This document shows positions 1 to 64,000 of a DNA stretch of 64,000 bases, one piece after another. Both the position numbers and the translations under genes were made by a program. This DNA comes from an uncultured Latescibacterota bacterium. Lineage in GTDB: Bacteria; Latescibacterota; UBA2968. The notes below the pieces were generated by a model. The model did no database searches. It was not told the origin of the DNA and saw only the letters and a program-made list of their open reading frames with translations. Where the stretch lies: the NCBI GenBank assembly GCA_951812755.1, contig OX638329.1, positions 1,907,339 through 1,971,338 of the forward strand. The letters are read 5' to 3'. Position 1 is the first letter of the stretch; every line of letters starts with the position of its first letter.

Positions 1-42
1 GTCAGTACACGATAGGTGGTGGGGCGGGGTTCGTCTATTCGT

Positions 43-633
43 CTAATCAGCGGCGACTGAGTCGCGGGTTTTCATTTTTTCGCGCTCTTTGATGAGCAGG
101 TTCATCCAGTGTTTCATGTACTGTCCGTGGTCATTCCACACGCGCCCACTGACCAAATTGCCGTCGATGACGCACGGTTCATCGACGAAGATGCCGCCAC
201 AGACTTCGAGGTCAAATTGGCATTTCCAAACGCAGGCCATGCGCCGTCCTTTGACTACGCCCGCGCGACACGGGATTTCAACGCCGTGACAGACGCTGGC
301 AACGGGTTTGTTGTGTTCAAAGAAATAGCGCGTGATGCGAATGAGGTCGGGGTCGTCGCGGATGTATTCGGGGGCGCGTCCGCCAGAGAAGAAGATGCCG
401 ACGTATTCGGATGGATCAACGTCCCGAAAGGCGATGTCGGCATTGATCGAATACCCTTTCCATTCTTCGGTGATGTCCCAACCGGGGGAGATTTCGTGGA
501 GTACCATTTGATAGCGGCGCTTGTCTGGACCGGCGACAACGGGGGTAAATCCGTCTTCTTGTATCCTGAGAAATGGGTATAGCGTATCGACGGTTTCTGT
601 GGCGTCTCCAACGATGATGAGAACTTTGTCCAT
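43..633 (-). CDS. DJ-1/PfpI family class I glutamine amidotransferase-like protein
   Basis: This 196-residue protein has the DJ-1/PfpI fold signature. The nucleophile elbow A-S-V-C-H-G places Cys115 next to His116, and a G-G-R-A-P-E segment near residue 85 corresponds to the oxyanion region of PfpI proteins. Members act as cytosolic cysteine proteases, deglycases, chaperones or hydratases, so the substrate cannot be named. An in-frame reading extends further upstream, but the ATG at 633 is chosen because AAAGGAG lies six bases before it. No partner gene is adjacent, since the 300 bases upstream are non-coding. Family assignment is secure and the function is open. Confidence 0.85.
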   Translation of the reverse strand: MDKVLIIVGDATETVDTLYPFLRIQEDGFTPVVAGPDKRRYQMVLHEISPGWDITEEWKGYSINADIAFRDVDPSEYVGIFFSGGRAPEYIRDDPDLIRITRYFFEHNKPVASVCHGVEIPCRAGVVKGRRMACVWKCQFDLEVCGGIFVDEPCVIDGNLVSGRVWNDHGQYMKHWMNLLIKEREKMKTRDSVAAD

Positions 634-946
634 GACGGTCTCCTTTAAAAAAGGTAAAAGGTAAAACGTAAAATGTGAGACGTTAAAAGCTACCGTCATT
701 GCGGCAGGGTGTTAGCCGCCACGCCGAAGGCACAACGCCAGTAATCCAGTAGTGAAGCAAGTAGCTTGGTCCCTTGTCTTTCATCTGCGTCCATCTGCGG
801 ATTAATCCACGATCATGGTTTTGTGTTCCTGAGCAGATCGCACGATGGCGTCGGCCCTGCTCGGATGTGACGATCAGGGATGCGATCTTCAGAGGAGAAG
901 TGGTTGGGTATAAAGAAATGCTACGAGAGGAGAGATAAAAAAAATA
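634..946. other. Intergenic stretch with repeat phrases, no gene
   Basis: About 310 bases without a supported gene. The first part holds short G-T-A-A-A-A phrases (around 650-690). Around 778-812 there is an inverse copy of the CCGCAGATGGACGCAGATG phrase that recurs elsewhere in the window. The remainder up to the PIN-toxin fragment has no open frame with a ribosome site. Confidence 0.6.
778..812 (-). repeat. STRR-like dispersed repeat, CGCAGATGGA phrase
   Basis: Read on the minus strand this is ATCCGCAGATGGACGCAGATG followed by A-rich sequence. It consists of two near copies of a 10-base unit. The same phrase occurs on the plus strand near 35,978 and 52,428, so it is a dispersed repeat of this genome and not a local accident. 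Confidence 0.6.
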
Positions 947-1085
947 TTATGGCTTCAACAAACATATATAACCTGCTTGTTCGAAGTGATGATCTGTCGT
1001 AAATGCCTCTGTCAGGTGACGCTCTTGCATCAGTACGAAACTCGAGCAATCTACAAGAGTCCACTCCTTGTCATCTCGTTTAGGG
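947..1085 (-). pseudogene. 3' fragment of a PIN-domain (VapC-like) toxin
   Basis: Downstream of and overlapping the antitoxin, but in another frame, roughly 45 codons read R-D-D-K-E-W-T-L-V-D-C-S-S-F-V-L-M and end in T-T-D-H-H-F-E-Q-A-G-Y before a TAA at 947-949. This is the typical C-terminal third of a PIN ribonuclease toxin, with the conserved D-K-E-W, D-C-x-S-F and D-H-H-F-E-Q-A-G segments. The N-terminal two thirds, which carry the first catalytic acidic residues, are absent. The antitoxin frame runs straight into this segment, so a deletion probably removed the toxin start. Frame and motifs are seen directly; the deletion is inferred, and the upstream limit of the fragment is approximate. 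Confidence 0.7.
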
Positions 1086-1302
1086 ATTTGCCAATGTACT
1101 GATCGTGATGATCTGCCCAATTGGGAATAGAGCCTTTTAATGTCCCTATAAATTCCTCCAATGGGTCATTCTCAAGACGCTCAGTTGCCTCAGCCAGGAG
1201 ATTAGCAGCTAAAACTTCTGGGAGTTGCCCAATATGTGCCGCGGATTTTCTCAACGAATTATACACTTTCTCTGGTACTTCGAATGTAAGGGTGTGTCCC
1301 AT
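1051..1302 (-). CDS. Antitoxin of a PIN-toxin pair, partner lost
   Basis: This 83-residue acidic protein begins with M-G-H-T-L-T-F-E-V-P-E-K-V-Y, a short beta strand and helix typical of AbrB/RHH-like antitoxins. The segment D-P-L-E-E-F-I-G-T followed by I-P-N-W-A-D-H-H-D-Q-Y-I-G is usual for antitoxins that precede PIN toxins. The ATG at 1302 has a strong GGAGG site. In intact loci the toxin start overlaps the antitoxin end. Here only the 3' end of the toxin remains, and the last ten or so antitoxin residues are encoded by the junction region, so its C-terminus may be altered. DNA binding and toxin neutralisation are family knowledge; current activity is unknown. Confidence 0.7.
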   Translation of the reverse strand: MGHTLTFEVPEKVYNSLRKSAAHIGQLPEVLAANLLAEATERLENDPLEEFIGTLKGSIPNWADHHDQYIGKSLNEMTRSGLL

Positions 1303-1410
1303 AGCTTACCTCCGGCAATTATTTTAGAACGACAAAATAATACGGGCATTCCCATTGTGTAAATCTACTATGATGCAATCAAGAGTCAAGAAATTATCAT
1401 ATTGATACAG

Positions 1411-1905
1411 TTACCCCTCCACTGCCCTTCGTATTTGGTCAGCGAGTGCTTCCATTTCACTTTTGGAAATATCCAAAATCCCTTCGCGTGTGCTGATGGC
1501 CTTAGTCTGTTGTTTCTCGTAGGGAACTCCGGGGGGCAATGGAGCTATATGCCAGTGCACATGCGCGTTTCCTTGTTTACTCCCAAGAGATAGGATATAC
1601 ATCCGTTCTGTTCTGACGACTTTTTTGATGGCTTCTGAAATGTCGTATATGAGGGATTGGATTCTCAAATATTCGTCTTTTTTAAAGTCACTCGTTACAT
1701 GCTCTCTATGTCTGATGGGAGACACCAGGACATATCCGTATAGCCGCGTGTACTTGTTCATGAATGCAACTGCAAAGTCGTCTTGATAGACTATGTGATG
1801 AGGGTTTTTGCCTGCCAGCATTTCGCATATAAAGCAGGGTCCGTTTCTAACGCGTTCTGTGTATGTTTCAATGTCGTGATGCTTTAGTTTTTGCACATTT
1901 TCCAT
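1411..1905 (-). CDS. HIT family nucleotide-binding protein
   Basis: This 164-residue protein is a histidine-triad hydrolase or transferase. The diagnostic H115-V-H117-W-H119 motif lies in N-A-H-V-H-W-H-I-A-P-L-P-P. An N-terminal C-x-x-C pair (residues 24 and 27) is common in bacterial members, where it helps bind zinc. HIT proteins cleave nucleoside phosphoramidates or dinucleoside polyphosphates in the cytoplasm. The individual substrate cannot be read from sequence. The ATG at 1905 gives the family-typical start; the ribosome site (AGAAAGAC) is weak. Transcription could share the tandem terminators of the upstream inositol synthase gene only by readthrough. Confidence 0.9.
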   Translation of the reverse strand: MENVQKLKHHDIETYTERVRNGPCFICEMLAGKNPHHIVYQDDFAVAFMNKYTRLYGYVLVSPIRHREHVTSDFKKDEYLRIQSLIYDISEAIKKVVRTERMYILSLGSKQGNAHVHWHIAPLPPGVPYEKQQTKAISTREGILDISKSEMEALADQIRRAVEG

Positions 1906-1933
1906 GGGTTGTCTTTCTGGTGGATTGTATTGT

Positions 1934-1974
1934 CAAAAAAATAAGCGACCGAGAGCAAAAGCCCGGGGTCGCTT
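1934..1974 (-). terminator. Second terminator after inositol-phosphate synthase
   Basis: On the minus strand, AAGCGACC and GGTCGCTT (1967-1974 and 1943-1950) pair around a loop and are followed by a run of seven Ts. It lies directly after another hairpin, making a tandem terminator. Confidence 0.8.
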
Positions 1975-1982
1975 AAAATATA

Positions 1983-2016
1983 AACACAGTGCCTGCCAAA
2001 TGACAAGCACTGTGTT
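1983..2016 (-). terminator. First terminator after inositol-phosphate synthase
   Basis: A ten-base perfect stem AACACAGTGC/GCACTGTGTT follows the stop codon at 2029 within a dozen bases. The trailing T-tract on the minus strand is weaker (TATATTTT), which may explain the second terminator just downstream. Confidence 0.75.
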
Positions 2017-2028
2017 GGTGGAGAAAGC

Positions 2029-3114
2029 TTACTCTTTTAAGCCGTATTGGCGAATAAAATCGCTTGTCATTTCGCGCGCTTGATCGTCGCTGAATTGTTT
2101 GGGCGGCGATTTCATCAGGTAAGACGATGGTCCCATCAAGGGGCCTTTGAGGCCGTGGTTGAGGGCGAGTTTGCAGAGCCTGACTGCATCGATGACCACG
2201 CCCGCTGAGTTTGGTGAGTCCCAGACTTCGAGTTTGAGTTCCAGATTGAGTGGCACGCCGCCAAAGGTTTCGCCTTCCATGCGGATATGACACCATTTGC
2301 GGTCTTCCAGCCAGGGGATGTGGTCGCTGGGGCCAACGTGAATATTGTCTTCGCCCAGGTCGTAGTCGAGTTGAGAAGTGACGGCCTGTGTTTTGGAGAT
2401 TTTTTTGGATTCCAGGCGTTCGCGCTCGAGCATGTTGTAAAAGTCGGTGTTGCCGCCAAAATTGAGTTGGTACGTTTTGCTGAGTTTGACGCCGCGTTCG
2501 CGGAACAGGCGGGTGAGCACGCGGTGGGTAATTGTGGCGCCGACCTGTGATTTGATATCGTCGCCGATGAGGGGCAGGCCGCGCTTTTCAAAGCGCTCGG
2601 GCCAGTGTCCGGCACTGGCGATAAAGACGGGCATGCAGTTGACGAAGGCACATCCGGCTTGAAGGACTTGTTCCACATACCACTTGGTGGCCTGTTCGCT
2701 GCCCACGGGAAGGTAATTGACGACGACATCGGTGCGCGTGGCTTTGAGGACTTCGGCAATGTCAACGGTGTCGCCTTCGGCTTTTGTGATGACTTGATCG
2801 AGATATTTTCCCAGGCCATCGTGGGTCATGCCGCGGTAAACGGGAACGTCGAGGTGGGGGACATCGGCAAATTTGATGGTGTTGTTGGGATGTGCAAAGA
2901 TGGCTTCGCTCAAGTCTTTGCCCACTTTTTTCGCATTGACGTCAAAGGCAGCAGAAAATTCAATGTCGCGGATGTGATAGCCGCCCAGGTTGGGGTGCAT
3001 CAATCCGGGGATGAACTCATCCTCAGAAGCGTTTTTGTAGTATTCGACGCCCTGTACGAGGGAGGATGCACAGTTGCCTGCGCCGATGATGGCGACTCGG
3101 ACTTTGGAGGACAT
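2029..3114 (-). CDS. ino1: Inositol-3-phosphate synthase
   Basis: This 361-residue enzyme converts glucose-6-phosphate to 1L-myo-inositol-1-phosphate with tightly bound NAD+. It is the entry point to inositol lipids, mycothiol-like thiols and inositol solutes. The Rossmann motif [11 protein letters not shown] is at residues 9-19, and the [14 protein letters not shown] segment and a conserved lysine-rich C-terminal half follow. The length matches the short archaeal/actinobacterial type, not the roughly 500-residue eukaryotic type. The ATG at 3114 has GGAGAAG upstream. A LysR regulator starts divergently 139 bases away, a common arrangement when the regulator controls its neighbour. Confidence 0.93.
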
Positions 3115-3153
3115 GGCGCTTCTCCTTAAAGAGAAAGGTGTTTAAGGTATTGT

Positions 3154-3168
3154 CAGACAAAATGTCTG
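3154..3168. promoter_or_regulatory. Dyad CAGAC-N5-GTCTG between ino1 and lysR
   Basis: In the 139-base, AT-rich divergent intergenic region a perfect 5-5-5 inverted repeat fits the T-N11-A form of LysR-type operators. It lies about 40 bases from the ino1 start. Binding is inferred only from form and position. Confidence 0.4.
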
Positions 3169-3253
3169 TGATTTTTTCTTATTAGACAAATCAATAATTA
3201 CTATATTATATATAGATAAAATCTATGGACTGCATTCCGAACAGGAGCGAGAT

Positions 3254-4177
3254 ATGAATCTTTATCATTTGCGCTATTTTTTATCTGTTGCACAAACCGG
3301 GAGTTTTAGCCAGGCAGCACGGGAGATGCATGTGACACAGCCAACGGTGAGTAGTGGTATTGCTGAATTGGAAAAGATGATGGGTGTGAAGCTTTTTAAC
3401 CGGGGAGGCAAGCGTGTGGCACTGACAATGGAAGGGCGCACGCTGGTGAATTATGCGATGCAGATTCAGGATCTGGTCGAAGAGGTAGAAGACCACTTGC
3501 AGCGGCGCGATGTGTTGCCGGGAGAGGGATTTCAGTTTGGCGCGATTGATGCGGCTGTGACGTATTTGTTGCCGGATATTTTGAAGGATTATATGCGCGT
3601 TTATCCCGATGTTTCTCTGTCTGTACAGGTGGCGCCGTCGCGTTATCTGGTGGATGATCTGCTGATGAATCGCTCTGAGTTTGCGGTTATTTCACTGCCT
3701 TATGATCATCCGCGTGTGGAGACGGTGTCGATTTATCGGGATTCTATGCCGCTTGTGGTGGGGGCATCCCATCCTTTTGCCGCGCGAAAAAGCGCGACTT
3801 TGCAAGAGGTGGTGCAAGAGCCGTTGATTTTGTTTCATACGGATTCCATATCGCGCAAAATTGTGGATGAGCGATTTGCCGAAGCAGGCGTGTCTCCCGG
3901 CGTGGTGATGGAGATGCGAAGCCCAGAGGCGATGCGAAAGCTGGTGGAGGTTGGTGTTGGGATTTCGTTTTTGCCTATGCTAACTGTGCAGGAGTCCCTG
4001 GATGCCGGGGCGTTAAGGGTGGTGGATGTGGAGGGGGTGGCATTTAGCCGCGAGGTCGGTGTGGCGTGGAGACGAGGACGCTATTTTAGCTCGGTGATTC
4101 GATATTTGATTGAGGCGATTTTTGAAGCATATCAGGGGCTGGAGGTGTGGCACAAGAAGGTGGAAATTGCAAGATGA
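3254..4177 (+). CDS. LysR family transcriptional regulator
   Basis: The 307-residue protein opens with a classic LysR winged helix-turn-helix (residues 1-60, L-R-Y-F-L-S-V-A-Q-T-G-S-F-S-Q-A-A then V-T-Q-P-T-V-S). The effector-binding domain (about 90-295) has the periplasmic-binding fold. It is transcribed away from the inositol-phosphate synthase gene and is therefore the likeliest regulator of it; the dyad in the shared intergenic region supports that. The ligand is unknown. AGGAGCGAG upstream of the ATG supports the start. It converges with thiI with only five bases between the stop codons. Confidence 0.92.
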   Translation: MNLYHLRYFLSVAQTGSFSQAAREMHVTQPTVSSGIAELEKMMGVKLFNRGGKRVALTMEGRTLVNYAMQIQDLVEEVEDHLQRRDVLPGEGFQFGAIDAAVTYLLPDILKDYMRVYPDVSLSVQVAPSRYLVDDLLMNRSEFAVISLPYDHPRVETVSIYRDSMPLVVGASHPFAARKSATLQEVVQEPLILFHTDSISRKIVDERFAEAGVSPGVVMEMRSPEAMRKLVEVGVGISFLPMLTVQESLDAGALRVVDVEGVAFSREVGVAWRRGRYFSSVIRYLIEAIFEAYQGLEVWHKKVEIAR

Positions 4178-4182
4178 GTACG

Positions 4183-5352
4183 CTAAAACTTGAATGTTTT
4201 GCGTTCGGTTTGTTCAAGGGTTTGTGCGATGAGGGGGGCGAGGTCGAGCGTGGATTCGATTTCGCGGACTTTTTCTAAATTGGCGCGCGTTTCGGGGTGT
4301 TTGGGTACAAAGACAGAGCAACAATCTTCGTAGGGTTCAATGGAGATTTGATATGTGCCAATGCGCCGCGCTTCGTTGATGATTTCTTCTTTGTTGTCAC
4401 CGGCTAATGGACGCAAGATGGGCAGTGGGGTCACTTCTTCAATAGCGCGCATGTTCGACAGGGTTTGCGAGGCGACCTGCCCGACATTTTCGCCTGTGAC
4501 GAGTGCCTGAGCATTTACTTTTTCAGCTATGGCTTCTGCAATGCGCAGCATGGCGCGGCGGTAGAGAATAACGCGGTAGCTCGCAGGTGCTCGCGTCATG
4601 ATGTGGCGTTGAATTTCGACAAATGGCACCAGGTAAAGGTCAGACACATATTGATGTCGGGTGAGGAGTCGTACGAGGTCTTCGGTGTTGCGCTGTGAAT
4701 TGCGATTGGTATAAGGCTGGCTGTGGAAATGCACATAAGTGAGTTTGACACCGCGTTTCATAATTTTGTAAGAAGCCACGGGTGAGTCAATGCCCGAAGA
4801 TAGGAGGCTTACTGCGCTTTCATTAGATCCGACGGGCAAACCCCCTGGGGCAGGAATTTTTTCAGCATAGATAAATATGCGTTGTGGGGCAATTTCAATA
4901 AAACAAATGAGGTCCGGGTTGTCCATCAGGACGCGGGCACCCGACAGGGTTTGAATATGTTTGCCCACATCCCGGTTGATTTGATCCGAATTGAGAGAAA
5001 AGGTTTTGTCGCCGCGTCTGGTGACAATTTTGAAGGATTCGAAATCGGCTTTTTGTGCAAGTCTCCAGGTTGTTTCTCGAATGGCTTCGATATTGCGTTT
5101 TGCCAAGACTGCTTCGGAAAAGTTGGCGATTCCAAAGACTGTTGAGAGTCGTTCTCGGATTACATCTATTGGCGATTCTGAAGTGAGTGCGAGCATCATG
5201 CGGCCCGATAGACGCTCGAGTTTTCCACAGGGTACGTCTTTGAGTGCACGGGTGATGTTGGTCATCAGACGCCGTTCAAATCTGCCTCGATTTTTGCCTT
5301 TGAGGCCAATTTCGTGATAGTGTATGAGTATGAAGCGGTCGTTGGTCATCAT
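4183..5352 (-). CDS. thiI: tRNA sulfurtransferase ThiI, short form
   Basis: ThiI adenylates U8 of tRNA for 4-thiouridine synthesis and can supply sulfur for the thiamine thiazole. The protein has the N-terminal ferredoxin-like/THUMP region (about 1-165) and the PP-loop S-S-G-I-D-S-P at 185-191. It ends near residue 389, so the C-terminal rhodanese domain of the E. coli enzyme is missing. In species without that domain thiazole synthesis depends on other sulfur carriers. It is the last gene of a long minus-strand run that starts with pspA, eight bases after the phosphatase gene. ThiL elsewhere in the window belongs to the same vitamin pathway. Confidence 0.93.
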   Translation of the reverse strand: MMTNDRFILIHYHEIGLKGKNRGRFERRLMTNITRALKDVPCGKLERLSGRMMLALTSESPIDVIRERLSTVFGIANFSEAVLAKRNIEAIRETTWRLAQKADFESFKIVTRRGDKTFSLNSDQINRDVGKHIQTLSGARVLMDNPDLICFIEIAPQRIFIYAEKIPAPGGLPVGSNESAVSLLSSGIDSPVASYKIMKRGVKLTYVHFHSQPYTNRNSQRNTEDLVRLLTRHQYVSDLYLVPFVEIQRHIMTRAPASYRVILYRRAMLRIAEAIAEKVNAQALVTGENVGQVASQTLSNMRAIEEVTPLPILRPLAGDNKEEIINEARRIGTYQISIEPYEDCCSVFVPKHPETRANLEKVREIESTLDLAPLIAQTLEQTERKTFKF

Positions 5353-5360
5353 GAGATGGG

Positions 5361-6929
5361 TCAGGAGTTAAGGGATAAATCGCGCTGGAGAATAACGAGG
5401 GTTATATCGTCGGTGCGCCGCGCGTTGCCAATAAAAGATTTGACATCGGCGACGAGGTCGGCAATCAGGTCTGTGGGTTTCTGAGCTATGGATGCGCGTT
5501 CGAGGCAACGAATAAATCGGTCGTCGTCAAAGAAGTTGCGTTTGGCATTTTGGGCTTCGACAACACCATCGGAGTATAGTACGAGGCGATCACCGGGCGC
5601 GAGTGTTAAATGTTCAACGCGATAGGGAGTTTGGGGACGCACAAGTGCCGGGATGCCAAGGGGATATCCCGCGAGGTCGATAAATTGAGAGCGATTGGAA
5701 ATATGGATCGGTGGACAGTGTCCTGCGCTTGCAAGCGTGACTTCGCCGGTGGGTACATCGAGCACAGCGATGCAGCAGGTGATAAATGTAGCCTGGTCAA
5801 TTTGACCTTCCAATGAGTCATTAAGACCGTCGAGAATATCGGCTGGCGCAATGCGATTTTGGCATTCATAGCGGAGCATTTCATTGAAACGCACGGCGGT
5901 TACGGCTGCTTCCATGGCTTTGCCAGAGACATCGGCAACGACGATGCCGAGTTTTGTTTTGTCTTCATCCAGCCAGCGGTACGCATAGTAGTCCCCACCG
6001 ACGCTGTTGGCGGGAATACAAGTTCCGTCGAGTGCAAAACCCGGCAGGTCAGGACTGGATTGCGGCAATAGACCCATTTGCATGTCGTGCGCTGTTTGCA
6101 ACTCATCGCGCATTTCCGAAAATTGTTGTTTGTAGCTCTCCCACTGACGCGCTTCTTCGCAGAGGGTCTGGTTGTAGGCCGATGCAAAAATCCCGAGTGC
6201 GATGGGTTGAAAGAGGGTGAAGACACAGAATGTGGCAAAGGCATTGTCGGCGATACCTCTGGCGAGAGCGACCGAGCCTACGAGAATTCCGAGCGCGGTG
6301 AGTATAAGCGCGCAGTGGCGAAAGAAACCGTAGCGTTCAACGGCTTTGCGACTTTCGACATAGGCTTCATCGATGTGTACCCCCCGGTCTGCTGCCAGAA
6401 GATAGATGTAGAAGCATTTGACAACAAAAATGAGGCCGGGTAAAAATAAGAGGCAAGCTGCCGGAATGACGGCATAAAAAATGATATTTTTGTCTTCTAA
6501 GAATCTTCCAATGTTTTCTGGTGCAGCGGGGATATTCCAGGTCGTTTCCCGGGCAACGACCTGTTTGAATGCATTGAGCAGGAATGCAAAGAAATCACTG
6601 TTCACAAAAACCAGCGCTACAATGAGAACGAAGCCGAGAATAAAAAACAGGAAGATAAAAATGTTCATCGAGAAAAAACGGACGAAACGAATGATCTGTC
6701 CAAATAGATCTCGCATAGAGGGTTGTTCCCCTTGTTGCGCGCGCAAGATCATGATGGCAGAGCCAGCATATAAGCTGCCCAAGAGCAGAGTGCCCGATAT
6801 CACACTCAGAAGTATTGCCAAAAATGAAGCGAGACACAAAATGGGTAGATGACTCGCCCAGGTGGATATGCTGTCGTTGAGACAGCGAAGGTATTGGAGA
6901 TTTGCCCGAACGGGGATATCGAGAGCCAT
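5361..6929 (-). CDS. Membrane-anchored SpoIIE/PP2C-type serine phosphatase
   Basis: The first 250 residues hold about five hydrophobic segments (roughly 25-52, 88-112, 150-175, 205-228 and 230-248). A short coiled-coil linker (265-285) follows, and then a PP2C-like SpoIIE domain (about 290-515). Metal-binding acidic residues are visible in G-G-D-Y-Y-A-Y, A-D-V-S-G-K and the terminal T-D-D-I-T-L-V. Such phosphatases usually dephosphorylate anti-sigma-factor antagonists or act at the end of two-component chains. Its gene lies five bases after that of a sigma-54-dependent response regulator and next to a histidine kinase, so it probably belongs to the same signalling unit. The target is unknown; no antagonist gene is adjacent. 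Confidence 0.88.
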   Translation of the reverse strand: MALDIPVRANLQYLRCLNDSISTWASHLPILCLASFLAILLSVISGTLLLGSLYAGSAIMILRAQQGEQPSMRDLFGQIIRFVRFFSMNIFIFLFFILGFVLIVALVFVNSDFFAFLLNAFKQVVARETTWNIPAAPENIGRFLEDKNIIFYAVIPAACLLFLPGLIFVVKCFYIYLLAADRGVHIDEAYVESRKAVERYGFFRHCALILTALGILVGSVALARGIADNAFATFCVFTLFQPIALGIFASAYNQTLCEEARQWESYKQQFSEMRDELQTAHDMQMGLLPQSSPDLPGFALDGTCIPANSVGGDYYAYRWLDEDKTKLGIVVADVSGKAMEAAVTAVRFNEMLRYECQNRIAPADILDGLNDSLEGQIDQATFITCCIAVLDVPTGEVTLASAGHCPPIHISNRSQFIDLAGYPLGIPALVRPQTPYRVEHLTLAPGDRLVLYSDGVVEAQNAKRNFFDDDRFIRCLERASIAQKPTDLIADLVADVKSFIGNARRTDDITLVILQRDLSLNS

Positions 6930-6934
6930 AACAA

Positions 6935-8344
6935 TCAGGGTTTTTCTTTGTTGAGTTTGTATTTGCGGTACAGGTGGCGAAATTGGTCGTAGCTGAGTTT
7001 GAGTTGTTTGGCGGCTTCGCGCTGGTTCCAGGAGACTTTATTGAGAATGCGCCGCAATAGACTCATTTCAAAGGATTGCACTTGTGATTCAAAGCCGTCG
7101 CTCGATTCGGATGATTGGGGTGCTTGTTGAGAAACTTCGGGAGGCAGATCGCCGGATTCAATCTCAGGTCCACGGGCGACACAGGCTGCGCGTTCGGTCG
7201 CAAATTTGAGTTCGCGCACATTGCCCGGCCAGCTATATGTCATCAGGCGTTTTGTTGCCGCATCGGAAAAACTGCGTTTTTGAAGGCCTGGTACTTCCTC
7301 AACGATTTGCGCGACAAAATAATCGGCTAACGTGGGAATGTCTTCGCGGCGTTCGCGCAATGGTGGCATGTGCAAGACTTCAAAGCGCAATCTGTCGTAG
7401 AGGTCCTGACGGAATCGGCCTTCGGCAATTTCCTTTTCGAGGTCGGTATTTGTGGCGGCAATAACGCGCACATCGACGAAGGTGGGTGTCGCACTGCCCA
7501 CGCGCTGAATTTCGCTATATTCAATGGCGCGCAATACGTTTTGCTGAAATTCGGGCGTGGTATTGCCAATTTCATCGAGGAATAGGGTGCCGCCACTCGC
7601 GGCTTCAAATTTGCCCGGGCGGGCTTCTGTCGCGCCCGTATAAGCCCCTTTTTCGTGTCCAAAGAGTTCGCTTTCGAGCAATTGGTCGGCAATGGCAGCG
7701 CAATTGACTTTGACAAAGGGACGGTCTTTGCGGTCACTGCCATAGTGGATAGCAGCGGCGACGAGTTCTTTGCCCGTGCCGGGTTCGCCCGTGATGAGCG
7801 CAGGCCGGGGGATGGGGGCTACGGTTTGCGCTCGCTGGAGAATTTGCTGGAGTTTGGGGCTGGAGCCGATGATTTGATAACGCTTGCCAAATTCGTTCCG
7901 GTAGAATTGGTTTTCGCGCCCCAGGTCCTGGACTTCGGCCCGCAGTTGGGCATTTTCCCTGAGTGCTTGATATACGCGGTCGAGTTTTTCAAGGCTGAGT
8001 TCGATTTTGTCTTCGATATAAAAGTCTTTTTCAATAAAGTCTGTGGCGCCCAGTCGCAATGCAGCTACGGCAGTATCTATTGTGCCCTGTCCGGTAAGCA
8101 TAATGACGGGCAGGTCGGGAACCGATTCGAGCATTTGCGGTAAAATTTCGAGGCCATCGGGTTCATTGGGGCCGTAATCGAGGTCGAGAATCGCCAGGCC
8201 AATCTGATTGGGATGTTGTTGCAGATATGTTAGGGCTTCGCGTCCGGTAGAGAAGGCATGGACGGTGCGCGTGTCGTCTCGCAGGCTTCGAATCAGCATG
8301 TCGAGGACTTCGATCTGGTCGTCTGCAACGATAATTTCGGTCAT
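6935..8344 (-). CDS. Sigma-54-dependent response regulator, NtrC family
   Basis: The order is receiver domain (1-118, phospho-acceptor among D54/D56 in A-I-L-D-L-D), AAA+ sigma-54 activator domain (about 155-395, Walker A G-E-P-G-T-G-K-E, loop G-A-Y-T-G-A and Walker B T-L-F-L-D-E-I-G) and a Fis-type helix-turn-helix at the C-terminus. The sigma-54 contact loop has tyrosine in place of the usual phenylalanine, a known tolerated variant. It is flanked by a histidine kinase 22 bases upstream and a PP2C phosphatase downstream. A sigma-54-like promoter stands before pspA at the head of the same minus-strand run, so this activator is the natural candidate to control it (inference). Confidence 0.95.
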   Translation of the reverse strand: MTEIIVADDQIEVLDMLIRSLRDDTRTVHAFSTGREALTYLQQHPNQIGLAILDLDYGPNEPDGLEILPQMLESVPDLPVIMLTGQGTIDTAVAALRLGATDFIEKDFYIEDKIELSLEKLDRVYQALRENAQLRAEVQDLGRENQFYRNEFGKRYQIIGSSPKLQQILQRAQTVAPIPRPALITGEPGTGKELVAAAIHYGSDRKDRPFVKVNCAAIADQLLESELFGHEKGAYTGATEARPGKFEAASGGTLFLDEIGNTTPEFQQNVLRAIEYSEIQRVGSATPTFVDVRVIAATNTDLEKEIAEGRFRQDLYDRLRFEVLHMPPLRERREDIPTLADYFVAQIVEEVPGLQKRSFSDAATKRLMTYSWPGNVRELKFATERAACVARGPEIESGDLPPEVSQQAPQSSESSDGFESQVQSFEMSLLRRILNKVSWNQREAAKQLKLSYDQFRHLYRKYKLNKEKP

Positions 8345-8366
8345 GGGAGGAATATTGGAAAGGGTA

Positions 8367-9629
8367 TTATTGAATAAATTCTTCAGCTATTGGATCGCGC
8401 GAGGTGTCGGGTACGCTGTGTTGCAGACCAATGCTGTCGTCTTGTTGTGTTGTGACTTCAAAATCGACGGGCAGGTCAATGCGAAAAACCGCGCCTGCGC
8501 CCGGCCGGCTGATTACGCGCAGCGTGCCGCGGTGTGCTGCAGCAATGCGAGAGCATATACTCAGCCCATATCCATTGCCCCGTTCCCGGGTTGAAAATCC
8601 GGGGTCAAATATGCGGGTTTGCAAATTTTCGGGAATGCCGGGACCATTGTCTTCCACTTCAATATATACTGAACTGCGCTCTGTATCGGCGCCGACCTGT
8701 ACTGTCACCACGCCATTATCTTCAATGGCTTCGATGGCGTTGAGGGTCAGGTTTGTGACGGCTTCAGATAACATGCCTGCGTCCGCTTTTACCTGAGGTA
8801 CATGGGATTCGGCGGCAAAGGCGAGTTCTTTTGTCCCTGCTCGTGCAGAGAGTTTATGGGTCATCTTTGCAATGAGTTGGGGCACATCGACCAGCGCGGG
8901 GTTCATGGTGTCTTGTTTCATAGACCGCAAGTAGGCAACCCATTGGTTGTAGATGTGTTCTTGTTCGTGTGCGATGTCTTTTAGATCATCCAGGCCGTCG
9001 GTATGAGGTAAATTGCGTATGGCGCGGCGCATTCGGCTGCCGGAGAGGCCCATCAGGTTTTTGATGCGATGGCCGTGCGTGTAGAGGCTTTCATAGACCT
9101 GTGCGCGTCCCAGGTCTATGAGTTCGAGAGAGAGCCGCGCGAGAATGCCCGGTGCTCTAACGCCAAATTCTTCGGTGATGCTTGCGTATTCGCGTTCCAT
9201 TTGTGTCGAACTCATGTGGTGAAAGAGCAATCGGGCGAGATTGCCATAGGGCAGCATGTAATCGGGTTCGAGGTGTATGGCGATTTTAAACTCGCCAAGT
9301 GCCGATAAAATTTGCCCATTTTGCATGAGCAAAACGCCCAGGTTGTTGTGCCCGGGCGCAAAGAGTGGATCGGCTTCTAAACCCCGGCGGTAAACGGCAA
9401 TAGCTCGATATGCGTTTTCCGGAAAGTCATCGAGCAGGCTGCCCAACAAAAAACAGACGCGATCAATCAGGGCTTGTTCCCCACTCTGGTCATCGACAGA
9501 CAAAATGTATTCGAGGTGTTCAACCGCTTTTTTGTAGTCGTCTGACCCCGGCGCTGCCCCGCGTGCGTGTTGCAGCGCCGTTTGGAAATGGGCTTCCAGA
9601 TCGGTGGTTGTGTTCAGGGTGTTGACCAT
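8367..9629 (-). CDS. TPR-containing sensor histidine kinase
   Basis: The 420-residue soluble kinase starts with TPR-like helices (about 30-165, including F-A-P-G-H-N-N-L-G-V-L). A phosphoacceptor helix with H-G-H-R-I-K-N-L-M follows near residue 190. The HATPase domain has an N box N-L-T-L-N-A-I-E-A-I, G1 D-N-G-P-G-I-P and G2 G-N-G-Y-G-L-S. There is no membrane segment, so it senses a cytoplasmic partner or ligand, possibly through the TPRs. It precedes the sigma-54 response regulator gene by 22 bases and almost certainly phosphorylates it. Upstream lies the flotillin gene, suggesting an envelope-stress theme. Confidence 0.92.
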   Translation of the reverse strand: MVNTLNTTTDLEAHFQTALQHARGAAPGSDDYKKAVEHLEYILSVDDQSGEQALIDRVCFLLGSLLDDFPENAYRAIAVYRRGLEADPLFAPGHNNLGVLLMQNGQILSALGEFKIAIHLEPDYMLPYGNLARLLFHHMSSTQMEREYASITEEFGVRAPGILARLSLELIDLGRAQVYESLYTHGHRIKNLMGLSGSRMRRAIRNLPHTDGLDDLKDIAHEQEHIYNQWVAYLRSMKQDTMNPALVDVPQLIAKMTHKLSARAGTKELAFAAESHVPQVKADAGMLSEAVTNLTLNAIEAIEDNGVVTVQVGADTERSSVYIEVEDNGPGIPENLQTRIFDPGFSTRERGNGYGLSICSRIAAAHRGTLRVISRPGAGAVFRIDLPVDFEVTTQQDDSIGLQHSVPDTSRDPIAEEFIQ

Positions 9630-9651
9630 GGCTGTACTTGCGTGTTGTAGG

Positions 9652-11172
9652 CTATGTCTGTGCGTCTTCTGAGGTATCGGATTTGCCGTTTTCCTCAGAC
9701 GCTTGTTCGCCGTTCATTTTGCCCAAAAATTCGGGCAATTCAAGCCCGGCCAGACGCGCCAGATCGTGCATGGGCGGTATGGCACCCATGAGGCGTTGTC
9801 CCAGGTTGGACATGCCACTCTCGCCATTGCCGCTGTCCCAGACCATTACTTTGTCGATGGGCAAGTTACTGATGGCTTTGGCCTGGATGTTGGCGACTTC
9901 GGTGAGGCGTTCGATGATCAAGAAGGCCGCTGCTGCCTGGTCGTTGCTGCCACAGGCTTCAACGAGCTGTCTGTATCCTTCGGCTTTGGCATTGAGTATG
10001 GCCTGAGTCCCTTGAGCTTCGGCCTGTTTTTGTGCGAGAATAGCGGCGGCTTCACCCTCGGCAATAAGGCGTCGCTGTTCTTTTTCGGCTTCTGCTTGAA
10101 CGACCTGGCGTTGTTTTTCAGCTTCTGCTTGAACGACAATTTCTGCGCGTAAACGCGCTTCTTCGCGCAGTGCTCGGGCTTCTTCGGCTGCTTTTTCCGC
10201 GGTTTCCTGCGCGACGCGAATGGCGCCGTCAGTGGCTTTGGTCGCTTCTTCTGCTTGTCGCCGCGCTTCTTCTTCTGCAACGCGTTGTCCTGCGCGATAG
10301 CCGGCTGTTTTTGCTTCTGCTTCTGTTTCTGACTGTACGGCTTCTGCTTCGAGAGCCGCGACATTTTGGCGTTTGTCTCGCCCGGCTTCTGCTTCGCCAA
10401 TTTCGGCTTCGGATTCGAGTGCGGCAACTTGTCGTCGTCTGTTTCGCGTTGCTTCTGCTTCGCCGACGTCGGCCTCTGACTCGGCTGCGGCGACCTCCCT
10501 ACGGCGATCGCGCGCGCGTTCGGCCACGCCAACCTGACCATGCCTGTCTTGTTCAGCCACGTCAATAGAGGCCTGGTTGATGGCTTCGGCTGCTGCTTTT
10601 TGCCCGATGGCTTTGATGTAGCCGCTTTCGTCGTCGAGGTCTTTGATGTTGACATTGATAACGCCCAGACCAATTTTTTCCATTTCAGTGGAGACGGCAT
10701 CATTTACTTTGGTCATGAATGCCTGTCGGTCCTGATTGATTTCTTCAATTTGCATGGTTGCAATGACTGCGCGCATCTGGCCGAGGATGATGTCTTGTGC
10801 CTGGCTCTGAATTTGATCGCGGGAAAGGCCCAGGAGGCGAATGGCCGCGTTTTGCATGATGCCGGGCTGGTTGGAGATGGCTGCTGTGACTGTGGTGGGC
10901 ACGGATACGCGGATGTTTTCCTGTGAAAGCGCGTTGTCCAGGTCGATGGGCACGACAAAGGGTTCGAGGTCGAGGTATTCATAGTCCTGCAATAGGGGCA
11001 GGACAAAAGCTGCGCCACCGTGTACACATTTTGCGGCTGAGCCACCTCCTGTTTTGCCGTAGATGACGAGTATTTTGTTAGATGGACAGCGCTTGTAGCG
11101 CGAGATGAATGTGAGGAATAGCAGAAGTACAACGGCTGCCAGGATGACGGTGAGAATGAATTCGGTGGGCAT
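9652..11172 (-). CDS. Flotillin-like SPFH/band 7 protein
   Basis: After one N-terminal membrane helix (F-I-L-T-V-I-L-A-A-V-V-L-L-L-F) comes an SPFH domain (about 30-200). A long Ala/Glu-rich coiled coil (about 205-420) with repeated E-A-E and R-R-x-V-A-A motifs follows, and then a C-terminal oligomerisation tail. This is the layout of bacterial flotillins (FloT/YqiK), which organise membrane microdomains. The ATG at 11172 is preferred over an upstream in-frame ATG because AAAGGAGG lies directly before it. The NfeD-like gene ends 16 bases upstream, matching the widespread nfeD-flotillin pair. Length about 506 residues, normal for the family. Confidence 0.93.
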   Translation of the reverse strand: MPTEFILTVILAAVVLLLFLTFISRYKRCPSNKILVIYGKTGGGSAAKCVHGGAAFVLPLLQDYEYLDLEPFVVPIDLDNALSQENIRVSVPTTVTAAISNQPGIMQNAAIRLLGLSRDQIQSQAQDIILGQMRAVIATMQIEEINQDRQAFMTKVNDAVSTEMEKIGLGVINVNIKDLDDESGYIKAIGQKAAAEAINQASIDVAEQDRHGQVGVAERARDRRREVAAAESEADVGEAEATRNRRRQVAALESEAEIGEAEAGRDKRQNVAALEAEAVQSETEAEAKTAGYRAGQRVAEEEARRQAEEATKATDGAIRVAQETAEKAAEEARALREEARLRAEIVVQAEAEKQRQVVQAEAEKEQRRLIAEGEAAAILAQKQAEAQGTQAILNAKAEGYRQLVEACGSNDQAAAAFLIIERLTEVANIQAKAISNLPIDKVMVWDSGNGESGMSNLGQRLMGAIPPMHDLARLAGLELPEFLGKMNGEQASEENGKSDTSEDAQT

Positions 11173-11188
11173 GGAACCTCCTTTAAGT

Positions 11189-11794
11189 TCAGGATTGAAT
11201 GGGTTCGACTTCAACGGTGGTTGTGTCGAGTGTTCGCAGCACGCGAACCGGCGTCTTGTTCTGGATGGACTGTCCGCCTTTGCTGCGCGCAGAGATGTAG
11301 TTGACGGCTCCGCTTTCCATCACGCGGATTTGACCGGCGCCATTTTCGGGGATGTCGATATAGACTTCGCCTTCATTGCCAATACAGGACGATAGGTTTC
11401 GGTTATGCGATTCGGAGAGTTGTTGCACTTTGTAGAAGAAGTAGGCAACCAGGACCATCCCCGCGCCGCCCCATACGAGGCCGCGAAGAACCGACTCTTC
11501 GATTGAGAGACCCAGATCGAGATAGAGTGCGCCGGCCCATCCAAAGAGCATGCCAAAGGCGATCACAGAACGCAGTGAGAGCAGTTGAAAGGTTGCGACA
11601 CCGTGATCATAAGGACTATTATCGACATCTGGTCCTGCATCGTTGGCATTGAAGTCGTCGGCAAGGCCATCTGCGGAATCGCCCAGGCCGATGAGTGTCG
11701 TAATAAATTGCCAGAGAAACAAAAGGGTGAAGAAGACAGCACAGCCATAGAATGCCTGATTGAGAGGCGCGAGTTCTGACCACCATGCCTGCAT
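11189..11794 (-). CDS. NfeD/YuaF-like membrane protein with OB-fold tail
   Basis: This 201-residue protein has about three hydrophobic segments (15-37, 72-95 and 105-125) followed by a soluble domain (about 135-200) of short beta strands, G-N-E-G-E-V-Y-I-D-I to V-R-V-L-R-T-L-D. That matches the OB fold of NfeD/YuaF proteins, which pair with flotillins in bacterial membrane microdomains. It lies immediately upstream of the flotillin gene. GGAGG precedes the ATG at 11794. Family assignment rests on architecture and neighbourhood more than on a single motif. Confidence 0.82.
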   Translation of the reverse strand: MQAWWSELAPLNQAFYGCAVFFTLLFLWQFITTLIGLGDSADGLADDFNANDAGPDVDNSPYDHGVATFQLLSLRSVIAFGMLFGWAGALYLDLGLSIEESVLRGLVWGGAGMVLVAYFFYKVQQLSESHNRNLSSCIGNEGEVYIDIPENGAGQIRVMESGAVNYISARSKGGQSIQNKTPVRVLRTLDTTTVEVEPIQS

Positions 11795-11920
11795 ATTAAC
11801 CTCCAGAAATCGATTGCGCGTTCTATCAACTGCTTTGGATGGAAAAGCAGGAAACGGCGACGCGCGAACCTGTTATTCTTAAATTTGTCTATGCAAAGGG
11901 CGAAAAGCAAGGGTTATTTC

Positions 11921-12511
11921 TTATCCGGGTTGTAGGCCGAGTTTGCGAAATTCGCTTTTGAGTTGACGGCGGGCGCGGCACAGCCAGGTTTTCACGGTTC
12001 CAAGCGGAACGCGAAGTGCCTGTGTGATTTCTTCGTAGGACCAGTCCATGACGTAGCGCAGCCACATGGCTTTGCGGTAGCGTTCGGGTAAGTTTTGAAT
12101 GCTTTTGTGGACCAATTGTATGCGTTCGCGTTTTTCTACTATTTGGTCTGGTAGTGTGCCGGGGATGATGTCGCGGATGACGTTGCGAACGATTTCGGGG
12201 TCTTCGGTTTGATAGACCCAGTTTTGCCGAACTTGCTGCGAGCGCAGGTGTGAGCGATAGACGTTGAGGGCTATTTGTGTGAGCCAGGTCGAAAATGCTG
12301 CCTGGCCTTTGAATGTGTGGAGCGAGCGATAGGCGCGGAAAAATGTGTCTTGCATCAGGTCGTCAATGGTGTCGCGGTCTGACATGCGCTGTGCGAGGGT
12401 GCCGTAGATTTGATTCTGGTATTTGTGGTAGAGTTTTTCAAAGGCTCGGCTGTCGCCCGAGAGGGATGCGCGAATCAGGTTTTGATCCTGTGTTTTCACT
12501 TTTTTCTCCAT
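11921..12511 (-). CDS. ECF-type RNA polymerase sigma factor
   Basis: The 196-residue protein has sigma region 2 (about 20-90, F-E-K-L-Y-H-K-Y with D-L-M-Q-D-T-F-F-R-A-Y-R) and region 4 (about 135-190, L-P-E-R-Y-R-K-A-M-W-L-R then Y-E-E-I-T-Q-A-L-R-V-P-L-G-T-V-K-T-W). This is the usual two-domain layout of extracytoplasmic-function sigma factors. No anti-sigma gene is recognisable beside it; the neighbours are small membrane proteins of the psp run and NfeD. One of those membrane proteins might take that role, but nothing in the sequence proves it. GGAG before the ATG supports the start. Confidence 0.92.
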   Translation of the reverse strand: MEKKVKTQDQNLIRASLSGDSRAFEKLYHKYQNQIYGTLAQRMSDRDTIDDLMQDTFFRAYRSLHTFKGQAAFSTWLTQIALNVYRSHLRSQQVRQNWVYQTEDPEIVRNVIRDIIPGTLPDQIVEKRERIQLVHKSIQNLPERYRKAMWLRYVMDWSYEEITQALRVPLGTVKTWLCRARRQLKSEFRKLGLQPG

Positions 12512-12569
12512 TCGTTAAGATAATTTGTTTATTACTATTCTATTGTTTGTGACAAGACGGATTTTTCCG

Positions 12570-12740
12570 TCAGTCTCTTTTGATCAAGCGGTAACCGATC
12601 CCAATACATATAACGGCGATGGCGAGTTTGAGCAGGAGAAAGAGTAGCCCAAATAGAGAGCCGATGAGCGGGAAGAGAACCTGGATGGCGAAAATGCCGC
12701 CAATGATGATGAGTACGATGCCTATGAGTTTTGCCAACAT
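12570..12740 (-). CDS. Small two-helix membrane protein, 56 residues
   Basis: A short open frame starts at an ATG preceded by AAAGGA and encodes two strongly hydrophobic helices separated by a short loop (L-F-P-L-I-G-S-L), ending in the basic tail R-L-I-K-R-D. The codon spacing and ribosome site fit the neighbouring small genes of the psp-like run. No family is recognised with certainty; it resembles the small integral membrane proteins often found beside PspA. Confidence 0.7.
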   Translation of the reverse strand: MLAKLIGIVLIIIGGIFAIQVLFPLIGSLFGLLFLLLKLAIAVICIGIGYRLIKRD

Positions 12741-12777
12741 GGGATATCCTTTTTTTCAGGAGGTGTGAGGTTGTCCG

Positions 12778-13137
12778 TCAATCCGAGATGGTCTGCGGAG
12801 GTGGAGATGGCGCAACGGATGATTGGTTGTTAAGACGCTCGAGTTTATCGTCGTTGGTGATGACGATGTCTTGAAGGTCGATGAGGCGTTTTTCGAGTTC
12901 TTTCACGCGTTTTGTCAGTTTTTCAGACAGGTTGTTGTTTTTTGTCGATCTGTTTCTTTTTTGGTTTTCTGACTCAAATGTGAATACAAGGGCGACAATG
13001 GTAATGATAGCCATGGCGATCCAGGCCGCCGCCAGGATGAGACCACCTCCAAATGTTGGGTTTTCGATATAGGCAATTGTACCGCCTGCAAGAATAATCA
13101 GACTGATACCAACCGTGAGTGTAAGAAAGATACGCAT
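12778..13137 (-). CDS. Small membrane protein with cytoplasmic coiled coil
   Basis: 119 residues: two hydrophobic helices (about 4-23 and 32-53), a basic linker, a coiled coil (about 68-105, L-T-K-R-V-K-E-L-E-K-R-L) and a Pro-rich tail. The segment L-I-D-L-Q-D-I-V-I-T-N-D-D-K matches the C-terminal signature of the next two genes upstream, so it is a longer paralogue. GGGAGGG precedes the ATG. It is comparable in layout to PspB-like proteins but not alignable by eye; function unknown. Confidence 0.7.
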   Translation of the reverse strand: MRIFLTLTVGISLIILAGGTIAYIENPTFGGGLILAAAWIAMAIITIVALVFTFESENQKRNRSTKNNNLSEKLTKRVKELEKRLIDLQDIVITNDDKLERLNNQSSVAPSPPPQTISD

Positions 13138-13160
13138 GATGCCCTCCCTTCTGGTTTAAG

Positions 13161-13394
13161 TTAGCGCGCAATGGGTGATCGGTCGAATTTTTCGTCAATA
13201 GTGATTAGAATATCCTGAATGTCTGTGAGCCTGCGGTCGAGTTCGTCCATTCGCTCATTCAAGCGTTTTTCCGCATCGCTGGGGATGGCCCCTTTGGTAC
13301 GGCGATCGATGTATTTGTGTACCGCTGATACAATGGCTGATACGAGGATGATCATCAATATGCCACCAATAGTGACACCAATAACATTAGTCAT
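13161..13394 (-). CDS. PspB-like small membrane protein, paralogue A
   Basis: 77 residues: one N-terminal membrane helix, then I-D-R-R-T-K-G-A-I-P-S-D-A-E-K-R and a heptad-rich helix containing M-D-E-L-D-R-R-L-T-D-I-Q-D-I-L-I-T. The layout, membrane anchor plus amphipathic coiled coil, is that of PspB. It is a tandem duplicate of the gene just upstream (same I-P-S-D-A-E and M-D-E-L-D-R-R-L-T-D-I-Q-D). GGGAGGGG precedes the ATG. A PspB-like partner role with PspA is inferred from context. Confidence 0.75.
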   Translation of the reverse strand: MTNVIGVTIGGILMIILVSAIVSAVHKYIDRRTKGAIPSDAEKRLNERMDELDRRLTDIQDILITIDEKFDRSPIAR

Positions 13395-13406
13395 GTTACC
13401 CCTCCC

Positions 13407-13604
13407 TTATTTTCTGCTGAGTTTTTCGTCAATGGTGATCATGACGTCCTGAATATCCGTGAGCCTGCGGTCGAGTTCGTCCATTCTCGCGTTTATGCGT
13501 TCTTCTGCATCGCTGGGGATGGATCCTCGGGTGCGGCGTTCAATGTATTTGTATGCCGCTGATGCGAGAATGATTATCGCAACCATGATTCCAATTTCAA
13601 ACAT
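13407..13604 (-). CDS. PspB-like small membrane protein, paralogue B
   Basis: 65 residues with a single membrane helix (about 4-18), Y-K-Y-I-E-R-R-T-R-G-S-I-P-S-D-A-E-E and the shared coiled-coil signature ending in Q-D-V-M-I-T-I-D-E-K. It is the closest relative of the next gene downstream. GGGAGGG before the ATG is strong. It sits between the pspA pair and the longer paralogue, giving three related genes in a row. Function is inferred from the psp context only. Confidence 0.75.
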   Translation of the reverse strand: MFEIGIMVAIIILASAAYKYIERRTRGSIPSDAEERINARMDELDRRLTDIQDVMITIDEKLSRK

Positions 13605-13625
13605 TATTTTTCCCTCCCAAACACA

Positions 13626-14291
13626 TTAAAGTTCATCCACGGGTCTCGCGCGGTGTTTTTCATCCCAGCGTTCGATTTCCGGAAAATGGTAAACGACCAT
13701 TCCCGAATCTGAGATTCGCATTTCCGCATGACCACTTATGGTTAATTCTCTCAGGATTTCTTCGGTTTTTTCAACCGTTATTCTGGTATCTGTCGCGGCT
13801 TCTATCACGGTGAGACTGCCTCCTTTTTCCCGGGCGAGACGGAGTATGCGGTGCTGATTTTTGGCATGTGCTTTTTTGTCTCCCGATCTTTTGACCCGGC
13901 GACCTGCCCACCATATAAGTTGAGAGATGATGATTAGAGCGAGGCCACCACTGAGTTCTTCGTGCATGAATGGGTTTGTGCCATCGACCCAGGGGGGATG
14001 TTGTATCAATACCATGAGTACGAGCATGAGGCCGGAAAATCCCATAAGTGCGGCCATTCCTATTAAACCATAAGCGAAGAGATAACGCATGGCACAACTC
14101 CCATCGGTGGCGAGATCAGAGAGGCGGTCGGGCACTCGCTTGAATGAATTGATTTGGAAATCGCTGCTTGCGCTGTGAACGCGCGCCTCCCAGTTCCCTT
14201 TCCATTTCTTTTTTATTTTTCGCTCTGCATCGTTGACCGCGCGGTCAATTTTGCTGGCGATTTCATCGGCGAGTTTTTCCAGGTCACGCAT
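13626..14291 (-). CDS. Membrane protein with possible C-terminal winged helix, coupled to pspA
   Basis: 221 residues. A charged N-terminal helix (1-35) is followed by two membrane helices (about 69-93 and 110-128) and then a basic linker. The C-terminal 75 residues look like a winged-helix fold (H-R-I-L-R-L-A-R-E-K-G-G, then I-T-V-E-K-T-E-E-I-L-R-E-L). The start ATG overlaps the pspA stop (ATGCGTGA), so translation is coupled. It could be a membrane-bound regulator of the stress response, taking the place PspC holds elsewhere. I do not recognise the family, and the winged helix is a judgement from pattern only. Confidence 0.65.
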   Translation of the reverse strand: MRDLEKLADEIASKIDRAVNDAERKIKKKWKGNWEARVHSASSDFQINSFKRVPDRLSDLATDGSCAMRYLFAYGLIGMAALMGFSGLMLVLMVLIQHPPWVDGTNPFMHEELSGGLALIIISQLIWWAGRRVKRSGDKKAHAKNQHRILRLAREKGGSLTVIEAATDTRITVEKTEEILRELTISGHAEMRISDSGMVVYHFPEIERWDEKHRARPVDEL

Positions 14292-14961
14292 CTTTTTGTC
14301 CCATTTTCTTTTTCAGTGCACTGAGTTCGTCTTCTACTGTGCTTTTGCGCTCGAGTTTGGAAAATTCTTCTTCCAGAGAGGGGTCGGCACTCGCCATTTC
14401 TTGATGGGCTTCGGCTTCAGCTTCTTCGGTTTCGATGCGCTGGCGGAACCGTTCAAAGCTCGAAAATGCGTCGTCGCCCACTCCCGAGAGACCCCTGGCG
14501 ATTTGCTTGCGGGCTTCTGCTGCACGGCGGCGAGCAATCAGGGTGCCCTGGCGGGTGCGGGCTTCGTCGAGTTTGGCTTTGAGTTGGGTGAGTTGTTGCT
14601 TGAGTTGGGATGAGGTTTTACGGCTTTCTTCGAGGGCTACTTCAAGGTCGTGCGTAGCTTCCTGGGTTGCAGCTTTGCGCTCGAGCGCGCGTCGGGCAAG
14701 GTCGTCTTCGCCAGCTTCAACGGCCATTTCGGCTTTTTTTTGCCAGGCTTCGATCTGATCTTGTTTTTCGAGATACTGTCTTTCCAGGCGTTTTTCATTG
14801 GCAACAGCCGTGCCGACCGAGGCAGTGGCTTTGTTGACGGCTTCTTCCATTTCCAGAATCATCTGGCGGATCATTTTTTCGGGGTCTTCTGCGCGGGTAA
14901 TCAGGTCGTTGACGTTGGCTTTGACGATGTCGGCCATTCTGTAAAAAATTCCGCGTGCCAT
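14284..14961 (-). CDS. pspA: PspA/IM30 family phage-shock protein
   Basis: The 225-residue protein is almost entirely helical, with the amphipathic N-terminus M-A-R-G-I-F-Y-R-M-A-D-I-V-K-A-N and D-P-E-K-M-I-R-Q-M-I that mark PspA/IM30/Vipp1. These ESCRT-III-related proteins bind stressed inner membranes and form large assemblies. AAAGGAG precedes the ATG. Upstream lies a sigma-54-like promoter, as in enterobacterial psp operons. The downstream genes form an unusual psp-like series of small membrane proteins. Confidence 0.95.
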   Translation of the reverse strand: MARGIFYRMADIVKANVNDLITRAEDPEKMIRQMILEMEEAVNKATASVGTAVANEKRLERQYLEKQDQIEAWQKKAEMAVEAGEDDLARRALERKAATQEATHDLEVALEESRKTSSQLKQQLTQLKAKLDEARTRQGTLIARRRAAEARKQIARGLSGVGDDAFSSFERFRQRIETEEAEAEAHQEMASADPSLEEEFSKLERKSTVEDELSALKKKMGQKDA

Positions 14962-15294
14962 GATCTGCTCCTTTCACAAGGTGCTGCATTTATGGGGATT
15001 CTGATGTTTTTTGCTGACGCACCCTTTTTATGCAAAGTCTATGCCAGGAGTGCGATATTATATTAAAGGTTGTTTTTTATATACATAGATATTTTTTAAA
15101 ATAGGACAGGTCGATAAAGTTGGTGAAAATTCCCATGTGTTCTGGCGAAAGAGACCAAATTTTCCATTTTTGATCGGATATTTTTAGAGGGTCCTATCTT
15201 GTCTTTTTTTTCTAAAAGGTCTATTATCTATCGGTTTGTCGCAAGTTGGTCTCAAATGACATCACTTTTTCACCCTATATACTGAATTTTTATA
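14962..15294. other. Divergent regulatory region between pspA and the LysM amidase
   Basis: About 330 AT-rich bases without a gene. They contain the sigma-54-like promoter for pspA (15031-15047). Two copies of ATAGGAC in opposite orientation (near 15103 and 15192) could serve as activator sites, and a TATACT hexamer stands 12 bases before the amidase ATG. Only the sigma-54 element is convincing. Confidence 0.55.
15031..15047 (-). promoter_or_regulatory. Sigma-54-type promoter of the pspA run
   Basis: On the minus strand CTGGCATAGACTTTGCA matches the -24/-12 consensus YTGGCACG-N4-TTGCW, with the invariant GG and GC exactly ten bases apart. Transcription would begin near 15020, about 60 bases before pspA. 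Sigma-54 control of psp genes is established in enterobacteria. A sigma-54 activator gene lies downstream in the same run. Confidence 0.75.
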
Positions 15295-16749
15295 ATGTTT
15301 CGATATATCCGAGTGTCTTTATTGGCTTGCCTCTTGTTGTCGTGTGCGGCACATGCGCCTGCTTTAACAGAGACTTATGTGGTGCAACGGGGAGATTCTC
15401 TGTGGGAAATTGCCGATCAGTTTTCCATGAGTGTGACTGAACTTAAGCGGAGCAATGGGTTGAGATCTCATCACATTTATCCCGGGCAAAGACTGCTCAT
15501 TCGCTCAGAAGGGCGTAGCACTCGCTCCTCCAGTGGGGTAGAATACGTGGTGAGAAGGGGAGATTCGCTTTCTAAAATTGCCGCGCGATTTTCTATGAGT
15601 GTGACCGAACTCAAGCGGATCAATGGATTGAGATCGAATCAAATTTATCCGGGACAAAAGCTGCGCACTCGCGCTTATGTAGCGCAACAGGCTCGCACCC
15701 GTCCCTCTCTTAGCCATGTAGAAATGGACTATGTGGTGAGAAGGGGAGATTCGCTTTCTAAAATCGCCGCGCGATTTTCTATGAGTGTGACCGAACTCAA
15801 GCGAAGCAATGGCATTAGATCGGATCGCATTTATGTGGGACAAAGGTTAAAGATACGAACTCGGCTGCAAAAGATCGCAATGGATAATGGACCGTATTAT
15901 TTTTCTCGTCCCAAAGCCGCTGTGCAACGCAGTCGGGGATATCGGGAAGTGCCCCCCAAAAAGCCAATTGAAGATTATAGGAATGCCCAAAATTTGATGG
16001 GCGTGTTTAATGCTAATATTACTATGCGTCGAGATAGCAGATCACAGACGTTGAGGGGCTGGCGCATTGTGCTCGACCCCGGGCACGGGGGACGCGATCC
16101 GGGTGCTATTGTTTCCAATTTAGATGGTAACAACCGTTCGGTTTATGTGGTTGAAGACGAATTTGTTTACGATATTGCGTTGCGTTTGTACCAAAAGCTG
16201 AGGCTTGCAGGTGCCGAGGTGGAGATGACGGTGATTAGTCCAAATCATCTCATTCGGGAAAATAATCCGCCTGCAAGGACGTTTGTACACGAACAAAACG
16301 AAGTCTATAACGATGTAAGTGTCAATAGAAGAAATAGTTTTTCAGTGCGTCCGGGGCTTCACAATATTGTACAACGGGTAAAAATAGCCAACCGTTTCTT
16401 TGCAAGGCGCGGGAAGACTCTGTTTATATCGTTGCATGCAGACAACACGCCCACTCGCCCAAAGGGTCCGCTGGTTATTTATTGGAGCAGGCGCGGGAAG
16501 ATCGATTCTCGGTCCCGGTCATTTGCGCGAATTATGGAAAGGGCACTCGATCTGCCAGATGTGCCGGCACAAATTGGTGGGCGCAATCTGGCGGTGTTGC
16601 GGGGCAATCTGGCGCAGGCAGAAATTCTGGTGGAGATACGCAATGTACACGATAAAGGCGAAGCATGGGCGTTGCGTTCTCACAAGATACGCGATTCCGA
16701 TGCGGATCGAATTTTGCGCGGGATATTAAATTATGCGAAGAGGTATTAG
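15295..16749 (+). CDS. N-acetylmuramoyl-L-alanine amidase with three LysM domains
   Basis: A signal peptide (1-24, with a possible lipobox L-L-S-C at 17) is followed by three LysM peptidoglycan-binding domains (about 28-70, 84-126 and 146-188). The catalytic Amidase_3 domain (about 255-480) carries zinc ligands in D-P-G-H-G-G-R-D-P-G and a later S-L-H-A-D-N. The enzyme cleaves the amide between MurNAc and the stem peptide, typically at cell separation. The second and third LysM repeats are nearly identical at DNA level, a recent duplication. No Shine-Dalgarno precedes the ATG, and a TATACT box lies only about 12 bases upstream, so the mRNA may be leaderless. Confidence 0.92.
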   Translation: MFRYIRVSLLACLLLSCAAHAPALTETYVVQRGDSLWEIADQFSMSVTELKRSNGLRSHHIYPGQRLLIRSEGRSTRSSSGVEYVVRRGDSLSKIAARFSMSVTELKRINGLRSNQIYPGQKLRTRAYVAQQARTRPSLSHVEMDYVVRRGDSLSKIAARFSMSVTELKRSNGIRSDRIYVGQRLKIRTRLQKIAMDNGPYYFSRPKAAVQRSRGYREVPPKKPIEDYRNAQNLMGVFNANITMRRDSRSQTLRGWRIVLDPGHGGRDPGAIVSNLDGNNRSVYVVEDEFVYDIALRLYQKLRLAGAEVEMTVISPNHLIRENNPPARTFVHEQNEVYNDVSVNRRNSFSVRPGLHNIVQRVKIANRFFARRGKTLFISLHADNTPTRPKGPLVIYWSRRGKIDSRSRSFARIMERALDLPDVPAQIGGRNLAVLRGNLAQAEILVEIRNVHDKGEAWALRSHKIRDSDADRILRGILNYAKRY

Positions 16750-16753
16750 GATA

Positions 16754-18940
16754 TTACGGAGAAAAACGTTTTAAGCGCAGGGCATTGGTGACAACGGAGA
16801 CAGAGGAGAGGACCATAGCGGCTGCGGCGAGCATGGGACCGCCCAGGGGATTGAGCAGACCCAGGGCTGCGATGGGAATGAGGAGGGTGTTGTAGGCAAA
16901 TGCCCAGAAGAGATTTTGGCGAATGATGCGCATGGTTTGCCGCGATAGCCGAATAGATGTGGCTATGGTCGATAGGTTGCCCGACATGAGAATCATGCCC
17001 GCGCTTTCTATGGCAATGTCTGTGCCCGAACTCAGGGCGATGCCGACGTTGGCCTGAGCGAGTGCCGGTGCGTCGTTGATGCCATCGCCGACCATGCCCA
17101 CGTTCATGTTTTTGTTCTGGAGTTGTGCGATTTTTTGAGCTTTGTCCTGGGGCAGAACTTCGGCAATGACCTGATCGATGTTGAGCTGTTGTCCAATGGC
17201 TTTGGCCGTGCGCTCATTGTCGCCTGTCACGAGGGAGATTTCAAGGTCCAGATGCTGGAGGTCTTGAACGGCTTGGGCGGCGTCGGCTTTCAGGTTGTCT
17301 GAGATGGCGATGAGGCCCGCGGGCTGATGATCGACGGTGACAAATACGACGGTTTTGCCCTCGGCTTCGAGTGTTTCTGCTGGATATCTTGCGCGATCGG
17401 ATATGGTGCCTGAGTTGCCGAGCACGACGCGCTGTCCGTCAATTGTAGCGGCGATGCCAACGCCGGGTTTGGCTTCAAAATCTGTGGTTGGATGCAGAGA
17501 GAGGTTGGCTTTTTGTGCGGCGCGAACAATGGCTTCGCCAAGAGGATGTTCCGATCCTTTTTCTGCAGAGGCTGCGAGTGTGAGTATGTGGTCGGGGTGG
17601 TAATTTTCTGCGGGGATAATATCGGTGACAGTGGGTTTGCCTTCTGTTAGCGTGCCTGTTTTGTCCAGGACAATGGCATTGAGGCGGTGTGCATTTTCGA
17701 GCACATCGCCTCCTTTTATGAGGATGCCGAGTTGCGCGCCCCGTCCTGTGCCGACTGCGATGGCAGTGGGCGTGGCCAGGCCCATTGCACAAGGGCATGC
17801 GATGATGAGGACGACCACGGCATTGATGAGGGCGGTTTCGATCCCAAAGCCAAAAATCCACCACAGGGTACAGGTCAGCAGGGCGATGGCGAAGATTGTC
17901 GGGACAAAGATGCTGGCGACGCGGTCGGCGAGGTTTTGTATGGGTGCTTTGGATCCCTGTGCTTGTCGCACAAGATCGATGATTTGAGACAAGACGGTAT
18001 CGGCGCCGATCTGTGTTGCTTCGAAGATAAAACTGCCGGTTGTGTTGCGCGTGCCGCCTATGACTTTGTCGCCGGGCTGTTTGTCAACGGGTAGGGATTC
18101 ACCTGTGAGCATGGATTCATCAATTGCGGATTGTCCGTTTTGTATGAGACCATCGACCGGGATATTTTCACCGGGTCGTACGCGAATGTGATCGCCGACC
18201 TGGATGTGTTCAATGGGGGTTTCAACATCCCGACCATTGCGGACGATGCGGGCGGTTTTGGGGCGCAGGTCGAGGAGTTTTCGGATGGCTGATGATGTTT
18301 GGCCTCTGGCGCGTGTTTCGAGCAGACGACCGAGCAAGACAAGGGTAATGATCATGGCGGAGGTGTCGAAGTAGGTCTGGATATTCTGGGTGCCAAATGA
18401 GGCAAAGGTTGCCGCGGTGCTGTAAAAATAAGCGGTGAGGGTTCCCGCAGCTATCAGGCTGTTCATGTCGGCTGTGCGATGGCGCAGTGCAGCCCATGCC
18501 CCTTTGAGAAAACGCCAGCCACATAAGAATTGAACCGGTGTGGTCAATGCAAAGAGCAATATGTGAATGTAATGGGAGGAGATGTTTGCGCCCCAGAGGG
18601 TGCGGGTCATGCCGGTTGCCATGATGAGCGCGGAGAGGATTGCAGCGGTTATGAACAGAGAACGCAGATTGCGATATTCGGTTGTGCGTTCGATCTGCTC
18701 GGCGTCTTCAGAAGTGTGAGAAGAGGCTTCGTAACCGGCATTGGAGACGGCATTCACGAGCGTGTCTAATAGGACGGCTTTGTGATGAACCGTAGCCCGA
18801 TGGGTGGCAAAGTTGACGTGGGCATCTGCGACGCCGGGGATGGTTTGGAGGGCATCTTCAACCCGCGCCACACACGCGGCACAACTCATGCCTTTGATGG
18901 AGAGGGTAAGGGTTTGCATGGGGTGTTCAGTTTTTGTCAT
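16754..18940 (-). CDS. copA: Copper-translocating P-type ATPase
   Basis: This 728-residue P1B-ATPase exports Cu+ from the cytoplasm. It has one N-terminal HMA domain with G-M-S-C-A-A-C, the membrane metal site [10 protein letters not shown], phosphorylation motif D-K-T-G-T-L-T and the hinge motif [10 protein letters not shown]. The C-P-C plus downstream N/M residues fit the Cu+ subclass. Two starts are possible, 18940 and 18919 (M-Q-T-L-T-L-S); the first includes a few extra residues. The gene converges with the amidase with four bases between stops. No copper regulator or chaperone gene is adjacent. Confidence 0.95.
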
Positions 18941-18960
18941 GGGTAGTGGTGAACGCTATT

Positions 18961-20079
18961 TTATTTGAGGTTTTCGGGGTTTAGACCTTTGAGGTCCTCT
19001 ACGACAAAACGCCCGTCTTTGCGAATGCACTCATCGTCGAAGTAGATTTCTCCTCCGCCGTATTCGGGGGTTTGGATAAATACCATGTCCCAGTGTACGG
19101 CAGAGCGGTTGCCGTTGTCGGCATCATCGGGATAGGCATTGCCAGGTGTAAAGTGGAATGATCCCGATATTTTCTCGTCGAAGAGAATATCGAGCATAGG
19201 CGATGTGATATAGGGATTGAATGCGATGGCAAATTCACCAATATAACGCGCGCCTTCATCTGTGTTGAGAATGTCGTTGAGTTTGGCAGTGTCGCTTGCG
19301 GTCGCGTCGATGATTTTGCCAGCTTGAAAGGTTAGTTTGATGTCTGAAAACGTCGTGCCGCGATAGATGGTGGGGACGTTGAAATGGATGTGACCGTTTA
19401 CAGAGTCTTTAACCGGCGCGGTGAAACACTCGCCATCGGGGATGTTGCGAAGCCCCGTACACGGTCTGACAGGTATGTCTTTGATGCTAAAGGACAGATC
19501 GGTATCGACTCCTGTGATACGCACGCGGTCGGTTTGTTCCATGCGTTTTTTAAGGGGCACAACAGCTTCGGCCATTTTGCCATAATTGAGCGTGCAGACG
19601 TCGAAATAAAAATCTTCAAACGCTTCGGTACTTTGTTGCGCCTGTTGTGCCATAGAAGGCGTGGGCCATCGCAAGACCACCCATTTGGTATGCGGTACTC
19701 GGATGGCAAAATGCACGGGTTTGAGCCAGTGTTTTTCGTAGATATCCATCGCGGTACTGGATACATCTGATAATTCTGAGATATTGCGGCTGCCGCGCAG
19801 ACCAATGTAGGCCTGTACGCGCTTCATTCGGTAGGCTTCATAATCGCCTGATTGTTGCATGGTGGCTATATCACCTGCATGGATGAGTTCGCGTTGGATG
19901 CGGTTGTTTTTAATGGATATTAGGGGAATACCGCCAACTTCGCGCACTTTGCGAATGAGTGCAATGATCATGTCTTCGGGCATGTCGTAGCCCTGAATGA
20001 GGACGGTTTCGCCCGCTTGTAACTTTGTGGAATGGCGGATCAAGACATCGGCGAGTTTTTCAAGTCGGGGATCTTGCAT
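18961..20079 (-). CDS. M29 family metallo-aminopeptidase (aminopeptidase T-like)
   Basis: The 372-residue protein matches the thermophilic aminopeptidase family M29. Metal ligands are visible in G-E-F-A-I-A-F-N, D-E-K-I-S-G-S-F-H and the terminal S-A-V-H-W-D-M. The N-terminal domain opens with R-L-E-K-L-A-D-V-L-I-R-H-S and L-Q-A-G-E-T-V-L-I-Q-G. These enzymes remove N-terminal residues from peptides in the cytoplasm. GGAG before the ATG at 20079 supports the start. It lies 20 bases upstream of copA and could share its transcript, with no evident functional link. Confidence 0.92.
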   Translation of the reverse strand: MQDPRLEKLADVLIRHSTKLQAGETVLIQGYDMPEDMIIALIRKVREVGGIPLISIKNNRIQRELIHAGDIATMQQSGDYEAYRMKRVQAYIGLRGSRNISELSDVSSTAMDIYEKHWLKPVHFAIRVPHTKWVVLRWPTPSMAQQAQQSTEAFEDFYFDVCTLNYGKMAEAVVPLKKRMEQTDRVRITGVDTDLSFSIKDIPVRPCTGLRNIPDGECFTAPVKDSVNGHIHFNVPTIYRGTTFSDIKLTFQAGKIIDATASDTAKLNDILNTDEGARYIGEFAIAFNPYITSPMLDILFDEKISGSFHFTPGNAYPDDADNGNRSAVHWDMVFIQTPEYGGGEIYFDDECIRKDGRFVVEDLKGLNPENLK

Positions 20080-20103
20080 GGATTCTCCTGGGGATGATTG
20101 CGG

Positions 20104-20132
20104 TTGATATTGATATAAAAATAAAATAATAT
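20104..20132 (+). promoter_or_regulatory. Sigma-70-like promoter of hisA
   Basis: TTGATA, a 17-base spacer and TAATAT stand about 45 bases before the hisA ATG, in an AT-rich stretch shared with the divergent aminopeptidase gene. Confidence 0.55.
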
Positions 20133-20177
20133 ATGCTATGTTAGCAACCCCATTATGAAAATAAACAGGTATATCAC

Positions 20178-20963
20178 ATGAAATTCAGACCGTGTATTGA
20201 TTTGAAAGATGGCCGGGTTGTACAAATCGTGGGGGGTACGTTGCGCGATGGGGATACCCGGCGCGCGGTGACGAATTTTGAAACCGAGCGCTCTCCTGCG
20301 GATTATGCCCGGTTGTATCGCGAGGACGGATTTTTGGGGGGCCATGTGATTGCGCTTGGCCCGGGCAATGATGCGGCGGCATTGGATGCTCTTAAGGCAT
20401 TTCCCGGGGGGCTGCACATGGGTGGGGGTATCACGCCGCACAATGCGGAAAAATTTTTGCACGCGGGCGCGAGCCATGTGATTGTGACGTCTTATGTTTT
20501 TCGCGATGGGCAAATTGATATGACGCAATTAGATGAGATGATACGGGCTGTGGGTAGAGAGCGTTTGGTTCTGGATTTGAGTTGTCGAAAACGCGGTGAT
20601 GACTATGTTGTTGTAACGGATCGCTGGCAAAGATTTACGGATGTGACTGTCGGCGAGGAGATATTGAGCGCGTTGGCCGGTTATTGTGCTGAGTTTTTGG
20701 TACATGGGGTTGATGTAGAGGGCAAACGCGCAGGTGTCGAAGAACCTCTGGTGGAAATGCTGGGCAGATGGTCACCTGTGCCGGTAACTTATGCAGGTGG
20801 GGTGCGAGAGTTGTCGGATTTGCACCGCGTCAATGTGCTGGGCCTGGGGCGAGTAGATCTGACTATTGGCAGTGCGCTGGATATTTTTGGGGGCGATGTG
20901 GCATATCGAGATGTTGTGGCATGGGCGAGGGGGGAAGTGAGAAGTGTGAAGGAAGAAGTGTGA
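20178..20963 (+). CDS. hisA: Eukaryote-type phosphoribosylformimino-AICAR-P isomerase (HisA/HIS6)
   Basis: The 261-residue TIM barrel catalyses the Amadori isomerisation of ProFAR to PRFAR, the fourth step of histidine synthesis. Catalytic aspartates lie in C-I-D-L-K-D-G (residue 8) and H-G-V-D-V-E-G-K-R. The wording is that of fungal and plant HIS6, not ordinary bacterial HisA: Q-I-V-G-G-T-L near the start, G-G-H-V-I-A-L-G, A-S-H-V-I-V-T-S-Y-V-F, L-V-L-D-L-S-C-R, V-V-T-D-R-W-Q-R-F and V-T-Y-A-G-G-V. No other his gene is nearby. Scattered bacteria carry this form, so transfer or an old paralogue is possible. Confidence 0.9.
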   Translation: MKFRPCIDLKDGRVVQIVGGTLRDGDTRRAVTNFETERSPADYARLYREDGFLGGHVIALGPGNDAAALDALKAFPGGLHMGGGITPHNAEKFLHAGASHVIVTSYVFRDGQIDMTQLDEMIRAVGRERLVLDLSCRKRGDDYVVVTDRWQRFTDVTVGEEILSALAGYCAEFLVHGVDVEGKRAGVEEPLVEMLGRWSPVPVTYAGGVRELSDLHRVNVLGLGRVDLTIGSALDIFGGDVAYRDVVAWARGEVRSVKEEV

Positions 20964-20975
20964 AGGGTGAAATGG

Positions 20976-21028
20976 TAGGGGCGAAAAATTTTTCGCCCGT
21001 TGTTGTAGGGGCGAGGCATGCCTCGCCC
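20976..21028. repeat. Two 20-base perfect palindromes of a GTAGGGGCGA repeat
   Basis: Positions 20979-20998 (GGGCGAAAAA then its complement) and 21009-21028 (GGGCGAGGCA then its complement) are perfect palindromes. Each is preceded by GTAG and they lie 30 bases apart. They share the ends GTAGGGGCGA and TCGCCC but differ in the core. They occupy most of the hisA-thiL gap and resemble REP-type elements. Confidence 0.7.
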
Positions 21029-21045
21029 ATCATCACGGCAGGGTT

Positions 21046-22038
21046 ATGGATCGTTTTAAAGACATAGGAGAGTTCGGTTTTATTGATCGCATTGCCGCGC
21101 ACGCACAGCGCAATCGGGTTCTGTGTGGGATTGGAGATGATTGCGCTGTTATGGCTGCCGGGCAGGAGCGCGTGCGATTAGTGACGGTTGATGCGATGGT
21201 TGAGGGCATCCACTTTGTGCCACAGGCACCGCCAGAAGGCGTGGGGTACAAATTACTGGCCGCGAGTTTGTCTGATGTGGCCGCTATGGGCGGGAAACCG
21301 ACGGATGCTGTTGTAGCGGTTAGCGCGTCGGGTGATTGTGATGCGGGTTATGTCGAGCGGATTTACAACGGGCTTTTTGCCTGTGCAGATCGGTTTGATG
21401 TGGCTGTTGTGGGTGGTGATACAACGCGCACGTCTGGTGCGCTGGTTTTGAGTTTGACGCTTACGGGTGAGATGGCGCGAGATCAGGTGTGTTATCGGTC
21501 TGGCGCGCAAGTGGGTGATGCCGTCTATGTATCGGGCACGTTGGGCGATGCTGCGGGTGGTTTGGGGGTGATATTGGGTGATGTCGATCTGCCGGGCAAG
21601 GTGCGAACCGCGCTGTTACAAAGGCATTATCGACCTGAGCCTCGGTTGGATTTGGGACAGGCGTTGGCGGAAACAGGAGCAGTGACAGCGATGATCGATG
21701 TGTCGGATGGATTGGCTTCGGATTTGAGCCATATTTGCCAGCAAAGTGGTGTGTCGGCTGTGATTCGGGCAGCGGCGATTCCCATGTCGCGGGCGTTTAT
21801 AAAATTTTGTGAAGTGAGTGGTAAAGAGAAATTGGATCTTGCACTCACTGGAGGGGAAGATTTTGAGTTGCTATTTTCTGTGTCTCAAACACAGGTCAAT
21901 AAGGTGGAGGCATTGGCGTATTCGATTTGTCGCATTGGCGAGATTGTGGCTAGCGATGGCAGTGTGATGATAGAAGGTGAGGATGGCAAGCGCGTGCCAT
22001 TAGAACAACTGGGTTATGATCATTTTGGAGGGGGGTAG
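21046..22038 (+). CDS. thiL: Thiamine-monophosphate kinase
   Basis: ThiL phosphorylates thiamine monophosphate to the active diphosphate. The 330-residue protein begins with F-I-D-R-I-A and has the AIRS/PurM-type motifs G-I-G-D-D-C-A-V and V-T-V-D-A-M-V-E-G-I-H-F. V-V-G-G-D-T-T-R and the C-terminal T-G-G-E-D-F-E-L-L-F complete the family pattern. The ATG at 21046 follows the palindromic repeat pair and has only a weak ribosome site. It converges with the GGQ protein gene. Confidence 0.94.
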   Translation: MDRFKDIGEFGFIDRIAAHAQRNRVLCGIGDDCAVMAAGQERVRLVTVDAMVEGIHFVPQAPPEGVGYKLLAASLSDVAAMGGKPTDAVVAVSASGDCDAGYVERIYNGLFACADRFDVAVVGGDTTRTSGALVLSLTLTGEMARDQVCYRSGAQVGDAVYVSGTLGDAAGGLGVILGDVDLPGKVRTALLQRHYRPEPRLDLGQALAETGAVTAMIDVSDGLASDLSHICQQSGVSAVIRAAAIPMSRAFIKFCEVSGKEKLDLALTGGEDFELLFSVSQTQVNKVEALAYSICRIGEIVASDGSVMIEGEDGKRVPLEQLGYDHFGGG

Positions 22039-22052
22039 CCAGAGGCTGGCAG

Positions 22053-22397
22053 CTAATTACTGAACGCTGTACGTTGTCGCTGGCGTTTTTTTTCTGAGCG
22101 CTGGCGTTTTTTTTCAAGGCGTTTTTCGATTGAAGATCGGTTGGGGCGGGTTTTGATGCGCGGTTTGCGTTTTTTGTTGCGCTCGTTCAGGCGGTTTTGC
22201 AAACGCTCGAGGGCGAGTTGTTTGTTGCGGTGTTGTGAGCGGTGTTCTGTGGCGATGACCGTAATACCCGTGGGTATGTGGATTGCGCGTACGGCGGTTT
22301 CAACTTTGTTGCGATGTTGACCGCCGGGGCCAGACCCGCGCATGGTTTGAAATCGAACGTCCTTCAGGAGCGCGTTGTTGTCGGTTTTTTTAGACAT
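22053..22397 (-). CDS. GGQ-motif peptide chain release factor-like protein
   Basis: The 114-residue protein carries the peptidyl-tRNA hydrolysis motif G-S-G-P-G-G-Q-H-R-N-K-V-E-T-A-V and a long Lys/Arg-rich tail (about 75-110). There is no codon-recognition domain. This is the layout of stalled-ribosome rescue factors of the ArfB/ICT1 group and of short RF-like proteins. The basic tail probably enters the mRNA channel or binds rRNA (family knowledge). It lies downstream of ribosomal protein S1 behind a terminator. Confidence 0.85.
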   Translation of the reverse strand: MSKKTDNNALLKDVRFQTMRGSGPGGQHRNKVETAVRAIHIPTGITVIATEHRSQHRNKQLALERLQNRLNERNKKRKPRIKTRPNRSSIEKRLEKKRQRSEKKRQRQRTAFSN

Positions 22398-22412
22398 TTT
22401 AAATAAAAAAAT

Positions 22413-22468
22413 AGCGGTCAGTTTTTAACGATCACCCCACGAGATGTGATGGCGCAAAACTGACCGCT
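22413..22468 (-). terminator. Terminator of the S1 gene
   Basis: Arms AGCGGTCAGTTTT and AAAACTGACCGCT (13 bases, perfect) enclose a loop that holds a small inner hairpin (ATCAC/GTGAT). On the minus strand the structure is followed by ATTTTTTTATTT. It lies just after the S1 stop codon. Confidence 0.9.
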
Positions 22469-22481
22469 GAATTTTAATAGC

Positions 22482-23759
22482 TCAGGCCAGTCCTGCGCGT
22501 CGAAGGGCGTCTGCCATGGCATTGTCGCTTTGTGACTCTTGCGTTTGTTTGGATTTGAATGCGGCCATGTCTTCAATTTCGGCGGTTTGCCTATCTTGTT
22601 CTTCAACAGCACGCATGGAGAGTGAGATGCGTTTTTTCTTCGAATCGATTTCGCGGATCAAGGCTTTGACTTCACGACCGACTGAAACGACTTCGCTGGG
22701 ATTTGAGATGCGTTTTCCCGAGACGAACTGCGAGATGTGGATCAGCCCTTCAATACCGGGTTCAATTTCGACAAAGGCACCGAAATTTTGGATTGAAACG
22801 ACTTTGCCCGTGATAATGCTGCCCGATCGGTAGCGCTCTGCTACCGTATCCCAGGGATCTTTTTCCAGTGCTTTGATGGAGAGCGATATGCGCTCATTTT
22901 TTTTGCCAAGATTTTTGAGGCCGATTATTTTGACGCGTACTTCTTCGCCTTTTTTTAAGACACTGCGCGGATTTTCTACGCGGGTGTGGCTGATTTCCGA
23001 GACGTGTACCAGGCCTTCAACGCCTCCGAGGTCAACAAAAGAGCCGAAGCGTTCTATACGTGTAATAATTCCCGTTCTTTCTTCGCCTTCCGAGAGTTGT
23101 TGGCGCATCTCGTCGGCTTTTTTGCGATTTTCTTCTTCAAGATATGCGCGGCGTGAAACAACGACATTGTTGCGTCCCCGCAGTTCAACTATTTTGAAGT
23201 TGTGGGTCTGGCCCGCATACGAAGCCGGATCATTGCAATATCCCGTGTCAATTTGCGACATGGGGCAAAATGCGCGAAGACCGCCGATATTCACTACAAG
23301 GCCTCCGGTATTGAAGCCGGTGACTTTGCCGGCGATGGGCATGTCGTTTTGATGTGCGTGACGCAGGAGTTGACGGCTGGAAACGCGCAGCGAAAATGTC
23401 AGGCGTATTTCGCCATCGGTGCTGGCGACAAAGGCTTCGATAGTATCGCCAGTCTTGTATCTTAATTTGCCCGATTCGTCGCGCAGTTCTTGAATGTCTA
23501 TTGATGCTTCACTGCGGCCTCCAAAGTCGATAAAAGCAGTGGATTCACCGATTTCGCGGAGGGTTCCAGTGACTTTTTCGCCGGTAGAGACTTCGCGATA
23601 ATTCTGTTTATCGCTTTCTTTGAGCAGTGTAGCAAATTCGGTATCAGGTGTGTCTTCGGCGTATTTTTTGTCGAGTTCTTCGACAGTGGGCGCGTCGTCT
23701 GAAGAGGCTTGGGCTGGTGTATCACCAGTCGTTTCGCCTTTTTTTTCGAGGGTGCTCAT
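22482..23759 (-). CDS. rpsA: 30S ribosomal protein S1, four S1 domains
   Basis: The 425-residue protein has an acidic N-terminal extension (1-50) and four S1 RNA-binding domains at about 58-125, 138-205, 222-292 and 310-380. G-F-N-T-G-G-L-V-V-N-I, R-F-G-S-F-V-D-L-G-G-V-E-G-L-V-H and N-F-G-A-F-V-E-I-E-P-G-I-E-G-L-I-H are visible. S1 binds mRNA on the small subunit. The short four-domain form is usual outside Proteobacteria. A good terminator follows. Confidence 0.88.
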   Translation of the reverse strand: MSTLEKKGETTGDTPAQASSDDAPTVEELDKKYAEDTPDTEFATLLKESDKQNYREVSTGEKVTGTLREIGESTAFIDFGGRSEASIDIQELRDESGKLRYKTGDTIEAFVASTDGEIRLTFSLRVSSRQLLRHAHQNDMPIAGKVTGFNTGGLVVNIGGLRAFCPMSQIDTGYCNDPASYAGQTHNFKIVELRGRNNVVVSRRAYLEEENRKKADEMRQQLSEGEERTGIITRIERFGSFVDLGGVEGLVHVSEISHTRVENPRSVLKKGEEVRVKIIGLKNLGKKNERISLSIKALEKDPWDTVAERYRSGSIITGKVVSIQNFGAFVEIEPGIEGLIHISQFVSGKRISNPSEVVSVGREVKALIREIDSKKKRISLSMRAVEEQDRQTAEIEDMAAFKSKQTQESQSDNAMADALRRAGLA

Positions 23760-23957
23760 AGTTTGTGACCTGTGGAATTGTTTTTGAGGGATGGGGATTG
23801 TTAGATAGACTAAATAATCTATAAAGGATACCGAAAATAAGCAACCAAATTTTCCTTGTCAGGTATAAACTTAGTGCCTACTCCGACCATGTGCTTGAAA
23901 AAAAAGTGACAGTTTGATGTGTGTGATGTGTTATAGAGATAAAGTGATGGGTTGTCT

Positions 23958-24425
23958 ATGAATGTCGAAATATTATATGAAAAATACGGTCCCATGGTGT
24001 TGCGTCGCTGTCGGAGGTTGTTGCGAGATGAAGATCGCGCCATGGATGCCATGCAGGATGTGTTTGTGCGGGTATTGCAACGCCGGGATCGTCTAAGAGC
24101 GACCTATCCGTCGAGTTTGCTGTATCGCATTGCGACCAATGTGTGTTTGAATTGCATTCGCGATCAACGGCTCGATCTGCCAGGGGATGAAGAGTTGATG
24201 CATATTGCGGGGATGGAAGATCCGGAATCCCGGTTGGATGCCCGGGCGATGCTGGATCGGCTTTTTGCGCGGCACAGAGATTCGACGCGAACAATTGCGG
24301 TTTTGCATTTTGTGGATGGCTTCACATTGGCGGAAGTCGCCCAGGAGGTGGGGATGTCGGTTTCTGGGGTGCGAAAGCGGTTGCGGGGGTTGCGAGATTC
24401 GCTGAAAAAGTTGGAGGAACTATGA
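23958..24425 (+). CDS. ECF-type sigma factor heading the caspase cassette
   Basis: 155 residues from the ATG at 23958. Region 2 (Y-E-K-Y-G-P-M-V-L-R-R-C, then D-A-M-Q-D-V-F-V-R-V-L) and region 4 (F-V-D-G-F-T-L-A-E-V-A-Q-E-V-G-M-S-V-S-G-V-R-K-R) are both present. A TTG six bases upstream is also in frame, but the ATG is the conventional start. The stop overlaps the ATG of the next gene, a membrane protein with anti-sigma layout, so the pair is translationally coupled. I infer that it controls the downstream caspase and surface genes. Confidence 0.9.
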   Translation: MNVEILYEKYGPMVLRRCRRLLRDEDRAMDAMQDVFVRVLQRRDRLRATYPSSLLYRIATNVCLNCIRDQRLDLPGDEELMHIAGMEDPESRLDARAMLDRLFARHRDSTRTIAVLHFVDGFTLAEVAQEVGMSVSGVRKRLRGLRDSLKKLEEL

Positions 24426-25186
24426 GGAGACAACACGGTGATTGGAAGCTGGAGCGTTTTCGACTGGATGAATTGCCAGAAGAAGAAATGAGATCTATTC
24501 AAAAGGCATTGGATGAGGATCCAGATTTGAGAGCGCGCCTGAAGGCATTGGAAGGGTCGGATCGAGAAATTCACGAGTCCTATCCGGCTGATTGGGTTGC
24601 GCGGCGGGTTGCGCGTCGATTGGAGAGGCGAGGCGTGCCGAGTATATCGTGGGGAGGAGTCGGTCCGCGTTTGGTATTGGCCGCTGTGATGTTGCTCGCT
24701 GTTGTTTTTTCGATCTATTTGCCGGGGCCTGAAGTGCCGCCAGCCTGGGATCGGAAAGGTATGGATGGCATTCGGTTAAAAGGCGTAAAGCCGGATTTGT
24801 TATTGTATCGAAAAAGGGCGTCTGAGGTTGAACAGTTGGCGGATAGCAGTATGGCGTATGCGGGCGATTTGATTCAAGTTTTTTATCGCGCGGCGGGCAA
24901 GCCTTTTGGGGTGATTGTGTCTGTGGATGGGCGCGGCACTGTGACGCGGCATTTGCCCGCATCGGGAACAAGAGCTGTGCGCTTGATGCAGGGCGACCCC
25001 GTGCCGCTGGATTATTCTTACGAACTGGATGATGCCCCAAAGTGGGAACGGTTTTATTTTTTGACAGCAGATACGTCTTTTGATGTGCGCGATGTGACAC
25101 GAGCGGCAAAGGACGGTCTCGATTCATTGCGGGTGGGAAGTGAATTTGAGCAATTTGCCATTACGCTTTACAAGGGAGGCAAATGA
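24422..25186 (+). CDS. Putative anti-sigma factor with DUF4384-like outer domain
   Basis: The 254-residue protein has a cytoplasmic helical N-terminus (1-75, E-R-F-R-L-D-E-L-P-E-E-E), one membrane helix (about 80-100) and an extracytoplasmic domain (about 115-250). In that domain P-F-G-V-I-V-S-V-D-G-R-G-T-V and R-F-Y-F-L-T-A-D-T-S-F recall the DUF4384 fold often found with caspase-domain proteins. The zinc anti-sigma H-x3-C-x2-C motif is absent. Overlaps on both sides (ATGA with the sigma gene, ATGATG with the caspase gene) tie the three products together. The anti-sigma role is inferred from position and topology. Confidence 0.72.
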   Translation: MRRQHGDWKLERFRLDELPEEEMRSIQKALDEDPDLRARLKALEGSDREIHESYPADWVARRVARRLERRGVPSISWGGVGPRLVLAAVMLLAVVFSIYLPGPEVPPAWDRKGMDGIRLKGVKPDLLLYRKRASEVEQLADSSMAYAGDLIQVFYRAAGKPFGVIVSVDGRGTVTRHLPASGTRAVRLMQGDPVPLDYSYELDDAPKWERFYFLTADTSFDVRDVTRAAKDGLDSLRVGSEFEQFAITLYKGGK

Positions 25187-26754
25187 TGTTGCGCCGATGG
25201 ACAGTACTGTTGGGGATCGGTCTGCTGGTATGTGCTCAGGGAATTGAGGCATCACAAGTTGTGCGGCGTTTTGTGCTGGCGGCTGGCGCAAATTTTGGTG
25301 GAGAGAAACGCACGCCTCTGCGTTATGCCGTATCGGATGCAGAACATTTTGCTCGTGTTTTAGAGATGATGGGCGGCGTTGAATCTGAGGATCAATTTTT
25401 ATTGGCTGAGCCGAGTTTGGAAAATTTTAAACGGGTTTTGGCGGATTTGGAAGCCCGGATCATAAAAGCATCCCAGTCTTCAAGTCGCATTGAAGTTGTC
25501 CTGTATTATTCCGGGCACGCCGATGAAAATGGGTTGCTATTGGGAGAAGATCGGTTGACCTATCGCGCTTTGCGCGATGCAATGAATAGCGTTCAGGCGG
25601 ATGTGCATATTACTGTGCTCGATGCGTGTGCTTCGGGTGCTATTACGCGCCTGAAAGGCGGGCAAAGGCAAAAAGCCTTTATGGTCGATACGTCGTCGGA
25701 TATGCGGGGGTATGCATTTTTGACTTCGAGTTCTGAAAATGAGGCTGCACAAGAATCGGATCGCATTCGCGGGTCGTTTTTTACGCATTATCTGGTATCG
25801 GGTCTGCGGGGTGCAGCAGATGTGACTGGGGATGGCAAGGTGACACTCAGCGAAGCGTATGCGTTTGCATTTCGCAATACGTTGAAGCGAACGGAAAAAA
25901 CCCAGGGAGGGGCACAGCATCCGGCTTATGATATTAAAATGACGGGTACAGGTGATGTGGTGATGACCGATGTGCGAGAGACTTCGGCGAGTTTGATTCT
26001 TTCAGATGAGTTGAATGGCCGATTTTTTGTGCGCAATTCTCAGGAGCAACTGGTGGCAGAGTTGGACAAGACGGCAGGACAAACGCTCGAGTTGGGATTA
26101 GAACCCGAGATTTATGATATCCATTTTGAACAGCGAACGGAATTGTTGCATTCACAGGTCGCGTTGAAAAAGGGTGAGCGATTTTTGCTTGAGAATCGGC
26201 ATTTTCGCTCTCAAGTGCGCGAAAAAACCACGAGCCGAGGGCCTGCGTTGAGGAAGCCTGAAATCGGGAAATCTGCCCCACATCGCTATCCGTACAAGCT
26301 ATCGGGCAAGGTGCGTCTGGAACGCAGCAGGGGGGCCTGGCAACTGGGAGATGATAGCAAAGCCTGGATTTTTGGATTCTGGCCCACAGAACATGTTTCG
26401 ATCAATTATTCTCGTTCGGGATTTTCGATTGCTGACGATACAAAAACGGGCGTGTCATCTGAACTGGTCAGTCTGCGTATTTATATGCCTTTGAATATGT
26501 GGCGTTCACCTCTGCGTCCTTATGCCGAAGGAGGCGTTGGTCGGTATAAGGGTAAAGTATTGGATGAGAATGTCGATGAGGTGAACGGATTGTATTGGGG
26601 CGGTGGACTGGATGTGCCGTTTATGAAGTTTTTTGTTCTGGGTGGACGCATAGGCTATAATCGGTTTTTCGAGCCTTTTGCTGTGCCGGTGGATGGACAA
26701 ACGGATTATAGTGGGGTGGAGTACAACGTGGGGTTGGGTTTGTTGTTATTCTGA
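25183..26754 (+). CDS. Secreted caspase-fold protein with beta-barrel-like tail, copy 1
   Basis: A signal peptide (1-23) precedes a C14 caspase domain (about 27-260). His112 lies in Y-Y-S-G-H-A-D-E and Cys149 in L-D-A-C-A-S-G-A, the catalytic dyad of metacaspase-like enzymes. An EF-hand-like D-V-T-G-D-G-K-V-T-L-S-E-A sits near 213-226. The C-terminal 160 residues alternate hydrophobic and polar residues and end in L-G-L-L-L-F, like an outer-membrane barrel terminus. GGAGG precedes the ATG. Cleavage targets are unknown. The second copy lies downstream with an Omp85-like protein between them. Confidence 0.85.
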   Translation: MMLRRWTVLLGIGLLVCAQGIEASQVVRRFVLAAGANFGGEKRTPLRYAVSDAEHFARVLEMMGGVESEDQFLLAEPSLENFKRVLADLEARIIKASQSSSRIEVVLYYSGHADENGLLLGEDRLTYRALRDAMNSVQADVHITVLDACASGAITRLKGGQRQKAFMVDTSSDMRGYAFLTSSSENEAAQESDRIRGSFFTHYLVSGLRGAADVTGDGKVTLSEAYAFAFRNTLKRTEKTQGGAQHPAYDIKMTGTGDVVMTDVRETSASLILSDELNGRFFVRNSQEQLVAELDKTAGQTLELGLEPEIYDIHFEQRTELLHSQVALKKGERFLLENRHFRSQVREKTTSRGPALRKPEIGKSAPHRYPYKLSGKVRLERSRGAWQLGDDSKAWIFGFWPTEHVSINYSRSGFSIADDTKTGVSSELVSLRIYMPLNMWRSPLRPYAEGGVGRYKGKVLDENVDEVNGLYWGGGLDVPFMKFFVLGGRIGYNRFFEPFAVPVDGQTDYSGVEYNVGLGLLLF

Positions 26755-26766
26755 TCGGAGGGGAAT

Positions 26767-28437
26767 ATGTACCGAATGATTTTGTACGCGATTGTCATTT
26801 GTTTTTTCATTTCTGAAATTGCGAATGCACAACAAGATATTTCCAGCCATTTGGGTTATGTGGAGGTTGAAGCACTGGATGTGTTTAAGGCCAAAGATGT
26901 CACTGTGGATGTGTCTATTGGACAATTGATGATAAAAGAGATCGCTGAGAGAATAAAAAATAAAAAAGTCGGTGAAGCCTTATCAGATCTGAAGCTGGTG
27001 CGCGTCCATGTTCTGTCGGCTGATACGATTGCAATGCGTATGGACAAAATTGCGCGATATTTAGATGCCATGGGTTGGGAGATAATCGTTCAGTCACGGA
27101 AAAAACGCGAGCGCGTATCGGTGTATTTACAGAGGGAAGCGGATGATATTATTGGCTTGTTTGCAATGGTCCATGACCGCAAGGCTGGCACTTTAACGCT
27201 GATCAATGTGGTAGGCGTTGTTCAAATTGATAAAATGGGAACTGTTGGTCGAGAATTAGAGGTGGAGGCGTTTGATCGCATTGCTCGTTTATTGCCCGGA
27301 TATAAACCGTCTGTCTCTAATGTACACCACCGCCTGGGTTCTTGGAAGGCGCGTATCGCTCCATTTTCGAATATTTGGCGCATAGATCATGAGGATTTTT
27401 TGGTGCGTTATAATCGGGTGGATGGCGTTTTTGTTGGCTGGCGATTGCCATTAAAATATCGCACCTCGCGCGGCGTGGCGCACTATGGCGAAGTGGGTTA
27501 TGGATTTGGGAGTAATCGATGGGATTATCAGGCTGGTGCTGAGTTGTTTGCTTTTGCTGGTGCGTCAAAGGACAACATGGTTGCGCTGGGTTTTGAATTG
27601 CACGGTTTGACGAATACGCAGGATAATTGGCGAATTGATGAGATAGAAAATTCGATTTTTGCCTTTTTGTTGCGACGCGATTTTAGGGACTATTATCGCC
27701 GGGAGGGTGTCAGTACTTATATTTTTCGGGATTTTGACCGTATGGTAGAGGTTCGGGCACAAGTGGGTGTAGATGTGTTCGAGTCGATGCCCAATAGCGT
27801 TTCCTATAATCTGTTTGGTGATCGATGGGGCAGTCGAATGAATTTTCGACCCAATCCTGAGATTGAGGCCGGGCAGATGCGCAGTGTAATGGGTACAATA
27901 CAGTTAGATAGTCGTGCGAGCCGGCGGTCTCGACAGGGATGGCGTTTAATGGCACAGGCAGAGAAAGCAGGTCGTGTTTTGGGGGGCGATTTTGATTTTG
28001 AACGGTATATCCTGGATGTGCGCCGCTATCAGTATGCGGGGCGTGGAACCCAATTGAATTTGCGCGTTCGCGCGGGTACTGGACGAGGACGTGTGCCCGT
28101 GCAATTTCTCTATCGTCTCGGAGGTCCTTCTTCGCTTAGAGGTTATGGGTTGAATGCTTATGAGGGAGATCGCCTGGTGTTGTTTAATGCGATTTATTGG
28201 GTTGATGGTGAAGCCCATTTTAGGGATGATTGGCCCCTGGATGATGTTGGCATTGGTGTGTTTTTTGATGCGGGTAAGGCGTGGTTTGCAGATGGAGAGC
28301 CTGTTGGAACACGGGTTGTAACGAGCGCGGGATTTGGTTTAAAGACCGATAATTTGCGCGTGTTTTTTGCCCGTCCGCTGGATGCGAACGATCCGGTTGA
28401 TTGGCGGGTTTGGGTGCGGTTTCGTCGGGCGTTTTAG
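26767..28437 (+). CDS. DUF4252-like domain fused to an Omp85/D15 barrel
   Basis: The 556-residue secreted protein has a signal peptide (1-21). A domain of about 30-175 ends in T-L-T-L-I-N-V-V-G-V-V-Q-I-D-K, which resembles DUF4252. The C-terminal half (about 200-556) is rich in amphipathic strands and carries the D15 signature L-G-G-P-S-S-L-R-G-Y-G and F-F-D-A-G-K-A-W, ending in aromatic R-R-A-F. Omp85 proteins insert or translocate proteins at the outer membrane, but the usual POTRA domains are not evident. Placed between two caspases, it may display or export them (inference). GGAGGGG precedes the ATG. Confidence 0.8.
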   Translation: MYRMILYAIVICFFISEIANAQQDISSHLGYVEVEALDVFKAKDVTVDVSIGQLMIKEIAERIKNKKVGEALSDLKLVRVHVLSADTIAMRMDKIARYLDAMGWEIIVQSRKKRERVSVYLQREADDIIGLFAMVHDRKAGTLTLINVVGVVQIDKMGTVGRELEVEAFDRIARLLPGYKPSVSNVHHRLGSWKARIAPFSNIWRIDHEDFLVRYNRVDGVFVGWRLPLKYRTSRGVAHYGEVGYGFGSNRWDYQAGAELFAFAGASKDNMVALGFELHGLTNTQDNWRIDEIENSIFAFLLRRDFRDYYRREGVSTYIFRDFDRMVEVRAQVGVDVFESMPNSVSYNLFGDRWGSRMNFRPNPEIEAGQMRSVMGTIQLDSRASRRSRQGWRLMAQAEKAGRVLGGDFDFERYILDVRRYQYAGRGTQLNLRVRAGTGRGRVPVQFLYRLGGPSSLRGYGLNAYEGDRLVLFNAIYWVDGEAHFRDDWPLDDVGIGVFFDAGKAWFADGEPVGTRVVTSAGFGLKTDNLRVFFARPLDANDPVDWRVWVRFRRAF

Positions 28438-28464
28438 ATCACAGCCCAAGGAGGGAGAATCGCA

Positions 28465-30189
28465 ATGCCTGGTCGAATTTTGGCTCTTATGAGTATGCTC
28501 TGTGTTCTGATTGTTCAAGACCTGTTTGCTGTAGATGGCGTGCGGCGGTGGGTGCTGGCGGTGGGTGCCAATGATGGCGGTGCAGAGCGCGAGACTTTGC
28601 AATATGCTGTATCAGATGCTCAAAATTTTGTTCGGGTCATGGAAACAATGGGCGGTGTTGATGCTGGCGTTTTGTTATCCGATCCCCGCATTGACGATCT
28701 TGAGATGGCTTTGCAAGCATTGCACAATCGGGTCGCATCTGCTGAAGCAGCGCGGCGAGAGGTCATTATCTATTATTCGGGACACGCCGATGAAAATGGT
28801 CTTCTGTTGGGTGAATCACTTTTTTCTTATGCACGTCTTCGCAATGCAATGGATGGGATGGAAGCCGAAGTGCATATTGCTATTTTGGATGCCTGTGCTT
28901 CTGGTGCAATTACGCGATTGAAGGGCGGACGACGTCAGAAAGCGTTTATGGTGGATGCGTCGTCAGATATGCGGGGGTATGCGTTTTTGACGTCGAGTTC
29001 CGAAGATGAAGCGGCGCAGGAGTCGGATGCGATTGGGGCGTCTTTTTTTTCGCATTATCTGGTGTCGGGATTGCGCGGTGCTGCAGATGTGACCGGGGAT
29101 GGGCGCGTTACGTTGAATGAGGCGTATCACTTCGCGTTTCAAAATACATTGGAGGGGACGGAACGCACACAAGGAGGGGCACAGCATCCGGCTTATGATA
29201 TTAAGATGACGGGTACGGGCGATGTGGTGATGACGGATGTGCGGCAAACGTCGGCGGGACTGATTTTGGCAGAGGTGCTGCAGGGGCGATTTTTTATTCG
29301 AAATGCCAATCGACAGTTGATTGTAGAGTTGTTCAAGCCCGCTGGACGGCGCGTTGAGTTGGGGCTGGAACCCGGCATGTATCGCGTTCACATGGCCCGT
29401 GAGATTCAATCGGCTACAGCTACGGTCGAATTGGCGATGGGACAACGCGAGATACTCGACGAAGATCATTTTGAAATTATTGTGCGAGAACGCACCACAA
29501 TTCGGGGTGGGGTTAAATATAGTGTAAAACGCTCTCGGGTTGAATTGCGCGGGGGATATTGGAATTCAGGCGGAGAATCTACGACAAACACAGGTGGATT
29601 GTTGCGGCAAAGTGTAGAGAATCTGATGGGGTCTATCGCTTATACCTATCAGCTAAACGAAAATTTGTCATTGATGGTTCGATGGGCTGGGTTGATTGCA
29701 GAGGTCGAAAACAATGTGAGTGCTCTGGGTTCATCCCAGAGCGTTGTCATTGTTATGCCCCTGCTTTTTGGGGTGCGCTACTACTGGCCTTTGGTACCAT
29801 CCCCTTTTCGTCCTTATGTTGTCGCAAGTGCGGGTCCGTATTTTTTGCAAGATGTTTGGCAAAATGATATTTGGCAAGGTGATCGAGAGGATGACGAAGA
29901 AGACGGTCGGGAAGAAGACGAAGAAGACGAAGAAGAAGACCGAGAATATAGAGGACAATTGTTGCAAGAGGTGAGAGGGCACGCCACTGTCGGAACGTAT
30001 GTGGGGGGCGGTATTGATTTTGCCATCGGAAGGTATTTGATGCTCGGCGCAAGCGCGGGCTATCATCTGATTGCAAATTTTGCAGAGCCAATAAGAGGTC
30101 GCAAAAATTTTAGCGGTCCCGAATTGAGCATCAGTTTGAGTTTGTTGTGGGGGAAAAATGTGGGGGCGGTCAAGAGTATTCGCAGATGA
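28465..30189 (+). CDS. Secreted caspase-fold protein with acidic insert, copy 2
   Basis: A paralogue of the gene at 25183: signal peptide (1-23), caspase domain with His107 (Y-Y-S-G-H-A-D-E) and Cys144 (L-D-A-C-A-S-G-A), the same EF-hand-like D-V-T-G-D-G-R-V-T-L-N-E-A and a barrel-like C-terminal region. Within the latter, about 22 residues around 474-495 are almost all Asp, Glu and Arg, placed like an extracellular loop between two predicted strands. Such a loop could bind calcium, as caspases of the metacaspase type often need. AAGGAGGG precedes the ATG. The caspase halves of the two copies are much more alike than the tails. Confidence 0.85.
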   Translation: MPGRILALMSMLCVLIVQDLFAVDGVRRWVLAVGANDGGAERETLQYAVSDAQNFVRVMETMGGVDAGVLLSDPRIDDLEMALQALHNRVASAEAARREVIIYYSGHADENGLLLGESLFSYARLRNAMDGMEAEVHIAILDACASGAITRLKGGRRQKAFMVDASSDMRGYAFLTSSSEDEAAQESDAIGASFFSHYLVSGLRGAADVTGDGRVTLNEAYHFAFQNTLEGTERTQGGAQHPAYDIKMTGTGDVVMTDVRQTSAGLILAEVLQGRFFIRNANRQLIVELFKPAGRRVELGLEPGMYRVHMAREIQSATATVELAMGQREILDEDHFEIIVRERTTIRGGVKYSVKRSRVELRGGYWNSGGESTTNTGGLLRQSVENLMGSIAYTYQLNENLSLMVRWAGLIAEVENNVSALGSSQSVVIVMPLLFGVRYYWPLVPSPFRPYVVASAGPYFLQDVWQNDIWQGDREDDEEDGREEDEEDEEEDREYRGQLLQEVRGHATVGTYVGGGIDFAIGRYLMLGASAGYHLIANFAEPIRGRKNFSGPELSISLSLLWGKNVGAVKSIRR

Positions 30190-30211
30190 ATATGTGGATA
30201 AGGAGGAAATC

Positions 30212-31738
30212 ATGTGGAAACGGATTCTGTCCACTCCATTCCTGATTACATTGTTGATTTACCCGCTATCTCTGTCTGCACAGAACAACTTTTCCCTGTC
30301 GCTGGACATAGATGGTTCTGCGGGCGATCAAGCGGTCACATCTTTGAATGTGTCTGCAAATGAAGTGATTGCCATTCAAATTTTTGGTAGAGGAATTCAG
30401 AATGTGAATGGCATTACCACGCGCTTTGAATACGATGCGAGTCAGGTTGCTTACGAAGGGTTCGAGGCAGGAAGTGTTTTGCCCAGTGCCCAGATGCTTT
30501 CAGAGCAAGGTACCAATCCGACCTTTGTGGGGATTGGCATTGCGTCTCTTGGTAGTCAAGCCACTGTCAACAGCGGTTTGGTGGGCACTATTCGTTTCCG
30601 CACGACAGCCGCGTTTTCAGGTGCTGAGATTCATCTGGTGCGTGGTGAACTTGTCCGGGGTGGGCAAATTGAGACTATGGCCCTGAATATACGCATTGCG
30701 TTACAAGTTTCTAACGCGCCTTCTTCGGACTTTAACGGCGATGGAATAGTCAATCTTGCCGATTTTTTGCTCTTTGTATCCAGATTTGGATCACGTCAAG
30801 GTGATGGGACGTACGAAACGAAGTACGATCTGGATATCGATAGTGCGATTGGAATTTCCGATTTTCTGCTCTTTGTGAGAGACTTTAACAAACGAATATC
30901 ATCACCGGTATCTCCTCCAGCACCCCCGCCTATTGATTCAGTGACGATGCCAAGAATTCGCCTCCTCCAATTGACGCAGAACTATTACGATGTGGAATAT
31001 CTGGCGTATTCACCTGATGGATCTCAGATAGCTTTTGTTTCTGAGCGTGGGGATAGTGATGCGATTTATGTGATGAATGCCGATGGTAGCAACCCCATCC
31101 GATTGACACAGAATTATCGCGATGTGGAATATCTGGCGTATTCACCTGATGGATCTCAGATAGCTTTTGTTTCTGAGCGTGGAGATAATGATGTGATTTA
31201 TGTGATGAATGCCGATGGTAGCAATCCTGTCCGATTGACACAGAATTATCGCGATGTGGAATATCTGGCGTATTCACCTGATGGTTCTCGGATAGCTTTT
31301 GTTTCTGAGCGTGGAGATAATGATGCGATCTATGTGATGAATGCCGATGGTAGCAATCCTGTCCGATTGACGCAGAATTATCGCGATGTGGAATATCTGG
31401 CGTATTCACCTGATGGATCTCAGATAGCTTTTGTTTCTGAGCGTGGAGATAATGATGCGATCTATGTGATGAATGCCGATGGTAGCAATCCTGTCCGATT
31501 GACGCAGAATTATGATGATGTGGAATATCTGGCGTATTCTCCCGATGGTTCTCGGATAGCTTTTGTGTCAGAACGTGGAGATAATGATGTGATCTATGTG
31601 ATGAATGCCGATGGTAGCAATCCTGTCCGCTTGACGCAGAACTATTACGATGTGGAATATCTCGCATGGTCTTCGGATGGCTCTGAGATTATCATTTTTT
31701 TAGAGCGCGACGATGATGACGACGATGATGACGATTGA
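30212..31738 (+). CDS. Cohesin/dockerin-like surface protein with PD40 propeller repeats
   Basis: 508 residues from the ATG at 30212 (AAGGAGG site). A signal peptide (1-23) is followed by a cohesin-like beta domain (about 25-165). Two dockerin-like calcium loops follow, D-F-N-G-D-G-I-V-N-L-A-D-F-L-L-F and D-L-D-I-D-S-A-I-G-I-S-D-F-L-L-F. A Pro-rich linker leads to PD40/TolB-type propeller repeats of 44 residues (Y-S-P-D-G-S-Q-I-A-F-V-S-E-R, M-N-A-D-G-S-N-P). Five full and one partial repeat are present, nearly identical in DNA. The protein ends in a run of nine aspartates. It closes the sigma-caspase cassette and probably lies on the surface; its ligand is unknown. Confidence 0.82.
   Translation: MWKRILSTPFLITLLIYPLSLSAQNNFSLSLDIDGSAGDQAVTSLNVSANEVIAIQIFGRGIQNVNGITTRFEYDASQVAYEGFEAGSVLPSAQMLSEQGTNPTFVGIGIASLGSQATVNSGLVGTIRFRTTAAFSGAEIHLVRGELVRGGQIETMALNIRIALQVSNAPSSDFNGDGIVNLADFLLFVSRFGSRQGDGTYETKYDLDIDSAIGISDFLLFVRDFNKRISSPVSPPAPPPIDSVTMPRIRLLQLTQNYYDVEYLAYSPDGSQIAFVSERGDSDAIYVMNADGSNPIRLTQNYRDVEYLAYSPDGSQIAFVSERGDNDVIYVMNADGSNPVRLTQNYRDVEYLAYSPDGSRIAFVSERGDNDAIYVMNADGSNPVRLTQNYRDVEYLAYSPDGSQIAFVSERGDNDAIYVMNADGSNPVRLTQNYDDVEYLAYSPDGSRIAFVSERGDNDVIYVMNADGSNPVRLTQNYYDVEYLAWSSDGSEIIIFLERDDDDDDDDD
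30971..31738 (+). repeat. Tandem 132-base coding repeats
   Basis: Units begin at 30971, 31103, 31235, 31367, 31499 and 31631 (last partial) and differ at only a few positions each. They encode the PD40 propeller blades. The high DNA identity points to recent expansion or gene conversion. The last unit diverges into a GATGAC-rich tract encoding polyaspartate. Confidence 0.92.
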
Positions 31739-31820
31739 TAGATCAGTAATGGATGCCGACCAAAGTAAGGCGTGTATTGGGAGGAGAGTTGAGCATGATA
31801 CTGATTATGGAGTTGATGTC

Positions 31821-32060
31821 ATGGTCAAGTATATCGTTTTGGTCTTGATCGGTTGTTTGTTGATCGCGCAATCTGTGGAGGCTGAGACAAAAAATACACG
31901 CCAACTCGGCATTGGTTTCGGTTTGTTCATGATGCGTAGCCAAGATAATTTGGCTTCTCCATTTAAGTACAATGGTGATGGTTGAGGATGGCTCATCAAA
32001 TATCGCGCTCAAAATGCCAGGCACCGTCATCATATATCCTTCCAATGGCTGAAATTCTCC
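31821..32060 (+). pseudogene. Broken secreted or outer-membrane protein gene
   Basis: A start with GGAG upstream encodes a signal peptide (M-V-K-Y-I-V-L-V-L-I-G-C) and R-Q-L-G-I-G-F-G-L-F-M-M, like the first strand of an outer-membrane barrel. A TGA at 31983-31985 ends it after 54 codons. The same frame continues sensibly beyond the stop (G-W-L-I-K-Y-R-A-Q-N-A-R-H-R-H-H-I-S-F) and then fades, suggesting a nonsense mutation plus loss of the 3' part. It follows the caspase cassette and may have been one of its surface genes. The 3' limit is approximate. Confidence 0.5.
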
Positions 32061-32160
32061 TTCATTCTCGTTGCATCCGCAGTTAAATGTTATTACAATT
32101 TGTTGAACTTTCAGATCGTCAAAATATTTTACCGCACCGCGACAAGAGGGGAAGGAAAAC

Positions 32161-32562
32161 ATGTCACAAAATAATTCTGCTATTGCACCAGAACTCGTCA
32201 ACCAATTTGTCCAAGATGCCCACGGCGACTTCGACAGTGTTAAAAAGCTGCTTGAGAAAGAACCGGCACTCGTCAATTCTTGCTGGGATTGGGGAGGCGG
32301 CGACTGGGAAACAGGACTGGGCGCAGCAGCACACATGGGTCGCAAGGACATTGCCGAGTTTTTGCTGAACAAGGGCGCGCGCATTGATTTATTTGCGGCG
32401 GCCATGCTGGGTAAGCTCGAAATTGTACAGGCGGTGGTGAACGATAATCCCGCGGTTGTAAATGAAAAGGGCCCACACGGGATTGCGCTGATGACCCATG
32501 CCAAAAAGGGAGGCAAGGAAGCCGCAGAAGTTGTGAAGTTTCTGCAGTCTGTTGGCAAGTAG
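32161..32562 (+). CDS. Ankyrin-repeat protein
   Basis: 133 residues forming about three to four ankyrin-like helix pairs (A-H-G-D-F-D-S-V-K-K-L-L-E-K, then G-L-G-A-A-A-H-M-G-R-K-D-I-A-E-F-L-L and A-A-M-L-G-K-L-E-I-V-Q-A-V-V). No signal peptide is present, so it is cytosolic. AAGGAAAAC precedes the ATG. Ankyrin repeats mediate protein contacts; no partner is evident beside it. Confidence 0.85.
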   Translation: MSQNNSAIAPELVNQFVQDAHGDFDSVKKLLEKEPALVNSCWDWGGGDWETGLGAAAHMGRKDIAEFLLNKGARIDLFAAAMLGKLEIVQAVVNDNPAVVNEKGPHGIALMTHAKKGGKEAAEVVKFLQSVGK

Positions 32563-32594
32563 CTTAAAGAAGAAGGCGTAACAGAGAAGCGATT

Positions 32595-33710
32595 TTAGTG
32601 TGAGGAGTCGTTAATCAGGCGGCGAACGACTTCGGCGGGATCGCCAGTGAGGGCGAGGAGGTCCATTTGCCGTTGTGCCCAGGTGGGTTGGTGCGCCATG
32701 TCGAGGACGTGTTTGAGAAAATGCACGCAATTGAGCTGTTCGGCCATGGGGAGCAGGCCTTCGACGAGTTCCTCGGTTATTTGTGGGACGGATTTGAGGT
32801 CGTGAGAGGTGGAATCGACCAGTTGTGCTTCGATGCCGTATCGCGAGGCGTGCCATTTGTTTTGGCGGATGAGCATGGGGTGGCTGTCGCGTTGATAGAT
32901 TCCCTGGTCGATTTCGTCGGATAGGTGGCAAATTAAACACTGTATTAGTGCGACCAATCCCAATGTGTCTTCGAGAGTGCCGGGAATGTCGCAAATGCGG
33001 ACTTCAACGGTGCCAAATGCGTGGTGCGGGCGCACGTCCCACCAGATTTCGCGGATGGATTCGATATAGCCGGTGTCGATGAGGTGGTTGATCAGCCAGA
33101 CATATTCACTCCAGTTGCGCATTAAGGGGGGCAGCCCAGCGGTGGGGAGGCCCTCCATTACTTTTGATCGCCAGGAGTGCAAGCCCGTGACCCGACCCTC
33201 CCAGAATGGGCTGTTGCAAGAAAGCGCCAGCAAGACGGGTAAATAGCGCAGAATCCGGTCGCAGATCATTATGGCTTTGTCGCCGCTGTTGACGCCCACG
33301 TGTACGTGGAGGCCAAATGTGACCAGTTGTCGGGCAGTGTCTTGAAGCATATTGACGAGGCCCATGTATCGGTCATTGGGTGTGATTTTTTGTTCGCGCC
33401 AGGTGGAAAATGGGTGCGTGCCCGACCAGTAGAGTTGGACATTCTCGGCGGCTGCTACGCTGGATAGCGTCTGGAGTTTTGGCTTGAGGTCGGCTTCTAC
33501 ATGGCTGACACTTTCACATATATCGGTGTTGATTTCGACATAACACTGCATTAGTTCGGGCTTGATTTTGTCGGCATATTCGTCGGGAATGCGATTGAGA
33601 ATCGCGGCATTTTTGCTGCACAAAGCCATGGTGTTGGCATCGACCAGAGCCAGTTCTATTTCCACGCCGAGGGTGGGTTGGGTACTGGGATTAAATTCAA
33701 GTCGGGTCAT
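32595..33710 (-). CDS. GCS2 (YbdK-type) glutamate-cysteine/carboxylate-amine ligase
   Basis: The 371-residue enzyme belongs to the type 2 glutamate-cysteine ligase family. G-V-E-I-E-L-A-L-V-D near the start carries magnesium-binding glutamates, and F-G-L-H-V-H-V-G-V and F-G-T-V-E-V-R-I-C-D are typical. Family members ligate an amino acid amine to a glutamate-like carboxylate with ATP; whether it makes gamma-glutamylcysteine here is unproved. An upstream in-frame extension exists, but the ATG at 33710 is preferred because GGAG lies six bases before it. It overlaps the end of the M20 gene by 14 bases, so translation is coupled. Confidence 0.88.
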   Translation of the reverse strand: MTRLEFNPSTQPTLGVEIELALVDANTMALCSKNAAILNRIPDEYADKIKPELMQCYVEINTDICESVSHVEADLKPKLQTLSSVAAAENVQLYWSGTHPFSTWREQKITPNDRYMGLVNMLQDTARQLVTFGLHVHVGVNSGDKAIMICDRILRYLPVLLALSCNSPFWEGRVTGLHSWRSKVMEGLPTAGLPPLMRNWSEYVWLINHLIDTGYIESIREIWWDVRPHHAFGTVEVRICDIPGTLEDTLGLVALIQCLICHLSDEIDQGIYQRDSHPMLIRQNKWHASRYGIEAQLVDSTSHDLKSVPQITEELVEGLLPMAEQLNCVHFLKHVLDMAHQPTWAQRQMDLLALTGDPAEVVRRLINDSSH

Positions 33711-34920
33711 GGCAATCTCCATTCTTTTTCCGCGATGGATCGAAATAGTTGACGACGCTACGCGCGAGTATTTTGGCACCTATGACCAGGGCGCGTTCAT
33801 CAATGTCGAAGTCGGGTGCATGCAAAGGCGGGGCACTTCCCCGAGCAGGCATGCACCCCAGGCGAAACAGGCTGCCGGGCACATGGTCGAGATAATTGGC
33901 AAAGTCTTCGCCACCCATACTCGGTTTGGCAATGGCCTGAACGTGTGATCGACCCAATAAATCGGTAGCATTTTGGCGGATCAGTTCTGTGAGTGTGGGG
34001 TCGTTATTGACCGATGGTGGGCCAGTGAGAAAATGAACATCAATTTGCGTGTCGGTGAGATTGGCTATGCCATTGGCAATCTTGAGAATGTGATCCATGG
34101 CATGGGCCTGGGTTTTGTTACTGAGGGTGCGAAGGGTGCCGCGGAGCAGAGCCTGGCCGGGTATGACATTGGGATTTTCGCCTGCAGAGATATGCCCAAT
34201 TGAGATGACAACCGGGTCATAGGTATCTACATTGCGAGGCAATGATTGATAAAGCGCAATGATGACCTGGGCAGCAGCGGCGATGGGGTCTCGCGTTTCT
34301 CGGGGGCGTGCGGCATGTCCGCCCCGGCCCTGGATGCAAATTTCTATTTCGGCACAATTGGCTGTGAGCACGCCCTTGCGTATGCCCACAGTACCTGCTG
34401 GACGCGAGGGGTCGAGGTGAAGACTGAGGAGGCCACAGACGTTTTTGAGGGCACCAAAGGCGATCAGGTCCTTGGCGCCGCGGTTGGTTTCTTCAGCAGG
34501 TTGAAAGATGACGCGCCAGTACACAGGCCACGGCAATACCTGGTCGCATTCCAGAAGGCCCAGAACCGCACCGAGCACGGTGGCTGTATGACCATCATGT
34601 CCGCAGGCGTGCATCACGCCGGGTACGCGACTGCGATAGGGCACGTTTTTTTTTGTATCTTGTATGCGAAGCGCGTCGATATCGGCCCGCAGGCCTATAC
34701 GCGTGTTTCCCAATGTATTGTCGGCTATAACGCCACAACCTCTGGGACCTATCTGTACATGGCATCTGGTCTGTTGTAACAATTTGACGAGATAACGCGT
34801 GGTTTCCACTTCGCGACCGCTGGGTTCGGGATACATGTGCAGATCTCGGCGGACGCGTACAATTTTTTGCCGTTGAGCGTCGATGGCACGGTCGAGTTTT
34901 TGCATCCATGTGTTGGGCAT
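33697..34920 (-). CDS. M20 family amidohydrolase
   Basis: A zinc-dependent M20 peptidase-family amidohydrolase of about 407 residues, related to hippurate and IAA-amino-acid hydrolases. The N-terminus R-R-D-L-H-M-Y-P-E-P-S is followed by metal-site segments H-A-C-G-H-D-G-H-T-A and F-Q-P-A-E-E, and near the end G-G-E-D-F-A-N-Y-L. It releases an acyl group from an N-acyl amino acid or a similar amide in the cytoplasm; the substrate is unknown. The ATG at 34920 gives the family-typical start. The gene is coupled to the ligase downstream, suggesting linked amide chemistry (inference). Confidence 0.9.
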   Translation of the reverse strand: MPNTWMQKLDRAIDAQRQKIVRVRRDLHMYPEPSGREVETTRYLVKLLQQTRCHVQIGPRGCGVIADNTLGNTRIGLRADIDALRIQDTKKNVPYRSRVPGVMHACGHDGHTATVLGAVLGLLECDQVLPWPVYWRVIFQPAEETNRGAKDLIAFGALKNVCGLLSLHLDPSRPAGTVGIRKGVLTANCAEIEICIQGRGGHAARPRETRDPIAAAAQVIIALYQSLPRNVDTYDPVVISIGHISAGENPNVIPGQALLRGTLRTLSNKTQAHAMDHILKIANGIANLTDTQIDVHFLTGPPSVNNDPTLTELIRQNATDLLGRSHVQAIAKPSMGGEDFANYLDHVPGSLFRLGCMPARGSAPPLHAPDFDIDERALVIGAKILARSVVNYFDPSRKKNGDCHDPT

Positions 34921-35110
34921 GTTTCTTAAGATAGGAAGAATTTTTTTTTGCGCTATAAATTGTTTCAAGCGGTTCGCACGCTTGTGCGCGATTTGACAAG
35001 TCAAATACTTGAATGTCTATTTACTCTTGACTTCCTGTCGTGTATGGTTGAAATTAGACTGTCATTTTTGTAACGATAGATAAACCGAAGATTTTTCTAA
35101 GGAGCGTATT

Positions 35111-35344
35111 ATGTGGCGACGACAAGAAGTACATCGCGATTTTTTTTGGATTGGGGTTGTTGCTGGCTTTGCCATCGTTGGCCTCGCCGTTGTGGGATTT
35201 CTGTTGGGAACGGAAATGGGGCGAAATACGCGTACGCGTCTGGGACAGACCGTTCAACGTGTGCGTAGCCGCATCAATGGGAAATCGAAATCCAATGGTT
35301 CAACAGAATCTCAGGAATCACCCGCTGAAGAATATATAGATTAG
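35111..35344 (+). CDS. YtxH-like small membrane protein
   Basis: 77 residues with one N-terminal membrane helix (about 11-33) containing the glycine-rich F-L-L-G-T-E-M-G-R, then a basic amphipathic helix (Q-T-V-Q-R-V-R-S-R-I) and a polar tail. This is the YtxH/gas-vesicle-like small stress protein layout. AAGGAG precedes the ATG by six bases. A terminator follows. Confidence 0.72.
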   Translation: MWRRQEVHRDFFWIGVVAGFAIVGLAVVGFLLGTEMGRNTRTRLGQTVQRVRSRINGKSKSNGSTESQESPAEEYID

Positions 35345-35410
35345 GAAGCGTTCCAGGATGGGGTGTTTCTGGATTGAACTACCCGAGTGGTTAACCGATA
35401 AGAGGTGAGA

Positions 35411-35454
35411 CGCGAGAAGTAAAACGCGAGAGCGTTTTTACTTCTTGCGTTTTT
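35411..35454 (+). terminator. Terminator after the YtxH-like gene
   Basis: An imperfect inverted repeat (CGCGAGAAGTAAAACGC against GCGTTTTTACTTCTTGCG) is followed by a T run. It ends only about eight bases before the TrmH-family ATG, so some readthrough may supply that gene. Confidence 0.65.
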
Positions 35455-35461
35455 GTATGTG

Positions 35462-35965
35462 ATGAATTTGCTCTCCAAACCCGATGGATATCCCATTTAT
35501 GCTGTTGTGGAAAATGTTCGTTCACTGTTTAATGTGGGCGCGATTTTTCGCTCGGCAGATGGGGTCAATGCATCGGGAATTTATTTAACGGGGTTTACGG
35601 GATGTCCCCCGCGCAAGGAAATCAGTCGCGTGGCTTTGGGCGCAGAAGAGACCATGCCCTGGCATTACGAACGGGATACAGAAGAGGTAATTGGCGGTTT
35701 GCGCTCACAAGGTGTGCAGGTGGTTGCATTAGAGCAAACGCCAGATAGTGTCGATTTTCGGACTTTTTGCTATCGCTGGCCGGTGGCTGTAATTTTGGGC
35801 CATGAGGTGACGGGCGTGCGTCCTGAGACACTGTGTTTGTGCGACGGCGTTGTACATATTCCAATGTTGGGAACAAAAGTGTCTCTAAATGTGTCTGTAG
35901 CTACAGGGATTATGCTTTATGAATTGTTGTCCGTTTTTGAGGGGCAACGAGATGGGGAAGTGTGA
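35462..35965 (+). CDS. TrmH/SpoU family RNA 2'-O-methyltransferase
   Basis: The 167-residue SPOUT methyltransferase has motif 1 N-V-R-S-L-F-N-V-G-A-I-F-R-S-A-D, motif 2 V-I-L-G-H-E-V-T-G-V and motif 3 I-P-M-L-G-T-K-V-S-L-N-V-S-V-A. The last part forms the knotted SAM site. It probably methylates a ribose in tRNA or rRNA; the position cannot be read. In-frame TTG and GTG codons precede the ATG at 35462, and no good ribosome site is visible because the terminator hairpin lies immediately upstream. Confidence 0.9.
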   Translation: MNLLSKPDGYPIYAVVENVRSLFNVGAIFRSADGVNASGIYLTGFTGCPPRKEISRVALGAEETMPWHYERDTEEVIGGLRSQGVQVVALEQTPDSVDFRTFCYRWPVAVILGHEVTGVRPETLCLCDGVVHIPMLGTKVSLNVSVATGIMLYELLSVFEGQRDGEV

Positions 35966-35977
35966 GGTGTGAAAGCG

Positions 35978-36015
35978 ATCCGCAGATGACGCAGATGAAC
36001 GCAGATAAAAAAGAG
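35978..36015 (+). repeat. STRR-like dispersed repeat, CGCAGATG phrase
   Basis: Three successive units, CCGCAGATGA, CGCAGATGAA and CGCAGATAAA, run into AAAAGAGGGGG and a G-rich stretch. The same order of phrases recurs near 52,428. The element fills the gap after the TrmH gene; no gene lies here. Confidence 0.65.
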
Positions 36016-36067
36016 GGGGTGGGGACCGGGGCTGATTGGGGCACTTCTTACGTCTTAATTCTCAATG

Positions 36068-36082
36068 AACTGCTATGCAGTT
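36068..36082. promoter_or_regulatory. Dyad AACTGC-TAT-GCAGTT upstream of the YVTN gene
   Basis: A perfect six-base inverted repeat with a three-base centre, 55 bases before the ATG of the propeller gene, in an AT-rich stretch. Possible operator; no regulator gene is adjacent. Confidence 0.3.
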
Positions 36083-36137
36083 GTACATTGTTCCTTAATT
36101 TTCAATTTTTAATTTTCAATTCCAAGGACGTATCCCG

Positions 36138-37340
36138 ATGAATTTACGCTTTTGCGCTGTGCTGTGTATGCTTATGGTCCTGAATGAAGGGGAACTGCGG
36201 GCTGACACGCGCGTGTTCTGGGTGGCTAATGGCCCTATGGCATCGGATTTTGATGGCGATGGTAAGGTGACGTTTACCGATTTTTTGTATTTTATCAATA
36301 ATTTTAATGTGAATTCAGAGGATGAGAGCTATGATCCCCGCACGGATTTAAACGAGGACGGGATCACGAATTTTAACGATTTTTTGGCATTTAGTTCTTC
36401 TTATGGTCAAGCGAAGACACCTGCTGAACCGAGCGGAGATCGATATATTATTTATGTGGCGGATTCGGATGATAGTTCGGTTATGGCACTGGATTTTGAT
36501 TCACACCTGATACTGGATTATATGCCCTATCGCGGTCCGGGTGGGGTGGTGGTGTCTGCGGATCAGCAGTCGATTTATGTGACGGAGGTGTTTGGGTTTT
36601 TCAAGATGGACACGCGCCATCAGGTGGAGTTTAGCGTGCCTGTTGAATCGCGGGGCAAAGCGGTGTTGAGTCTCGATCAGACGCGTGCTTATGTGACCGA
36701 TCAAGTACAGGACCTGGTTCGCGTGGTGGATGTGGTGAATGGCGTTACCGTAGATTCTATCCAGGTGGGAGATCGCCCATTTGATGTCACGCTCGCGCCC
36801 GATGGCACAAAGTTGTATGTGGCAAATCTAACCGATCAAAATGTGGTCGTTGTCGATCTGGCAACGATGACGGTTACGGCGAGGATAATTATCGGTGATT
36901 TTCCGGGAGAGATATCAATTACGCAGGATGGGGCGCGTGCTTATGTGACAAATGTGAGGCGCGGTGTGATTTCCGTTTTGGATCTCAATACCAATCAGGT
37001 GGTGGGCGCGCTTCAGATTGATCAGGGGGGGTCGTTTGGTGCAGAGTTTTCGCCCGACAAAAGTTTGTTGTACGTAAGCGCGCAGGGCGCGTTGTTGGAA
37101 ATTGATGTGGCGCACAATTTGATTGTTCGCACATTGCGGTTGGGGAATGATTCGACGGTACTCGGGGTCTCGCCCGATGGCTCTCGGGCTTATGTTACAA
37201 CGCTTGTGCGACAGGCTGGTGGACCGGGACTTACGGTGGTGGATTTGAATGAGTGGAAGATTCTCGGACGGTTACGGGGGTTCTTTTACCCGAGGGAGAT
37301 CGCGTTTCGGACTGTGCCGAGGATAATGGAACCTCAGTGA
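36138..37340 (+). CDS. Dockerin-like, YVTN beta-propeller surface protein
   Basis: The 400-residue secreted protein has a signal peptide (1-22) and two dockerin-like calcium loops (D-F-D-G-D-G-K-V-T-F-T-D-F-L-Y-F and D-L-N-E-D-G-I-T-N-F-N-D-F-L-A-F). A seven-bladed YVTN-type propeller (about 105-390) follows, with repeated A-P-D-G-T-K-L-Y-V-A-N and I-T-Q-D-G-A-R-A-Y-V-T-N. The dockerin-plus-propeller plan is the same as in the protein at 30212, though the propeller family differs. It probably acts outside the cell; the ligand is unknown. A terminator follows. Confidence 0.85.
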   Translation: MNLRFCAVLCMLMVLNEGELRADTRVFWVANGPMASDFDGDGKVTFTDFLYFINNFNVNSEDESYDPRTDLNEDGITNFNDFLAFSSSYGQAKTPAEPSGDRYIIYVADSDDSSVMALDFDSHLILDYMPYRGPGGVVVSADQQSIYVTEVFGFFKMDTRHQVEFSVPVESRGKAVLSLDQTRAYVTDQVQDLVRVVDVVNGVTVDSIQVGDRPFDVTLAPDGTKLYVANLTDQNVVVVDLATMTVTARIIIGDFPGEISITQDGARAYVTNVRRGVISVLDLNTNQVVGALQIDQGGSFGAEFSPDKSLLYVSAQGALLEIDVAHNLIVRTLRLGNDSTVLGVSPDGSRAYVTTLVRQAGGPGLTVVDLNEWKILGRLRGFFYPREIAFRTVPRIMEPQ

Positions 37341-37367
37341 GACCAGTGTGATCTATGAAGAGACGAG

Positions 37368-37393
37368 AAGCGACCTTAATGGTCGCTTTTTTT
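37368..37393 (+). terminator. Terminator after the YVTN gene
   Basis: AAGCGACC-TTAAT-GGTCGCTT followed by Ts. It overlaps the 3' end of the convergent amidotransferase gene. Confidence 0.88.
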
Positions 37394-38083
37394 ATTTGGT
37401 AGCAACAGGTCGAGACATTCCGCCAGGAGGATATTGATGCGCTCAAACGCGTGTTGATCTGCCAGTATTTCGTCAGGGGGCTGAATATAGGGCGCACCGA
37501 CGATTTCGTGCCTACAGTGATCGACCAATGCCCGGGCGGCGTTGGGCGTTGTTTCCAGGTGGAATTGCAATGCGAGGATCTGATCGCCTACGGAGAATGC
37601 TTGATTCGTGCAGGCACGGCTTTTGGCGAGATGAGTCGCGCCGCAGGGGAGGTCAAATGTGTCGCCATGCCAGTGAAAAACTTCGCCGGCATTGGAGAGT
37701 ATCTTTTCTATTGAATTGCTGGGCGCCGCTTGTATGCCCTCAATGGGAAACCAGCCGATTTCTTTGTGGTCGTTGGGATAGATTTTTGCACCGAGTACTT
37801 CGGCTATGAGTTGGGCGCCCAGGCAGACACCCAATATCCGTGTACCGGTATCTATTGCCTGTTTCAAAAATTCCTTCTCTCGTATGAGCCAGGGGTAGTC
37901 GCGTTCGTCATAGACGCCCATGGGTCCCCCCATGACGACCAATAGGTCAATTTCATCAGCTGATGGCAATGCCTCATCGGCAAAGAGGCGCGTGCGCGAA
38001 ATTTGAGCGCGACGCGCTTTTGCCCAGGATGCAATGCTGCCGAGGCCCTCGAATGGCACATGCTGAAGATAGTGCAGTTTCAT
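37376..38083 (-). CDS. Class I glutamine amidotransferase-like protein (GuaA-N type)
   Basis: The 235-residue protein has the glutaminase fold. The nucleophile elbow G-V-C-L-G-A-Q-L-I-A and the later H-W-H-G-D-T-F and L-Q-F-H-L-E segments supply Cys and His of the triad. V-V-M-G-G-P-M-G-V-Y begins the domain. Stand-alone members act with unknown partners or cleave gamma-glutamyl compounds. The ATG at 38083 is used because the more upstream codon is TTG. It follows the Gfo/Idh/MocA gene by four bases and is co-transcribed with it. Confidence 0.9.
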   Translation of the reverse strand: MKLHYLQHVPFEGLGSIASWAKARRAQISRTRLFADEALPSADEIDLLVVMGGPMGVYDERDYPWLIREKEFLKQAIDTGTRILGVCLGAQLIAEVLGAKIYPNDHKEIGWFPIEGIQAAPSNSIEKILSNAGEVFHWHGDTFDLPCGATHLAKSRACTNQAFSVGDQILALQFHLETTPNAARALVDHCRHEIVGAPYIQPPDEILADQHAFERINILLAECLDLLLPNKKSDH

Positions 38084-38087
38084 GATT

Positions 38088-39086
38088 TCAAGAAATGTCA
38101 ACGGGTTGTTGTGTTCTCATGGACTCGTAGATGGCGTCCATTGTTTTCATATTGCCGATGCTGTTTTCGGGTGGGATGCGGTGCGGTTGCCCGGTGTCGA
38201 GGCAATCGCACAGATGGTGGAGTTGGTTCAGGAATTGAAAGATGGGTTCAAATTCATGGGTTTCAACGCCGTCGCGGGTGTGAACCTCAAGGGTCGTGGG
38301 TTGGTTTTCGTTGTTCCATGCGCGTTCTGTTCGCAACATGCCATTGGTGCCTGAGATTTCAAAATATTGTGAGGAGGCCATTTTGAAGCTAAAGGTGAGT
38401 TGTGCAGTGACATGATTGGGAAATTCGTAGATGGCGATAATTGTTTCATCCACTTCTTCTCCAAATTCTCCCGTGGCATAGACGCGGATGGGATCGGCGT
38501 TGGCTATGAAGCGAGCGTGATGGGTGTTGTAACACCCCAGATCATAGACTGCGCCACCGCCTTTTTCTTTGTTGAAACGCCAGTTGAGTTCGGGTTTTCG
38601 GCGGTCGTCTGAAACACCGGTGCAAAAGGTGCTGCGAATGTTGCTCAGGGTTCCGATTTTTCCACTGTCGAGAATTTCTTTGGTTTTGAGATGTAAGGGG
38701 TGATGGCGAAATTTGAAGGCTTCGGCGAGGAGGATATTGTTGGCTTTGGCGCATACAACCATTTCTCGGCATTCTGCAGCGGTTTGTGTGATGGGTTTTT
38801 CGCAGAGGATGGCGCGGACTTTTTGCGATTTCGCGATTTGATTGCTCAGGCTGGCGTGAAAGCGGCCCCATGTGCAGATGATGGCGATGTCGAGGTTTTC
38901 ATTGTCGAGCATCTGGTCGAGATCTGTATAACCTTTTCGGACGTCAAATTCGCCGCGATATCTCTCAACTGCTTCGGGCAAGACATCGCAGACTGCAACG
39001 ATTTCTGCGCGGTCAGATTGTGCAGTAGCCCGACCATGAGCACGCGAGATACCGCCAGCACCAACAATACCAATGCGATAAGACAT
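38088..39086 (-). CDS. Gfo/Idh/MocA family oxidoreductase
   Basis: The 332-residue NAD(P)-dependent dehydrogenase has a Rossmann motif I-G-I-V-G-A-G-G-I-S at the start, the family motif C-E-K-P-I-T-Q-T near residue 95 and Y-D-L-G-C-Y-N in the C-terminal domain. These enzymes oxidise or reduce sugars, inositols or their derivatives. The substrate is not evident. The ino1 gene in this window raises the possibility of inositol metabolism, but the genes are far apart. Confidence 0.92.
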   Translation of the reverse strand: MSYRIGIVGAGGISRAHGRATAQSDRAEIVAVCDVLPEAVERYRGEFDVRKGYTDLDQMLDNENLDIAIICTWGRFHASLSNQIAKSQKVRAILCEKPITQTAAECREMVVCAKANNILLAEAFKFRHHPLHLKTKEILDSGKIGTLSNIRSTFCTGVSDDRRKPELNWRFNKEKGGGAVYDLGCYNTHHARFIANADPIRVYATGEFGEEVDETIIAIYEFPNHVTAQLTFSFKMASSQYFEISGTNGMLRTERAWNNENQPTTLEVHTRDGVETHEFEPIFQFLNQLHHLCDCLDTGQPHRIPPENSIGNMKTMDAIYESMRTQQPVDIS

Positions 39087-39364
39087 GTGAAATTCCCCGG
39101 ATGTTTAGAGACAATCTCGAATGTTGGTAGCATTCGGATTGCCTTTCGCACAGTGATCAAGGAGATAATAGTGTATTGCCAATTATTATCGCGAGCAAAA
39201 ATACACAGGCATACCACAAAATGCAAGCTGCCCATCACCGGTCACAATCGCACACTTCGGAATAAAAGTGTTGGGATGCTATAAAGTACAAGCCCGGATT
39301 TGCAATGGAAACTTCAGCAAAAGCTCATTCGGGCTTTTAATAGGTGTTTCGTTTATTTGAAAAC
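39087..39364. other. Intergenic stretch with an orphan hairpin
   Basis: No gene is supported. At 39290-39336 AAGCCCGGAT pairs with ATTCGGGCTT around a 27-base loop and is followed by TTTT on the plus strand, without a gene before it. It could end a small RNA or be chance. Upstream of the oxidoreductase gene a TTGCAA/TATAGC pair on the minus strand is a weak promoter candidate. Confidence 0.4.
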
Positions 39365-39414
39365 AGCATAAAAAAAGGGATGCGAGTAGTATGGCATCCC
39401 TTTTTTTATGCTGT
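39365..39414 (-). terminator. Twenty-base perfect hairpin, terminator of the coiled-coil gene
   Basis: Arms at 39365-39384 and 39395-39414 are perfect complements, with GGGATGC/GCATCCC at the apex and A7/T7 in the stem. It can work in both directions but lies 12 bases after the coiled-coil gene stop. Confidence 0.88.
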
Positions 39415-39426
39415 GTAACGACAAAG

Positions 39427-39981
39427 TTACGCAAATTTCAATATAATCGTCATGAAACTCATCACCAGTGTCAAAAAAGCAACACCGCCTGTCATAGTCC
39501 AGAAGATACGTTGATCAACTTTGTCAAACCGCGTATCGACGTAATTTCTAAATTCCTTTTGTTCTTCCTGGATCCCGTCAAACCGCGTATCGACGTAATT
39601 TCTAAATTCCTGTTGTTCTTCCTGGATCCCGTCAAACCGATTATCGACGTAATTTCTAAATTCCTTTTGTTCTTCTTGAATCCCGTTAAAACGATTATCA
39701 AAGGTATTTTGAATCCCATCAAACCGCGTATCGACGTAATTTCTAAATTCCTTTTGTTCTTCTTGAATCCCGTCCAATGTCGCTTTAATACTTGTAGTCA
39801 GTGACTCCAGTTTGACAAGGCGTATATCATGCTGTTGGATAATCTTCATATTCTGTTGGACTTGTTTATCCAACCGTTTCAGTATATCACCTTGATCTTT
39901 GCGACTGTCCTCTAACCTCTCGAGTATTTTAATTTGAGTTTGATTGTAAGAGTCCAGAGTCTGAAGATAGGTCTCAGACAC
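39427..39981 (-). CDS. Coiled-coil repeat protein with C-terminal membrane anchor
   Basis: 184 residues: a long coiled coil (about 1-155) containing 18-residue repeats G-I-Q-E-E-Q-K-E-F-R-N-Y-V-D and R-F-D, three full and others shortened, then one membrane helix (about 160-182) at the C-terminus. The DNA repeats are 54 bases long and nearly identical, so copy number probably varies between strains. Layout resembles Borrelia Bdr proteins and bacterial DUF1640-like tail-anchored proteins. Function unknown. The first codon used is ATG at 39981; its ribosome site is poor. Confidence 0.75.
   Translation of the reverse strand: MSETYLQTLDSYNQTQIKILERLEDSRKDQGDILKRLDKQVQQNMKIIQQHDIRLVKLESLTTSIKATLDGIQEEQKEFRNYVDTRFDGIQNTFDNRFNGIQEEQKEFRNYVDNRFDGIQEEQQEFRNYVDTRFDGIQEEQKEFRNYVDTRFDKVDQRIFWTMTGGVAFLTLVMSFMTIILKFA
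39523..39773 (-). repeat. Tandem 54-base coding repeats
   Basis: Units start near 39523, 39577 and 39631, followed by a shortened 33-base unit and another full one near 39718. They encode the G-I-Q-E-E-Q coiled-coil repeats and differ at only a few bases. Confidence 0.85.
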
Positions 39982-40143
39982 TAACTACACCTGTCCCCTC
40001 ATCTGTCCCAGCCATGAATACACCTCCGTCAATAGACTATCAACAGTACTAAAACCATATTCATCTAAACAAAGCCTGCACAAAATATAGCCTATCAGGG
40101 TGCAAAGTCAAGCCCCTCAGCCTTTTGAGCAAAAACCAAATTC

Positions 40144-40767
40144 TCAGGCCAATATATCCAAGATATGTCGTGCGACAGATTCAGCCAGTATGGCAGAGCC
40201 TTCTTTTGAAAAATGCACATTGGCGGGGAGTTGTATATCGTCAAGGCGTTCTATAGCATAAGTATAGAGGTCATGTGTGGGAATGCCGTGTGCATCCATG
40301 ACTTTTTGCGCGATGGCGTTGTATTCAACTTCGTCGCCGGGTTTGCGGATGGATGTGCCTTCGGGAACTGGTGTGGTGGCGCACCAGATCAGTTTGGCAC
40401 CGGTTTGTTTGAGGCGTTTGACGAGGGTGTCGAGGTTTTGTTCGTATTGGTTGGCAGGCACTTGATGTTGACCTTGCGGTGGATCGACGCGCTCACCCTG
40501 TTCTGTCATATAGACGATGTCGTGTAAGCCCCAGTTGAAGTGGATGACATCCCAGGAACCGTCACCGAGCCAGTTTTCGATTTCTTCTATGCCGCGTTTT
40601 GTCGGTCCGCAGTTGGTGAGCGGGCGGTGGAGATTGGCTTTGCCTTTGAGCAGTTCGCGCACGGGCAGGGTATAGCCAATGGAGATGGAGTCCCCAATGA
40701 TCAGTACGCGAGGAAGGCCGGGTTCGTCTTCAATGGGTTCAAATGCTGGGTTATTGTTGGGGGGCAT
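40144..40767 (-). CDS. SGNH/GDSL-type hydrolase
   Basis: 207 residues from the ATG at 40767 (AAGGAGAA site). The catalytic serine lies in [10 protein letters not shown]. Gly and Asn blocks are visible in W-G-L-H-D, and the C-terminal D-x-x-H equivalent is N-V-H-F-S. No signal peptide is present. SGNH enzymes cleave acyl or acetyl esters, often on carbohydrates. The gene follows the sulfatase gene by 22 bases, so the pair may act on the same sulfated and acylated glycan (inference). Confidence 0.88.
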
Positions 40768-40789
40768 GAGGTTCTCCTTTTTATAGGTC

Positions 40790-42448
40790 TTATGCGTTGT
40801 GCCATGCATCTTCCCAGGGCGTGCCTTCGAGCGATTCTGCGGCTATATCCTGGGGGCTGCGTTTGAGCACTTGTTCTTTATATTTTTTGATGCTCAATTT
40901 GTCGGGCGATAAGGTGGTTTCTTTGCTGATGGCGCGGGTAAATGCTTCGGCGAAAGTTTCGACGCTGTCTGTTTCATCATCGGGCAAGCGTTTGGGCCAG
41001 GGGCCATCGTTGAGGTTGACCGTGCGGCATTCTTCTTCTGTGGGAACGCTGTCTGGACCGGGATACGAGCGCAGCCTGTCGCCGTCAAACGAATCATTCA
41101 GGCCGTGTTGTCGTTCCCAGGCGATTATTTGATTGCGAAATTTTGCCGCCAATGTGGGATGTTCGGCGATGAGATTGTGCTGTTCGTGTGGATCGTTTTC
41201 AAGGTCGTAGAGTTCTTCGATGCCGCCGTGGGCAAAGAAGGCGTATTTGTGTTTTTGGTTGCGCGCTGAAATCCAGCGTCCTGTGCCTTTGCCGTAGTCT
41301 ATTATGGCGGATTCTCGGGGATCTGCCAGGCCTCCACCTGCTGCGCCCAGGAGGTTTGACCCAGGCAATGGGCCGTGTTCTTCTGGATACTGGAGGTCGA
41401 GTTCTTCAATGAGGGTGGGAAAGTAGTCGAGCAGGCTGACGAGATCATCGCATTGCCGTCCCGCCCGTGTTTTGCCGGGCCAGCGCAAGAGATATGGAAT
41501 GCGCACGGAGGATTCATACGGGCAGTTTTTTTGCGACAGGCCGTGTTCGCCCATCATTTCGCCGTGGTCTGAGACAAAGAGGACGACAGTGTTATCGGAT
41601 AGACCGAGGGTCTCGAGTTCATTCAAAATGCGACCGATGCCATCGTCAACATGAGTGATGAGACCATAGTAAAGGGCGCGCAGGCGGCGCAGGCGGTCGG
41701 GGTCGCGGTGGGCACCGTCCAGACGCCCTCGGCTGCCGTAAAAATTGGGCGGTAGGGTTTTGATCGGGCGGTCGGCAAAGGGTGGGAGTTCCATGTCGGC
41801 GGGGTCGTACATGTCGTCGTACGGTTCGCAGGGCGCAAAGGGCGGATGCGGTGATATCCAGGAACTCCACAGGAAAAAGGGTTGATTGGCGCGGTAGCGG
41901 GTGTGTTCGCGGAGAAAGTCAATAGACTGGTCGGCGACCCAGGTATTTTTGTGGTGTTCAACGGGTATGCCACAGGTTTGGGGCTGGAAGAAGAGCAGAT
42001 CGCGGATGCCTTTGGGAAAACGGGTGCGAACCCCGTTGTCTCGCAGATAGCGAAGGTAGTCATCATCGACCCGGTGAGTGATGCATTCTTCCATTGTGAG
42101 GAGGTTTCGGAAGCCGTAGTGCCGACCGTGAAAGTGCATTTTTCCAATGCCCTGCGTCCAGTATCTGGCACGCAGTAGAAGCGTCATGATGGTGGGAAGT
42201 TCGGGTAAGGGACCAGGTAGCGCACTGTTGTCTGTCCAGTGGTGTCGGGACATTCTGTGACCCGTGATGAAACTCATGCGCGCTGCAACGCAGACGGGGG
42301 TGGGTGTGACGGCCTGTGTAAAGCGAATACCGGAATTGGCGAGTGCGTCGAGGTTGGGTGTGCGGATTGTTGTATTTCCAGCGCAGCCCATGGCATCTGC
42401 GCGTTGCTGATCGGTCATTAGAACGAGAATATTGGGGCGATCTGGCAT
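40790..42448 (-). CDS. Formylglycine-dependent sulfatase
   Basis: The 552-residue alkaline-phosphatase-superfamily enzyme opens with [13 protein letters not shown], whose aspartate binds calcium. It has the formylglycine signature C53-V-A-A-R57, to be modified by a formylglycine-generating enzyme. [11 protein letters not shown] is also typical. No signal peptide is visible, so it is probably cytosolic. Substrate unknown. It lies between guaB and the SGNH gene on the same strand. Confidence 0.93.
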
Positions 42449-42491
42449 GGTGTTTCCCTCAGTGCTTATGGCAATTCATGACATCGGGTAT

Positions 42492-43988
<1,497 letters not shown>

Positions 43989-44048
43989 CTATATTTAAAG
44001 TCGAGAAAGTTAATGAGGATTATTTTCCCTCTTTGGGTCGAATACAAA

Positions 44049-44080
44049 AATCCCCTTGACGCAGACACATCAAGGGGATT
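44049..44080 (-). terminator. Terminator in the guaB leader
   Basis: AATCCCCTTGA and TCAAGGGGATT (11 bases, perfect) enclose a ten-base loop and are followed by TTTTTG on the minus strand. It starts directly at the stop codon of the small ORF and lies about 70 bases before guaB. Confidence 0.85.
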
Positions 44081-44181
44081 CAGGCGACAGGCACAGTTAC
44101 GCACTCCGCTCTGAGGCCTGGCGGAGGTGTAAGCCGCCGTTTTTTCCGGCAGAAATAATTAGTGTAAAACCTCTGGTGCAT
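44080..44181 (-). CDS. 33-residue ORF between a strong promoter and a terminator
   Basis: An ATG preceded by GGAG seven bases upstream opens a 33-codon frame: an aromatic N-terminus (R-F-Y-T-N-Y-F), a basic patch C-R-K-K-R-R, then L-T-P-P-P-G-L-R and a hydrophobic end. Its 3' half also folds into hairpins (GCCG/CGGC and CTCCGC/GCGGAG), and the terminator begins at its stop codon. It may be a leader peptide of guaB, an independent small protein, or the segment may be a structured RNA with a fortuitous frame. I recognise no family. The promoter and terminator are seen directly; translation is inferred. Confidence 0.5.
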   Translation of the reverse strand: MHQRFYTNYFCRKKRRLTPPPGLRAECVTVPVA

Positions 44182-44216
44182 GATAGTTCTCCAAATCGCG
44201 ACGATTAGATTTGCCA

Positions 44217-44245
44217 AATATACCGCTTCTCTTTTGTTCTGTCAA
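44217..44245 (-). promoter_or_regulatory. Consensus sigma-70 promoter of the guaB leader RNA
   Basis: TTGACA, a 17-base spacer and TATATT on the minus strand. The RNA would start near 44210, about 30 bases before the small ORF, and its first bases can fold (AAATC/GATTT) next to the ribosome site. Confidence 0.75.
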
Positions 44246-44539
44246 TATGTGTGAAATAGAATTTTGTTTACAAAAGTCTCTGGAAAAGGGGTTGACATTG
44301 GTCTTTATGGCTTTTATTTTTTATTTTTATTAACTCAAACTTCTAATGTTGCTGTTGATTGATTAGGCATCTTAAATTTTTAAGACCGGGATAATTAACA
44401 CTCCTCATAACATATTGTTGCAGAGTTGGATATACCGGGAACCCTACTGGTTTGTATTTCGTTTAATTTGAAGCAGATTTTGGCTTGACAGGGTTTTTTT
44501 CATTCATTAGATTCTTCAGCCCTGATACCTGTTATCACA

Positions 44540-44568
44540 TTGATTTTTTGCTGTGGATCGTATATTAT
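44540..44568 (+). promoter_or_regulatory. Sigma-70-like promoter of the TPR-exb genes
   Basis: TTGATT, 17 bases, TATTAT, about 75 bases before the TPR gene. Other hexamer pairs lie farther upstream (near 44293 and 44484), so the exact start is uncertain. Confidence 0.5.
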
Positions 44569-44644
44569 TAAAGGGAAGCGGCCTGTCTAAACCGTGTGTC
44601 GTTTTCTGTGAATTTTCGTCCACAATAATATGGAGATTAAAACC

Positions 44645-45835
44645 ATGATTTTGGATATGAAATTCCGATCGGGTTTGCTAACCTTGTTGTGCGGTTTTTT
44701 TGTTTTGGGTACAGCGTCATTTTGTTTTGCCGAAGAAGGCGAAACCGAGATGACACAGGCCGATTCTATTAAGAAGGCCGGCCAACATCTATCCTTTGGT
44801 GTTCGGTATCTGAAGAGCAAGCAATATGAAGACGCCGAAACACAATTTTTGAAATCTTTTGGTTTTAATCCCAAAAGAGCACGCACGGCACGAGAATTGG
44901 GAAAGCTGTACGAAGAAACAGAAAGATACGACGAGGCGATTACCTGGTTTCAAAAAGCTATTGAACTTGACCCCAAAAGTAAATACACCAAGATACCACA
45001 CATCGCCCTGGCTCGTATCTATATTATACAGGAACAGCCCGATAAAGCCATTGGGGATTATGAAGCTTTGCTTGCATTTGACCTCACGGCAGAAGAAAAA
45101 ATTAAATATTATCACGCGCTGGTCAGTTTGAATGTTGAAACTGAAGAGTATGAAAGAGCATTGGATTATGCCAAAATGTGGGGTGAGTTGGCTCCCGATG
45201 AGCCCGAAGTGCGGGATATGATTGGTAAATTACATCTGCGAACAGGCGGCGAGGACGAAGCTCTGGCCGAAATGGAAAAAGTGCTGGAGATAAATCCCGA
45301 TGATTATGCTACGCTGGAAAAATTGGCGGGTATGTATGAGCGACGAGGTGATGATGATAAAGCCTTTGAAGCCTTTGAAAAATTGTATCAAAATGATGTC
45401 TCGATTGTTTTCTTTTTGGAAGAGACCATTAAATTGGGCAAGAAGGTGGGGAAATCCAAAAGCTGGATCGTCAATCGGCTTGAAAAATTACACGCTGCGC
45501 AGCCCGACAATTTGGCGGTGATTGAAGAACTGGCCGATTTGACCGGGAGCCTCAAGTGGGTCAATAAAGGGCTGAAACAAGATTCAAAAAATGGCAAATA
45601 TCCCTATATGATGGGCGAGCATTATTTTAACAGGTGGGAAAATTCAAGTGCAAAACAGGATTCGATCAATGCCTTGACCTGGTATAGAAGGGCGTTGAAA
45701 GATCCGCAGTGGAAGGGCAATGCCAACGCAATGATCCAGACACTTGATCCACCCTTAACCGAAGAAGAAAAGAAGCGTCGAGAATTTTTTGGAAAACAGA
45801 AAAAAGAGGAGGTGGAAACGGAAGGTAAAAAGTAG
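44645..45835 (+). CDS. Periplasmic TPR protein of the Exb/Ton cluster
   Basis: About 396 residues from the ATG at 44645, which has GGAG nine bases before it; an upstream ATG lacks a site. A signal peptide ends near A-S-F-C-F-A. At least six TPR helix pairs follow (A-E-T-Q-F-L-K-S-F-G-F-N, then A-I-T-W-F-Q-K-A-I-E-L-D-P). The C-terminal tail is Lys/Glu-rich. It precedes exbB, two exbD genes and tonB and probably forms part of the same envelope machine, perhaps as a periplasmic adaptor (inference). Confidence 0.85.
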   Translation: MILDMKFRSGLLTLLCGFFVLGTASFCFAEEGETEMTQADSIKKAGQHLSFGVRYLKSKQYEDAETQFLKSFGFNPKRARTARELGKLYEETERYDEAITWFQKAIELDPKSKYTKIPHIALARIYIIQEQPDKAIGDYEALLAFDLTAEEKIKYYHALVSLNVETEEYERALDYAKMWGELAPDEPEVRDMIGKLHLRTGGEDEALAEMEKVLEINPDDYATLEKLAGMYERRGDDDKAFEAFEKLYQNDVSIVFFLEETIKLGKKVGKSKSWIVNRLEKLHAAQPDNLAVIEELADLTGSLKWVNKGLKQDSKNGKYPYMMGEHYFNRWENSSAKQDSINALTWYRRALKDPQWKGNANAMIQTLDPPLTEEEKKRREFFGKQKKEEVETEGKK

Positions 45836-45906
45836 CAGGGTTGTATGTTGTTAATCCATTTTTTCGAATTCACACGCAATTCATAACCTAACCTGGGAGA
45901 TGTGGC

Positions 45907-46527
45907 ATGGTTGATCTTTTTATTAAAGGCGGAAACTTTATGTATCCGTTGCTCGTGATGTTATTTTTTGGTGTTGTGGTGATGATTGAGCGTTTTTACA
46001 CGCTTTTTAAGGCCCATATCAATGCCAAAGAGTTTATGGTAGAGCTTCAGGATGCCCTCAAGCAAAATGGGCCAGAAGGTGCTGCCGAGTTGTGTTCCAA
46101 TACGCGTGGCCCGGTCGCTACGGTGCTGCATGCAGGGCTGTTGCGTTTAGACCGCGGTATTGAGCATGTGGAAAAATCGATTGAAGAATCCGGCGCTATC
46201 GAAATGGCTTTTCTCGAGCGCGGTCTCGTGTGGCTTTCCACGGTCGCAAATCTGGCACCCCTTGTCGGTTTTCTGGGCACGGTGTCGGGTATGATCCGGG
46301 CTTTTAACGATATTGCCGCTGCTGGCGATGTTGATCCCAGTGTTGTGGCTGGCGGTATTTCTGAAGCGTTGATTACAACAGCTTCGGGCCTGGTGGTTGC
46401 TATTCCAGTGCAGGCTGCATACAACTTCTTCCTGTCAAAAATTGACAAGATCATCATCGATCTCCAGGAGAGCTCCAATCAATTTGTCGATGACCTGATT
46501 CAGTTGGGCTACGGCAAGGAGGACTAA
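45907..46527 (+). CDS. exbB: MotA/TolQ/ExbB proton channel protein
   Basis: 206 residues with three membrane helices (about 12-32, 103-125 and 152-175) and the conserved A-P-L-V-G-F-L-G-T-V-S-G-M-I-R-A-F loop and E-A-L-I-T-T-A-S-G-L segment of the family. With ExbD it uses the proton gradient to energise an outer-membrane process. GGGAG precedes the ATG. The next gene starts three bases after its stop. Confidence 0.94.
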   Translation: MVDLFIKGGNFMYPLLVMLFFGVVVMIERFYTLFKAHINAKEFMVELQDALKQNGPEGAAELCSNTRGPVATVLHAGLLRLDRGIEHVEKSIEESGAIEMAFLERGLVWLSTVANLAPLVGFLGTVSGMIRAFNDIAAAGDVDPSVVAGGISEALITTASGLVVAIPVQAAYNFFLSKIDKIIIDLQESSNQFVDDLIQLGYGKED

Positions 46528-46530
46528 GAC

Positions 46531-46935
46531 ATGGCCCTTCAGCGACGCGAAAAATCTTCACCTGAAATCCCCACCGGATCTATGGCTGATATCGTGTTTT
46601 TGTTGCTGGTGTTTTTTCTGGTGACCACCACGATGAACCAGGATAAGGGTATTGGTATGCACTTGCCGCCGGCAGGCGAGTCCAAGAAAATCCAGAAGAA
46701 AAATATTTGCAACGTCTGGGTCAATGTCAATGGGGATATTCTCATCAATTTGGAACAAAGTGTACCGCTGAATCTGCTTCGAGCAGATATTGAGCAGCGA
46801 TTGGCGCAAAATGAGAAGCTGATCGTTTCATTAAAGGCTGACGAAGAAACGCCCTATGAGAAATTTATCGATGTGCTCGACGAGATTAAATTATCGGGGG
46901 CAGATAAAATTTCGCTCGCCTCGCCCAGTGAGTGA
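46531..46935 (+). CDS. exbD: ExbD/TolR biopolymer transport protein, copy 1
   Basis: 134 residues: a short cytoplasmic start with E-I-P-T-G-S-M-A-D-I-V-F, whose membrane-embedded aspartate carries the proton, one helix (about 17-36) and a periplasmic domain. It is one of two tandem ExbD genes. The two may form a heteromeric ring with ExbB or serve different partners. Confidence 0.93.
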   Translation: MALQRREKSSPEIPTGSMADIVFLLLVFFLVTTTMNQDKGIGMHLPPAGESKKIQKKNICNVWVNVNGDILINLEQSVPLNLLRADIEQRLAQNEKLIVSLKADEETPYEKFIDVLDEIKLSGADKISLASPSE

Positions 46936-46950
46936 GTTCAGGAGGTTTTC

Positions 46951-47358
46951 ATGAATTTTAAGAAAAAAGGTGGTGTCTCACACAGCATCCCAACCGGGTC
47001 TATGGCCGACATTACTTTTTTGCTGCTCATTTTCTTTATGGTATCTACGGTTTTTGTCCGCTTCCGCGTGACGGGCATTATTATGCCCAAGGCCGAAAAA
47101 ATCGAAGAGCTCAAGAAACGCCGTCACATCAACTATTTATGGGTTTCTGCGGATCGCAAAATCTATATTGACGACAAGTTGGCGACTCTCGATCAAGTAG
47201 CTGGTATTTTTTATACGCGCCGCGTCAAGGATCCCCGCATGGTCGTGTCACTCAAATGTGACTATCGCGCGCCTTATGGATTGATCAGCCGTGTGATGGA
47301 ACAATTGCGCGAGGCCGATGCGCTGCGCATCAACTTTGCGACTAACCGAGAGGGGTAA
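46951..47358 (+). CDS. ExbD/TolR biopolymer transport protein, copy 2
   Basis: 135 residues with the same S-I-P-T-G-S-M-A-D-I-T-F membrane entry as copy 1 and a basic periplasmic domain (K-A-E-K-I-E-E-L-K-K-R-R). The periplasmic halves of the copies are clearly different, arguing for distinct roles instead of a recent duplication. AGGAGG precedes the ATG, and tonB starts three bases after the stop. Confidence 0.93.
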   Translation: MNFKKKGGVSHSIPTGSMADITFLLLIFFMVSTVFVRFRVTGIIMPKAEKIEELKKRRHINYLWVSADRKIYIDDKLATLDQVAGIFYTRRVKDPRMVVSLKCDYRAPYGLISRVMEQLREADALRINFATNREG

Positions 47359-47361
47359 GCT

Positions 47362-48009
47362 ATGGCAATGGTTCGAGGAAAAGCACCAGAAGCCGATTTG
47401 CGGCGCTCTTATAATAAGGTTTTAGGATATTGCACATTGATCACGTTTGTCGTGCACACCGCCGTGGCTGTGATTTTTCCAACTTTTGAAGCCTCTGCGA
47501 GTAATCGCCAGAAGAAGCAGATCATTATTGAAACGGTGGATATTCCAGAAACCCAACAGATCAAGCGTCCGCCGCCACCGCCGCGGCCTGCTGTGCCAAT
47601 TGAAACCGAGAGCGACGATGTGCCCGACGATGTGACCATTGAGAGCACAGATCTCGATTTTGACGATGCAATGGTCGATATGCCGCCGCCACCGCCGCCG
47701 GGTTCAGGAGAAGAAGAAGAAGAAATCCTCGAGTTTTATATGGTTGAGCAAAAACCCAAAGTCATAAAACAGGTAAACCCGGTCTATCCCGAAATCGCTC
47801 GCAAAGCCGGGTTGACTGGAAAAGTGTTTTTGAAGTTTTTGGTTGATAAAGCAGGTCGGGTAAGCAATGTGACCGTTCTCAGAGGTCAAGAAATTTTTCG
47901 GCAAGCGGCGATTGATGCTGTTCTGCAATTCAGGTTTGAACCAGCACAACAAAATGACAAACCGGTTTCTGTTTGGATGACACAACCGATGTCTTTCCGC
48001 TTGAATTAA
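47362..48009 (+). CDS. tonB: TonB-type energy transducer
   Basis: 215 residues: N-terminal membrane anchor (about 22-42), a Pro-rich stretch (K-R-P-P-P-P-P-R-P and P-P-P-P-P-P-G), an acidic spacer, and the TonB C-terminal domain (about 130-215) with V-N-P-V-Y-P-E-I-A-R-K-A-G-L-T-G and V-L-R-G-Q-E. It transmits ExbB/ExbD energy to outer-membrane receptors. No receptor gene is adjacent. A terminator follows. Confidence 0.93.
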   Translation: MAMVRGKAPEADLRRSYNKVLGYCTLITFVVHTAVAVIFPTFEASASNRQKKQIIIETVDIPETQQIKRPPPPPRPAVPIETESDDVPDDVTIESTDLDFDDAMVDMPPPPPPGSGEEEEEILEFYMVEQKPKVIKQVNPVYPEIARKAGLTGKVFLKFLVDKAGRVSNVTVLRGQEIFRQAAIDAVLQFRFEPAQQNDKPVSVWMTQPMSFRLN

Positions 48010-48027
48010 TATGGCATTATTATTTTT

Positions 48028-48064
48028 AAAAGGCCATTGTGCAGCGCGTACAATGGCCTTTTTT
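48028..48064 (+). terminator. Terminator after tonB
   Basis: AAAAGGCCATTGT pairs perfectly with ACAATGGCCTTTT and runs into six Ts. It closes the TPR-exbB-exbD-exbD-tonB unit. Confidence 0.92.
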
Positions 48065-48085
48065 GTGTAAATATGTAAACAATGC

Positions 48086-48114
48086 TTGACATATACGCCA
48101 AAATTTTACAATAT
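48086..48114 (+). promoter_or_regulatory. Sigma-70-like promoter of the second TPR gene
   Basis: TTGACA, 17 bases, CAATAT within an AT-rich run, about 60 bases before the ATG at 48173 and after the tonB terminator. Confidence 0.6.
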
Positions 48115-48172
48115 ATATTGTCTAATCCGAATTTTAAGTCTTTGTAAAGGTTCAAAATAGAGGAGATTTCCC

Positions 48173-49369
48173 ATGTACATGCGTTCCTTCCTTGCGATGC
48201 TCTCATTGTCTGTGCTAATGGCCGGTTCTGTCCTTGCGCAGGGAGTGAGTCCCGAATCGGCTGAAAAATACAATGCCGGACAAGAGTTATTCAAGAAGCG
48301 GCAGTATCAAAAAGCGCTCGTATCCTTTGAAGATGCTGTAAAAATCGATTCTAAAAACGCGCAGGCATATCGCGCGATAGGCACGACATATCGAAAGCTC
48401 CGCAATTACAAAAAGGCCATTGAAGCTTATCAAATGGCGACTTCAATTAAGTCGGATTACGCAGCCGCTTATTTTGAGATGGGCGAATTGCAATTGCAGA
48501 CCAAAGACTATACAGGTGCCCAGGCCAGCATGCAAAAGGTGCTGGCGATTGATTCCAATTTTGCCGACGGCAAAGCACGGGATAGGTTAAAGGTGGCTTA
48601 TCTTCAAGAAGGCACCACATTGTTCAGGCGGCGCAATTACAAAGGTGCAGCGGCTCAGTATGAAAGTGCTACGCAAGTCGATCCTTCGGATGCGACCGTA
48701 TTTTACAATTTGGGATTGGCACATAGATATGCTCGCAGTGTAAATGCCGCGCGTGAAGCACTTGAAACCGCCGTTGAATTGGACCCGAACTACGGTAAAG
48801 CCCATCGCGGTTTAGGAGATCTCTTTAAGGCGACAGGAAAAAATAGCAGCGCAGCAAGAGCGTACTTAAAGGCGATTCAAGCCGACGCAAAAGATACGAA
48901 GTCTCGCTTGAGCCTGGCAGCGGTCTATCAAGCGATGAGGCAAAATAGCAAAGCGATTTCCGTGCTTTCAAAAGCAGCACAGGTTGACCCCCAAAATGCA
49001 ACGGTTCACACAGCACTTGGCAAAGCCTATTCAGATGCCAGACAGTACACAAATGCTATTGCTTCCTACAAAAGGGCACTGGGTATTAAGAATACTCCCG
49101 AGGCAAATTATCGGATAGCTGAGCCTTATTTCGGGCTTAAGCAATACCGAAATGCCATTGCTCACGCCAATAAAGCACTGTCTTCGTCTAATTGGAAAGT
49201 GCCCGCCAATGTCATTTTGGGCGATTGTTATCGCGAACTTGGCCAAAAAGAAAAAGCGATTGCACACTACAGAAAAGGGGTCACTAATCGCCAATACAAG
49301 AAATATTGCGAAGACCAGATTGATCGCATCCTCAATCCAATGGGTGGTGGAGAAGAAGAGGCACAGTAA
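48173..49369 (+). CDS. Secreted TPR protein
   Basis: The 398-residue protein has a signal peptide ending at V-L-A-Q (about 22) and some nine TPR units (A-L-V-S-F-E-D-A-V-K-I-D, A-I-E-A-Y-Q-M-A-T-S-I, A-R-E-A-L-E-T-A-V-E-L-D-P-N-Y and others). It ends in G-G-G-E-E-E. It has its own promoter and terminator but lies just behind the Exb/Ton unit, so it may serve the same envelope complex. GAGGAG precedes the ATG. Confidence 0.85.
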   Translation: MYMRSFLAMLSLSVLMAGSVLAQGVSPESAEKYNAGQELFKKRQYQKALVSFEDAVKIDSKNAQAYRAIGTTYRKLRNYKKAIEAYQMATSIKSDYAAAYFEMGELQLQTKDYTGAQASMQKVLAIDSNFADGKARDRLKVAYLQEGTTLFRRRNYKGAAAQYESATQVDPSDATVFYNLGLAHRYARSVNAAREALETAVELDPNYGKAHRGLGDLFKATGKNSSAARAYLKAIQADAKDTKSRLSLAAVYQAMRQNSKAISVLSKAAQVDPQNATVHTALGKAYSDARQYTNAIASYKRALGIKNTPEANYRIAEPYFGLKQYRNAIAHANKALSSSNWKVPANVILGDCYRELGQKEKAIAHYRKGVTNRQYKKYCEDQIDRILNPMGGGEEEAQ

Positions 49370-49397
49370 GTAGCACAATGCTTTTTGTAAAAAAATA

Positions 49398-49427
49398 AAA
49401 AGGGACTCTTTTTGAGTCCCTTTTTTT
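49398..49427 (+). terminator. Terminator after the second TPR gene
   Basis: AAAGGGACTC-TTTTT-GAGTCCCTTT with a T7 tail. The MFS gene's ribosome site follows directly. Confidence 0.9.
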
Positions 49428-49446
49428 ATAGGAGGCGTCTCTTTTT

Positions 49447-50598
49447 GTGAAAAAAGACACTTTTTTGTATATCAATGCCTTTTTAATGGATTGTTGTTTT
49501 GCCATTGTGGGTGTTTGTGTGCCATTACACGCCCTGCAATTCGGGGCGACTTATGACGATCTGGGGCACATCAATGCCTGGGGGGCATTGGCTTATACTC
49601 TGACCAGTCTCGTGTCGGGGCGTCTTGCAGACCGGATGGGTTATCGCCTGGTTATGACTATTGGGTGTGTTTTTCTCGCACTGGCATTTGTGGGATATCT
49701 CGGTGTCAATCGCATCTGGCACTTTGTTTTGCTTTCTGTGCTTACGGCGGTTGCCATTGCACATTATTGGCCCCCGATGCAAGCCTATCTTGGGCGTGGG
49801 AAATCGCGAGATATGCTGTTACCCGCGTTGGGGCGATTCAATGTGGCGTGGACATTGGGCGTGTGTATTGGTCCGGCTGCTGGTGGTGAGTTGTTTGAAT
49901 TTCACCCTTTTAGCGGATTTATTCTGAGTGGTTTTTTGGTTGTTTTGTTATTTGTCGGTTTGCTCGTTGTTCCGATTGTGGAATCGGATCCTGATGCTGT
50001 AACGAAACGGTCGGTTGCCGCACCGTCGGGACATTTTTTACCGCTTGCATTACTGGCCAATTTTGCAACATTTTTTGCGATTGGGCTTATACGCGCGCTG
50101 TTTCCAAAGTTGGCGACAGACCTCGACATTTCACCGAGTCTGCTGGGGTTTTTGCTCGCGCTGATCGCTTTGACTCAGCTTGCGGTTTTTTATTTTATGT
50201 CGCGAACAGATAGATGGCAGTTTCGCCTGTCACCCATTATTTTTGCTCAGCTTTTGGCCGCTTTTGGCCTCGGTTTGATCGGTATAGGTACAGAGCCGAT
50301 TGTTTTTGCATGTGGTTTTTTGCTGTTGGGCGGGCTTATCGGGGTGACGTTTACGGCGAGTATTTTTTACAGTTTGTACGCCGAAGGGCCTGGAGGCCGT
50401 CGCACGGGTATTCACGAGGCGATTGTGGGGAGTGGATTTTTATTTGGTCCTCTTTTCGGCGGTCTTGTTGCCGAGCATTTCAATGCGCGATTGCCCTATT
50501 TGATGGGTAGTATGGTTATTCTGGTGACGATAGGTATTCAGTTGTTTATCCACAAAATGAAAGCTCCCCGCAGCTTTGCGCCACAGACAGGCGATTAG
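49447..50598 (+). CDS. Major facilitator superfamily transporter
   Basis: 383 residues from a GTG with AGGAGG upstream. About twelve membrane helices are visible, and the loop-2 motif G-R-L-A-D-R-M-G-Y-R identifies the superfamily. The length is short but complete. Substrate unknown; it is followed 19 bases later by endonuclease III and then an enolase-superfamily gene, and could import a sugar acid for the latter (weak inference). Confidence 0.9.
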   Translation: MKKDTFLYINAFLMDCCFAIVGVCVPLHALQFGATYDDLGHINAWGALAYTLTSLVSGRLADRMGYRLVMTIGCVFLALAFVGYLGVNRIWHFVLLSVLTAVAIAHYWPPMQAYLGRGKSRDMLLPALGRFNVAWTLGVCIGPAAGGELFEFHPFSGFILSGFLVVLLFVGLLVVPIVESDPDAVTKRSVAAPSGHFLPLALLANFATFFAIGLIRALFPKLATDLDISPSLLGFLLALIALTQLAVFYFMSRTDRWQFRLSPIIFAQLLAAFGLGLIGIGTEPIVFACGFLLLGGLIGVTFTASIFYSLYAEGPGGRRTGIHEAIVGSGFLFGPLFGGLVAEHFNARLPYLMGSMVILVTIGIQLFIHKMKAPRSFAPQTGD

Positions 50599-50617
50599 TT
50601 TTCATTTTGTGTGGAGA

Positions 50618-51268
50618 ATGAATTTGAAAAAGCGTTTTAGTAAAGCCGAGAAAGCCGAAAGAATTGCCGAGATTTTGGACGAGTTGTATCCCGACCCCGA
50701 AGCGTCGCTGAAACACGGGAGTGCCTATACTCTGCTGGTTGCGGTGTTGTTGTCGGCGCAGTGTACTGATGTGCGGGTCAATCAAGTGACGCCGGTTCTG
50801 TTTGCCAGGGCAGATACGCCAGAGAAAATGGTCGCGCTGTCGGTTGAAGAAATCGAAGGCGTTATCCGTCCGTGCGGGTTGGCGCCTCGCAAAGCGCAGG
50901 CGATTTTCGATTTGTCCCGTATTTTGTTGGACAAACACGATGGCGAGGTGCCCCAATCTTATGAAGATTTGGAAGCATTGCCCGGTGTGGGACACAAGAC
51001 GGCGTCGGTGGTGATGGCTCAGGCTTTTGGTGTGCCCGCATTTCCCGTGGATACGCATATTCACCGTCTCGCCTATCGATGGGGGTTGTCCAATGGCAAA
51101 AATGTGGTGCAGACCGAGCGCGATTTGAAACGCATTTTTCCCGCAGAAATTTGGAATAAGTTGCATTTGCAGATTATCTTTTTTGGTCGAGAATATTGCC
51201 CTGCGAGAGGGCATGATCCGCATCAATGCCGCATTTGCAGTGTGTATGGACGCAGGAGTTTGTTGTGA
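50618..51268 (+). CDS. nth: Endonuclease III
   Basis: The roughly 216-residue glycosylase/AP lyase removes oxidised pyrimidines. The helix-hairpin-helix L-P-G-V-G-H-K-T-A-S-V-V holds the catalytic lysine, and F-P-V-D-T-H-I-H-R-L holds the aspartate. The C-terminal iron-sulfur loop shows C-P-A-R-G-H-D-P-H-Q-C-R-I-C but no fourth cysteine, unlike the E. coli C-x6-C-x2-C-x5-C. A TTG at 50624 has a better-spaced ribosome site (GGAG seven bases before) than the ATG at 50618, so the start is not settled. Confidence 0.93.
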   Translation: MNLKKRFSKAEKAERIAEILDELYPDPEASLKHGSAYTLLVAVLLSAQCTDVRVNQVTPVLFARADTPEKMVALSVEEIEGVIRPCGLAPRKAQAIFDLSRILLDKHDGEVPQSYEDLEALPGVGHKTASVVMAQAFGVPAFPVDTHIHRLAYRWGLSNGKNVVQTERDLKRIFPAEIWNKLHLQIIFFGREYCPARGHDPHQCRICSVYGRRSLL

Positions 51269-51284
51269 GAGATAGGAGGTGGAA

Positions 51285-52424
51285 GTGAAGATTCGAGCGA
51301 TTTCGATTTCGGTTTTTGAGTTGCCTGCCAATACGGGACGGTTTCGGATGGAACAAGCCGGTCGTGGCGCCCGCAAGCGATGGGAGAATCGGGGTGCGGG
51401 TAAGTCGGCAGAGCATATACATGTTTTGCATGTGAAAACCGATGAGGGCGTCGAAGGGGTGTGTACAGTAGGAGATGCGCGGTACACGACGATGCGTCTT
51501 GAAGACCTGGAGCAATTGCGGTTGTTAGCGGTTGGCGAAGATCCATTTGATCGCGAACGACTCACTCAAAAATTACACAAAGCAACGCGCGGCATGTTCA
51601 CACGCCCTGGATGGTTTGGTGCTTTTGACAATTGTTTGTGGGATATTGCCGGCAAGGTTGCGGGACTGCCCGTTCACGGTCTGATTGGTCGAGCGCGGTC
51701 TTCCTGTGCGGCTTATTACAATTTTAGAAGTGGCTCAAAAGAAGAGGCTGTAGCCGATGCAATACAGGCAGTAGAACGGGGATTTTTGGCTGTAAAGGAT
51801 CACTTCAGGGGTACGGCTGATGAGAATATCGCGTGTTTTCACGCTGTGCGCGATGTGGTTGGGAGTGATGTCGATATTTTGCACGATGCCGCAGGGTGTG
51901 ATTATACGTTGCAAGATGCGATTCGGGTGGGTAAGACTCTGGAGGCGTTGCGGTTTGGGTGGTTTGAAGAGCCTCTGGCAGATCGAGATCAAAAGAACTT
52001 GCAGCGTTTGTGCGCTGCGCTGGATATTCCCATTTTGGCGCCTGAGACTTTGATGCACGATGTGGATTTGAGCGCGCAATGGATTATTTCCGGGGCAACT
52101 GATGCCCTGCGTGCCAATGCGCGGCTGGGTACAACTCCGACGTTGAAACTGGCACATTTGGTGGAGATGCACGGTGCAAATATTGAATTCAATGGACCGG
52201 GTGGGTTGTTTGGGCTGGTGCATGCACATCTGGTTTGTGCCATATCGAATACGAGTTATTACGAGTTTTTCCCCGGAGGCTCCCGGGATGTGCGCGGTCG
52301 TGAGATTGGATTGCTAAATCCACCCCTGCCCGAGAATGGCCATATTACACCGCCCAATAGTCCCGGATGGGGTGCCGAATGGGATTGGGAGTTTTTTGAG
52401 AAGAAGCGGATTGGAGAGTTGTAA
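51285..52424 (+). CDS. Enolase-superfamily enzyme, mandelate racemase/muconate lactonizing group
   Basis: The roughly 379-residue protein has an N-terminal capping domain (1-125) and a TIM barrel. Metal-ligand candidates follow the usual order: Asp in I-L-H-D-A-A-G, Glu in W-F-E-E-P-L and Glu in L-A-P-E-T-L. The second-strand motif is V-K-D-H where many relatives have K-x-K. The seventh strand (N-I-E-F-N-G-P-G-G) seems to lack the catalytic histidine of the racemase subgroup. It is probably a sugar-acid dehydratase or lactone isomerase of unassigned substrate. A GTG at 51285 with AGGAGG six bases before is preferred over the GTG at 51279. Confidence 0.87.
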   Translation: MKIRAISISVFELPANTGRFRMEQAGRGARKRWENRGAGKSAEHIHVLHVKTDEGVEGVCTVGDARYTTMRLEDLEQLRLLAVGEDPFDRERLTQKLHKATRGMFTRPGWFGAFDNCLWDIAGKVAGLPVHGLIGRARSSCAAYYNFRSGSKEEAVADAIQAVERGFLAVKDHFRGTADENIACFHAVRDVVGSDVDILHDAAGCDYTLQDAIRVGKTLEALRFGWFEEPLADRDQKNLQRLCAALDIPILAPETLMHDVDLSAQWIISGATDALRANARLGTTPTLKLAHLVEMHGANIEFNGPGGLFGLVHAHLVCAISNTSYYEFFPGGSRDVRGREIGLLNPPLPENGHITPPNSPGWGAEWDWEFFEKKRIGEL

Positions 52425-52427
52425 AAA

Positions 52428-52527
52428 GCATCCGCAGATGGACGCAGATGGACAAAGATAAAAAAGAGGATCTGGAGGCTGGGGGTGGGGGCTGGTTGGA
52501 CTGACTACTGACCACTGACTACTGAAA
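52428..52527 (+). repeat. Composite STRR-like repeat
   Basis: Three phrases in a row: ATCCGCAGATGGACGCAGATG with an A-rich end, a G-rich GGAGGCTGGGGG block, and heptamers of the TGACTAC type (TGACTACTGACCACTGACT). The last two blocks recur in reverse at 63,023-63,080 and the first recurs near 780 and 35,978. The element fills the gap before the sulfatase gene. Confidence 0.7.
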
Positions 52528-52536
52528 GGAGATTTT

Positions 52537-53781
52537 ATGGCTTCTGATAAACCAAATATTATTCTGATTTTGTCCGATGATTTGGGATATGAATGCCTGG
52601 GGTGTTACGGAGGTGAATCGTATCAAACGCCCGTGCTGGATGGTTTGAGCAAAGAGGGTATGCGTTTTGACCATGCATATGCCCTGCCGTTGTGTACGCC
52701 GACGCGGTTACAGTTGATGACGGGTAAATACAATTTTCGCAATTGGAGAGCTTTTGGGGTGATGGATCCCCAGGAGCGCACTTTTGGGCATCTGATGAAA
52801 GCGGCTGGCTATAAGACGTGTATTTCGGGCAAATGGCAAATGTATAGCTATAATCCGCCGGATTTTGAACCCGAGTGGCGCGGCAAAGGACAACTGGCAG
52901 AAGATTCGGGTTTTGATGAGTATTGCTTGTGGCATACGGAACACACCGAGGATAAGGGGTCGCGGTATGCCGATCCAGTGATTCAACAAAATGGGAAGTA
53001 TTTGGAGGATACAGAGGGCAAGTACGGTCCGGATATTTATACGGCTTATATTTGCGATTATATCGAGCGACATAAGGACGATCCGTTTTTTGTGTATTAC
53101 CCAATGGCGCTGACACACGGTCCGTTTGAACCGACGCCCCATAGCGAAATATGGTCTGAAAACCGGCACGATAGCGGTGTGAAGTATTTTGCGGATATGG
53201 TTGCGTATATGGATGTGGTGATTGGGCGGATTGTGGATAAATTAGACGAACTCGGTCTGAGAGAGAATACTCTGCTTCTGTTTATAGGCGATAATGGATC
53301 GCCCCGTCAGGTGACTTCTATTATCAATGGTCGCGAGTTCCAGGGGGGAAAGGGTCTTTCGACGGATGCGGGTACGCGGGTGCCACTTATTGCGAGTTGG
53401 CCGGGTACGATCCCACCGGGGTCTGTGTGTGATGATTTGATCGATTGCAGCGATTTTTTGCCGTTGATGATGGATATGGCTGGCACTTCTTTGCCCGAGG
53501 ACGATGTGTTTGATGGGGTGTCATTTTTGCCGCAGTTAAAGGGCGAGATGGGAACGCCGCGCGAGTGGATTTTTGCCCATCACGATCCCCTGCCCGGATG
53601 GGGTAAGGTGGGCTACTACTTAAAGCGATGGGCACAGGATAAACGCTGGAAGCTCTACGATACGGGCGATCTATACGATGTCGTAGCAGATGAGTTGGAA
53701 GAACATCCAATCGTCGATGGAGGCGCAGAAGCCGAGGTAGCGCGACAAAAATTGCAGCCCGTGCTGGATCGGATGAAGTGA
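52537..53781 (+). CDS. Formylglycine-dependent sulfatase, second copy
   Basis: The 414-residue enzyme begins N-I-I-L-I-L-S-D-D-L-G-Y, with paired metal-binding aspartates, and has the signature C53-T-P-T-R57 for formylglycine formation. F-I-G-D-N-G-S is the later metal motif. It is shorter than the sulfatase at 40790 and belongs to another subgroup. No signal peptide is seen. AAAGGAG precedes the ATG. Its neighbour upstream is the enolase-superfamily gene, separated by a repeat element. Confidence 0.93.
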   Translation: MASDKPNIILILSDDLGYECLGCYGGESYQTPVLDGLSKEGMRFDHAYALPLCTPTRLQLMTGKYNFRNWRAFGVMDPQERTFGHLMKAAGYKTCISGKWQMYSYNPPDFEPEWRGKGQLAEDSGFDEYCLWHTEHTEDKGSRYADPVIQQNGKYLEDTEGKYGPDIYTAYICDYIERHKDDPFFVYYPMALTHGPFEPTPHSEIWSENRHDSGVKYFADMVAYMDVVIGRIVDKLDELGLRENTLLLFIGDNGSPRQVTSIINGREFQGGKGLSTDAGTRVPLIASWPGTIPPGSVCDDLIDCSDFLPLMMDMAGTSLPEDDVFDGVSFLPQLKGEMGTPREWIFAHHDPLPGWGKVGYYLKRWAQDKRWKLYDTGDLYDVVADELEEHPIVDGGAEAEVARQKLQPVLDRMK

Positions 53782-53811
53782 GGCGGCGTTTATCTCGCCG
53801 ATATTTCCAAC

Positions 53812-53840
53812 TTGACACAGTTTGTGTACAGCAATAAAAT
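53812..53840 (+). promoter_or_regulatory. Sigma-70 promoter with internal dyad before the ATPase-helicase operon
   Basis: TTGACA, exactly 17 bases and TAAAAT stand about 50 bases before the ATG at 53888. An inverted repeat ACACA-GTT-TGTGT (53815-53827) covers the end of the -35 box and the spacer, a position suited to a repressor. No regulator gene is adjacent. Confidence 0.7.
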
Positions 53841-53887
53841 TACACGCGAGCAGAAATCACTTACACTCAAAACAGAAGGTGATCCAA

Positions 53888-54721
53888 ATGGCAGATCGAG
53901 AAGAATTTCTTGAGCAAATGCAAGAGAGATTGACGGATGTGGTCAAGCCCTATCAACTACAGCAGAACCGTCGTCAAAGAATGGCCGATTTTGTGAAACA
54001 ATGTGTCCGCTGTGCCGGGCGGAATGACTTTTTTCAACTCGACGAATTGCTGAAGTCTAAAATGGCGCAGGATGTAGAAGAAGAAGTAGGGCTAAAGGAC
54101 GGTGCAGAATTTTTAGAGCAATTGCGTATTTACGCGGATGAACAGGTGGAGCGATACCGAATCCAATTCATAGAAGACCTGACGACATTAGCCAATGAAG
54201 CAAAACTTCCAATAGAGATCGATTTCCCGCGCATTGGAGTACTCAAGGGCATAGAGGGAGAAGTTGACTTTGCTCAGCGGAAAACTGTAATTAACAAAAA
54301 AGCCTTGAAATCCGTAGATCCAAAGCGTATTATTACCGCCCTGCGAAGGGTAAAGCAGCAACTCTATGATCGCCCTTATGATCCACAGGAATTTATTGAC
54401 AAACTATATGACGTATATGCGGAAATTCTAAAAAAAGAAGAGCGAGAGATGGGGCACCCGGTTGCAATGCAGCAGTTGTATCTGGAATATGTGTTATCTC
54501 TTCAGAGTCGGGCATTTTTTCAGGACATGGACAAGGGAAAGTTTCGAGGGTATAGCCTGGATCAATTTGCCGTAGATATTTGGCGTTATTTTCAGGCCGG
54601 TACTGGGGGCACGTCAAATGGCTATGCTGTGCAGCTAAGACCGGGGCGGAATAGGGCACTTTGGTTGATTGACAGCGATGGAGAACGGCGACAGATTACC
54701 ACCATTGCTTTTCAAACCTAA
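53888..54721 (+). CDS. Unrecognised helical protein, first gene of the ATPase-helicase operon
   Basis: 277 residues from the ATG at 53888 (AGGTGAT site). An upstream in-frame start is excluded because it lies within the promoter. The protein is predicted almost wholly helical and charged: E-E-F-L-E-Q-M-Q-E-R-L near the start, a C-V-R-C pair at about 37-40, and Y-L-E-Y-V-L-S-L-Q-S-R-A near 190. A short beta-like end (Y-A-V-Q-L-R-P-G-R-N-R-A-L-W-L-I) follows. There is no P-loop, nuclease or methylase motif and no TerB-like pattern. The next gene begins 15 bases after the stop. By position it may be a targeting or scaffold subunit of the complex. Confidence 0.75.
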   Translation: MADREEFLEQMQERLTDVVKPYQLQQNRRQRMADFVKQCVRCAGRNDFFQLDELLKSKMAQDVEEEVGLKDGAEFLEQLRIYADEQVERYRIQFIEDLTTLANEAKLPIEIDFPRIGVLKGIEGEVDFAQRKTVINKKALKSVDPKRIITALRRVKQQLYDRPYDPQEFIDKLYDVYAEILKKEEREMGHPVAMQQLYLEYVLSLQSRAFFQDMDKGKFRGYSLDQFAVDIWRYFQAGTGGTSNGYAVQLRPGRNRALWLIDSDGERRQITTIAFQT

Positions 54722-54736
54722 AAAAGGACATGACGC

Positions 54737-56032
54737 ATGACACAAAAAGATTTGGAGCAACTCAAACCCTTTGAGGCGCGGGCAATTATTGAAGATCTCC
54801 GAAAAGGTAGCGTGCCGATTGAGTATGTGCCCTTTTTTACTGTGGGTCGCCAGAACTGGTTGAAGTTTATCGAAGAAGACCTGGATAACTACATCGCAGA
54901 GGGGGGCGCGAAGGTTCGCTTTGTCAATGGGGACTACGGCGATGGCAAAACGCATTTTATGTCGGTTATCAAGCACCTCGCGCTTCAAAAAAAATTCGCC
55001 GTGTCTTTTGTGGTGCTCACGCGCGAAGTGCCCATACACAAATTTGAGATTGTCTATCAAACTATTGTGCGGCAACTTTGCGGTTCTTTTGAGGGCGTTG
55101 GTATCCGACAACTCGTTGATGCGTGGGTCGAAAATCTGAAAACCGATCTGACAGATGACGCACCCCTTGAAGAACAACTTTTCTCTGTGGGCGAAAGCCT
55201 GCGTGCCCTTTCTGGGATGGATCTCAACTTTGCCAACGCTCTGATTGGGTTGGCAGACAATCGCCTCAGACCTCTCGAAGCCAGTGAAGACGAAGAGGCG
55301 CGTGCATATCAGCGGGAGATTCTCTACCAGTGGTTTGAAGGTGCGCGGGTGAGCAAGCGAGAACTCAAACCGTTCCAGATTTTTGAAGCCCTTGATAAGA
55401 CCAATAGCAAGCGATTTCTGACCTCGCTCATTGTCTTTTTGCGGCATCTCAACTACAAGGGCCTCGTGCTGTTGATGGATGAATTGGAAACCGTGATCGC
55501 CCAATCGACAACCATTCGCAATGCGTCATACGAAAATGTCCGCTTGCTGATCGACAATGCCGAGCAAGCCGCTTATTTGCACATTTTTATGTCCATCATT
55601 CCCGATGTGACGCTCTCAGAAAAGGGATTTAAGTCCTATGACGCCCTGTGGAGTCGCGTGCGTTCCATTGGGGAAAGCAAAAGACTGAATTACCGCAGCG
55701 TGTTGGTCGATCTTCACAGGACGCCTTTGGAAACCCGCGAATTGGTTGATCTGGGGCTTTGTTTGAAACGCATTCACGAATTGTCCTATCGCTGGGATGC
55801 TCAGGAACAGGTTGATGAATCATTGTTAAAAAAAATGTGTGCAGCGCAAAAGCGCATGGGGCTTTTAAGTGAGGTCCGGCTCTATATCAAGCAAGTCATC
55901 CGCATACTCGACATGGCCGAGCAAGGTGTGCCGCCAGACGAAGATATGGATATGGCCGAGCAACTCGTGGTCAGCCAGCGGGAAATGGATGAAGAAAAAG
56001 TTGAGCAACTTCAACCGACGTGGGATGCCTGA
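54737..56032 (+). CDS. BREX BrxC/BrxD-like P-loop ATPase
   Basis: 431 residues resembling the BREX ATP-binding family (DUF2791). The N-terminus A-R-A-I-I-E-D-L-R-K-G-S-V-P with F-T-V-G-R-Q-N-W-L is typical, Walker A is G-D-Y-G-D-G-K-T at 65-72, and Walker B is L-V-L-L-M-D-E-L-E near 242-250. Family members are ORC/Cdc6-like AAA+ ATPases associated with anti-phage islands. The stop codon overlaps the next ATG (TGATG), so two ATPases are translated together. The substrate is probably DNA or a DNA-bound partner (inference). Confidence 0.82.
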   Translation: MTQKDLEQLKPFEARAIIEDLRKGSVPIEYVPFFTVGRQNWLKFIEEDLDNYIAEGGAKVRFVNGDYGDGKTHFMSVIKHLALQKKFAVSFVVLTREVPIHKFEIVYQTIVRQLCGSFEGVGIRQLVDAWVENLKTDLTDDAPLEEQLFSVGESLRALSGMDLNFANALIGLADNRLRPLEASEDEEARAYQREILYQWFEGARVSKRELKPFQIFEALDKTNSKRFLTSLIVFLRHLNYKGLVLLMDELETVIAQSTTIRNASYENVRLLIDNAEQAAYLHIFMSIIPDVTLSEKGFKSYDALWSRVRSIGESKRLNYRSVLVDLHRTPLETRELVDLGLCLKRIHELSYRWDAQEQVDESLLKKMCAAQKRMGLLSEVRLYIKQVIRILDMAEQGVPPDEDMDMAEQLVVSQREMDEEKVEQLQPTWDA

Positions 56033-57249
56033 TGACCGACTTTCACACCCCATCCAATGAAACGGGATTCCACCTGCGGCGTGCAACAGAACGCCTGCGG
56101 GAGGGGCTTTTTGATCCGGTTGCGGTTCGCTTGCTCACAGCTCGCGAAAGCCGCCTGAACAAAATCATTGACCGCGATTTTCAAAAACTCGATCAAAATA
56201 AGGCGACCCACCTGTGCATCTGTGGGGCTTATGGACAGGGTAAATCGCACAGTTTGAACTATATCCAGGACAGGGCCCTGCGCGAAAATTTTGTGACCAG
56301 CCTGATCAATTTGGACCCTCGAGAAATTCCCTTTCACGATATGCGACGGGTCTATCATGCCCTGGTCGCCTCTATGAGATTTCCAGACACAGACACCTCA
56401 TGGGCAGCGCGATGGCGCGTTTTTGCCGCTGGCCTGCCGCACGAAGACTTTGAAGACCGGGTCGCCCCGCTTTTGCACCGTGAAATGCCACACCTGTTCC
56501 GATCTGTCCTGACCGCGATGGCTCAAAAAACAATCTCCCTTTCAAAGCGACAGCGCGGCACCAAAAAACACGCCTCATACCGCCCTCGTGAATTTCCCTA
56601 CCTGCTTTCCCGCGCGCTTACAGGCGATGTGGTTCCGGTCTATCGCCTGCGCCATGCCCTCAAGTACCGACAGGTTGATTTTTACAAAGATGAATCACTT
56701 ACCTGTAAAGGTGCAGAGCCTTATCTTCAAATGATTCGCGGATTGGGGCAGCTTTTCCAGATGATGGGCTACCGGGGATGGGTGTTGTTGTTTGACGAAG
56801 GAGAATCGATTTCTCAAGTGCGCGTGACCAGCCGCAGCCGCAGTTATCAGAATTTGGATCTTATGCTTTTCCCTGAAGTCCCGTCCGCATCTGTTTATCC
56901 GGTTTTTGCCTTTACAGACGACTTTTTTCAAAAAGTAAATGAAGAAGAATACGACCGCGTGCGAATCCGCAACGAAGAGGAATTGCCGTATTTCGAGAAA
57001 AATTACGCCCGCGCCTGGACGGGTTTGAACCGCTATCTCCTGCACGATTTGTCCGCAAAAGAATGGCAGGTGTTGATCGAAAAGTTGATGCAATTGCATG
57101 CGAGTGCCTATCAGTGGCAGCCAGATGCCGATGTGCAGCGCGAAATGACCCGGCGATTATCCCACATGCAAGGGCAGGAGACGCGTTATCGGCTCAAAGG
57201 TCTGGTCGATGAATTGGACCTCGCGCATCAAGTCCAAATACTGATTTAA
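56032..57249 (+). CDS. Second P-loop ATPase of the operon
   Basis: 405 residues from the ATG that overlaps the previous stop. Walker A G-A-Y-G-Q-G-K-S lies at 65-72, the same distance from the start as in the first ATPase, and Walker B is W-V-L-L-F-D-E-G-E-S near 245-254. The protein is a divergent relative of the first ATPase, with a long helical C-terminus. Paired unequal ATPases suggest a heteromeric ring or a loader for the helicase that follows 29 bases downstream. No exact family name is certain. Confidence 0.8.
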   Translation: MTDFHTPSNETGFHLRRATERLREGLFDPVAVRLLTARESRLNKIIDRDFQKLDQNKATHLCICGAYGQGKSHSLNYIQDRALRENFVTSLINLDPREIPFHDMRRVYHALVASMRFPDTDTSWAARWRVFAAGLPHEDFEDRVAPLLHREMPHLFRSVLTAMAQKTISLSKRQRGTKKHASYRPREFPYLLSRALTGDVVPVYRLRHALKYRQVDFYKDESLTCKGAEPYLQMIRGLGQLFQMMGYRGWVLLFDEGESISQVRVTSRSRSYQNLDLMLFPEVPSASVYPVFAFTDDFFQKVNEEEYDRVRIRNEEELPYFEKNYARAWTGLNRYLLHDLSAKEWQVLIEKLMQLHASAYQWQPDADVQREMTRRLSHMQGQETRYRLKGLVDELDLAHQVQILI

Positions 57250-57278
57250 ACCCTATCAGCACATGTTTTGTAACCACC

Positions 57279-60200
57279 ATGTCTGAATCCATTTCTCCCC
57301 TGCTTCAACTGCCCAATACCTACCGCGCATTCTACGGCTCTTTTCCCCATCTCTATCCCTTTCAAAAGCAAGCGATTGAACCGCTCTTGCAGGGCAAAGA
57401 TCTGATCTTACAATCGGCAACTGGCTCTGGCAAAACCGAAGCCGTGCTGGCGCCGTGTATCGAGCGCGTGATTCAATCGGGGCGGCGACAAACCGCGCTT
57501 TATGTGGTGCCCACCCGCGCCCTGGCCGTGGATTTGGAACGCCGTTTGACGCCTGTCTTAAAGGACAGACTCGGCCTGCAAATTGGGATACGCACGGGCG
57601 ATTTCAAACGGGCGGGCGGGGCATTGCCCGATTTGTTATTGACAACGCCCGAATCTTTTGATGTGCTCATGGGCAGTCCAAATGCAGATTTAAAACAGTT
57701 TGTACAGCGCATTCGCACGGTCATTATCGATGAAGCACATCCTTTTATTCATCAGTATCGCGGGCGGCAATTATCCTATTTGCTCACGCGCTTGCAACGC
57801 CGCATCGCCCATCCCGTGCAAAAGATCGCCCTTTCCGCCACGCTTTCCGATGTCGAGGAGGTCGCCCGTTTTTTTGGCTTCCGAACCGATACCGTTTTCC
57901 TGACCGAATCTGTCCAACGCGATATTGTCCCCCATCTGATCCATCTCAAAAACGATGAGGTCGAACTCGTCGCGCTCCTGAACGATCTCTACGAAACCTA
58001 CGAGTATCGCAAAATTTTGTTATTCGCCAACAGCCGGGGGTGTTGTGACCGGCTGTTTTCTCTTTTGTCGCGTCAGGGTGCGTTTCAAGGTGTTACTGAC
58101 CTCCACTACTCCAACCTCAATGCCAGCACGCGCCGCGCCGTGGAATACCGATTTCGCCGCCGCGAACACGCCCTTTGCATTGCCACCAGCACCCTTGAAC
58201 TCGGCATAGATATCGGCGATGTGGATAGCGTATTGCTCTACGAACCGCCGGATGCCACATCGGCCTTTCTCCAGCGCATTGGCCGATCCAACCGGCGAGA
58301 GGGTCGCACGCACTTTTGGGGCATCTGCCGAGGCGCAGATGCACAGGCGCAATTGCTCAGGTTTTTGGGTATGCTCAACATGGCGCGCCGCGGCCATATT
58401 GAAACACCACAACCCAAAACTCTGCCCAGCATTCTCGTCCAGCAAATGCTCTCTTGCCTCTACGAAAAGAAAACTATCACGCAGTCTGCTCTTTGCGATT
58501 TGTTTCCAGACCAGCGAGATATGATCGCACCGTTGTTTGAGGTGATGGCGCGGCAACAGTGGTTGCAACGCGATCGCGTGGATGGCCTGTTTAAGGGCGG
58601 GCGGCGTTACCGCGATTGTTTTCTGGAACGGCGTATCTGGAGCAATTTCCCCGATACCGAAGAGGATTATGTGCTGGAATTTGCGGGCGAAGCCATTGCA
58701 GACTTGCCCAAATTCATCGTTCGGCAATTAGAACTCGGAGACCGCGTGCAACTAACGGGCAAGCGACTGCGCGTTTTGAATATTGAAACGGGTGAACGCA
58801 AAAGAGTTATTGCCCAACCCACCGATCAAATAGAAACCAAAGAGCTTTTCTGGCTGGGTGCGGGGTTTCGGGTTTCTTATGAAGTCGCACAATCGGTTCG
58901 AGATGTACTTCAGACAGATGTGCAACAAAGCGCGTCTGGCTTATTTTCCCGCACGCGAAAATTGTTCAACGATGCGGCAAAAAGGCTAAAGCGCGTGGTC
59001 GTTTTGCACAATGGCATCGAAGTGGAACGCAGCTTGAACAACTTGTATCGCTATCGCACCTATCTCGGTTCTGTAGGCAATCTCGTGCTTCAGTGGATTA
59101 TTGAACGCGATTACGGCGATCTCAAAGATTTTATGGTGACTTCCGATAGTATCGGTATCGATTGTTCGCATTGGATCAATTTTCAAACGCTCCACCTCCC
59201 ACAAGACCGCGAAGCTTTTGTCCACTGGGTGGAAGAACATCTCGAATCCCTGTATAGCCTGTTTCAACTCAATGCCTTTTGCGAGGCATTGCCCCGCGCC
59301 CTGTTGGTTGAAGAAGTCGCGGATTTTCTTTTTGACCCGCGCATTGCCAGCACCTTCCGGCACTATCTGAAACGCCCTTCGGAAGTCGCGTCTGGTGATT
59401 CCGCCCTGCTCGCGGAAAATGTTTATGAGAGCGAATCGCAACTCGTTTTTTTGGATACCAAAATACAAACCGATTTGCTCGCCTGGGAAAAACAGCGGTG
59501 GCAGATCGGGACGATCCACGAAGGGACACAGAGGGGCACGAAGAAAGGGGATACGATCCACGAAGAGACACGCATAGGCGAAGTCTACAACGCAGCGAAG
59601 CAAGAAGCGGATGCAAAGATAGCGTATCGTCCGCGGTCGCTCACGGGTACGATGGTGGGCGCGTATTTTTTGCACCATCAATGTGAACGGTGGTTGGCCC
59701 TCAATTTTGTACCCGCTGAACAAACTCGCTGGCGAGATAGCGATACAGACCTGAACGCGCTTCGGATGGAACGGGGAAATCTGCACGAAAAACAGGTGCT
59801 GAATCGCATTCGGGAGATCGATGTTTTGCGCGAAGTGGCGGCGTTTGACCAAACGGGTAGGCGACTTTCCCTCAAATCGCGATTTGAAACGACCTTCGCG
59901 CTGTTGAAAGACATGGACACAACCCCCGATCAATCCACATTTTTGTTTCAAGCCGTCCTGATCCAGTCTTCTGTTTTGGGGCAAAAAGACCATTGGGTGA
60001 GCCAGGTAGATGGTGTTGGCATTCCCGATCTCATCCGCATTTCAAAAAAAGAGAGCGGCGTTGTGTTGCAAGTGGGCGACATTAAGGACAGCCCAATGCC
60101 TTATGAGACGCAAAAGTGGCAGGTTGCATTTTACGCCCATCTGCTCGCCAGCGCGATTGCACAGCACGAGTTGCCCATGCGCGTGGCGTCTTCGGGGTTT

Positions 60201-63026
60201 CTGATGTTGCGTCCCGCACGGGAAAACGAAGCACTCGAACCGCACGTTTTTGACCTTGAACCCTATCTGACGGCTCTTCCCATGCTGTTCCGAAATATGA
60301 GCGGCGTCTTGCAACAGGCGCCTGTCCATGCACGTTATCACCTCCAAACCCACTGTACCGCGTGCCCCAATTTTGAGGCGTGTTATCGGGGGGCACTCCA
60401 GGTAGAGGATATTCACCTTTTGCCGCATCTGAGCGCGGGGGCGCTGCAAAAGTTTCGCCAGCGCGCTCTCAAAACCATGGCATCTGCCCATGCGTGGTTT
60501 GAATCTGCGTCCGCTTCAGAGGGCGATCTTTTCAGCCCATACCAGAAAATACATCTTTCGGGTCAACTTGCCGCGCTGCAAGCAAATAAAATCAGCCTGA
60601 AGGAAGAACAGACTCGGTCTTATCCGGGCAATCTATCCACAGCCTTTTTCATACACATCGCCGAAGATCCGCTTTCGGGACACCCATGTGCGATAGGTTG
60701 GCGTGCGATGCAGGGGGCAACGGTAGTCGAGAGCCATATCTTCGAGGTCGCATCGGAGCGCGAGTTATCAGAAGTGTTGCAGGATTTCACGGCGCGTTTT
60801 TTATCGCTCTGGCATCAGAGTATTACAGGTGGACGCGGGCCACATATTTTTCATTTTGGAACGCGCTGCTGGCAGGCTTTTGAGGACTGGTGTATGGGAT
60901 CAGAAGACCTGTCTTTTTTGTTTTCGCCCCATCGCAACCACCGCACAGATTTGCAAAAGCTGATCGCATCGCACTTCAACTTTCCCATGCCGGGAAATTC
61001 GACGCTTTTCGCGCTCAACCGCCTGTTGGGTCTCAATGCCGAATTTCCCGAACCGCAAAGTCTGTTTCATTTTGATGAGGACGAGGGGATACAAAAAAAA
61101 GAAATAGCCGAGTATCTCAACACCGTATTGCACTTGCAAATATCGCTGTGGGAATGGGCGTCATCGCACTTGACGAGCGAGTGGGAACAAAGCGAATGGG
61201 ACATGGATGAGATGCAGAGCCAGCAAACAGCGTATCTCAATTTTTTGGCAGAGGAGCGACGGCTTCGGGAAGAAGATGTGCTCGCCATGCAAGCCCTGCC
61301 CTTGTCTGAGCGCGTTGAACGCTTTCGCGCGATTGGTCCCATTCGTTTTCGCAAAATCACGCTGGACGACGAAGGCCGCTTTCTCTACGAATTTCAAACA
61401 GAAATGGGCCTCTCAAAATTCCGCGCAGGCGATTTTCTCAAACTCGCGCCCGCTGGCCTGTCCGATGTGCAAAACGGTTTGCCTGTCATCCTCACAGCTC
61501 ACAGCGCGGAGCACTTGTGCGTGCAGTCTCGGCAGGGGCGATTGGCCTTAAACCCGAGACTTTTGTATTCTCTGGAAGAGGACTTGACCGATTGGAATGG
61601 TCCTCGCCTGATTCACGCGGTTCAAACCGTTTTTTCCAAAGATCGCGTCCATCCGCTATCGCAACTCTTGTCCGGCACCTGGCGTGCGGCGCGAGAACCC
61701 GATGCGCTGAGATGGGTGCAAAATTGGATGCGCGAATTTGGCGCGATCGCAGGACTCAATGAGAGGCAACAACAGGCTCTGTCATTGCCTTTTACACATC
61801 GCTTGAGCCTGATTGAAGGGCCGCCGGGAACGGGTAAAACACACTTGTTGGGTTGGATATTAATTGCGTTGATCCTGCAAGCGCAAGCAGAAGGCAGGCC
61901 GTTGCGGATTGCGGTGAGCGCGTTGACGCATCAGGCCATTGACCAGGTGCTCAAAAAAGTGGTCGCGCTCGTGGAACAACACAGCTTGCAGGGCTTTCCC
62001 GCCCAATGCTTCAAATTGGGACGATGGGATTTGACAGAGCGCGGGATAGAACAATTAGAGGATGTGGAAACACTCGCAGAATCTCCTTATGCAATTGTCG
62101 GTGCCACGGGATTTGGCCTCTATCAGCTTTTTGAAGGTCGCAAGGGGACGTTCCCGCAGGTATTTGATTGGGTTGTATTTGATGAGGCATCGCAGATGCT
62201 CATTCCCCAAGCGTTGTTGAGCCTGCTCTATGGCAAGGGAAATTTCCTGTTTGCCGGAGACACCAAACAATTGCCGCCCATTGTCCTGTCAGATGGCAAA
62301 GAGGAGGAGATGGGCACACACCATTCCGCACTGTCCTATCTGCTCGGTCAATACGACCCCGCCCACCGCATCCGCCTGGATCGCACGTATCGCATGAACG
62401 AAGACCTGTGTGCTTTTCCCAGTTACATGTGGTATGATGGCGACCTCCGCGCCCACGCTGGCAATGCACACAACCGACTCGCGCTGCAACACACCGACCA
62501 CCGCGATCTTTTAGACCGCGTTCTCGATCCGACAAAACCCGTTGTTCTCCTCATTGTCGATCACCAGGACCGTCACCAGAAATCCGATGAGGAAATCGAG
62601 ATGACAACCCAACTCGCCCATCGTTTGATTGCCGAACACAGTTTGGATGCCGATCAAATCGCGCTGATTTCGCCCCACCGCGCACAAAACAACGCCACCG
62701 CCGACCGCCTCGCAAAGCGACTTGGAGATGCCAACGCCAAACTGCCCTTAATCGATACGGTAGAACGCGTGCAAGGCGCGGAACGCGATGTCATTCTATA
62801 TGCCTTTACCGCATCCGATCCCGATTATGTCACCAGCCCATTTTTGAACAATCCCAATCGCTTTAACGTGGCTATCACACGCGCCCGGCAAAAGCTGATT
62901 GTGGTGGGTAGCCAGGCGTTTTTCTTCGCCATTCCACAATCAGAGGACGCATTAAAAGCCAACCGCTGTTTCAAGGCGTTTTACGAGTTTTGTAGGGAAC
63001 GAGAGAGTTTGTTTTTTTGGAAGTAG
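57279..63026 (+). CDS. Giant dual helicase-nuclease, SF2 plus Cas4-like plus SF1
   Basis: This 1,915-residue chain starts with an SF2 helicase (1-380): Walker A A-T-G-S-G-K-T near 47-53, D-E-A-H at 151-154, S-A-T at 186-188 and Q-R-I-G-R-S-N-R-R at 332-340. After a long accessory region comes a Cas4/AddB-like nuclease: Cys802, Asp911, D934-I-K936, Q948-x3-Y952, and C1026-x2-C1029-x5-C1035 for an iron-sulfur cluster. A segment near 1120-1200 may be RNase H-like. The end is a UPF1/Dna2-type SF1 helicase: G-P-P-G-T-G-K-T at 1514-1521, D-E-A-S near 1635, and V-Q-G-A-E-R-D-V and N-V-A-I-T-R-A-R. A repeat-derived stretch lies near 745-766. It probably unwinds and cuts invading DNA together with the two ATPases (inference). 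Confidence 0.9.
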   Translation: MSESISPLLQLPNTYRAFYGSFPHLYPFQKQAIEPLLQGKDLILQSATGSGKTEAVLAPCIERVIQSGRRQTALYVVPTRALAVDLERRLTPVLKDRLGLQIGIRTGDFKRAGGALPDLLLTTPESFDVLMGSPNADLKQFVQRIRTVIIDEAHPFIHQYRGRQLSYLLTRLQRRIAHPVQKIALSATLSDVEEVARFFGFRTDTVFLTESVQRDIVPHLIHLKNDEVELVALLNDLYETYEYRKILLFANSRGCCDRLFSLLSRQGAFQGVTDLHYSNLNASTRRAVEYRFRRREHALCIATSTLELGIDIGDVDSVLLYEPPDATSAFLQRIGRSNRREGRTHFWGICRGADAQAQLLRFLGMLNMARRGHIETPQPKTLPSILVQQMLSCLYEKKTITQSALCDLFPDQRDMIAPLFEVMARQQWLQRDRVDGLFKGGRRYRDCFLERRIWSNFPDTEEDYVLEFAGEAIADLPKFIVRQLELGDRVQLTGKRLRVLNIETGERKRVIAQPTDQIETKELFWLGAGFRVSYEVAQSVRDVLQTDVQQSASGLFSRTRKLFNDAAKRLKRVVVLHNGIEVERSLNNLYRYRTYLGSVGNLVLQWIIERDYGDLKDFMVTSDSIGIDCSHWINFQTLHLPQDREAFVHWVEEHLESLYSLFQLNAFCEALPRALLVEEVADFLFDPRIASTFRHYLKRPSEVASGDSALLAENVYESESQLVFLDTKIQTDLLAWEKQRWQIGTIHEGTQRGTKKGDTIHEETRIGEVYNAAKQEADAKIAYRPRSLTGTMVGAYFLHHQCERWLALNFVPAEQTRWRDSDTDLNALRMERGNLHEKQVLNRIREIDVLREVAAFDQTGRRLSLKSRFETTFALLKDMDTTPDQSTFLFQAVLIQSSVLGQKDHWVSQVDGVGIPDLIRISKKESGVVLQVGDIKDSPMPYETQKWQVAFYAHLLASAIAQHELPMRVASSGFLMLRPARENEALEPHVFDLEPYLTALPMLFRNMSGVLQQAPVHARYHLQTHCTACPNFEACYRGALQVEDIHLLPHLSAGALQKFRQRALKTMASAHAWFESASASEGDLFSPYQKIHLSGQLAALQANKISLKEEQTRSYPGNLSTAFFIHIAEDPLSGHPCAIGWRAMQGATVVESHIFEVASERELSEVLQDFTARFLSLWHQSITGGRGPHIFHFGTRCWQAFEDWCMGSEDLSFLFSPHRNHRTDLQKLIASHFNFPMPGNSTLFALNRLLGLNAEFPEPQSLFHFDEDEGIQKKEIAEYLNTVLHLQISLWEWASSHLTSEWEQSEWDMDEMQSQQTAYLNFLAEERRLREEDVLAMQALPLSERVERFRAIGPIRFRKITLDDEGRFLYEFQTEMGLSKFRAGDFLKLAPAGLSDVQNGLPVILTAHSAEHLCVQSRQGRLALNPRLLYSLEEDLTDWNGPRLIHAVQTVFSKDRVHPLSQLLSGTWRAAREPDALRWVQNWMREFGAIAGLNERQQQALSLPFTHRLSLIEGPPGTGKTHLLGWILIALILQAQAEGRPLRIAVSALTHQAIDQVLKKVVALVEQHSLQGFPAQCFKLGRWDLTERGIEQLEDVETLAESPYAIVGATGFGLYQLFEGRKGTFPQVFDWVVFDEASQMLIPQALLSLLYGKGNFLFAGDTKQLPPIVLSDGKEEEMGTHHSALSYLLGQYDPAHRIRLDRTYRMNEDLCAFPSYMWYDGDLRAHAGNAHNRLALQHTDHRDLLDRVLDPTKPVVLLIVDHQDRHQKSDEEIEMTTQLAHRLIAEHSLDADQIALISPHRAQNNATADRLAKRLGDANAKLPLIDTVERVQGAERDVILYAFTASDPDYVTSPFLNNPNRFNVAITRARQKLIVVGSQAFFFAIPQSEDALKANRCFKAFYEFCRERESLFFWK
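59512..59575 (+). repeat. STRR-like repeat inserted in frame in the helicase gene
   Basis: Two copies of GATCCACGAAG(G/A)GACAC start at 59513 and 59555, separated by CAGAGGGGCACGAAG-type units. They encode I-H-E-G-T-Q-R-G-T-K-K-G and I-H-E-E-T-R-I-G. The low-complexity, repeat-phrase style is that of the intergenic elements of this window and unlike the flanking coding sequence. The reading frame is kept. Confidence 0.6.
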
Positions 63027-63115
63027 TCAGTAGTCAGTCCGCCCAGCCCCCAGTCTCAAGTCTCCAGCCCCATCTTTGCCTTTCTTTGTGTCTTTGTGTC
63101 TTTGTGTCTTTGTGT
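63023..63115 (-). repeat. Composite STRR-like repeat after the helicase gene
   Basis: Read on the minus strand: four CACAAAGA octamers, a GGGGCTGGAGACT block, GGGGGCTGG and then GACTGACTACTGACTACT. The G-rich and heptamer blocks match those at 52,470-52,527 in reverse. It begins at the helicase stop codon. Confidence 0.7.
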
Positions 63116-63253
63116 GAGATCCTCGCACCCTGCACTTTCCTCTGCACATTTTGTTCTCTCCGAACTACCCATTGTGAACACATCGTTCAACCCATATCTG
63201 TTCCGATATTGTGTATTTGTTTCTATAACAACAAGTTACGCTCCGTGTCGTTC

Positions 63254-63268
63254 TGGCATAGTCCTTGC
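63254..63268 (+). promoter_or_regulatory. Sigma-54-type promoter of the comM-like gene
   Basis: TGGCATAGTCCTTGC has GG and GC exactly ten bases apart and is nearly the same as the pspA promoter of this window (TGGCATAGACTTTGC). Transcription would start near 63280, about 40 bases before the ATG. Confidence 0.65.
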
Positions 63269-63318
63269 CTGTTAGTAGTGCTTCTTTCTGTTGGTTCCTT
63301 TCAGGCAAGGAGGTTTTG

Positions 63319-64000
63319 ATGACTGCGCGTGTGTTGAGTTGTGCAACACTGGGTATTGATGCGTATATCGTGCATATTGAGGCGGATATTTCGCGTCGGC
63401 TTCCCGCATTTTCAGTGGTGGGTTTGCCCGATAGTGCTGTGAAGGAAAGCCGGGATCGGGTGATGGCTGCGATTAAAAATGCCGGGCGAACATTTCCAAA
63501 TAATCGGGTTACGGTGAATTTGGCACCGGCAGATATCCGAAAAGAAGGCTCGGCATTTGATTTGCCGATTGCCATAGGCATTATTGCCGCGATGAGCGGT
63601 TCAATTTCACCCGAGAAGCTGTCGCAATATCTCATTCTGGGCGAGTTGGCATTAGATGGTACAGTGCGTCCCGTGCGCGGTGCGCTGCCAATGGCTGTGG
63701 AAGCCAAAAAGGCGGGCTTAAAAGGGTTGCTCGTTCCTGTGGAGAATGCGCGAGAGGCGGCGATTACAGGAGGGTTAGATGTTTTGCCAGTGCGCGATTT
63801 GGGTGAGGCACTGGATTTTTTGGAAGGGTACTGCGATATCATACCCTTTGAAATCAATAGCAAGGCGATTTTTCGACAGGCTCGGATGCATCGGGTGGAT
63901 TTTAAGGATGTGCGCGGGCAAGAGCATGCAAAACGGGCGTTGGAGGTGGCAGCGGCAGGCGCGCATAACGCGATTCTCATGGGACCACCAGGATCGGGAA
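63319..64000 (+). CDS. comM: YifB/ComM family Mg-chelatase-like ATPase, cut by the window end
   Basis: The first 227 residues of a ComM/YifB protein. The N-terminal Lon-protease-like domain (about 1-175) shows [16 protein letters not shown] and [11 protein letters not shown]. The AAA+ domain begins with [13 protein letters not shown] and reaches Walker A (G-P-P-G-S-G) at the window edge. ComM is a hexameric helicase that promotes branch migration during integration of foreign DNA in natural transformation. AAGGAGG precedes the ATG. Lying after the helicase-nuclease operon it may share a DNA-uptake or DNA-defence context, but it has its own promoter. Confidence 0.94.

Follow-up and report, generated by a model that had tools for sequence, protein, structure and literature searches.

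The leader of guaB

The stretch analysed here (the window) comprises 64,000 nucleotides from an uncultured Latescibacterota bacterium, the genome of which is one 6.53-Mb contig. Its minus strand carries guaB, whose product matched Pfam IMPDH (4.7e-163) and two CBS domains. Ahead of guaB on the same strand lie, in order, a promoter, a GGAG sequence, a 33-codon ORF and a terminator. The features are as follows.

44217..44245, minus strand: guaB promoter, TTGACA-17-TATATT, 11/12 consensus matches
44190..44193, minus strand: ribosome binding site GGAG of the leader ORF (TTTGGAGAA), read from the sequence and kept in 11/11 members of the genus
44080..44181, minus strand: leader ORF of 33 codons, MHQRFYTNYFCRKKRRLTPPPGLRAECVTVPVA and stop, from the sequence and comparison of congeners
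44096..44131, minus strand: possible RNA hairpin in the ORF (TTACACCTCCGC...GCGGAG-T-GYGTAA), a weak candidate for a polymerase pause hairpin
44046..44083, minus strand: premature intrinsic terminator (putative attenuator), -23.1 kcal/mol, z -7.87
42495..43976, minus strand: guaB, IMP dehydrogenase, the presumed regulated gene, ATG at 43976, from the Pfam search

A sequence-only reading of this DNA had described a promoter, a ribosome site, a short ORF and a strong terminator on the guaB strand, and these were confirmed with their coordinates. It had put guaB about 70 bases further on, which was right in order, the measured distance from the end of the stem to the guaB ATG being 75 nt. The promoter hexamers TTGACA (44245-44240) and TATATT (44222-44217) are spaced by 17 nt, GGAG precedes the ORF start codon at 44181 by ~8 nt, and 2 nt separate the end of the ORF stop codon from the CCCC arm of the terminator. 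From the promoter and the terminator, a terminated transcript of ~165 nt is predicted. The neighbour upstream of the leader, a TPR gene at 44630 on the plus strand, points away from it, indicating that the terminator does not belong to an upstream gene on the same strand.

A divergent promoter-like sequence, TTGACA-17-TATTTT (44292-44320, plus strand, 10/12), faces this TPR gene. The TTGAC core of this sequence, GTCAA when read on the guaB strand, was retained by those congeners that were aligned over the stretch.

Distribution of the leader among relatives

A promoter, a short ORF and a terminator were found ahead of guaB in 21/21 genomes of two Latescibacterota families (f1 and f2), including 10/10 congeners and seven further genera, an arrangement beyond chance. 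Twenty of these genomes were read in detail, and the 21st (G014) showed the same leader anatomy. Conservation in relatives, to which the sequence-only reading had tied its proposal, was seen for the terminator, which was kept throughout both families. Peptide searches recovered the leader ORF ahead of guaB in each of the 10 congeners, with E values from 8e-17 to 3e-7.

When 64 genomes of the phylum were searched with the exact hairpin pattern, it occurred once in each of the 15 f1 genomes and also in genera g7 and g8, and it was absent from 43/43 genomes outside f1 and f2. In g8, it occurred twice, on two contigs of one assembly that each carried guaB; wherever the exact pattern was found, its location was at guaB. 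The four genomes of genus g6 have TTTCC or TTTCT after the stem and fall outside the exact pattern, and the hairpin was present in them by leader reading. Other members of the phylum, read at orthologous guaB genes with upstream DNA, had no such cassette. One genome of family f3 (L060) has a look-alike hairpin, CTCCTTG...CAAGGAG, without a T-run. In a crude hairpin scan of 63 more distant guaB loci, no similar upstream hairpin was found, and the few matches differed in sequence. Within the genome of the window, the terminator sequence was unique even when 3 mismatches were allowed, which argues against a generic element, and neither DNA nor protein searches gave significant copies of the leader elsewhere.

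Two further observations were made upstream of guaB. In three of the four g6 genomes (L055, L056, and L057), about 180-200 extra bases separate the terminator from guaB (253-267 nt vs. about 70), with the promoter, ORF and terminator intact. In family f6 (L151 and L152), a tRNA-gene-like sequence lies upstream of guaB with no leader cassette; in L151, it stands directly before guaB.

Promoter and terminator

Near-identical promoter hexamers with 17-nt spacing occurred in 20/20 leaders measured, with 10-11 of 12 matches each. The gap between the terminator and guaB, scored in 20 leaders, contained no consensus promoter, and its best site reached 7-8/12; in part of the window's genus, this was a weak TTGTAT-AATAAT-like site (8/12). 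Since the gap has no consensus promoter, transcription from the strong promoter must pass the terminator.

No shuffled sequence folded as well as the terminator hairpin of the window. Its core, CCCCTTGA...TCAAGGGG followed by a T-run, is near-invariant across 7 genera (the window copy, within 44083-44046, is GAATCCCCTTGATGTGTCTGCGTCAAGGGGATTTTT), and the consensus of 20 leaders is CCCCTTGR...TCARGGGG with a T-rich stretch after it. All folded leaders gave a terminator, with energies of -15 to -27 kcal/mol. In 13 sequences, the CCCCTT/AAGGGG core was nearly constant, and the pair flanking it was AU, UA, CG or GC depending on the lineage, four cells having changed on both sides in a compensatory manner. 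A near-invariant core together with a compensatory flanking pair indicates that the hairpin is selected and that its sequence is constrained too.

After the T-run, the sequence TGTATYC (TGTATCC; 44040-44046, minus strand, in the window) was unusually conserved from genus to genus, including g6, where the T-run was degraded (TTTCCTGTATCC).

The leader ORF and its probable translation

In all congeners, the ORF had 30-34 codons and its stop lay 1-6 nt ahead of the stem. Indels within the ORF of this genus were whole codons, whereas distances outside it varied by other steps. Among the 20 leaders of f1 and f2, the ORF had 27-40 codons, began 20-46 nt past the predicted transcription start (20/20) and ended with its stop at -8 to +16 nt relative to the stem (20/20; 1 nt in G014). 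The genus kept the Arg/Lys and PPP codons, apart from one PPP that had become LPP, and Pro pairs and Arg clusters recurred in several other genera.

Shuffled leaders were used to judge the ORF in seven genera, the eighth (g5) being read only. When a strong ribosome site was required, a fitting ORF arose in 0.5-5% of shuffles per leader; such an ORF was present in four of the seven genera (that of the window, g4, g7, and g6), and the leaders of g8, g2, and g3 were without a strong ribosome site. When this requirement was dropped, a fitting ORF was frequent by chance (10-36% of shuffles). Weighing the evidence for and against, we consider translation of the leader ORF probable.

Selection at the amino acid level was weakly supported by the sequence comparisons. 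The pN/pS ratio was 0.49 in the ORF frame vs. 0.44 in a shifted frame, and a column-shuffle test, made on an alignment anchored by the peptide, gave p 0.005 in frame and 0.007 in another frame. A gap-free alignment of the g1, g4, g5, and g7 peptides was possible, with R, P, and C at a constant spacing; those of g2, g3, g6, and g8 had diverged past recognition, with the terminator persisting. No protein family was matched by the leader peptide, and the weak peptide matches seen in family f4 and in other places, at E 0.009 or higher, were taken as chance. The ORF core of the genus was conserved at synonymous sites as well, a hint of constraint at the RNA level.

The 3′ half of the ORF does contain the hairpins that the sequence-only reading had noted, but they are modest. 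The whole ORF folded with a z of -2.1 relative to shuffles, and the 12-bp bulged hairpin alone with a z of -0.3. In the latter, 98.5% of cells were paired in 11 congeners, the window copy having one A-C mismatch; as no compensatory change was found among these 11, it was rejected as a conserved structure.

An A-run, CGR-AAA-AAA-CGG (44130-44150, minus strand, in the window), with a GC-rich hairpin after it, has the look of a site for -1 frameshifting or slippage. A programmed -1 frameshift into guaB was considered and rejected: in the window, the -1 frame continues past the terminator as far as the guaB start, but inspection by eye showed early stops in L042 and L043, so this frame is not conserved.

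A translation-coupled attenuator as the favoured reading

The conserved order of promoter, terminator and guaB, the one terminator copy that is always at guaB, and the lack of a consensus promoter after it support the interpretation of the element as a guaB transcription attenuator that acts by an intrinsic terminator. Attenuation was among the options named in the sequence-only reading; of its addition that this would serve guanine nucleotide synthesis, only the identity of the target gene, guaB, is borne out.

We consider it fairly probable that this attenuator is cis-acting and translation-coupled, of the pyrBI/pyrE type. RNA polymerase would start at the strong promoter and copy the short leader ORF and then the intrinsic terminator, with the leader stop codon at the base of, or inside, the 5′ arm. 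A ribosome following closely behind the polymerase would, at the end of the ORF, cover the CCCCTTGA arm, so that no hairpin forms and transcription reads through into guaB. If the ribosome were absent, late or stalled upstream, for example at the Arg/Lys or Pro-Pro-Pro codons, the hairpin would form and transcription would terminate. The anatomy, its conservation, its exclusive tie to guaB and the lack of another consensus promoter are what is shown; translation of the ORF, the direction of the effect and masking by the ribosome are what we infer. The hairpin might instead be the target of a protein or a ligand.

As to the signal, guanine nucleotides or translation through the PPP and Arg-Lys stretch are offered as guesses. 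Our first guess is that coupling is favoured when low GTP slows the polymerase, in the GC-rich leader and along the GGGG in the 3′ arm; the second is general translation capacity. Developed in full, the former would give an attenuator that senses GTP without an aptamer: with GTP scarce and the polymerase slow in the GC-rich leader and GGGG arm, the ribosome would draw level and cover the terminator. Such a system would be the purine analogue of pyrBI, which senses UTP, and would have evolved in an uncultured phylum. We regard this specific version as unlikely.

Alternative explanations

Among the readings without ribosome masking, a trp-type attenuator, in which a ribosome stalled at Arg or Pro codons would expose an antiterminator that replaces the terminator, draws on the codons just mentioned, kept in the genus and echoed by the Pro pairs and Arg clusters of other genera, and on the precedent of mgtP in Salmonella, which contains three consecutive Pro codons and shows a proline response (PMC3641672). 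It is difficult to reconcile with the pairing found. In the window's genus, no conserved upstream segment pairs strongly enough with the 5′ arm, the best upstream duplex reaching -8 to -9 vs. about -23 kcal/mol for the terminator, and at most simulated stall positions the arm is little paired upstream (0.1-0.3 in this genome). Besides, no biosynthetic logic joins Arg or Pro to guaB, which makes XMP and no amino acid, and we hold this reading to be improbable. An RNA that senses a ligand or protein without translation, namely a new riboswitch or the site of an RNA-binding protein, seems rather unlikely as well. The synonymous-site conservation of the ORF core and the unusual conservation of the hairpin core and of TGTATCC after the T-run would fit it, but in a riboswitch one would expect the aptamer to be conserved above all else, and no structure or sequence core outside the terminator is shared across genera, nor does the in-ORF hairpin show compensatory change. 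As the sequence-only reading had stated, known riboswitches were not recognized: Rfam covariance models gave no match at the gathering score, and loosening the threshold brought up no more than NsiR1 (E 0.12) and a microRNA family (E 1). The lack of a conserved antiterminator in the genus and of shared structure outside the terminator argues against both trp-type and riboswitch-type control and leaves ribosome masking at the end of the ORF.

The two other options raised in the sequence-only reading, a small protein and a small RNA, fared less well. The ORF might be a small protein gene that has a terminator to itself and simply happens to precede guaB, which would then be transcribed by leakage or from its own weak promoter. 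The open frame with its in-frame indels, the ribosome site, the partly similar peptides of four genera with their R, P, and C spacing, and the 8/12 site in part of the genus are in line with this. Yet the terminator occurs only at guaB, the gap has no consensus promoter, and the peptide, under weak amino-acid-level selection and outside any protein family, diverges in g2, g3, g6, and g8 while the terminator stays, making such a gene very improbable. Least probable is a terminated leader that acts in trans as a small RNA. A short transcript of ~165 nt is indeed expected from the promoter and terminator, and the NsiR1-like score, weak and below gathering, points the same way, but across genera nothing conserved outside the terminator suggests a trans role, and the tie to guaB is strict. 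In the pyrG-type attenuator of B. subtilis, the transcript begins with a G run that can stutter; no G run stood at the start, which is predicted only, in the window or the other leaders read, and this type was rejected.

Comparison with known systems

The kind of control proposed is known, and its guaB instance appears to be new: in the openly licensed papers searched, neither a guaB leader peptide or guaB attenuator nor attenuation in Latescibacterota was described. If the translation-coupled reading is true, purine supply would be regulated by ribosome-polymerase coupling, and the element would offer a compact, transplantable means of asking what coupling can sense.

Premature terminators also attenuate purine genes under the purine, PRPP, and (p)ppGpp riboswitches known from guanine genes. 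Unlike these, the guaB leader has no Rfam match and no conserved aptamer region. With the mgtCBR leader of Salmonella (mgtM/mgtP), it shares the design of an attenuator having a short ORF with three consecutive Pro codons; there, loss of the start codon cuts downstream transcription sevenfold (PMC3641672). The action of mgtP depends on alternative stem-loops; in the guaB leader, conserved pairing of that kind was looked for in the genus and not found.

Like pyrBI of E. coli, guaB is a nucleotide-synthesis gene preceded by a strong promoter, a leader ORF (translated in pyrL) and an intrinsic terminator. The pyrL frame runs into the pyrBI terminator. In contrast, the guaB leader ORF ends at the stem, the target is no pyrimidine operon, and no U-rich pause tract of the UTP type was noticed. 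A ribosome advancing on pyrL prevents the terminator, and in E. coli without EF-P, polyproline stalling at codons placed before pyrL restores pyrBI termination (PMC5021804). EF-P is encoded in the window's genome, so the PPP codons could tune coupling here.

In rph-pyrE of E. coli, the reading frame ends about 10 nt before the terminator stem. There, a full gene (rph) lies upstream of a pyrimidine gene, whereas here an ORF of 27-40 codons precedes a purine gene. The rph-pyrE control has been attributed to translation-transcription coupling (Bonekamp 1984, as cited in PMC8058203), and the guaB leaders come close to it in where the frame ends, at -8 to +16 nt from the stem.

What the first reader, a model, noticed from the sequence alone, without database searches (positions are those of the whole stretch)
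53812..63026. Candidate new defence or DNA-processing operon: unknown protein, two P-loop ATPases, giant helicase-nuclease
Four genes with 15-base, overlapping and 29-base junctions sit behind one consensus promoter. The first ATPase resembles the BREX BrxC/BrxD family. Shango (TerB protein, ATPase, helicase) and BREX type 2 (BrxD and an Lhr-like helicase) are the nearest known plans. Here there is no TerB, PglZ, methylase or PglW gene, there are two ATPases, and the effector is a single chain with two helicases and a Cas4-like nuclease. Seen: gene order, motifs and spacing. Inferred: that they form one anti-invader system.
Basis: partly seen in the sequence, partly recalled or inferred. Interest (0 to 1): 0.87.

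Follow-up and report, generated by a model that had tools for sequence, protein, structure and literature searches.

The report
Candidate helicase-loader defence operon
Four bacterial genes that travel together across phyla look like a machine that loads a DNA-unwinding, DNA-cutting enzyme onto DNA, probably that of invaders; relatives of the loader genes come with different cutting enzymes, but the function has not been tested in the laboratory.

Summary
The four genes are real and form a unit (A-B-C-D): an orphan protein, two BrxD-type (PF10923) ATPases and a 1915-residue helicase / Cas4-like nuclease / Dna2-type helicase. The set keeps its order in the window's phylum and in Thermodesulfobacteriota: where sequence runs on past C, a D-type helicase gene follows in 17 of 17 loci. 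Within the genus it is a 9.36-kb cassette found in 4 of 11 genomes, with six clean empty alleles. Trees put B and D outside the BREX-2 (BrxD/BrxHI) and Shango (SngB/SngC) clades sampled. A plus two ATPases also occurs with a stand-alone BrxHI-like helicase, once right behind a BREX-2-like locus on a plasmid, and with a SNF2 helicase fused to an Mrr nuclease. Best reading: an ORC/Cdc6-like loader placing interchangeable helicases or helicase-nucleases on foreign DNA. Unity is well shown, defence is likely but untested, the loading step is inferred. Flanking genes are mostly ordinary, and 6 of 25 genomes of one survey hold an A-like gene without ATPases. PADLOC-DB 2023 and eight paper searches gave no such system.

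The parts
53780..63142 (+). accessory cassette (9363 bp) present or absent as one block within the genus
   Evidence: six empty alleles (L116-L121) align to the window up to 53779 or 53789 and again from 63143 or 63144
53812..53840 (+). sigma-70-type promoter TTGACA-17-TAAAAT with an ACACA-GTT-TGTGT inverted repeat at 53815-53827 that could be an operator
   Evidence: read directly; promoter and inverted repeat kept in L006, L007, L008
53888..54721 (+). gene A, 277-aa orphan protein; C-terminal part resembles winged-helix domains of ORC/Cdc6/Cdt1 at a tentative level
   Evidence: no confident Pfam/PADLOC/NCBIfam match; fold pLDDT 64.7; best VIA Z 6.9, below the tool's caution line of 8
54737..56032 (+). 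gene B, BrxD-type ORC/Cdc6-like ATPase with intact Walker A (K71) and Walker B
   Evidence: PF10923 4.1e-56; Walker motifs in 14 of 14 B proteins
56020..57249 (+). gene C, second, divergent BrxD-type ATPase with intact Walker A (K75) and Walker B
   Evidence: PF10923 6.9e-23; Walker motifs in 14 of 14 C proteins; separate line in the tree
57279..63026 (+). gene D, 1915-aa helicase-nuclease-helicase
57279..59378 (+). D residues 1-700: BrxHI/SngC-like SF2 helicase
   Evidence: PADLOC BrxHI 8.2e-89 and SngC 8e-73; tree
59586..60464 (+). D residues 770-1062: Cas4-like PD-(D/E)XK nuclease; cysteines 802, 1026, 1029, 1035; D917, D934, K936
60624..61178 (+). D residues 1116-1300: DnaQ/oligoribonuclease-like fold, probably without activity (my reading: no acidic motif I)
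   Evidence: VIA Z 8.2 to 1zbh_A on a low-confidence model; alignment; TIGR03491 match spanning the region in relatives
61716..63023 (+). D residues 1480-1915: Dna2/UPF1-type SF1 helicase
   Evidence: AAA_12 1.2e-29, AAA_11 4.1e-23; TIGR00376 7.7e-45

Best explanation
A-B-C-D is one accessory anti-invader machine. B and C are BrxD-type AAA+ ATPases of the ORC/Cdc6 class; with A, which may supply the DNA-binding winged helix that BrxD-type ATPases lack, they form a loader. Using ATP, the loader places the helicase-nuclease D on foreign DNA; D opens the duplex with a BrxHI-like SF2 motor and a Dna2-type SF1 motor and degrades it with the Cas4-like nuclease. The A + two-ATPase core is general; the effector can be swapped for a stand-alone BrxHI-like helicase or an SNF2-Mrr helicase-nuclease. 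Shown: the conserved gene set, the cassette's presence or absence as a block, the domains and catalytic motifs, the separate trees and the effector swap. Inferred: that A, B and C act as a loader, that the target is foreign DNA, and how self is spared (unknown; no methylase travels with the set in the loci seen).
For: Order A-B-C in 19 of 20 close loci (the 20th ends after B) and a D-type helicase gene in 17 of 17 that run past C. Congruent distances over 13 loci. A 4-of-11 presence in the genus, six empty alleles, both alleles in G010. Walker A and B intact in B 14 of 14 and C 14 of 14. Nuclease residues: D934 11 of 11, K936 10 of 11, D917 9 of 11, four Cys 11 of 11. Homologous core with an SNF2-Mrr effector with GG[VI]DL and QCK motifs in 4 of 4. 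Core placed 172 bp behind a methylase-PglZ-BrxD-BrxHI locus on an Aulosira plasmid typed as conjugative. BrxD as an ORC-Cdc6 ATPase that may load BrxHI is proposed in PMC12839542 (section 24 read).
Against: No experiment. Flanks are not a clear defence island: of 91 flank genes only a few match defence models strongly. GC of the cassette is ordinary (51.4% against a mean of 50.1%). The winged-helix reading of A rests on a low-confidence model. In the broad search 6 of 25 genomes have an A-like gene with no ATPases nearby, five of them beside sugar-phosphate genes, so A-like proteins also do something else. Two D relatives lack D917 and one lacks K936. Several distant partner ATPases lack a canonical Walker A. 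No relative was found in phage records or viral contigs.
Confidence: 0.6

Rival explanations
1. An accessory DNA-repair or recombination machine (a replacement or back-up for AddAB/RecBCD or Dna2-like end processing), not a defence system.
For: D's nuclease resembles Cas4, MGME1, AddB, Exo5 and Dna2, and its N-terminal part matches the ligase-associated repair helicase model at 1.3e-59; neighbours are ordinary genes.
Against: Sporadic presence with clean empty sites in one genus, location directly behind BREX-type genes on a plasmid, and exchange of the effector for an Mrr restriction nuclease fit restriction better than repair.
Confidence: 0.22
2. It is simply a divergent Shango or BREX-2 branch that works by their mechanism.
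For: B matches BrxD (2.1e-44) and SngB (4.3e-34); the D N-terminus matches BrxHI (8.2e-89) and SngC (8e-73).
Against: No TerB match in A; no TerB in the own genome; the only PglZ-domain match in the own genome is about 514 kb away; B forms its own clade (100/100) and the helicases split 100/100 from BrxHI plus SngC (5 BrxD, 3 SngB, 4 BrxHI, 2 SngC rows only); the second ATPase and the nuclease are extra.
Confidence: 0.12
3. A plasmid-exclusion or replication-fork surveillance system: the loader recognises a structure (fork, end, relaxed circle) rather than a phage.
For: ORC/Cdc6-like loaders act on replication DNA; weak fold similarity of A also to kleisin and JetA winged helices.
Against: No direct evidence for a structure-specific target; the similarities are below significance.
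Confidence: 0.06

Closest known systems
BREX type 2 (BrxD + BrxHI dyad)
   Same: BrxD-type ATPase followed by a BrxHI-like helicase; one A-B-C-H copy sits directly behind a methylase-PglZ-BrxD-BrxHI locus.
   Different: Own protein A, a second ATPase of a separate line, a nuclease-helicase fused to the helicase; no PglZ at the operon in the 18 genomes checked. PglX, PglW and BrxC were not sought.
Shango (SngABC)
   Same: Three-part plan of a first protein, a BrxD-type ATPase and a BrxHI-type helicase; Shango restricts phages (PMC10250203, passages).
   Different: First protein without TerB match, two ATPases, giant helicase-nuclease; separate clades. One genome, G066, has a TerB gene beside a PF10923 ATPase on another contig as well.
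TM0106-family RecB-like nucleases (TIGR03491) and Dna2
   Same: Cas4-like nuclease, DnaQ/RNase H-like part and SF1 helicase; TIGR03491 matches relatives of D up to 3.8e-11 (L015).
   Different: There a protein of its own (recalled; plasmid annotations), here fused behind a BrxHI-like helicase and tied to a two-ATPase operon.
BREX-related (BR) systems with SNF2 helicase-nuclease fusions
   Same: Helicase fused to a PD-(D/E)XK nuclease beside an ORC/Cdc6-type ATPase (PMC12839542, passages).
   Different: Those centre on DUF499 ATPases with methylases; ours on PF10923 ATPases and protein A.

Membership tests
Shango | TerB-domain protein as first gene | tested here: not met
   no TerB match among 13 A proteins at E <= 0.1 in Pfam, no SngA match in PADLOC; no PF05099 match in the own genome; by sequence only
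Shango | SngB-type ATPase | tested here: not met
   B 14 of 14 in one clade (100/100), apart from 3 SngB rows
Shango | SngC-type helicase, free-standing | tested here: not met
   D matches SngC at 8e-73 but splits 100/100 from SngC plus BrxHI, and is fused to a nuclease-helicase
BREX type 2 | PglZ in the locus | tested here: not met
   PF08665 in 14 of 18 genomes with the operon, none at the operon; own genome one match about 514 kb away; in G004 76 kb away on the same contig, the others on different contigs
BREX type 2 | BrxD ATPase and BrxHI helicase | tested here: inconclusive
   B and D match both families (NF033438 149.1 bits against a cut-off of 350) but lie in separate clades
BREX type 2 | PglX methylase, PglY/BrxC, PglW | not tested
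   no profile search for these at the operon; none lies inside the cassette 53780-63142, which the four genes fill
TM0106-family RecB-like nuclease (TIGR03491) | score over the curated cut-off of 97.45 bits | tested here: not met
   best 42.6 bits (L015); the window piece gave no match at E <= 5
Cas4-like / PD-(D/E)XK nuclease | active-site D, D, K and four Fe-S cysteines | tested here: met
   present in the window protein; across 11 proteins D917 9, D934 11, K936 10, four Cys 11 each
PF10923 (BrxC_BrxD) ATPases | match over the curated cut-off of 22.2 bits | tested here: met
   B 191.1 bits, C 81.7 bits

The most novel reading that the evidence does not exclude
A-B-C is a general immune loader, a bacterial counterpart of ORC/Cdc6 with its winged helix in a separate protein, that licenses foreign DNA for destruction by putting on interchangeable helicases or helicase-nucleases (BrxHI-like, BrxHI-Cas4-Dna2, SNF2-Mrr); BREX-2 and Shango would be cousins that kept a simpler loader.
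Probability: 0.4. Interest if true: 0.87.

Novelty: new variant of a known kind. Interest (0 to 1): 0.7.

Why it matters
BrxD and its helicase partner are fixtures of BREX-2 and Shango whose role is unknown; PMC12839542 only suggests helicase loading. Here a close relative of that pair stands alone, with a second ATPase and a visible nuclease, and the same core is found with an unrelated SNF2-Mrr effector. That isolates the loader question: if A-B-C carries different motors, its job can be tested with few proteins, and the result would bear on BREX-2 and Shango. It also adds a candidate defence family that PADLOC-DB 2023 has no model of A for.

Tried and rejected
A as a TerB protein: no match. 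A as a known PDB family by sequence: best E 0.014, a partial coiled-coil-like match that I do not believe. The PDB sequence search with the nuclease profile gave nothing real (best E 0.3), so the nuclease call rests on Pfam/NCBIfam, motifs and fold comparison. Fold of A: pLDDT 64.7, Foldseek no match under E 0.001; VIA list headed by ORC winged helices at Z 6-7, below the stated line of 8. Fold of D 770-1490: mean pLDDT 50.3 from 5 sequences; only the nuclease core (blocks of 64-87) and part of the next domain are usable.

Phage and viral relatives: none in 50,697 phage records for A; none confirmed in IMG/VR from patterns of the window proteins A and D, which find close relatives only. Plasmids: 1 record with window A, 2 of 72,556 with the Aulosira A.

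Defence-island test: 91 of 91 called flank genes (14 loci) hit 74 PADLOC families at 1e-10; 91 of 106 called control genes hit 16 (I left out 15 control genes to equalise numbers, and one of 12 control stretches did not exist). The families overlap heavily: most come from one methylase, one restriction-gene piece, sigma-54-type regulators and a RecD-like helicase. I take it as mild evidence only.

Horizontal transfer by composition: cassette GC 51.4% lies inside the range of equal windows (47.0-52.2%), no signal. G008 (sulfatase found, ComM not found nearby; stretch L122 fetched but not analysed) and G005 (fragmentary) do not resolve their site.
Full report
What is there. A (277 aa) has no confident match in Pfam, PADLOC-DB 2023 or NCBIfam, nor do 12 relatives. 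B and C both belong to PF10923 (191.1 and 81.7 bits, cut-off 22.2) and keep Walker A and B in 14 of 14 proteins each. D is a BrxHI/SngC-like SF2 helicase (residues 1-700), a Cas4-like nuclease (770-1062), a DnaQ/oligoribonuclease-like stretch (1116-1300) and a Dna2/UPF1-type helicase (1480-1915). The whole resembles a BrxHI helicase joined to a TM0106/Dna2-type nuclease-helicase; the TM0106 model reaches 3.8e-11 in the relative L015 but gives no match for the window piece.

A conserved set. Protein A found 11 loci in genome contigs, from records named Latescibacterota, Gemmatimonadota and, by their names, sulfate-reducing or syntrophic bacteria; Desulforhabdus is in Thermodesulfobacteriota. 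Over 20 distinct close loci, A-B-C stand in the same order in 19, and the other contig ends after B. Of 17 loci that run beyond C, 17 have the D-type helicase next in line, in L012 after one inserted gene: 12 as one full-length frame, 2 as two genes (L010, L076), 1 in three frames (L006), 1 as helicase alone (L012) and 1 cut by the contig end (L078). In L076 the two halves overlap by ATGA, so the split is a true gene fission there; L010 and L076 are sisters in the tree, and L012 lies inside the D clade, so its short form is a loss. Protein distances of A, B, C and the D helicase agree (r 0.848-0.941, 13 loci, 0 of 2000 permutations as high). Shared vertical descent would also give such agreement; it shows that the genes are not shuffled independently.

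An accessory cassette. In the window's genus 4 of 11 genomes have A. The neighbours, a sulfatase gene and a ComM-like gene (Pfam), lie 181-183 bp apart in G001, G002, G003, G006, G007 and in contig C366 of G010. The empty alleles match the window up to 53779 or 53789 and from 63143 or 63144. G010 has an occupied and an empty allele on different contigs, most simply a mixture of strains in one assembly. So the block comes and goes as one unit, as defence loci do; no integrase lies in it and its GC is ordinary.

A core with exchangeable effectors. A profile of A (A9) found 25 of 395 genomes in the phylum of Desulforhabdus. Reading their surroundings: 7 A-B-C-D; 4 A-B-C with a stand-alone BrxHI-like helicase; 4 A, a shorter ATPase, a C-type ATPase, a 185-188-aa protein and a SNF2 helicase (interrupted by N in one, L091); 1 the same without the SNF2 gene (L175); 1 A plus at least three ATPases up to a contig end (L089); 1 A plus two ATPases (L178); 1 broken remnant with an SNF2 piece (L182); and 6 A-like genes without ATPases, five of them beside hexulose-phosphate-type genes (names from sequence, recalled) and one with a helix-turn-helix-like start (L177). 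So 18 of 25 have A followed by two or more BrxD-type ATPases. In the own phylum 10 of 64 genomes match: 7 of the A-B-C-D type (in G031 the contig ends after C), 1 with a stand-alone helicase (G050), 1 with SNF2 (G021), and 1 with A and the shorter ATPase at a contig end (G018). The SNF2 proteins of L092 and L093 end in an Mrr endonuclease domain (PF04471, 2.9e-22 and 5.1e-24), with its GG[VI]DL and QCK motifs kept in 4 of 4 proteins. On the Aulosira laxa plasmid AP018310, typed conjugative by PLSDB, A-B-C-helicase starts 172 bp behind a run of an Eco57I-type methylase, PglZ, BrxD (PF10923 7.7e-130) and BrxHI. Whether that BREX locus is complete was not tested.

Relationship to known systems. 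In the ATPase tree (50 rows) B (14) and C (14) are each single groups (100/100); BrxD (5) and SngB (3) join each other (98/97). C with six of seven distant C partners lies on one side, all others on the other (94/91, not starred); the seventh, from L084, joins its own B partner in a join flagged as possibly false. In the helicase tree (27 rows) D and the stand-alone partners split from BrxHI (4) plus SngC (2) at 100/100. The references come from plasmid records picked from hit lists, so sampling is thin.

Mechanism. PMC12839542 (section 24 read in full, other parts as passages) classes BrxD as an ORC-Cdc6 ATPase without extra DNA-binding domain, suggests that it may load BrxHI, and reports a winged helix behind the ATPase of BrxC. 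Here a small first protein, whose C-terminal part ranks ORC1 winged helices first (Z 6.9, rmsd 3.0, 77 residues), precedes two such ATPases. That suggests a loader with its winged helix on a separate chain. It is a hypothesis: the model is poor and Z lies below the tool's caution line. The effector side is firmer: two unrelated helicase-nucleases, each with the expected active-site motifs, serve the same core. In the A-B-C-helicase variant no nuclease is seen, so another enzyme would have to cut.

Against defence. Flanking genes are mostly ordinary, nuclease residues are degenerate in three of 11 D proteins (L079 and L081 at D917, L077 at K936), and A-like genes occur outside any such operon. 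A repair role is the main rival.

Known or new. PADLOC-DB 2023 has no model that A matches and no entry that unites these parts among the hits seen. Eight searches of the paper library turned up no description of the set; the library holds open-licence papers only and I judged most of those from listings. PMC12458937 and PMC10250203 were seen as passages. I did not have DefenseFinder or newer PADLOC models.

Noticed in passing
L086, L087, L088, L090, L179: An A-like gene of about 280 aa without BrxD-type ATPases lies beside hexulose-phosphate synthase/isomerase-type genes in five Thermodesulfobacteriota genomes; a housekeeping cousin of A of unknown role.
   Followed up: partly
window 53815-53827: ACACA-GTT-TGTGT inverted repeat overlaps the -35 box and spacer of the operon promoter and is kept in three relatives with a changed centre; possible operator.
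   Followed up: no
G010 contigs C366 and C382: One assembly holds both the occupied and the empty allele of the cassette site, probably a strain mixture.
   Followed up: partly
G000 whole genome: The sulfatase upstream of A has 247 matches at E <= 0.001 in the own genome, a very large sulfatase set.
   Followed up: no
L012 13477-14130: A nucleotidyltransferase-domain gene (PF01909 1.2e-9) sits between C and a helicase-only D.
   Followed up: no
window about 63080-63115: Short tandem repeat of TTTGTGTC-like units just inside the right end of the cassette (seen in the printout).
   Followed up: no
G066 contig C335 13120-15137 (L035, L196): A TerB gene beside a PF10923 ATPase (3.7e-152) on another contig of a genome that also has A-B-C and a short D; looks like Shango.
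   Followed up: no
L178 (G226): A and two BrxD-type ATPases without a helicase gene next in line.
   Followed up: no
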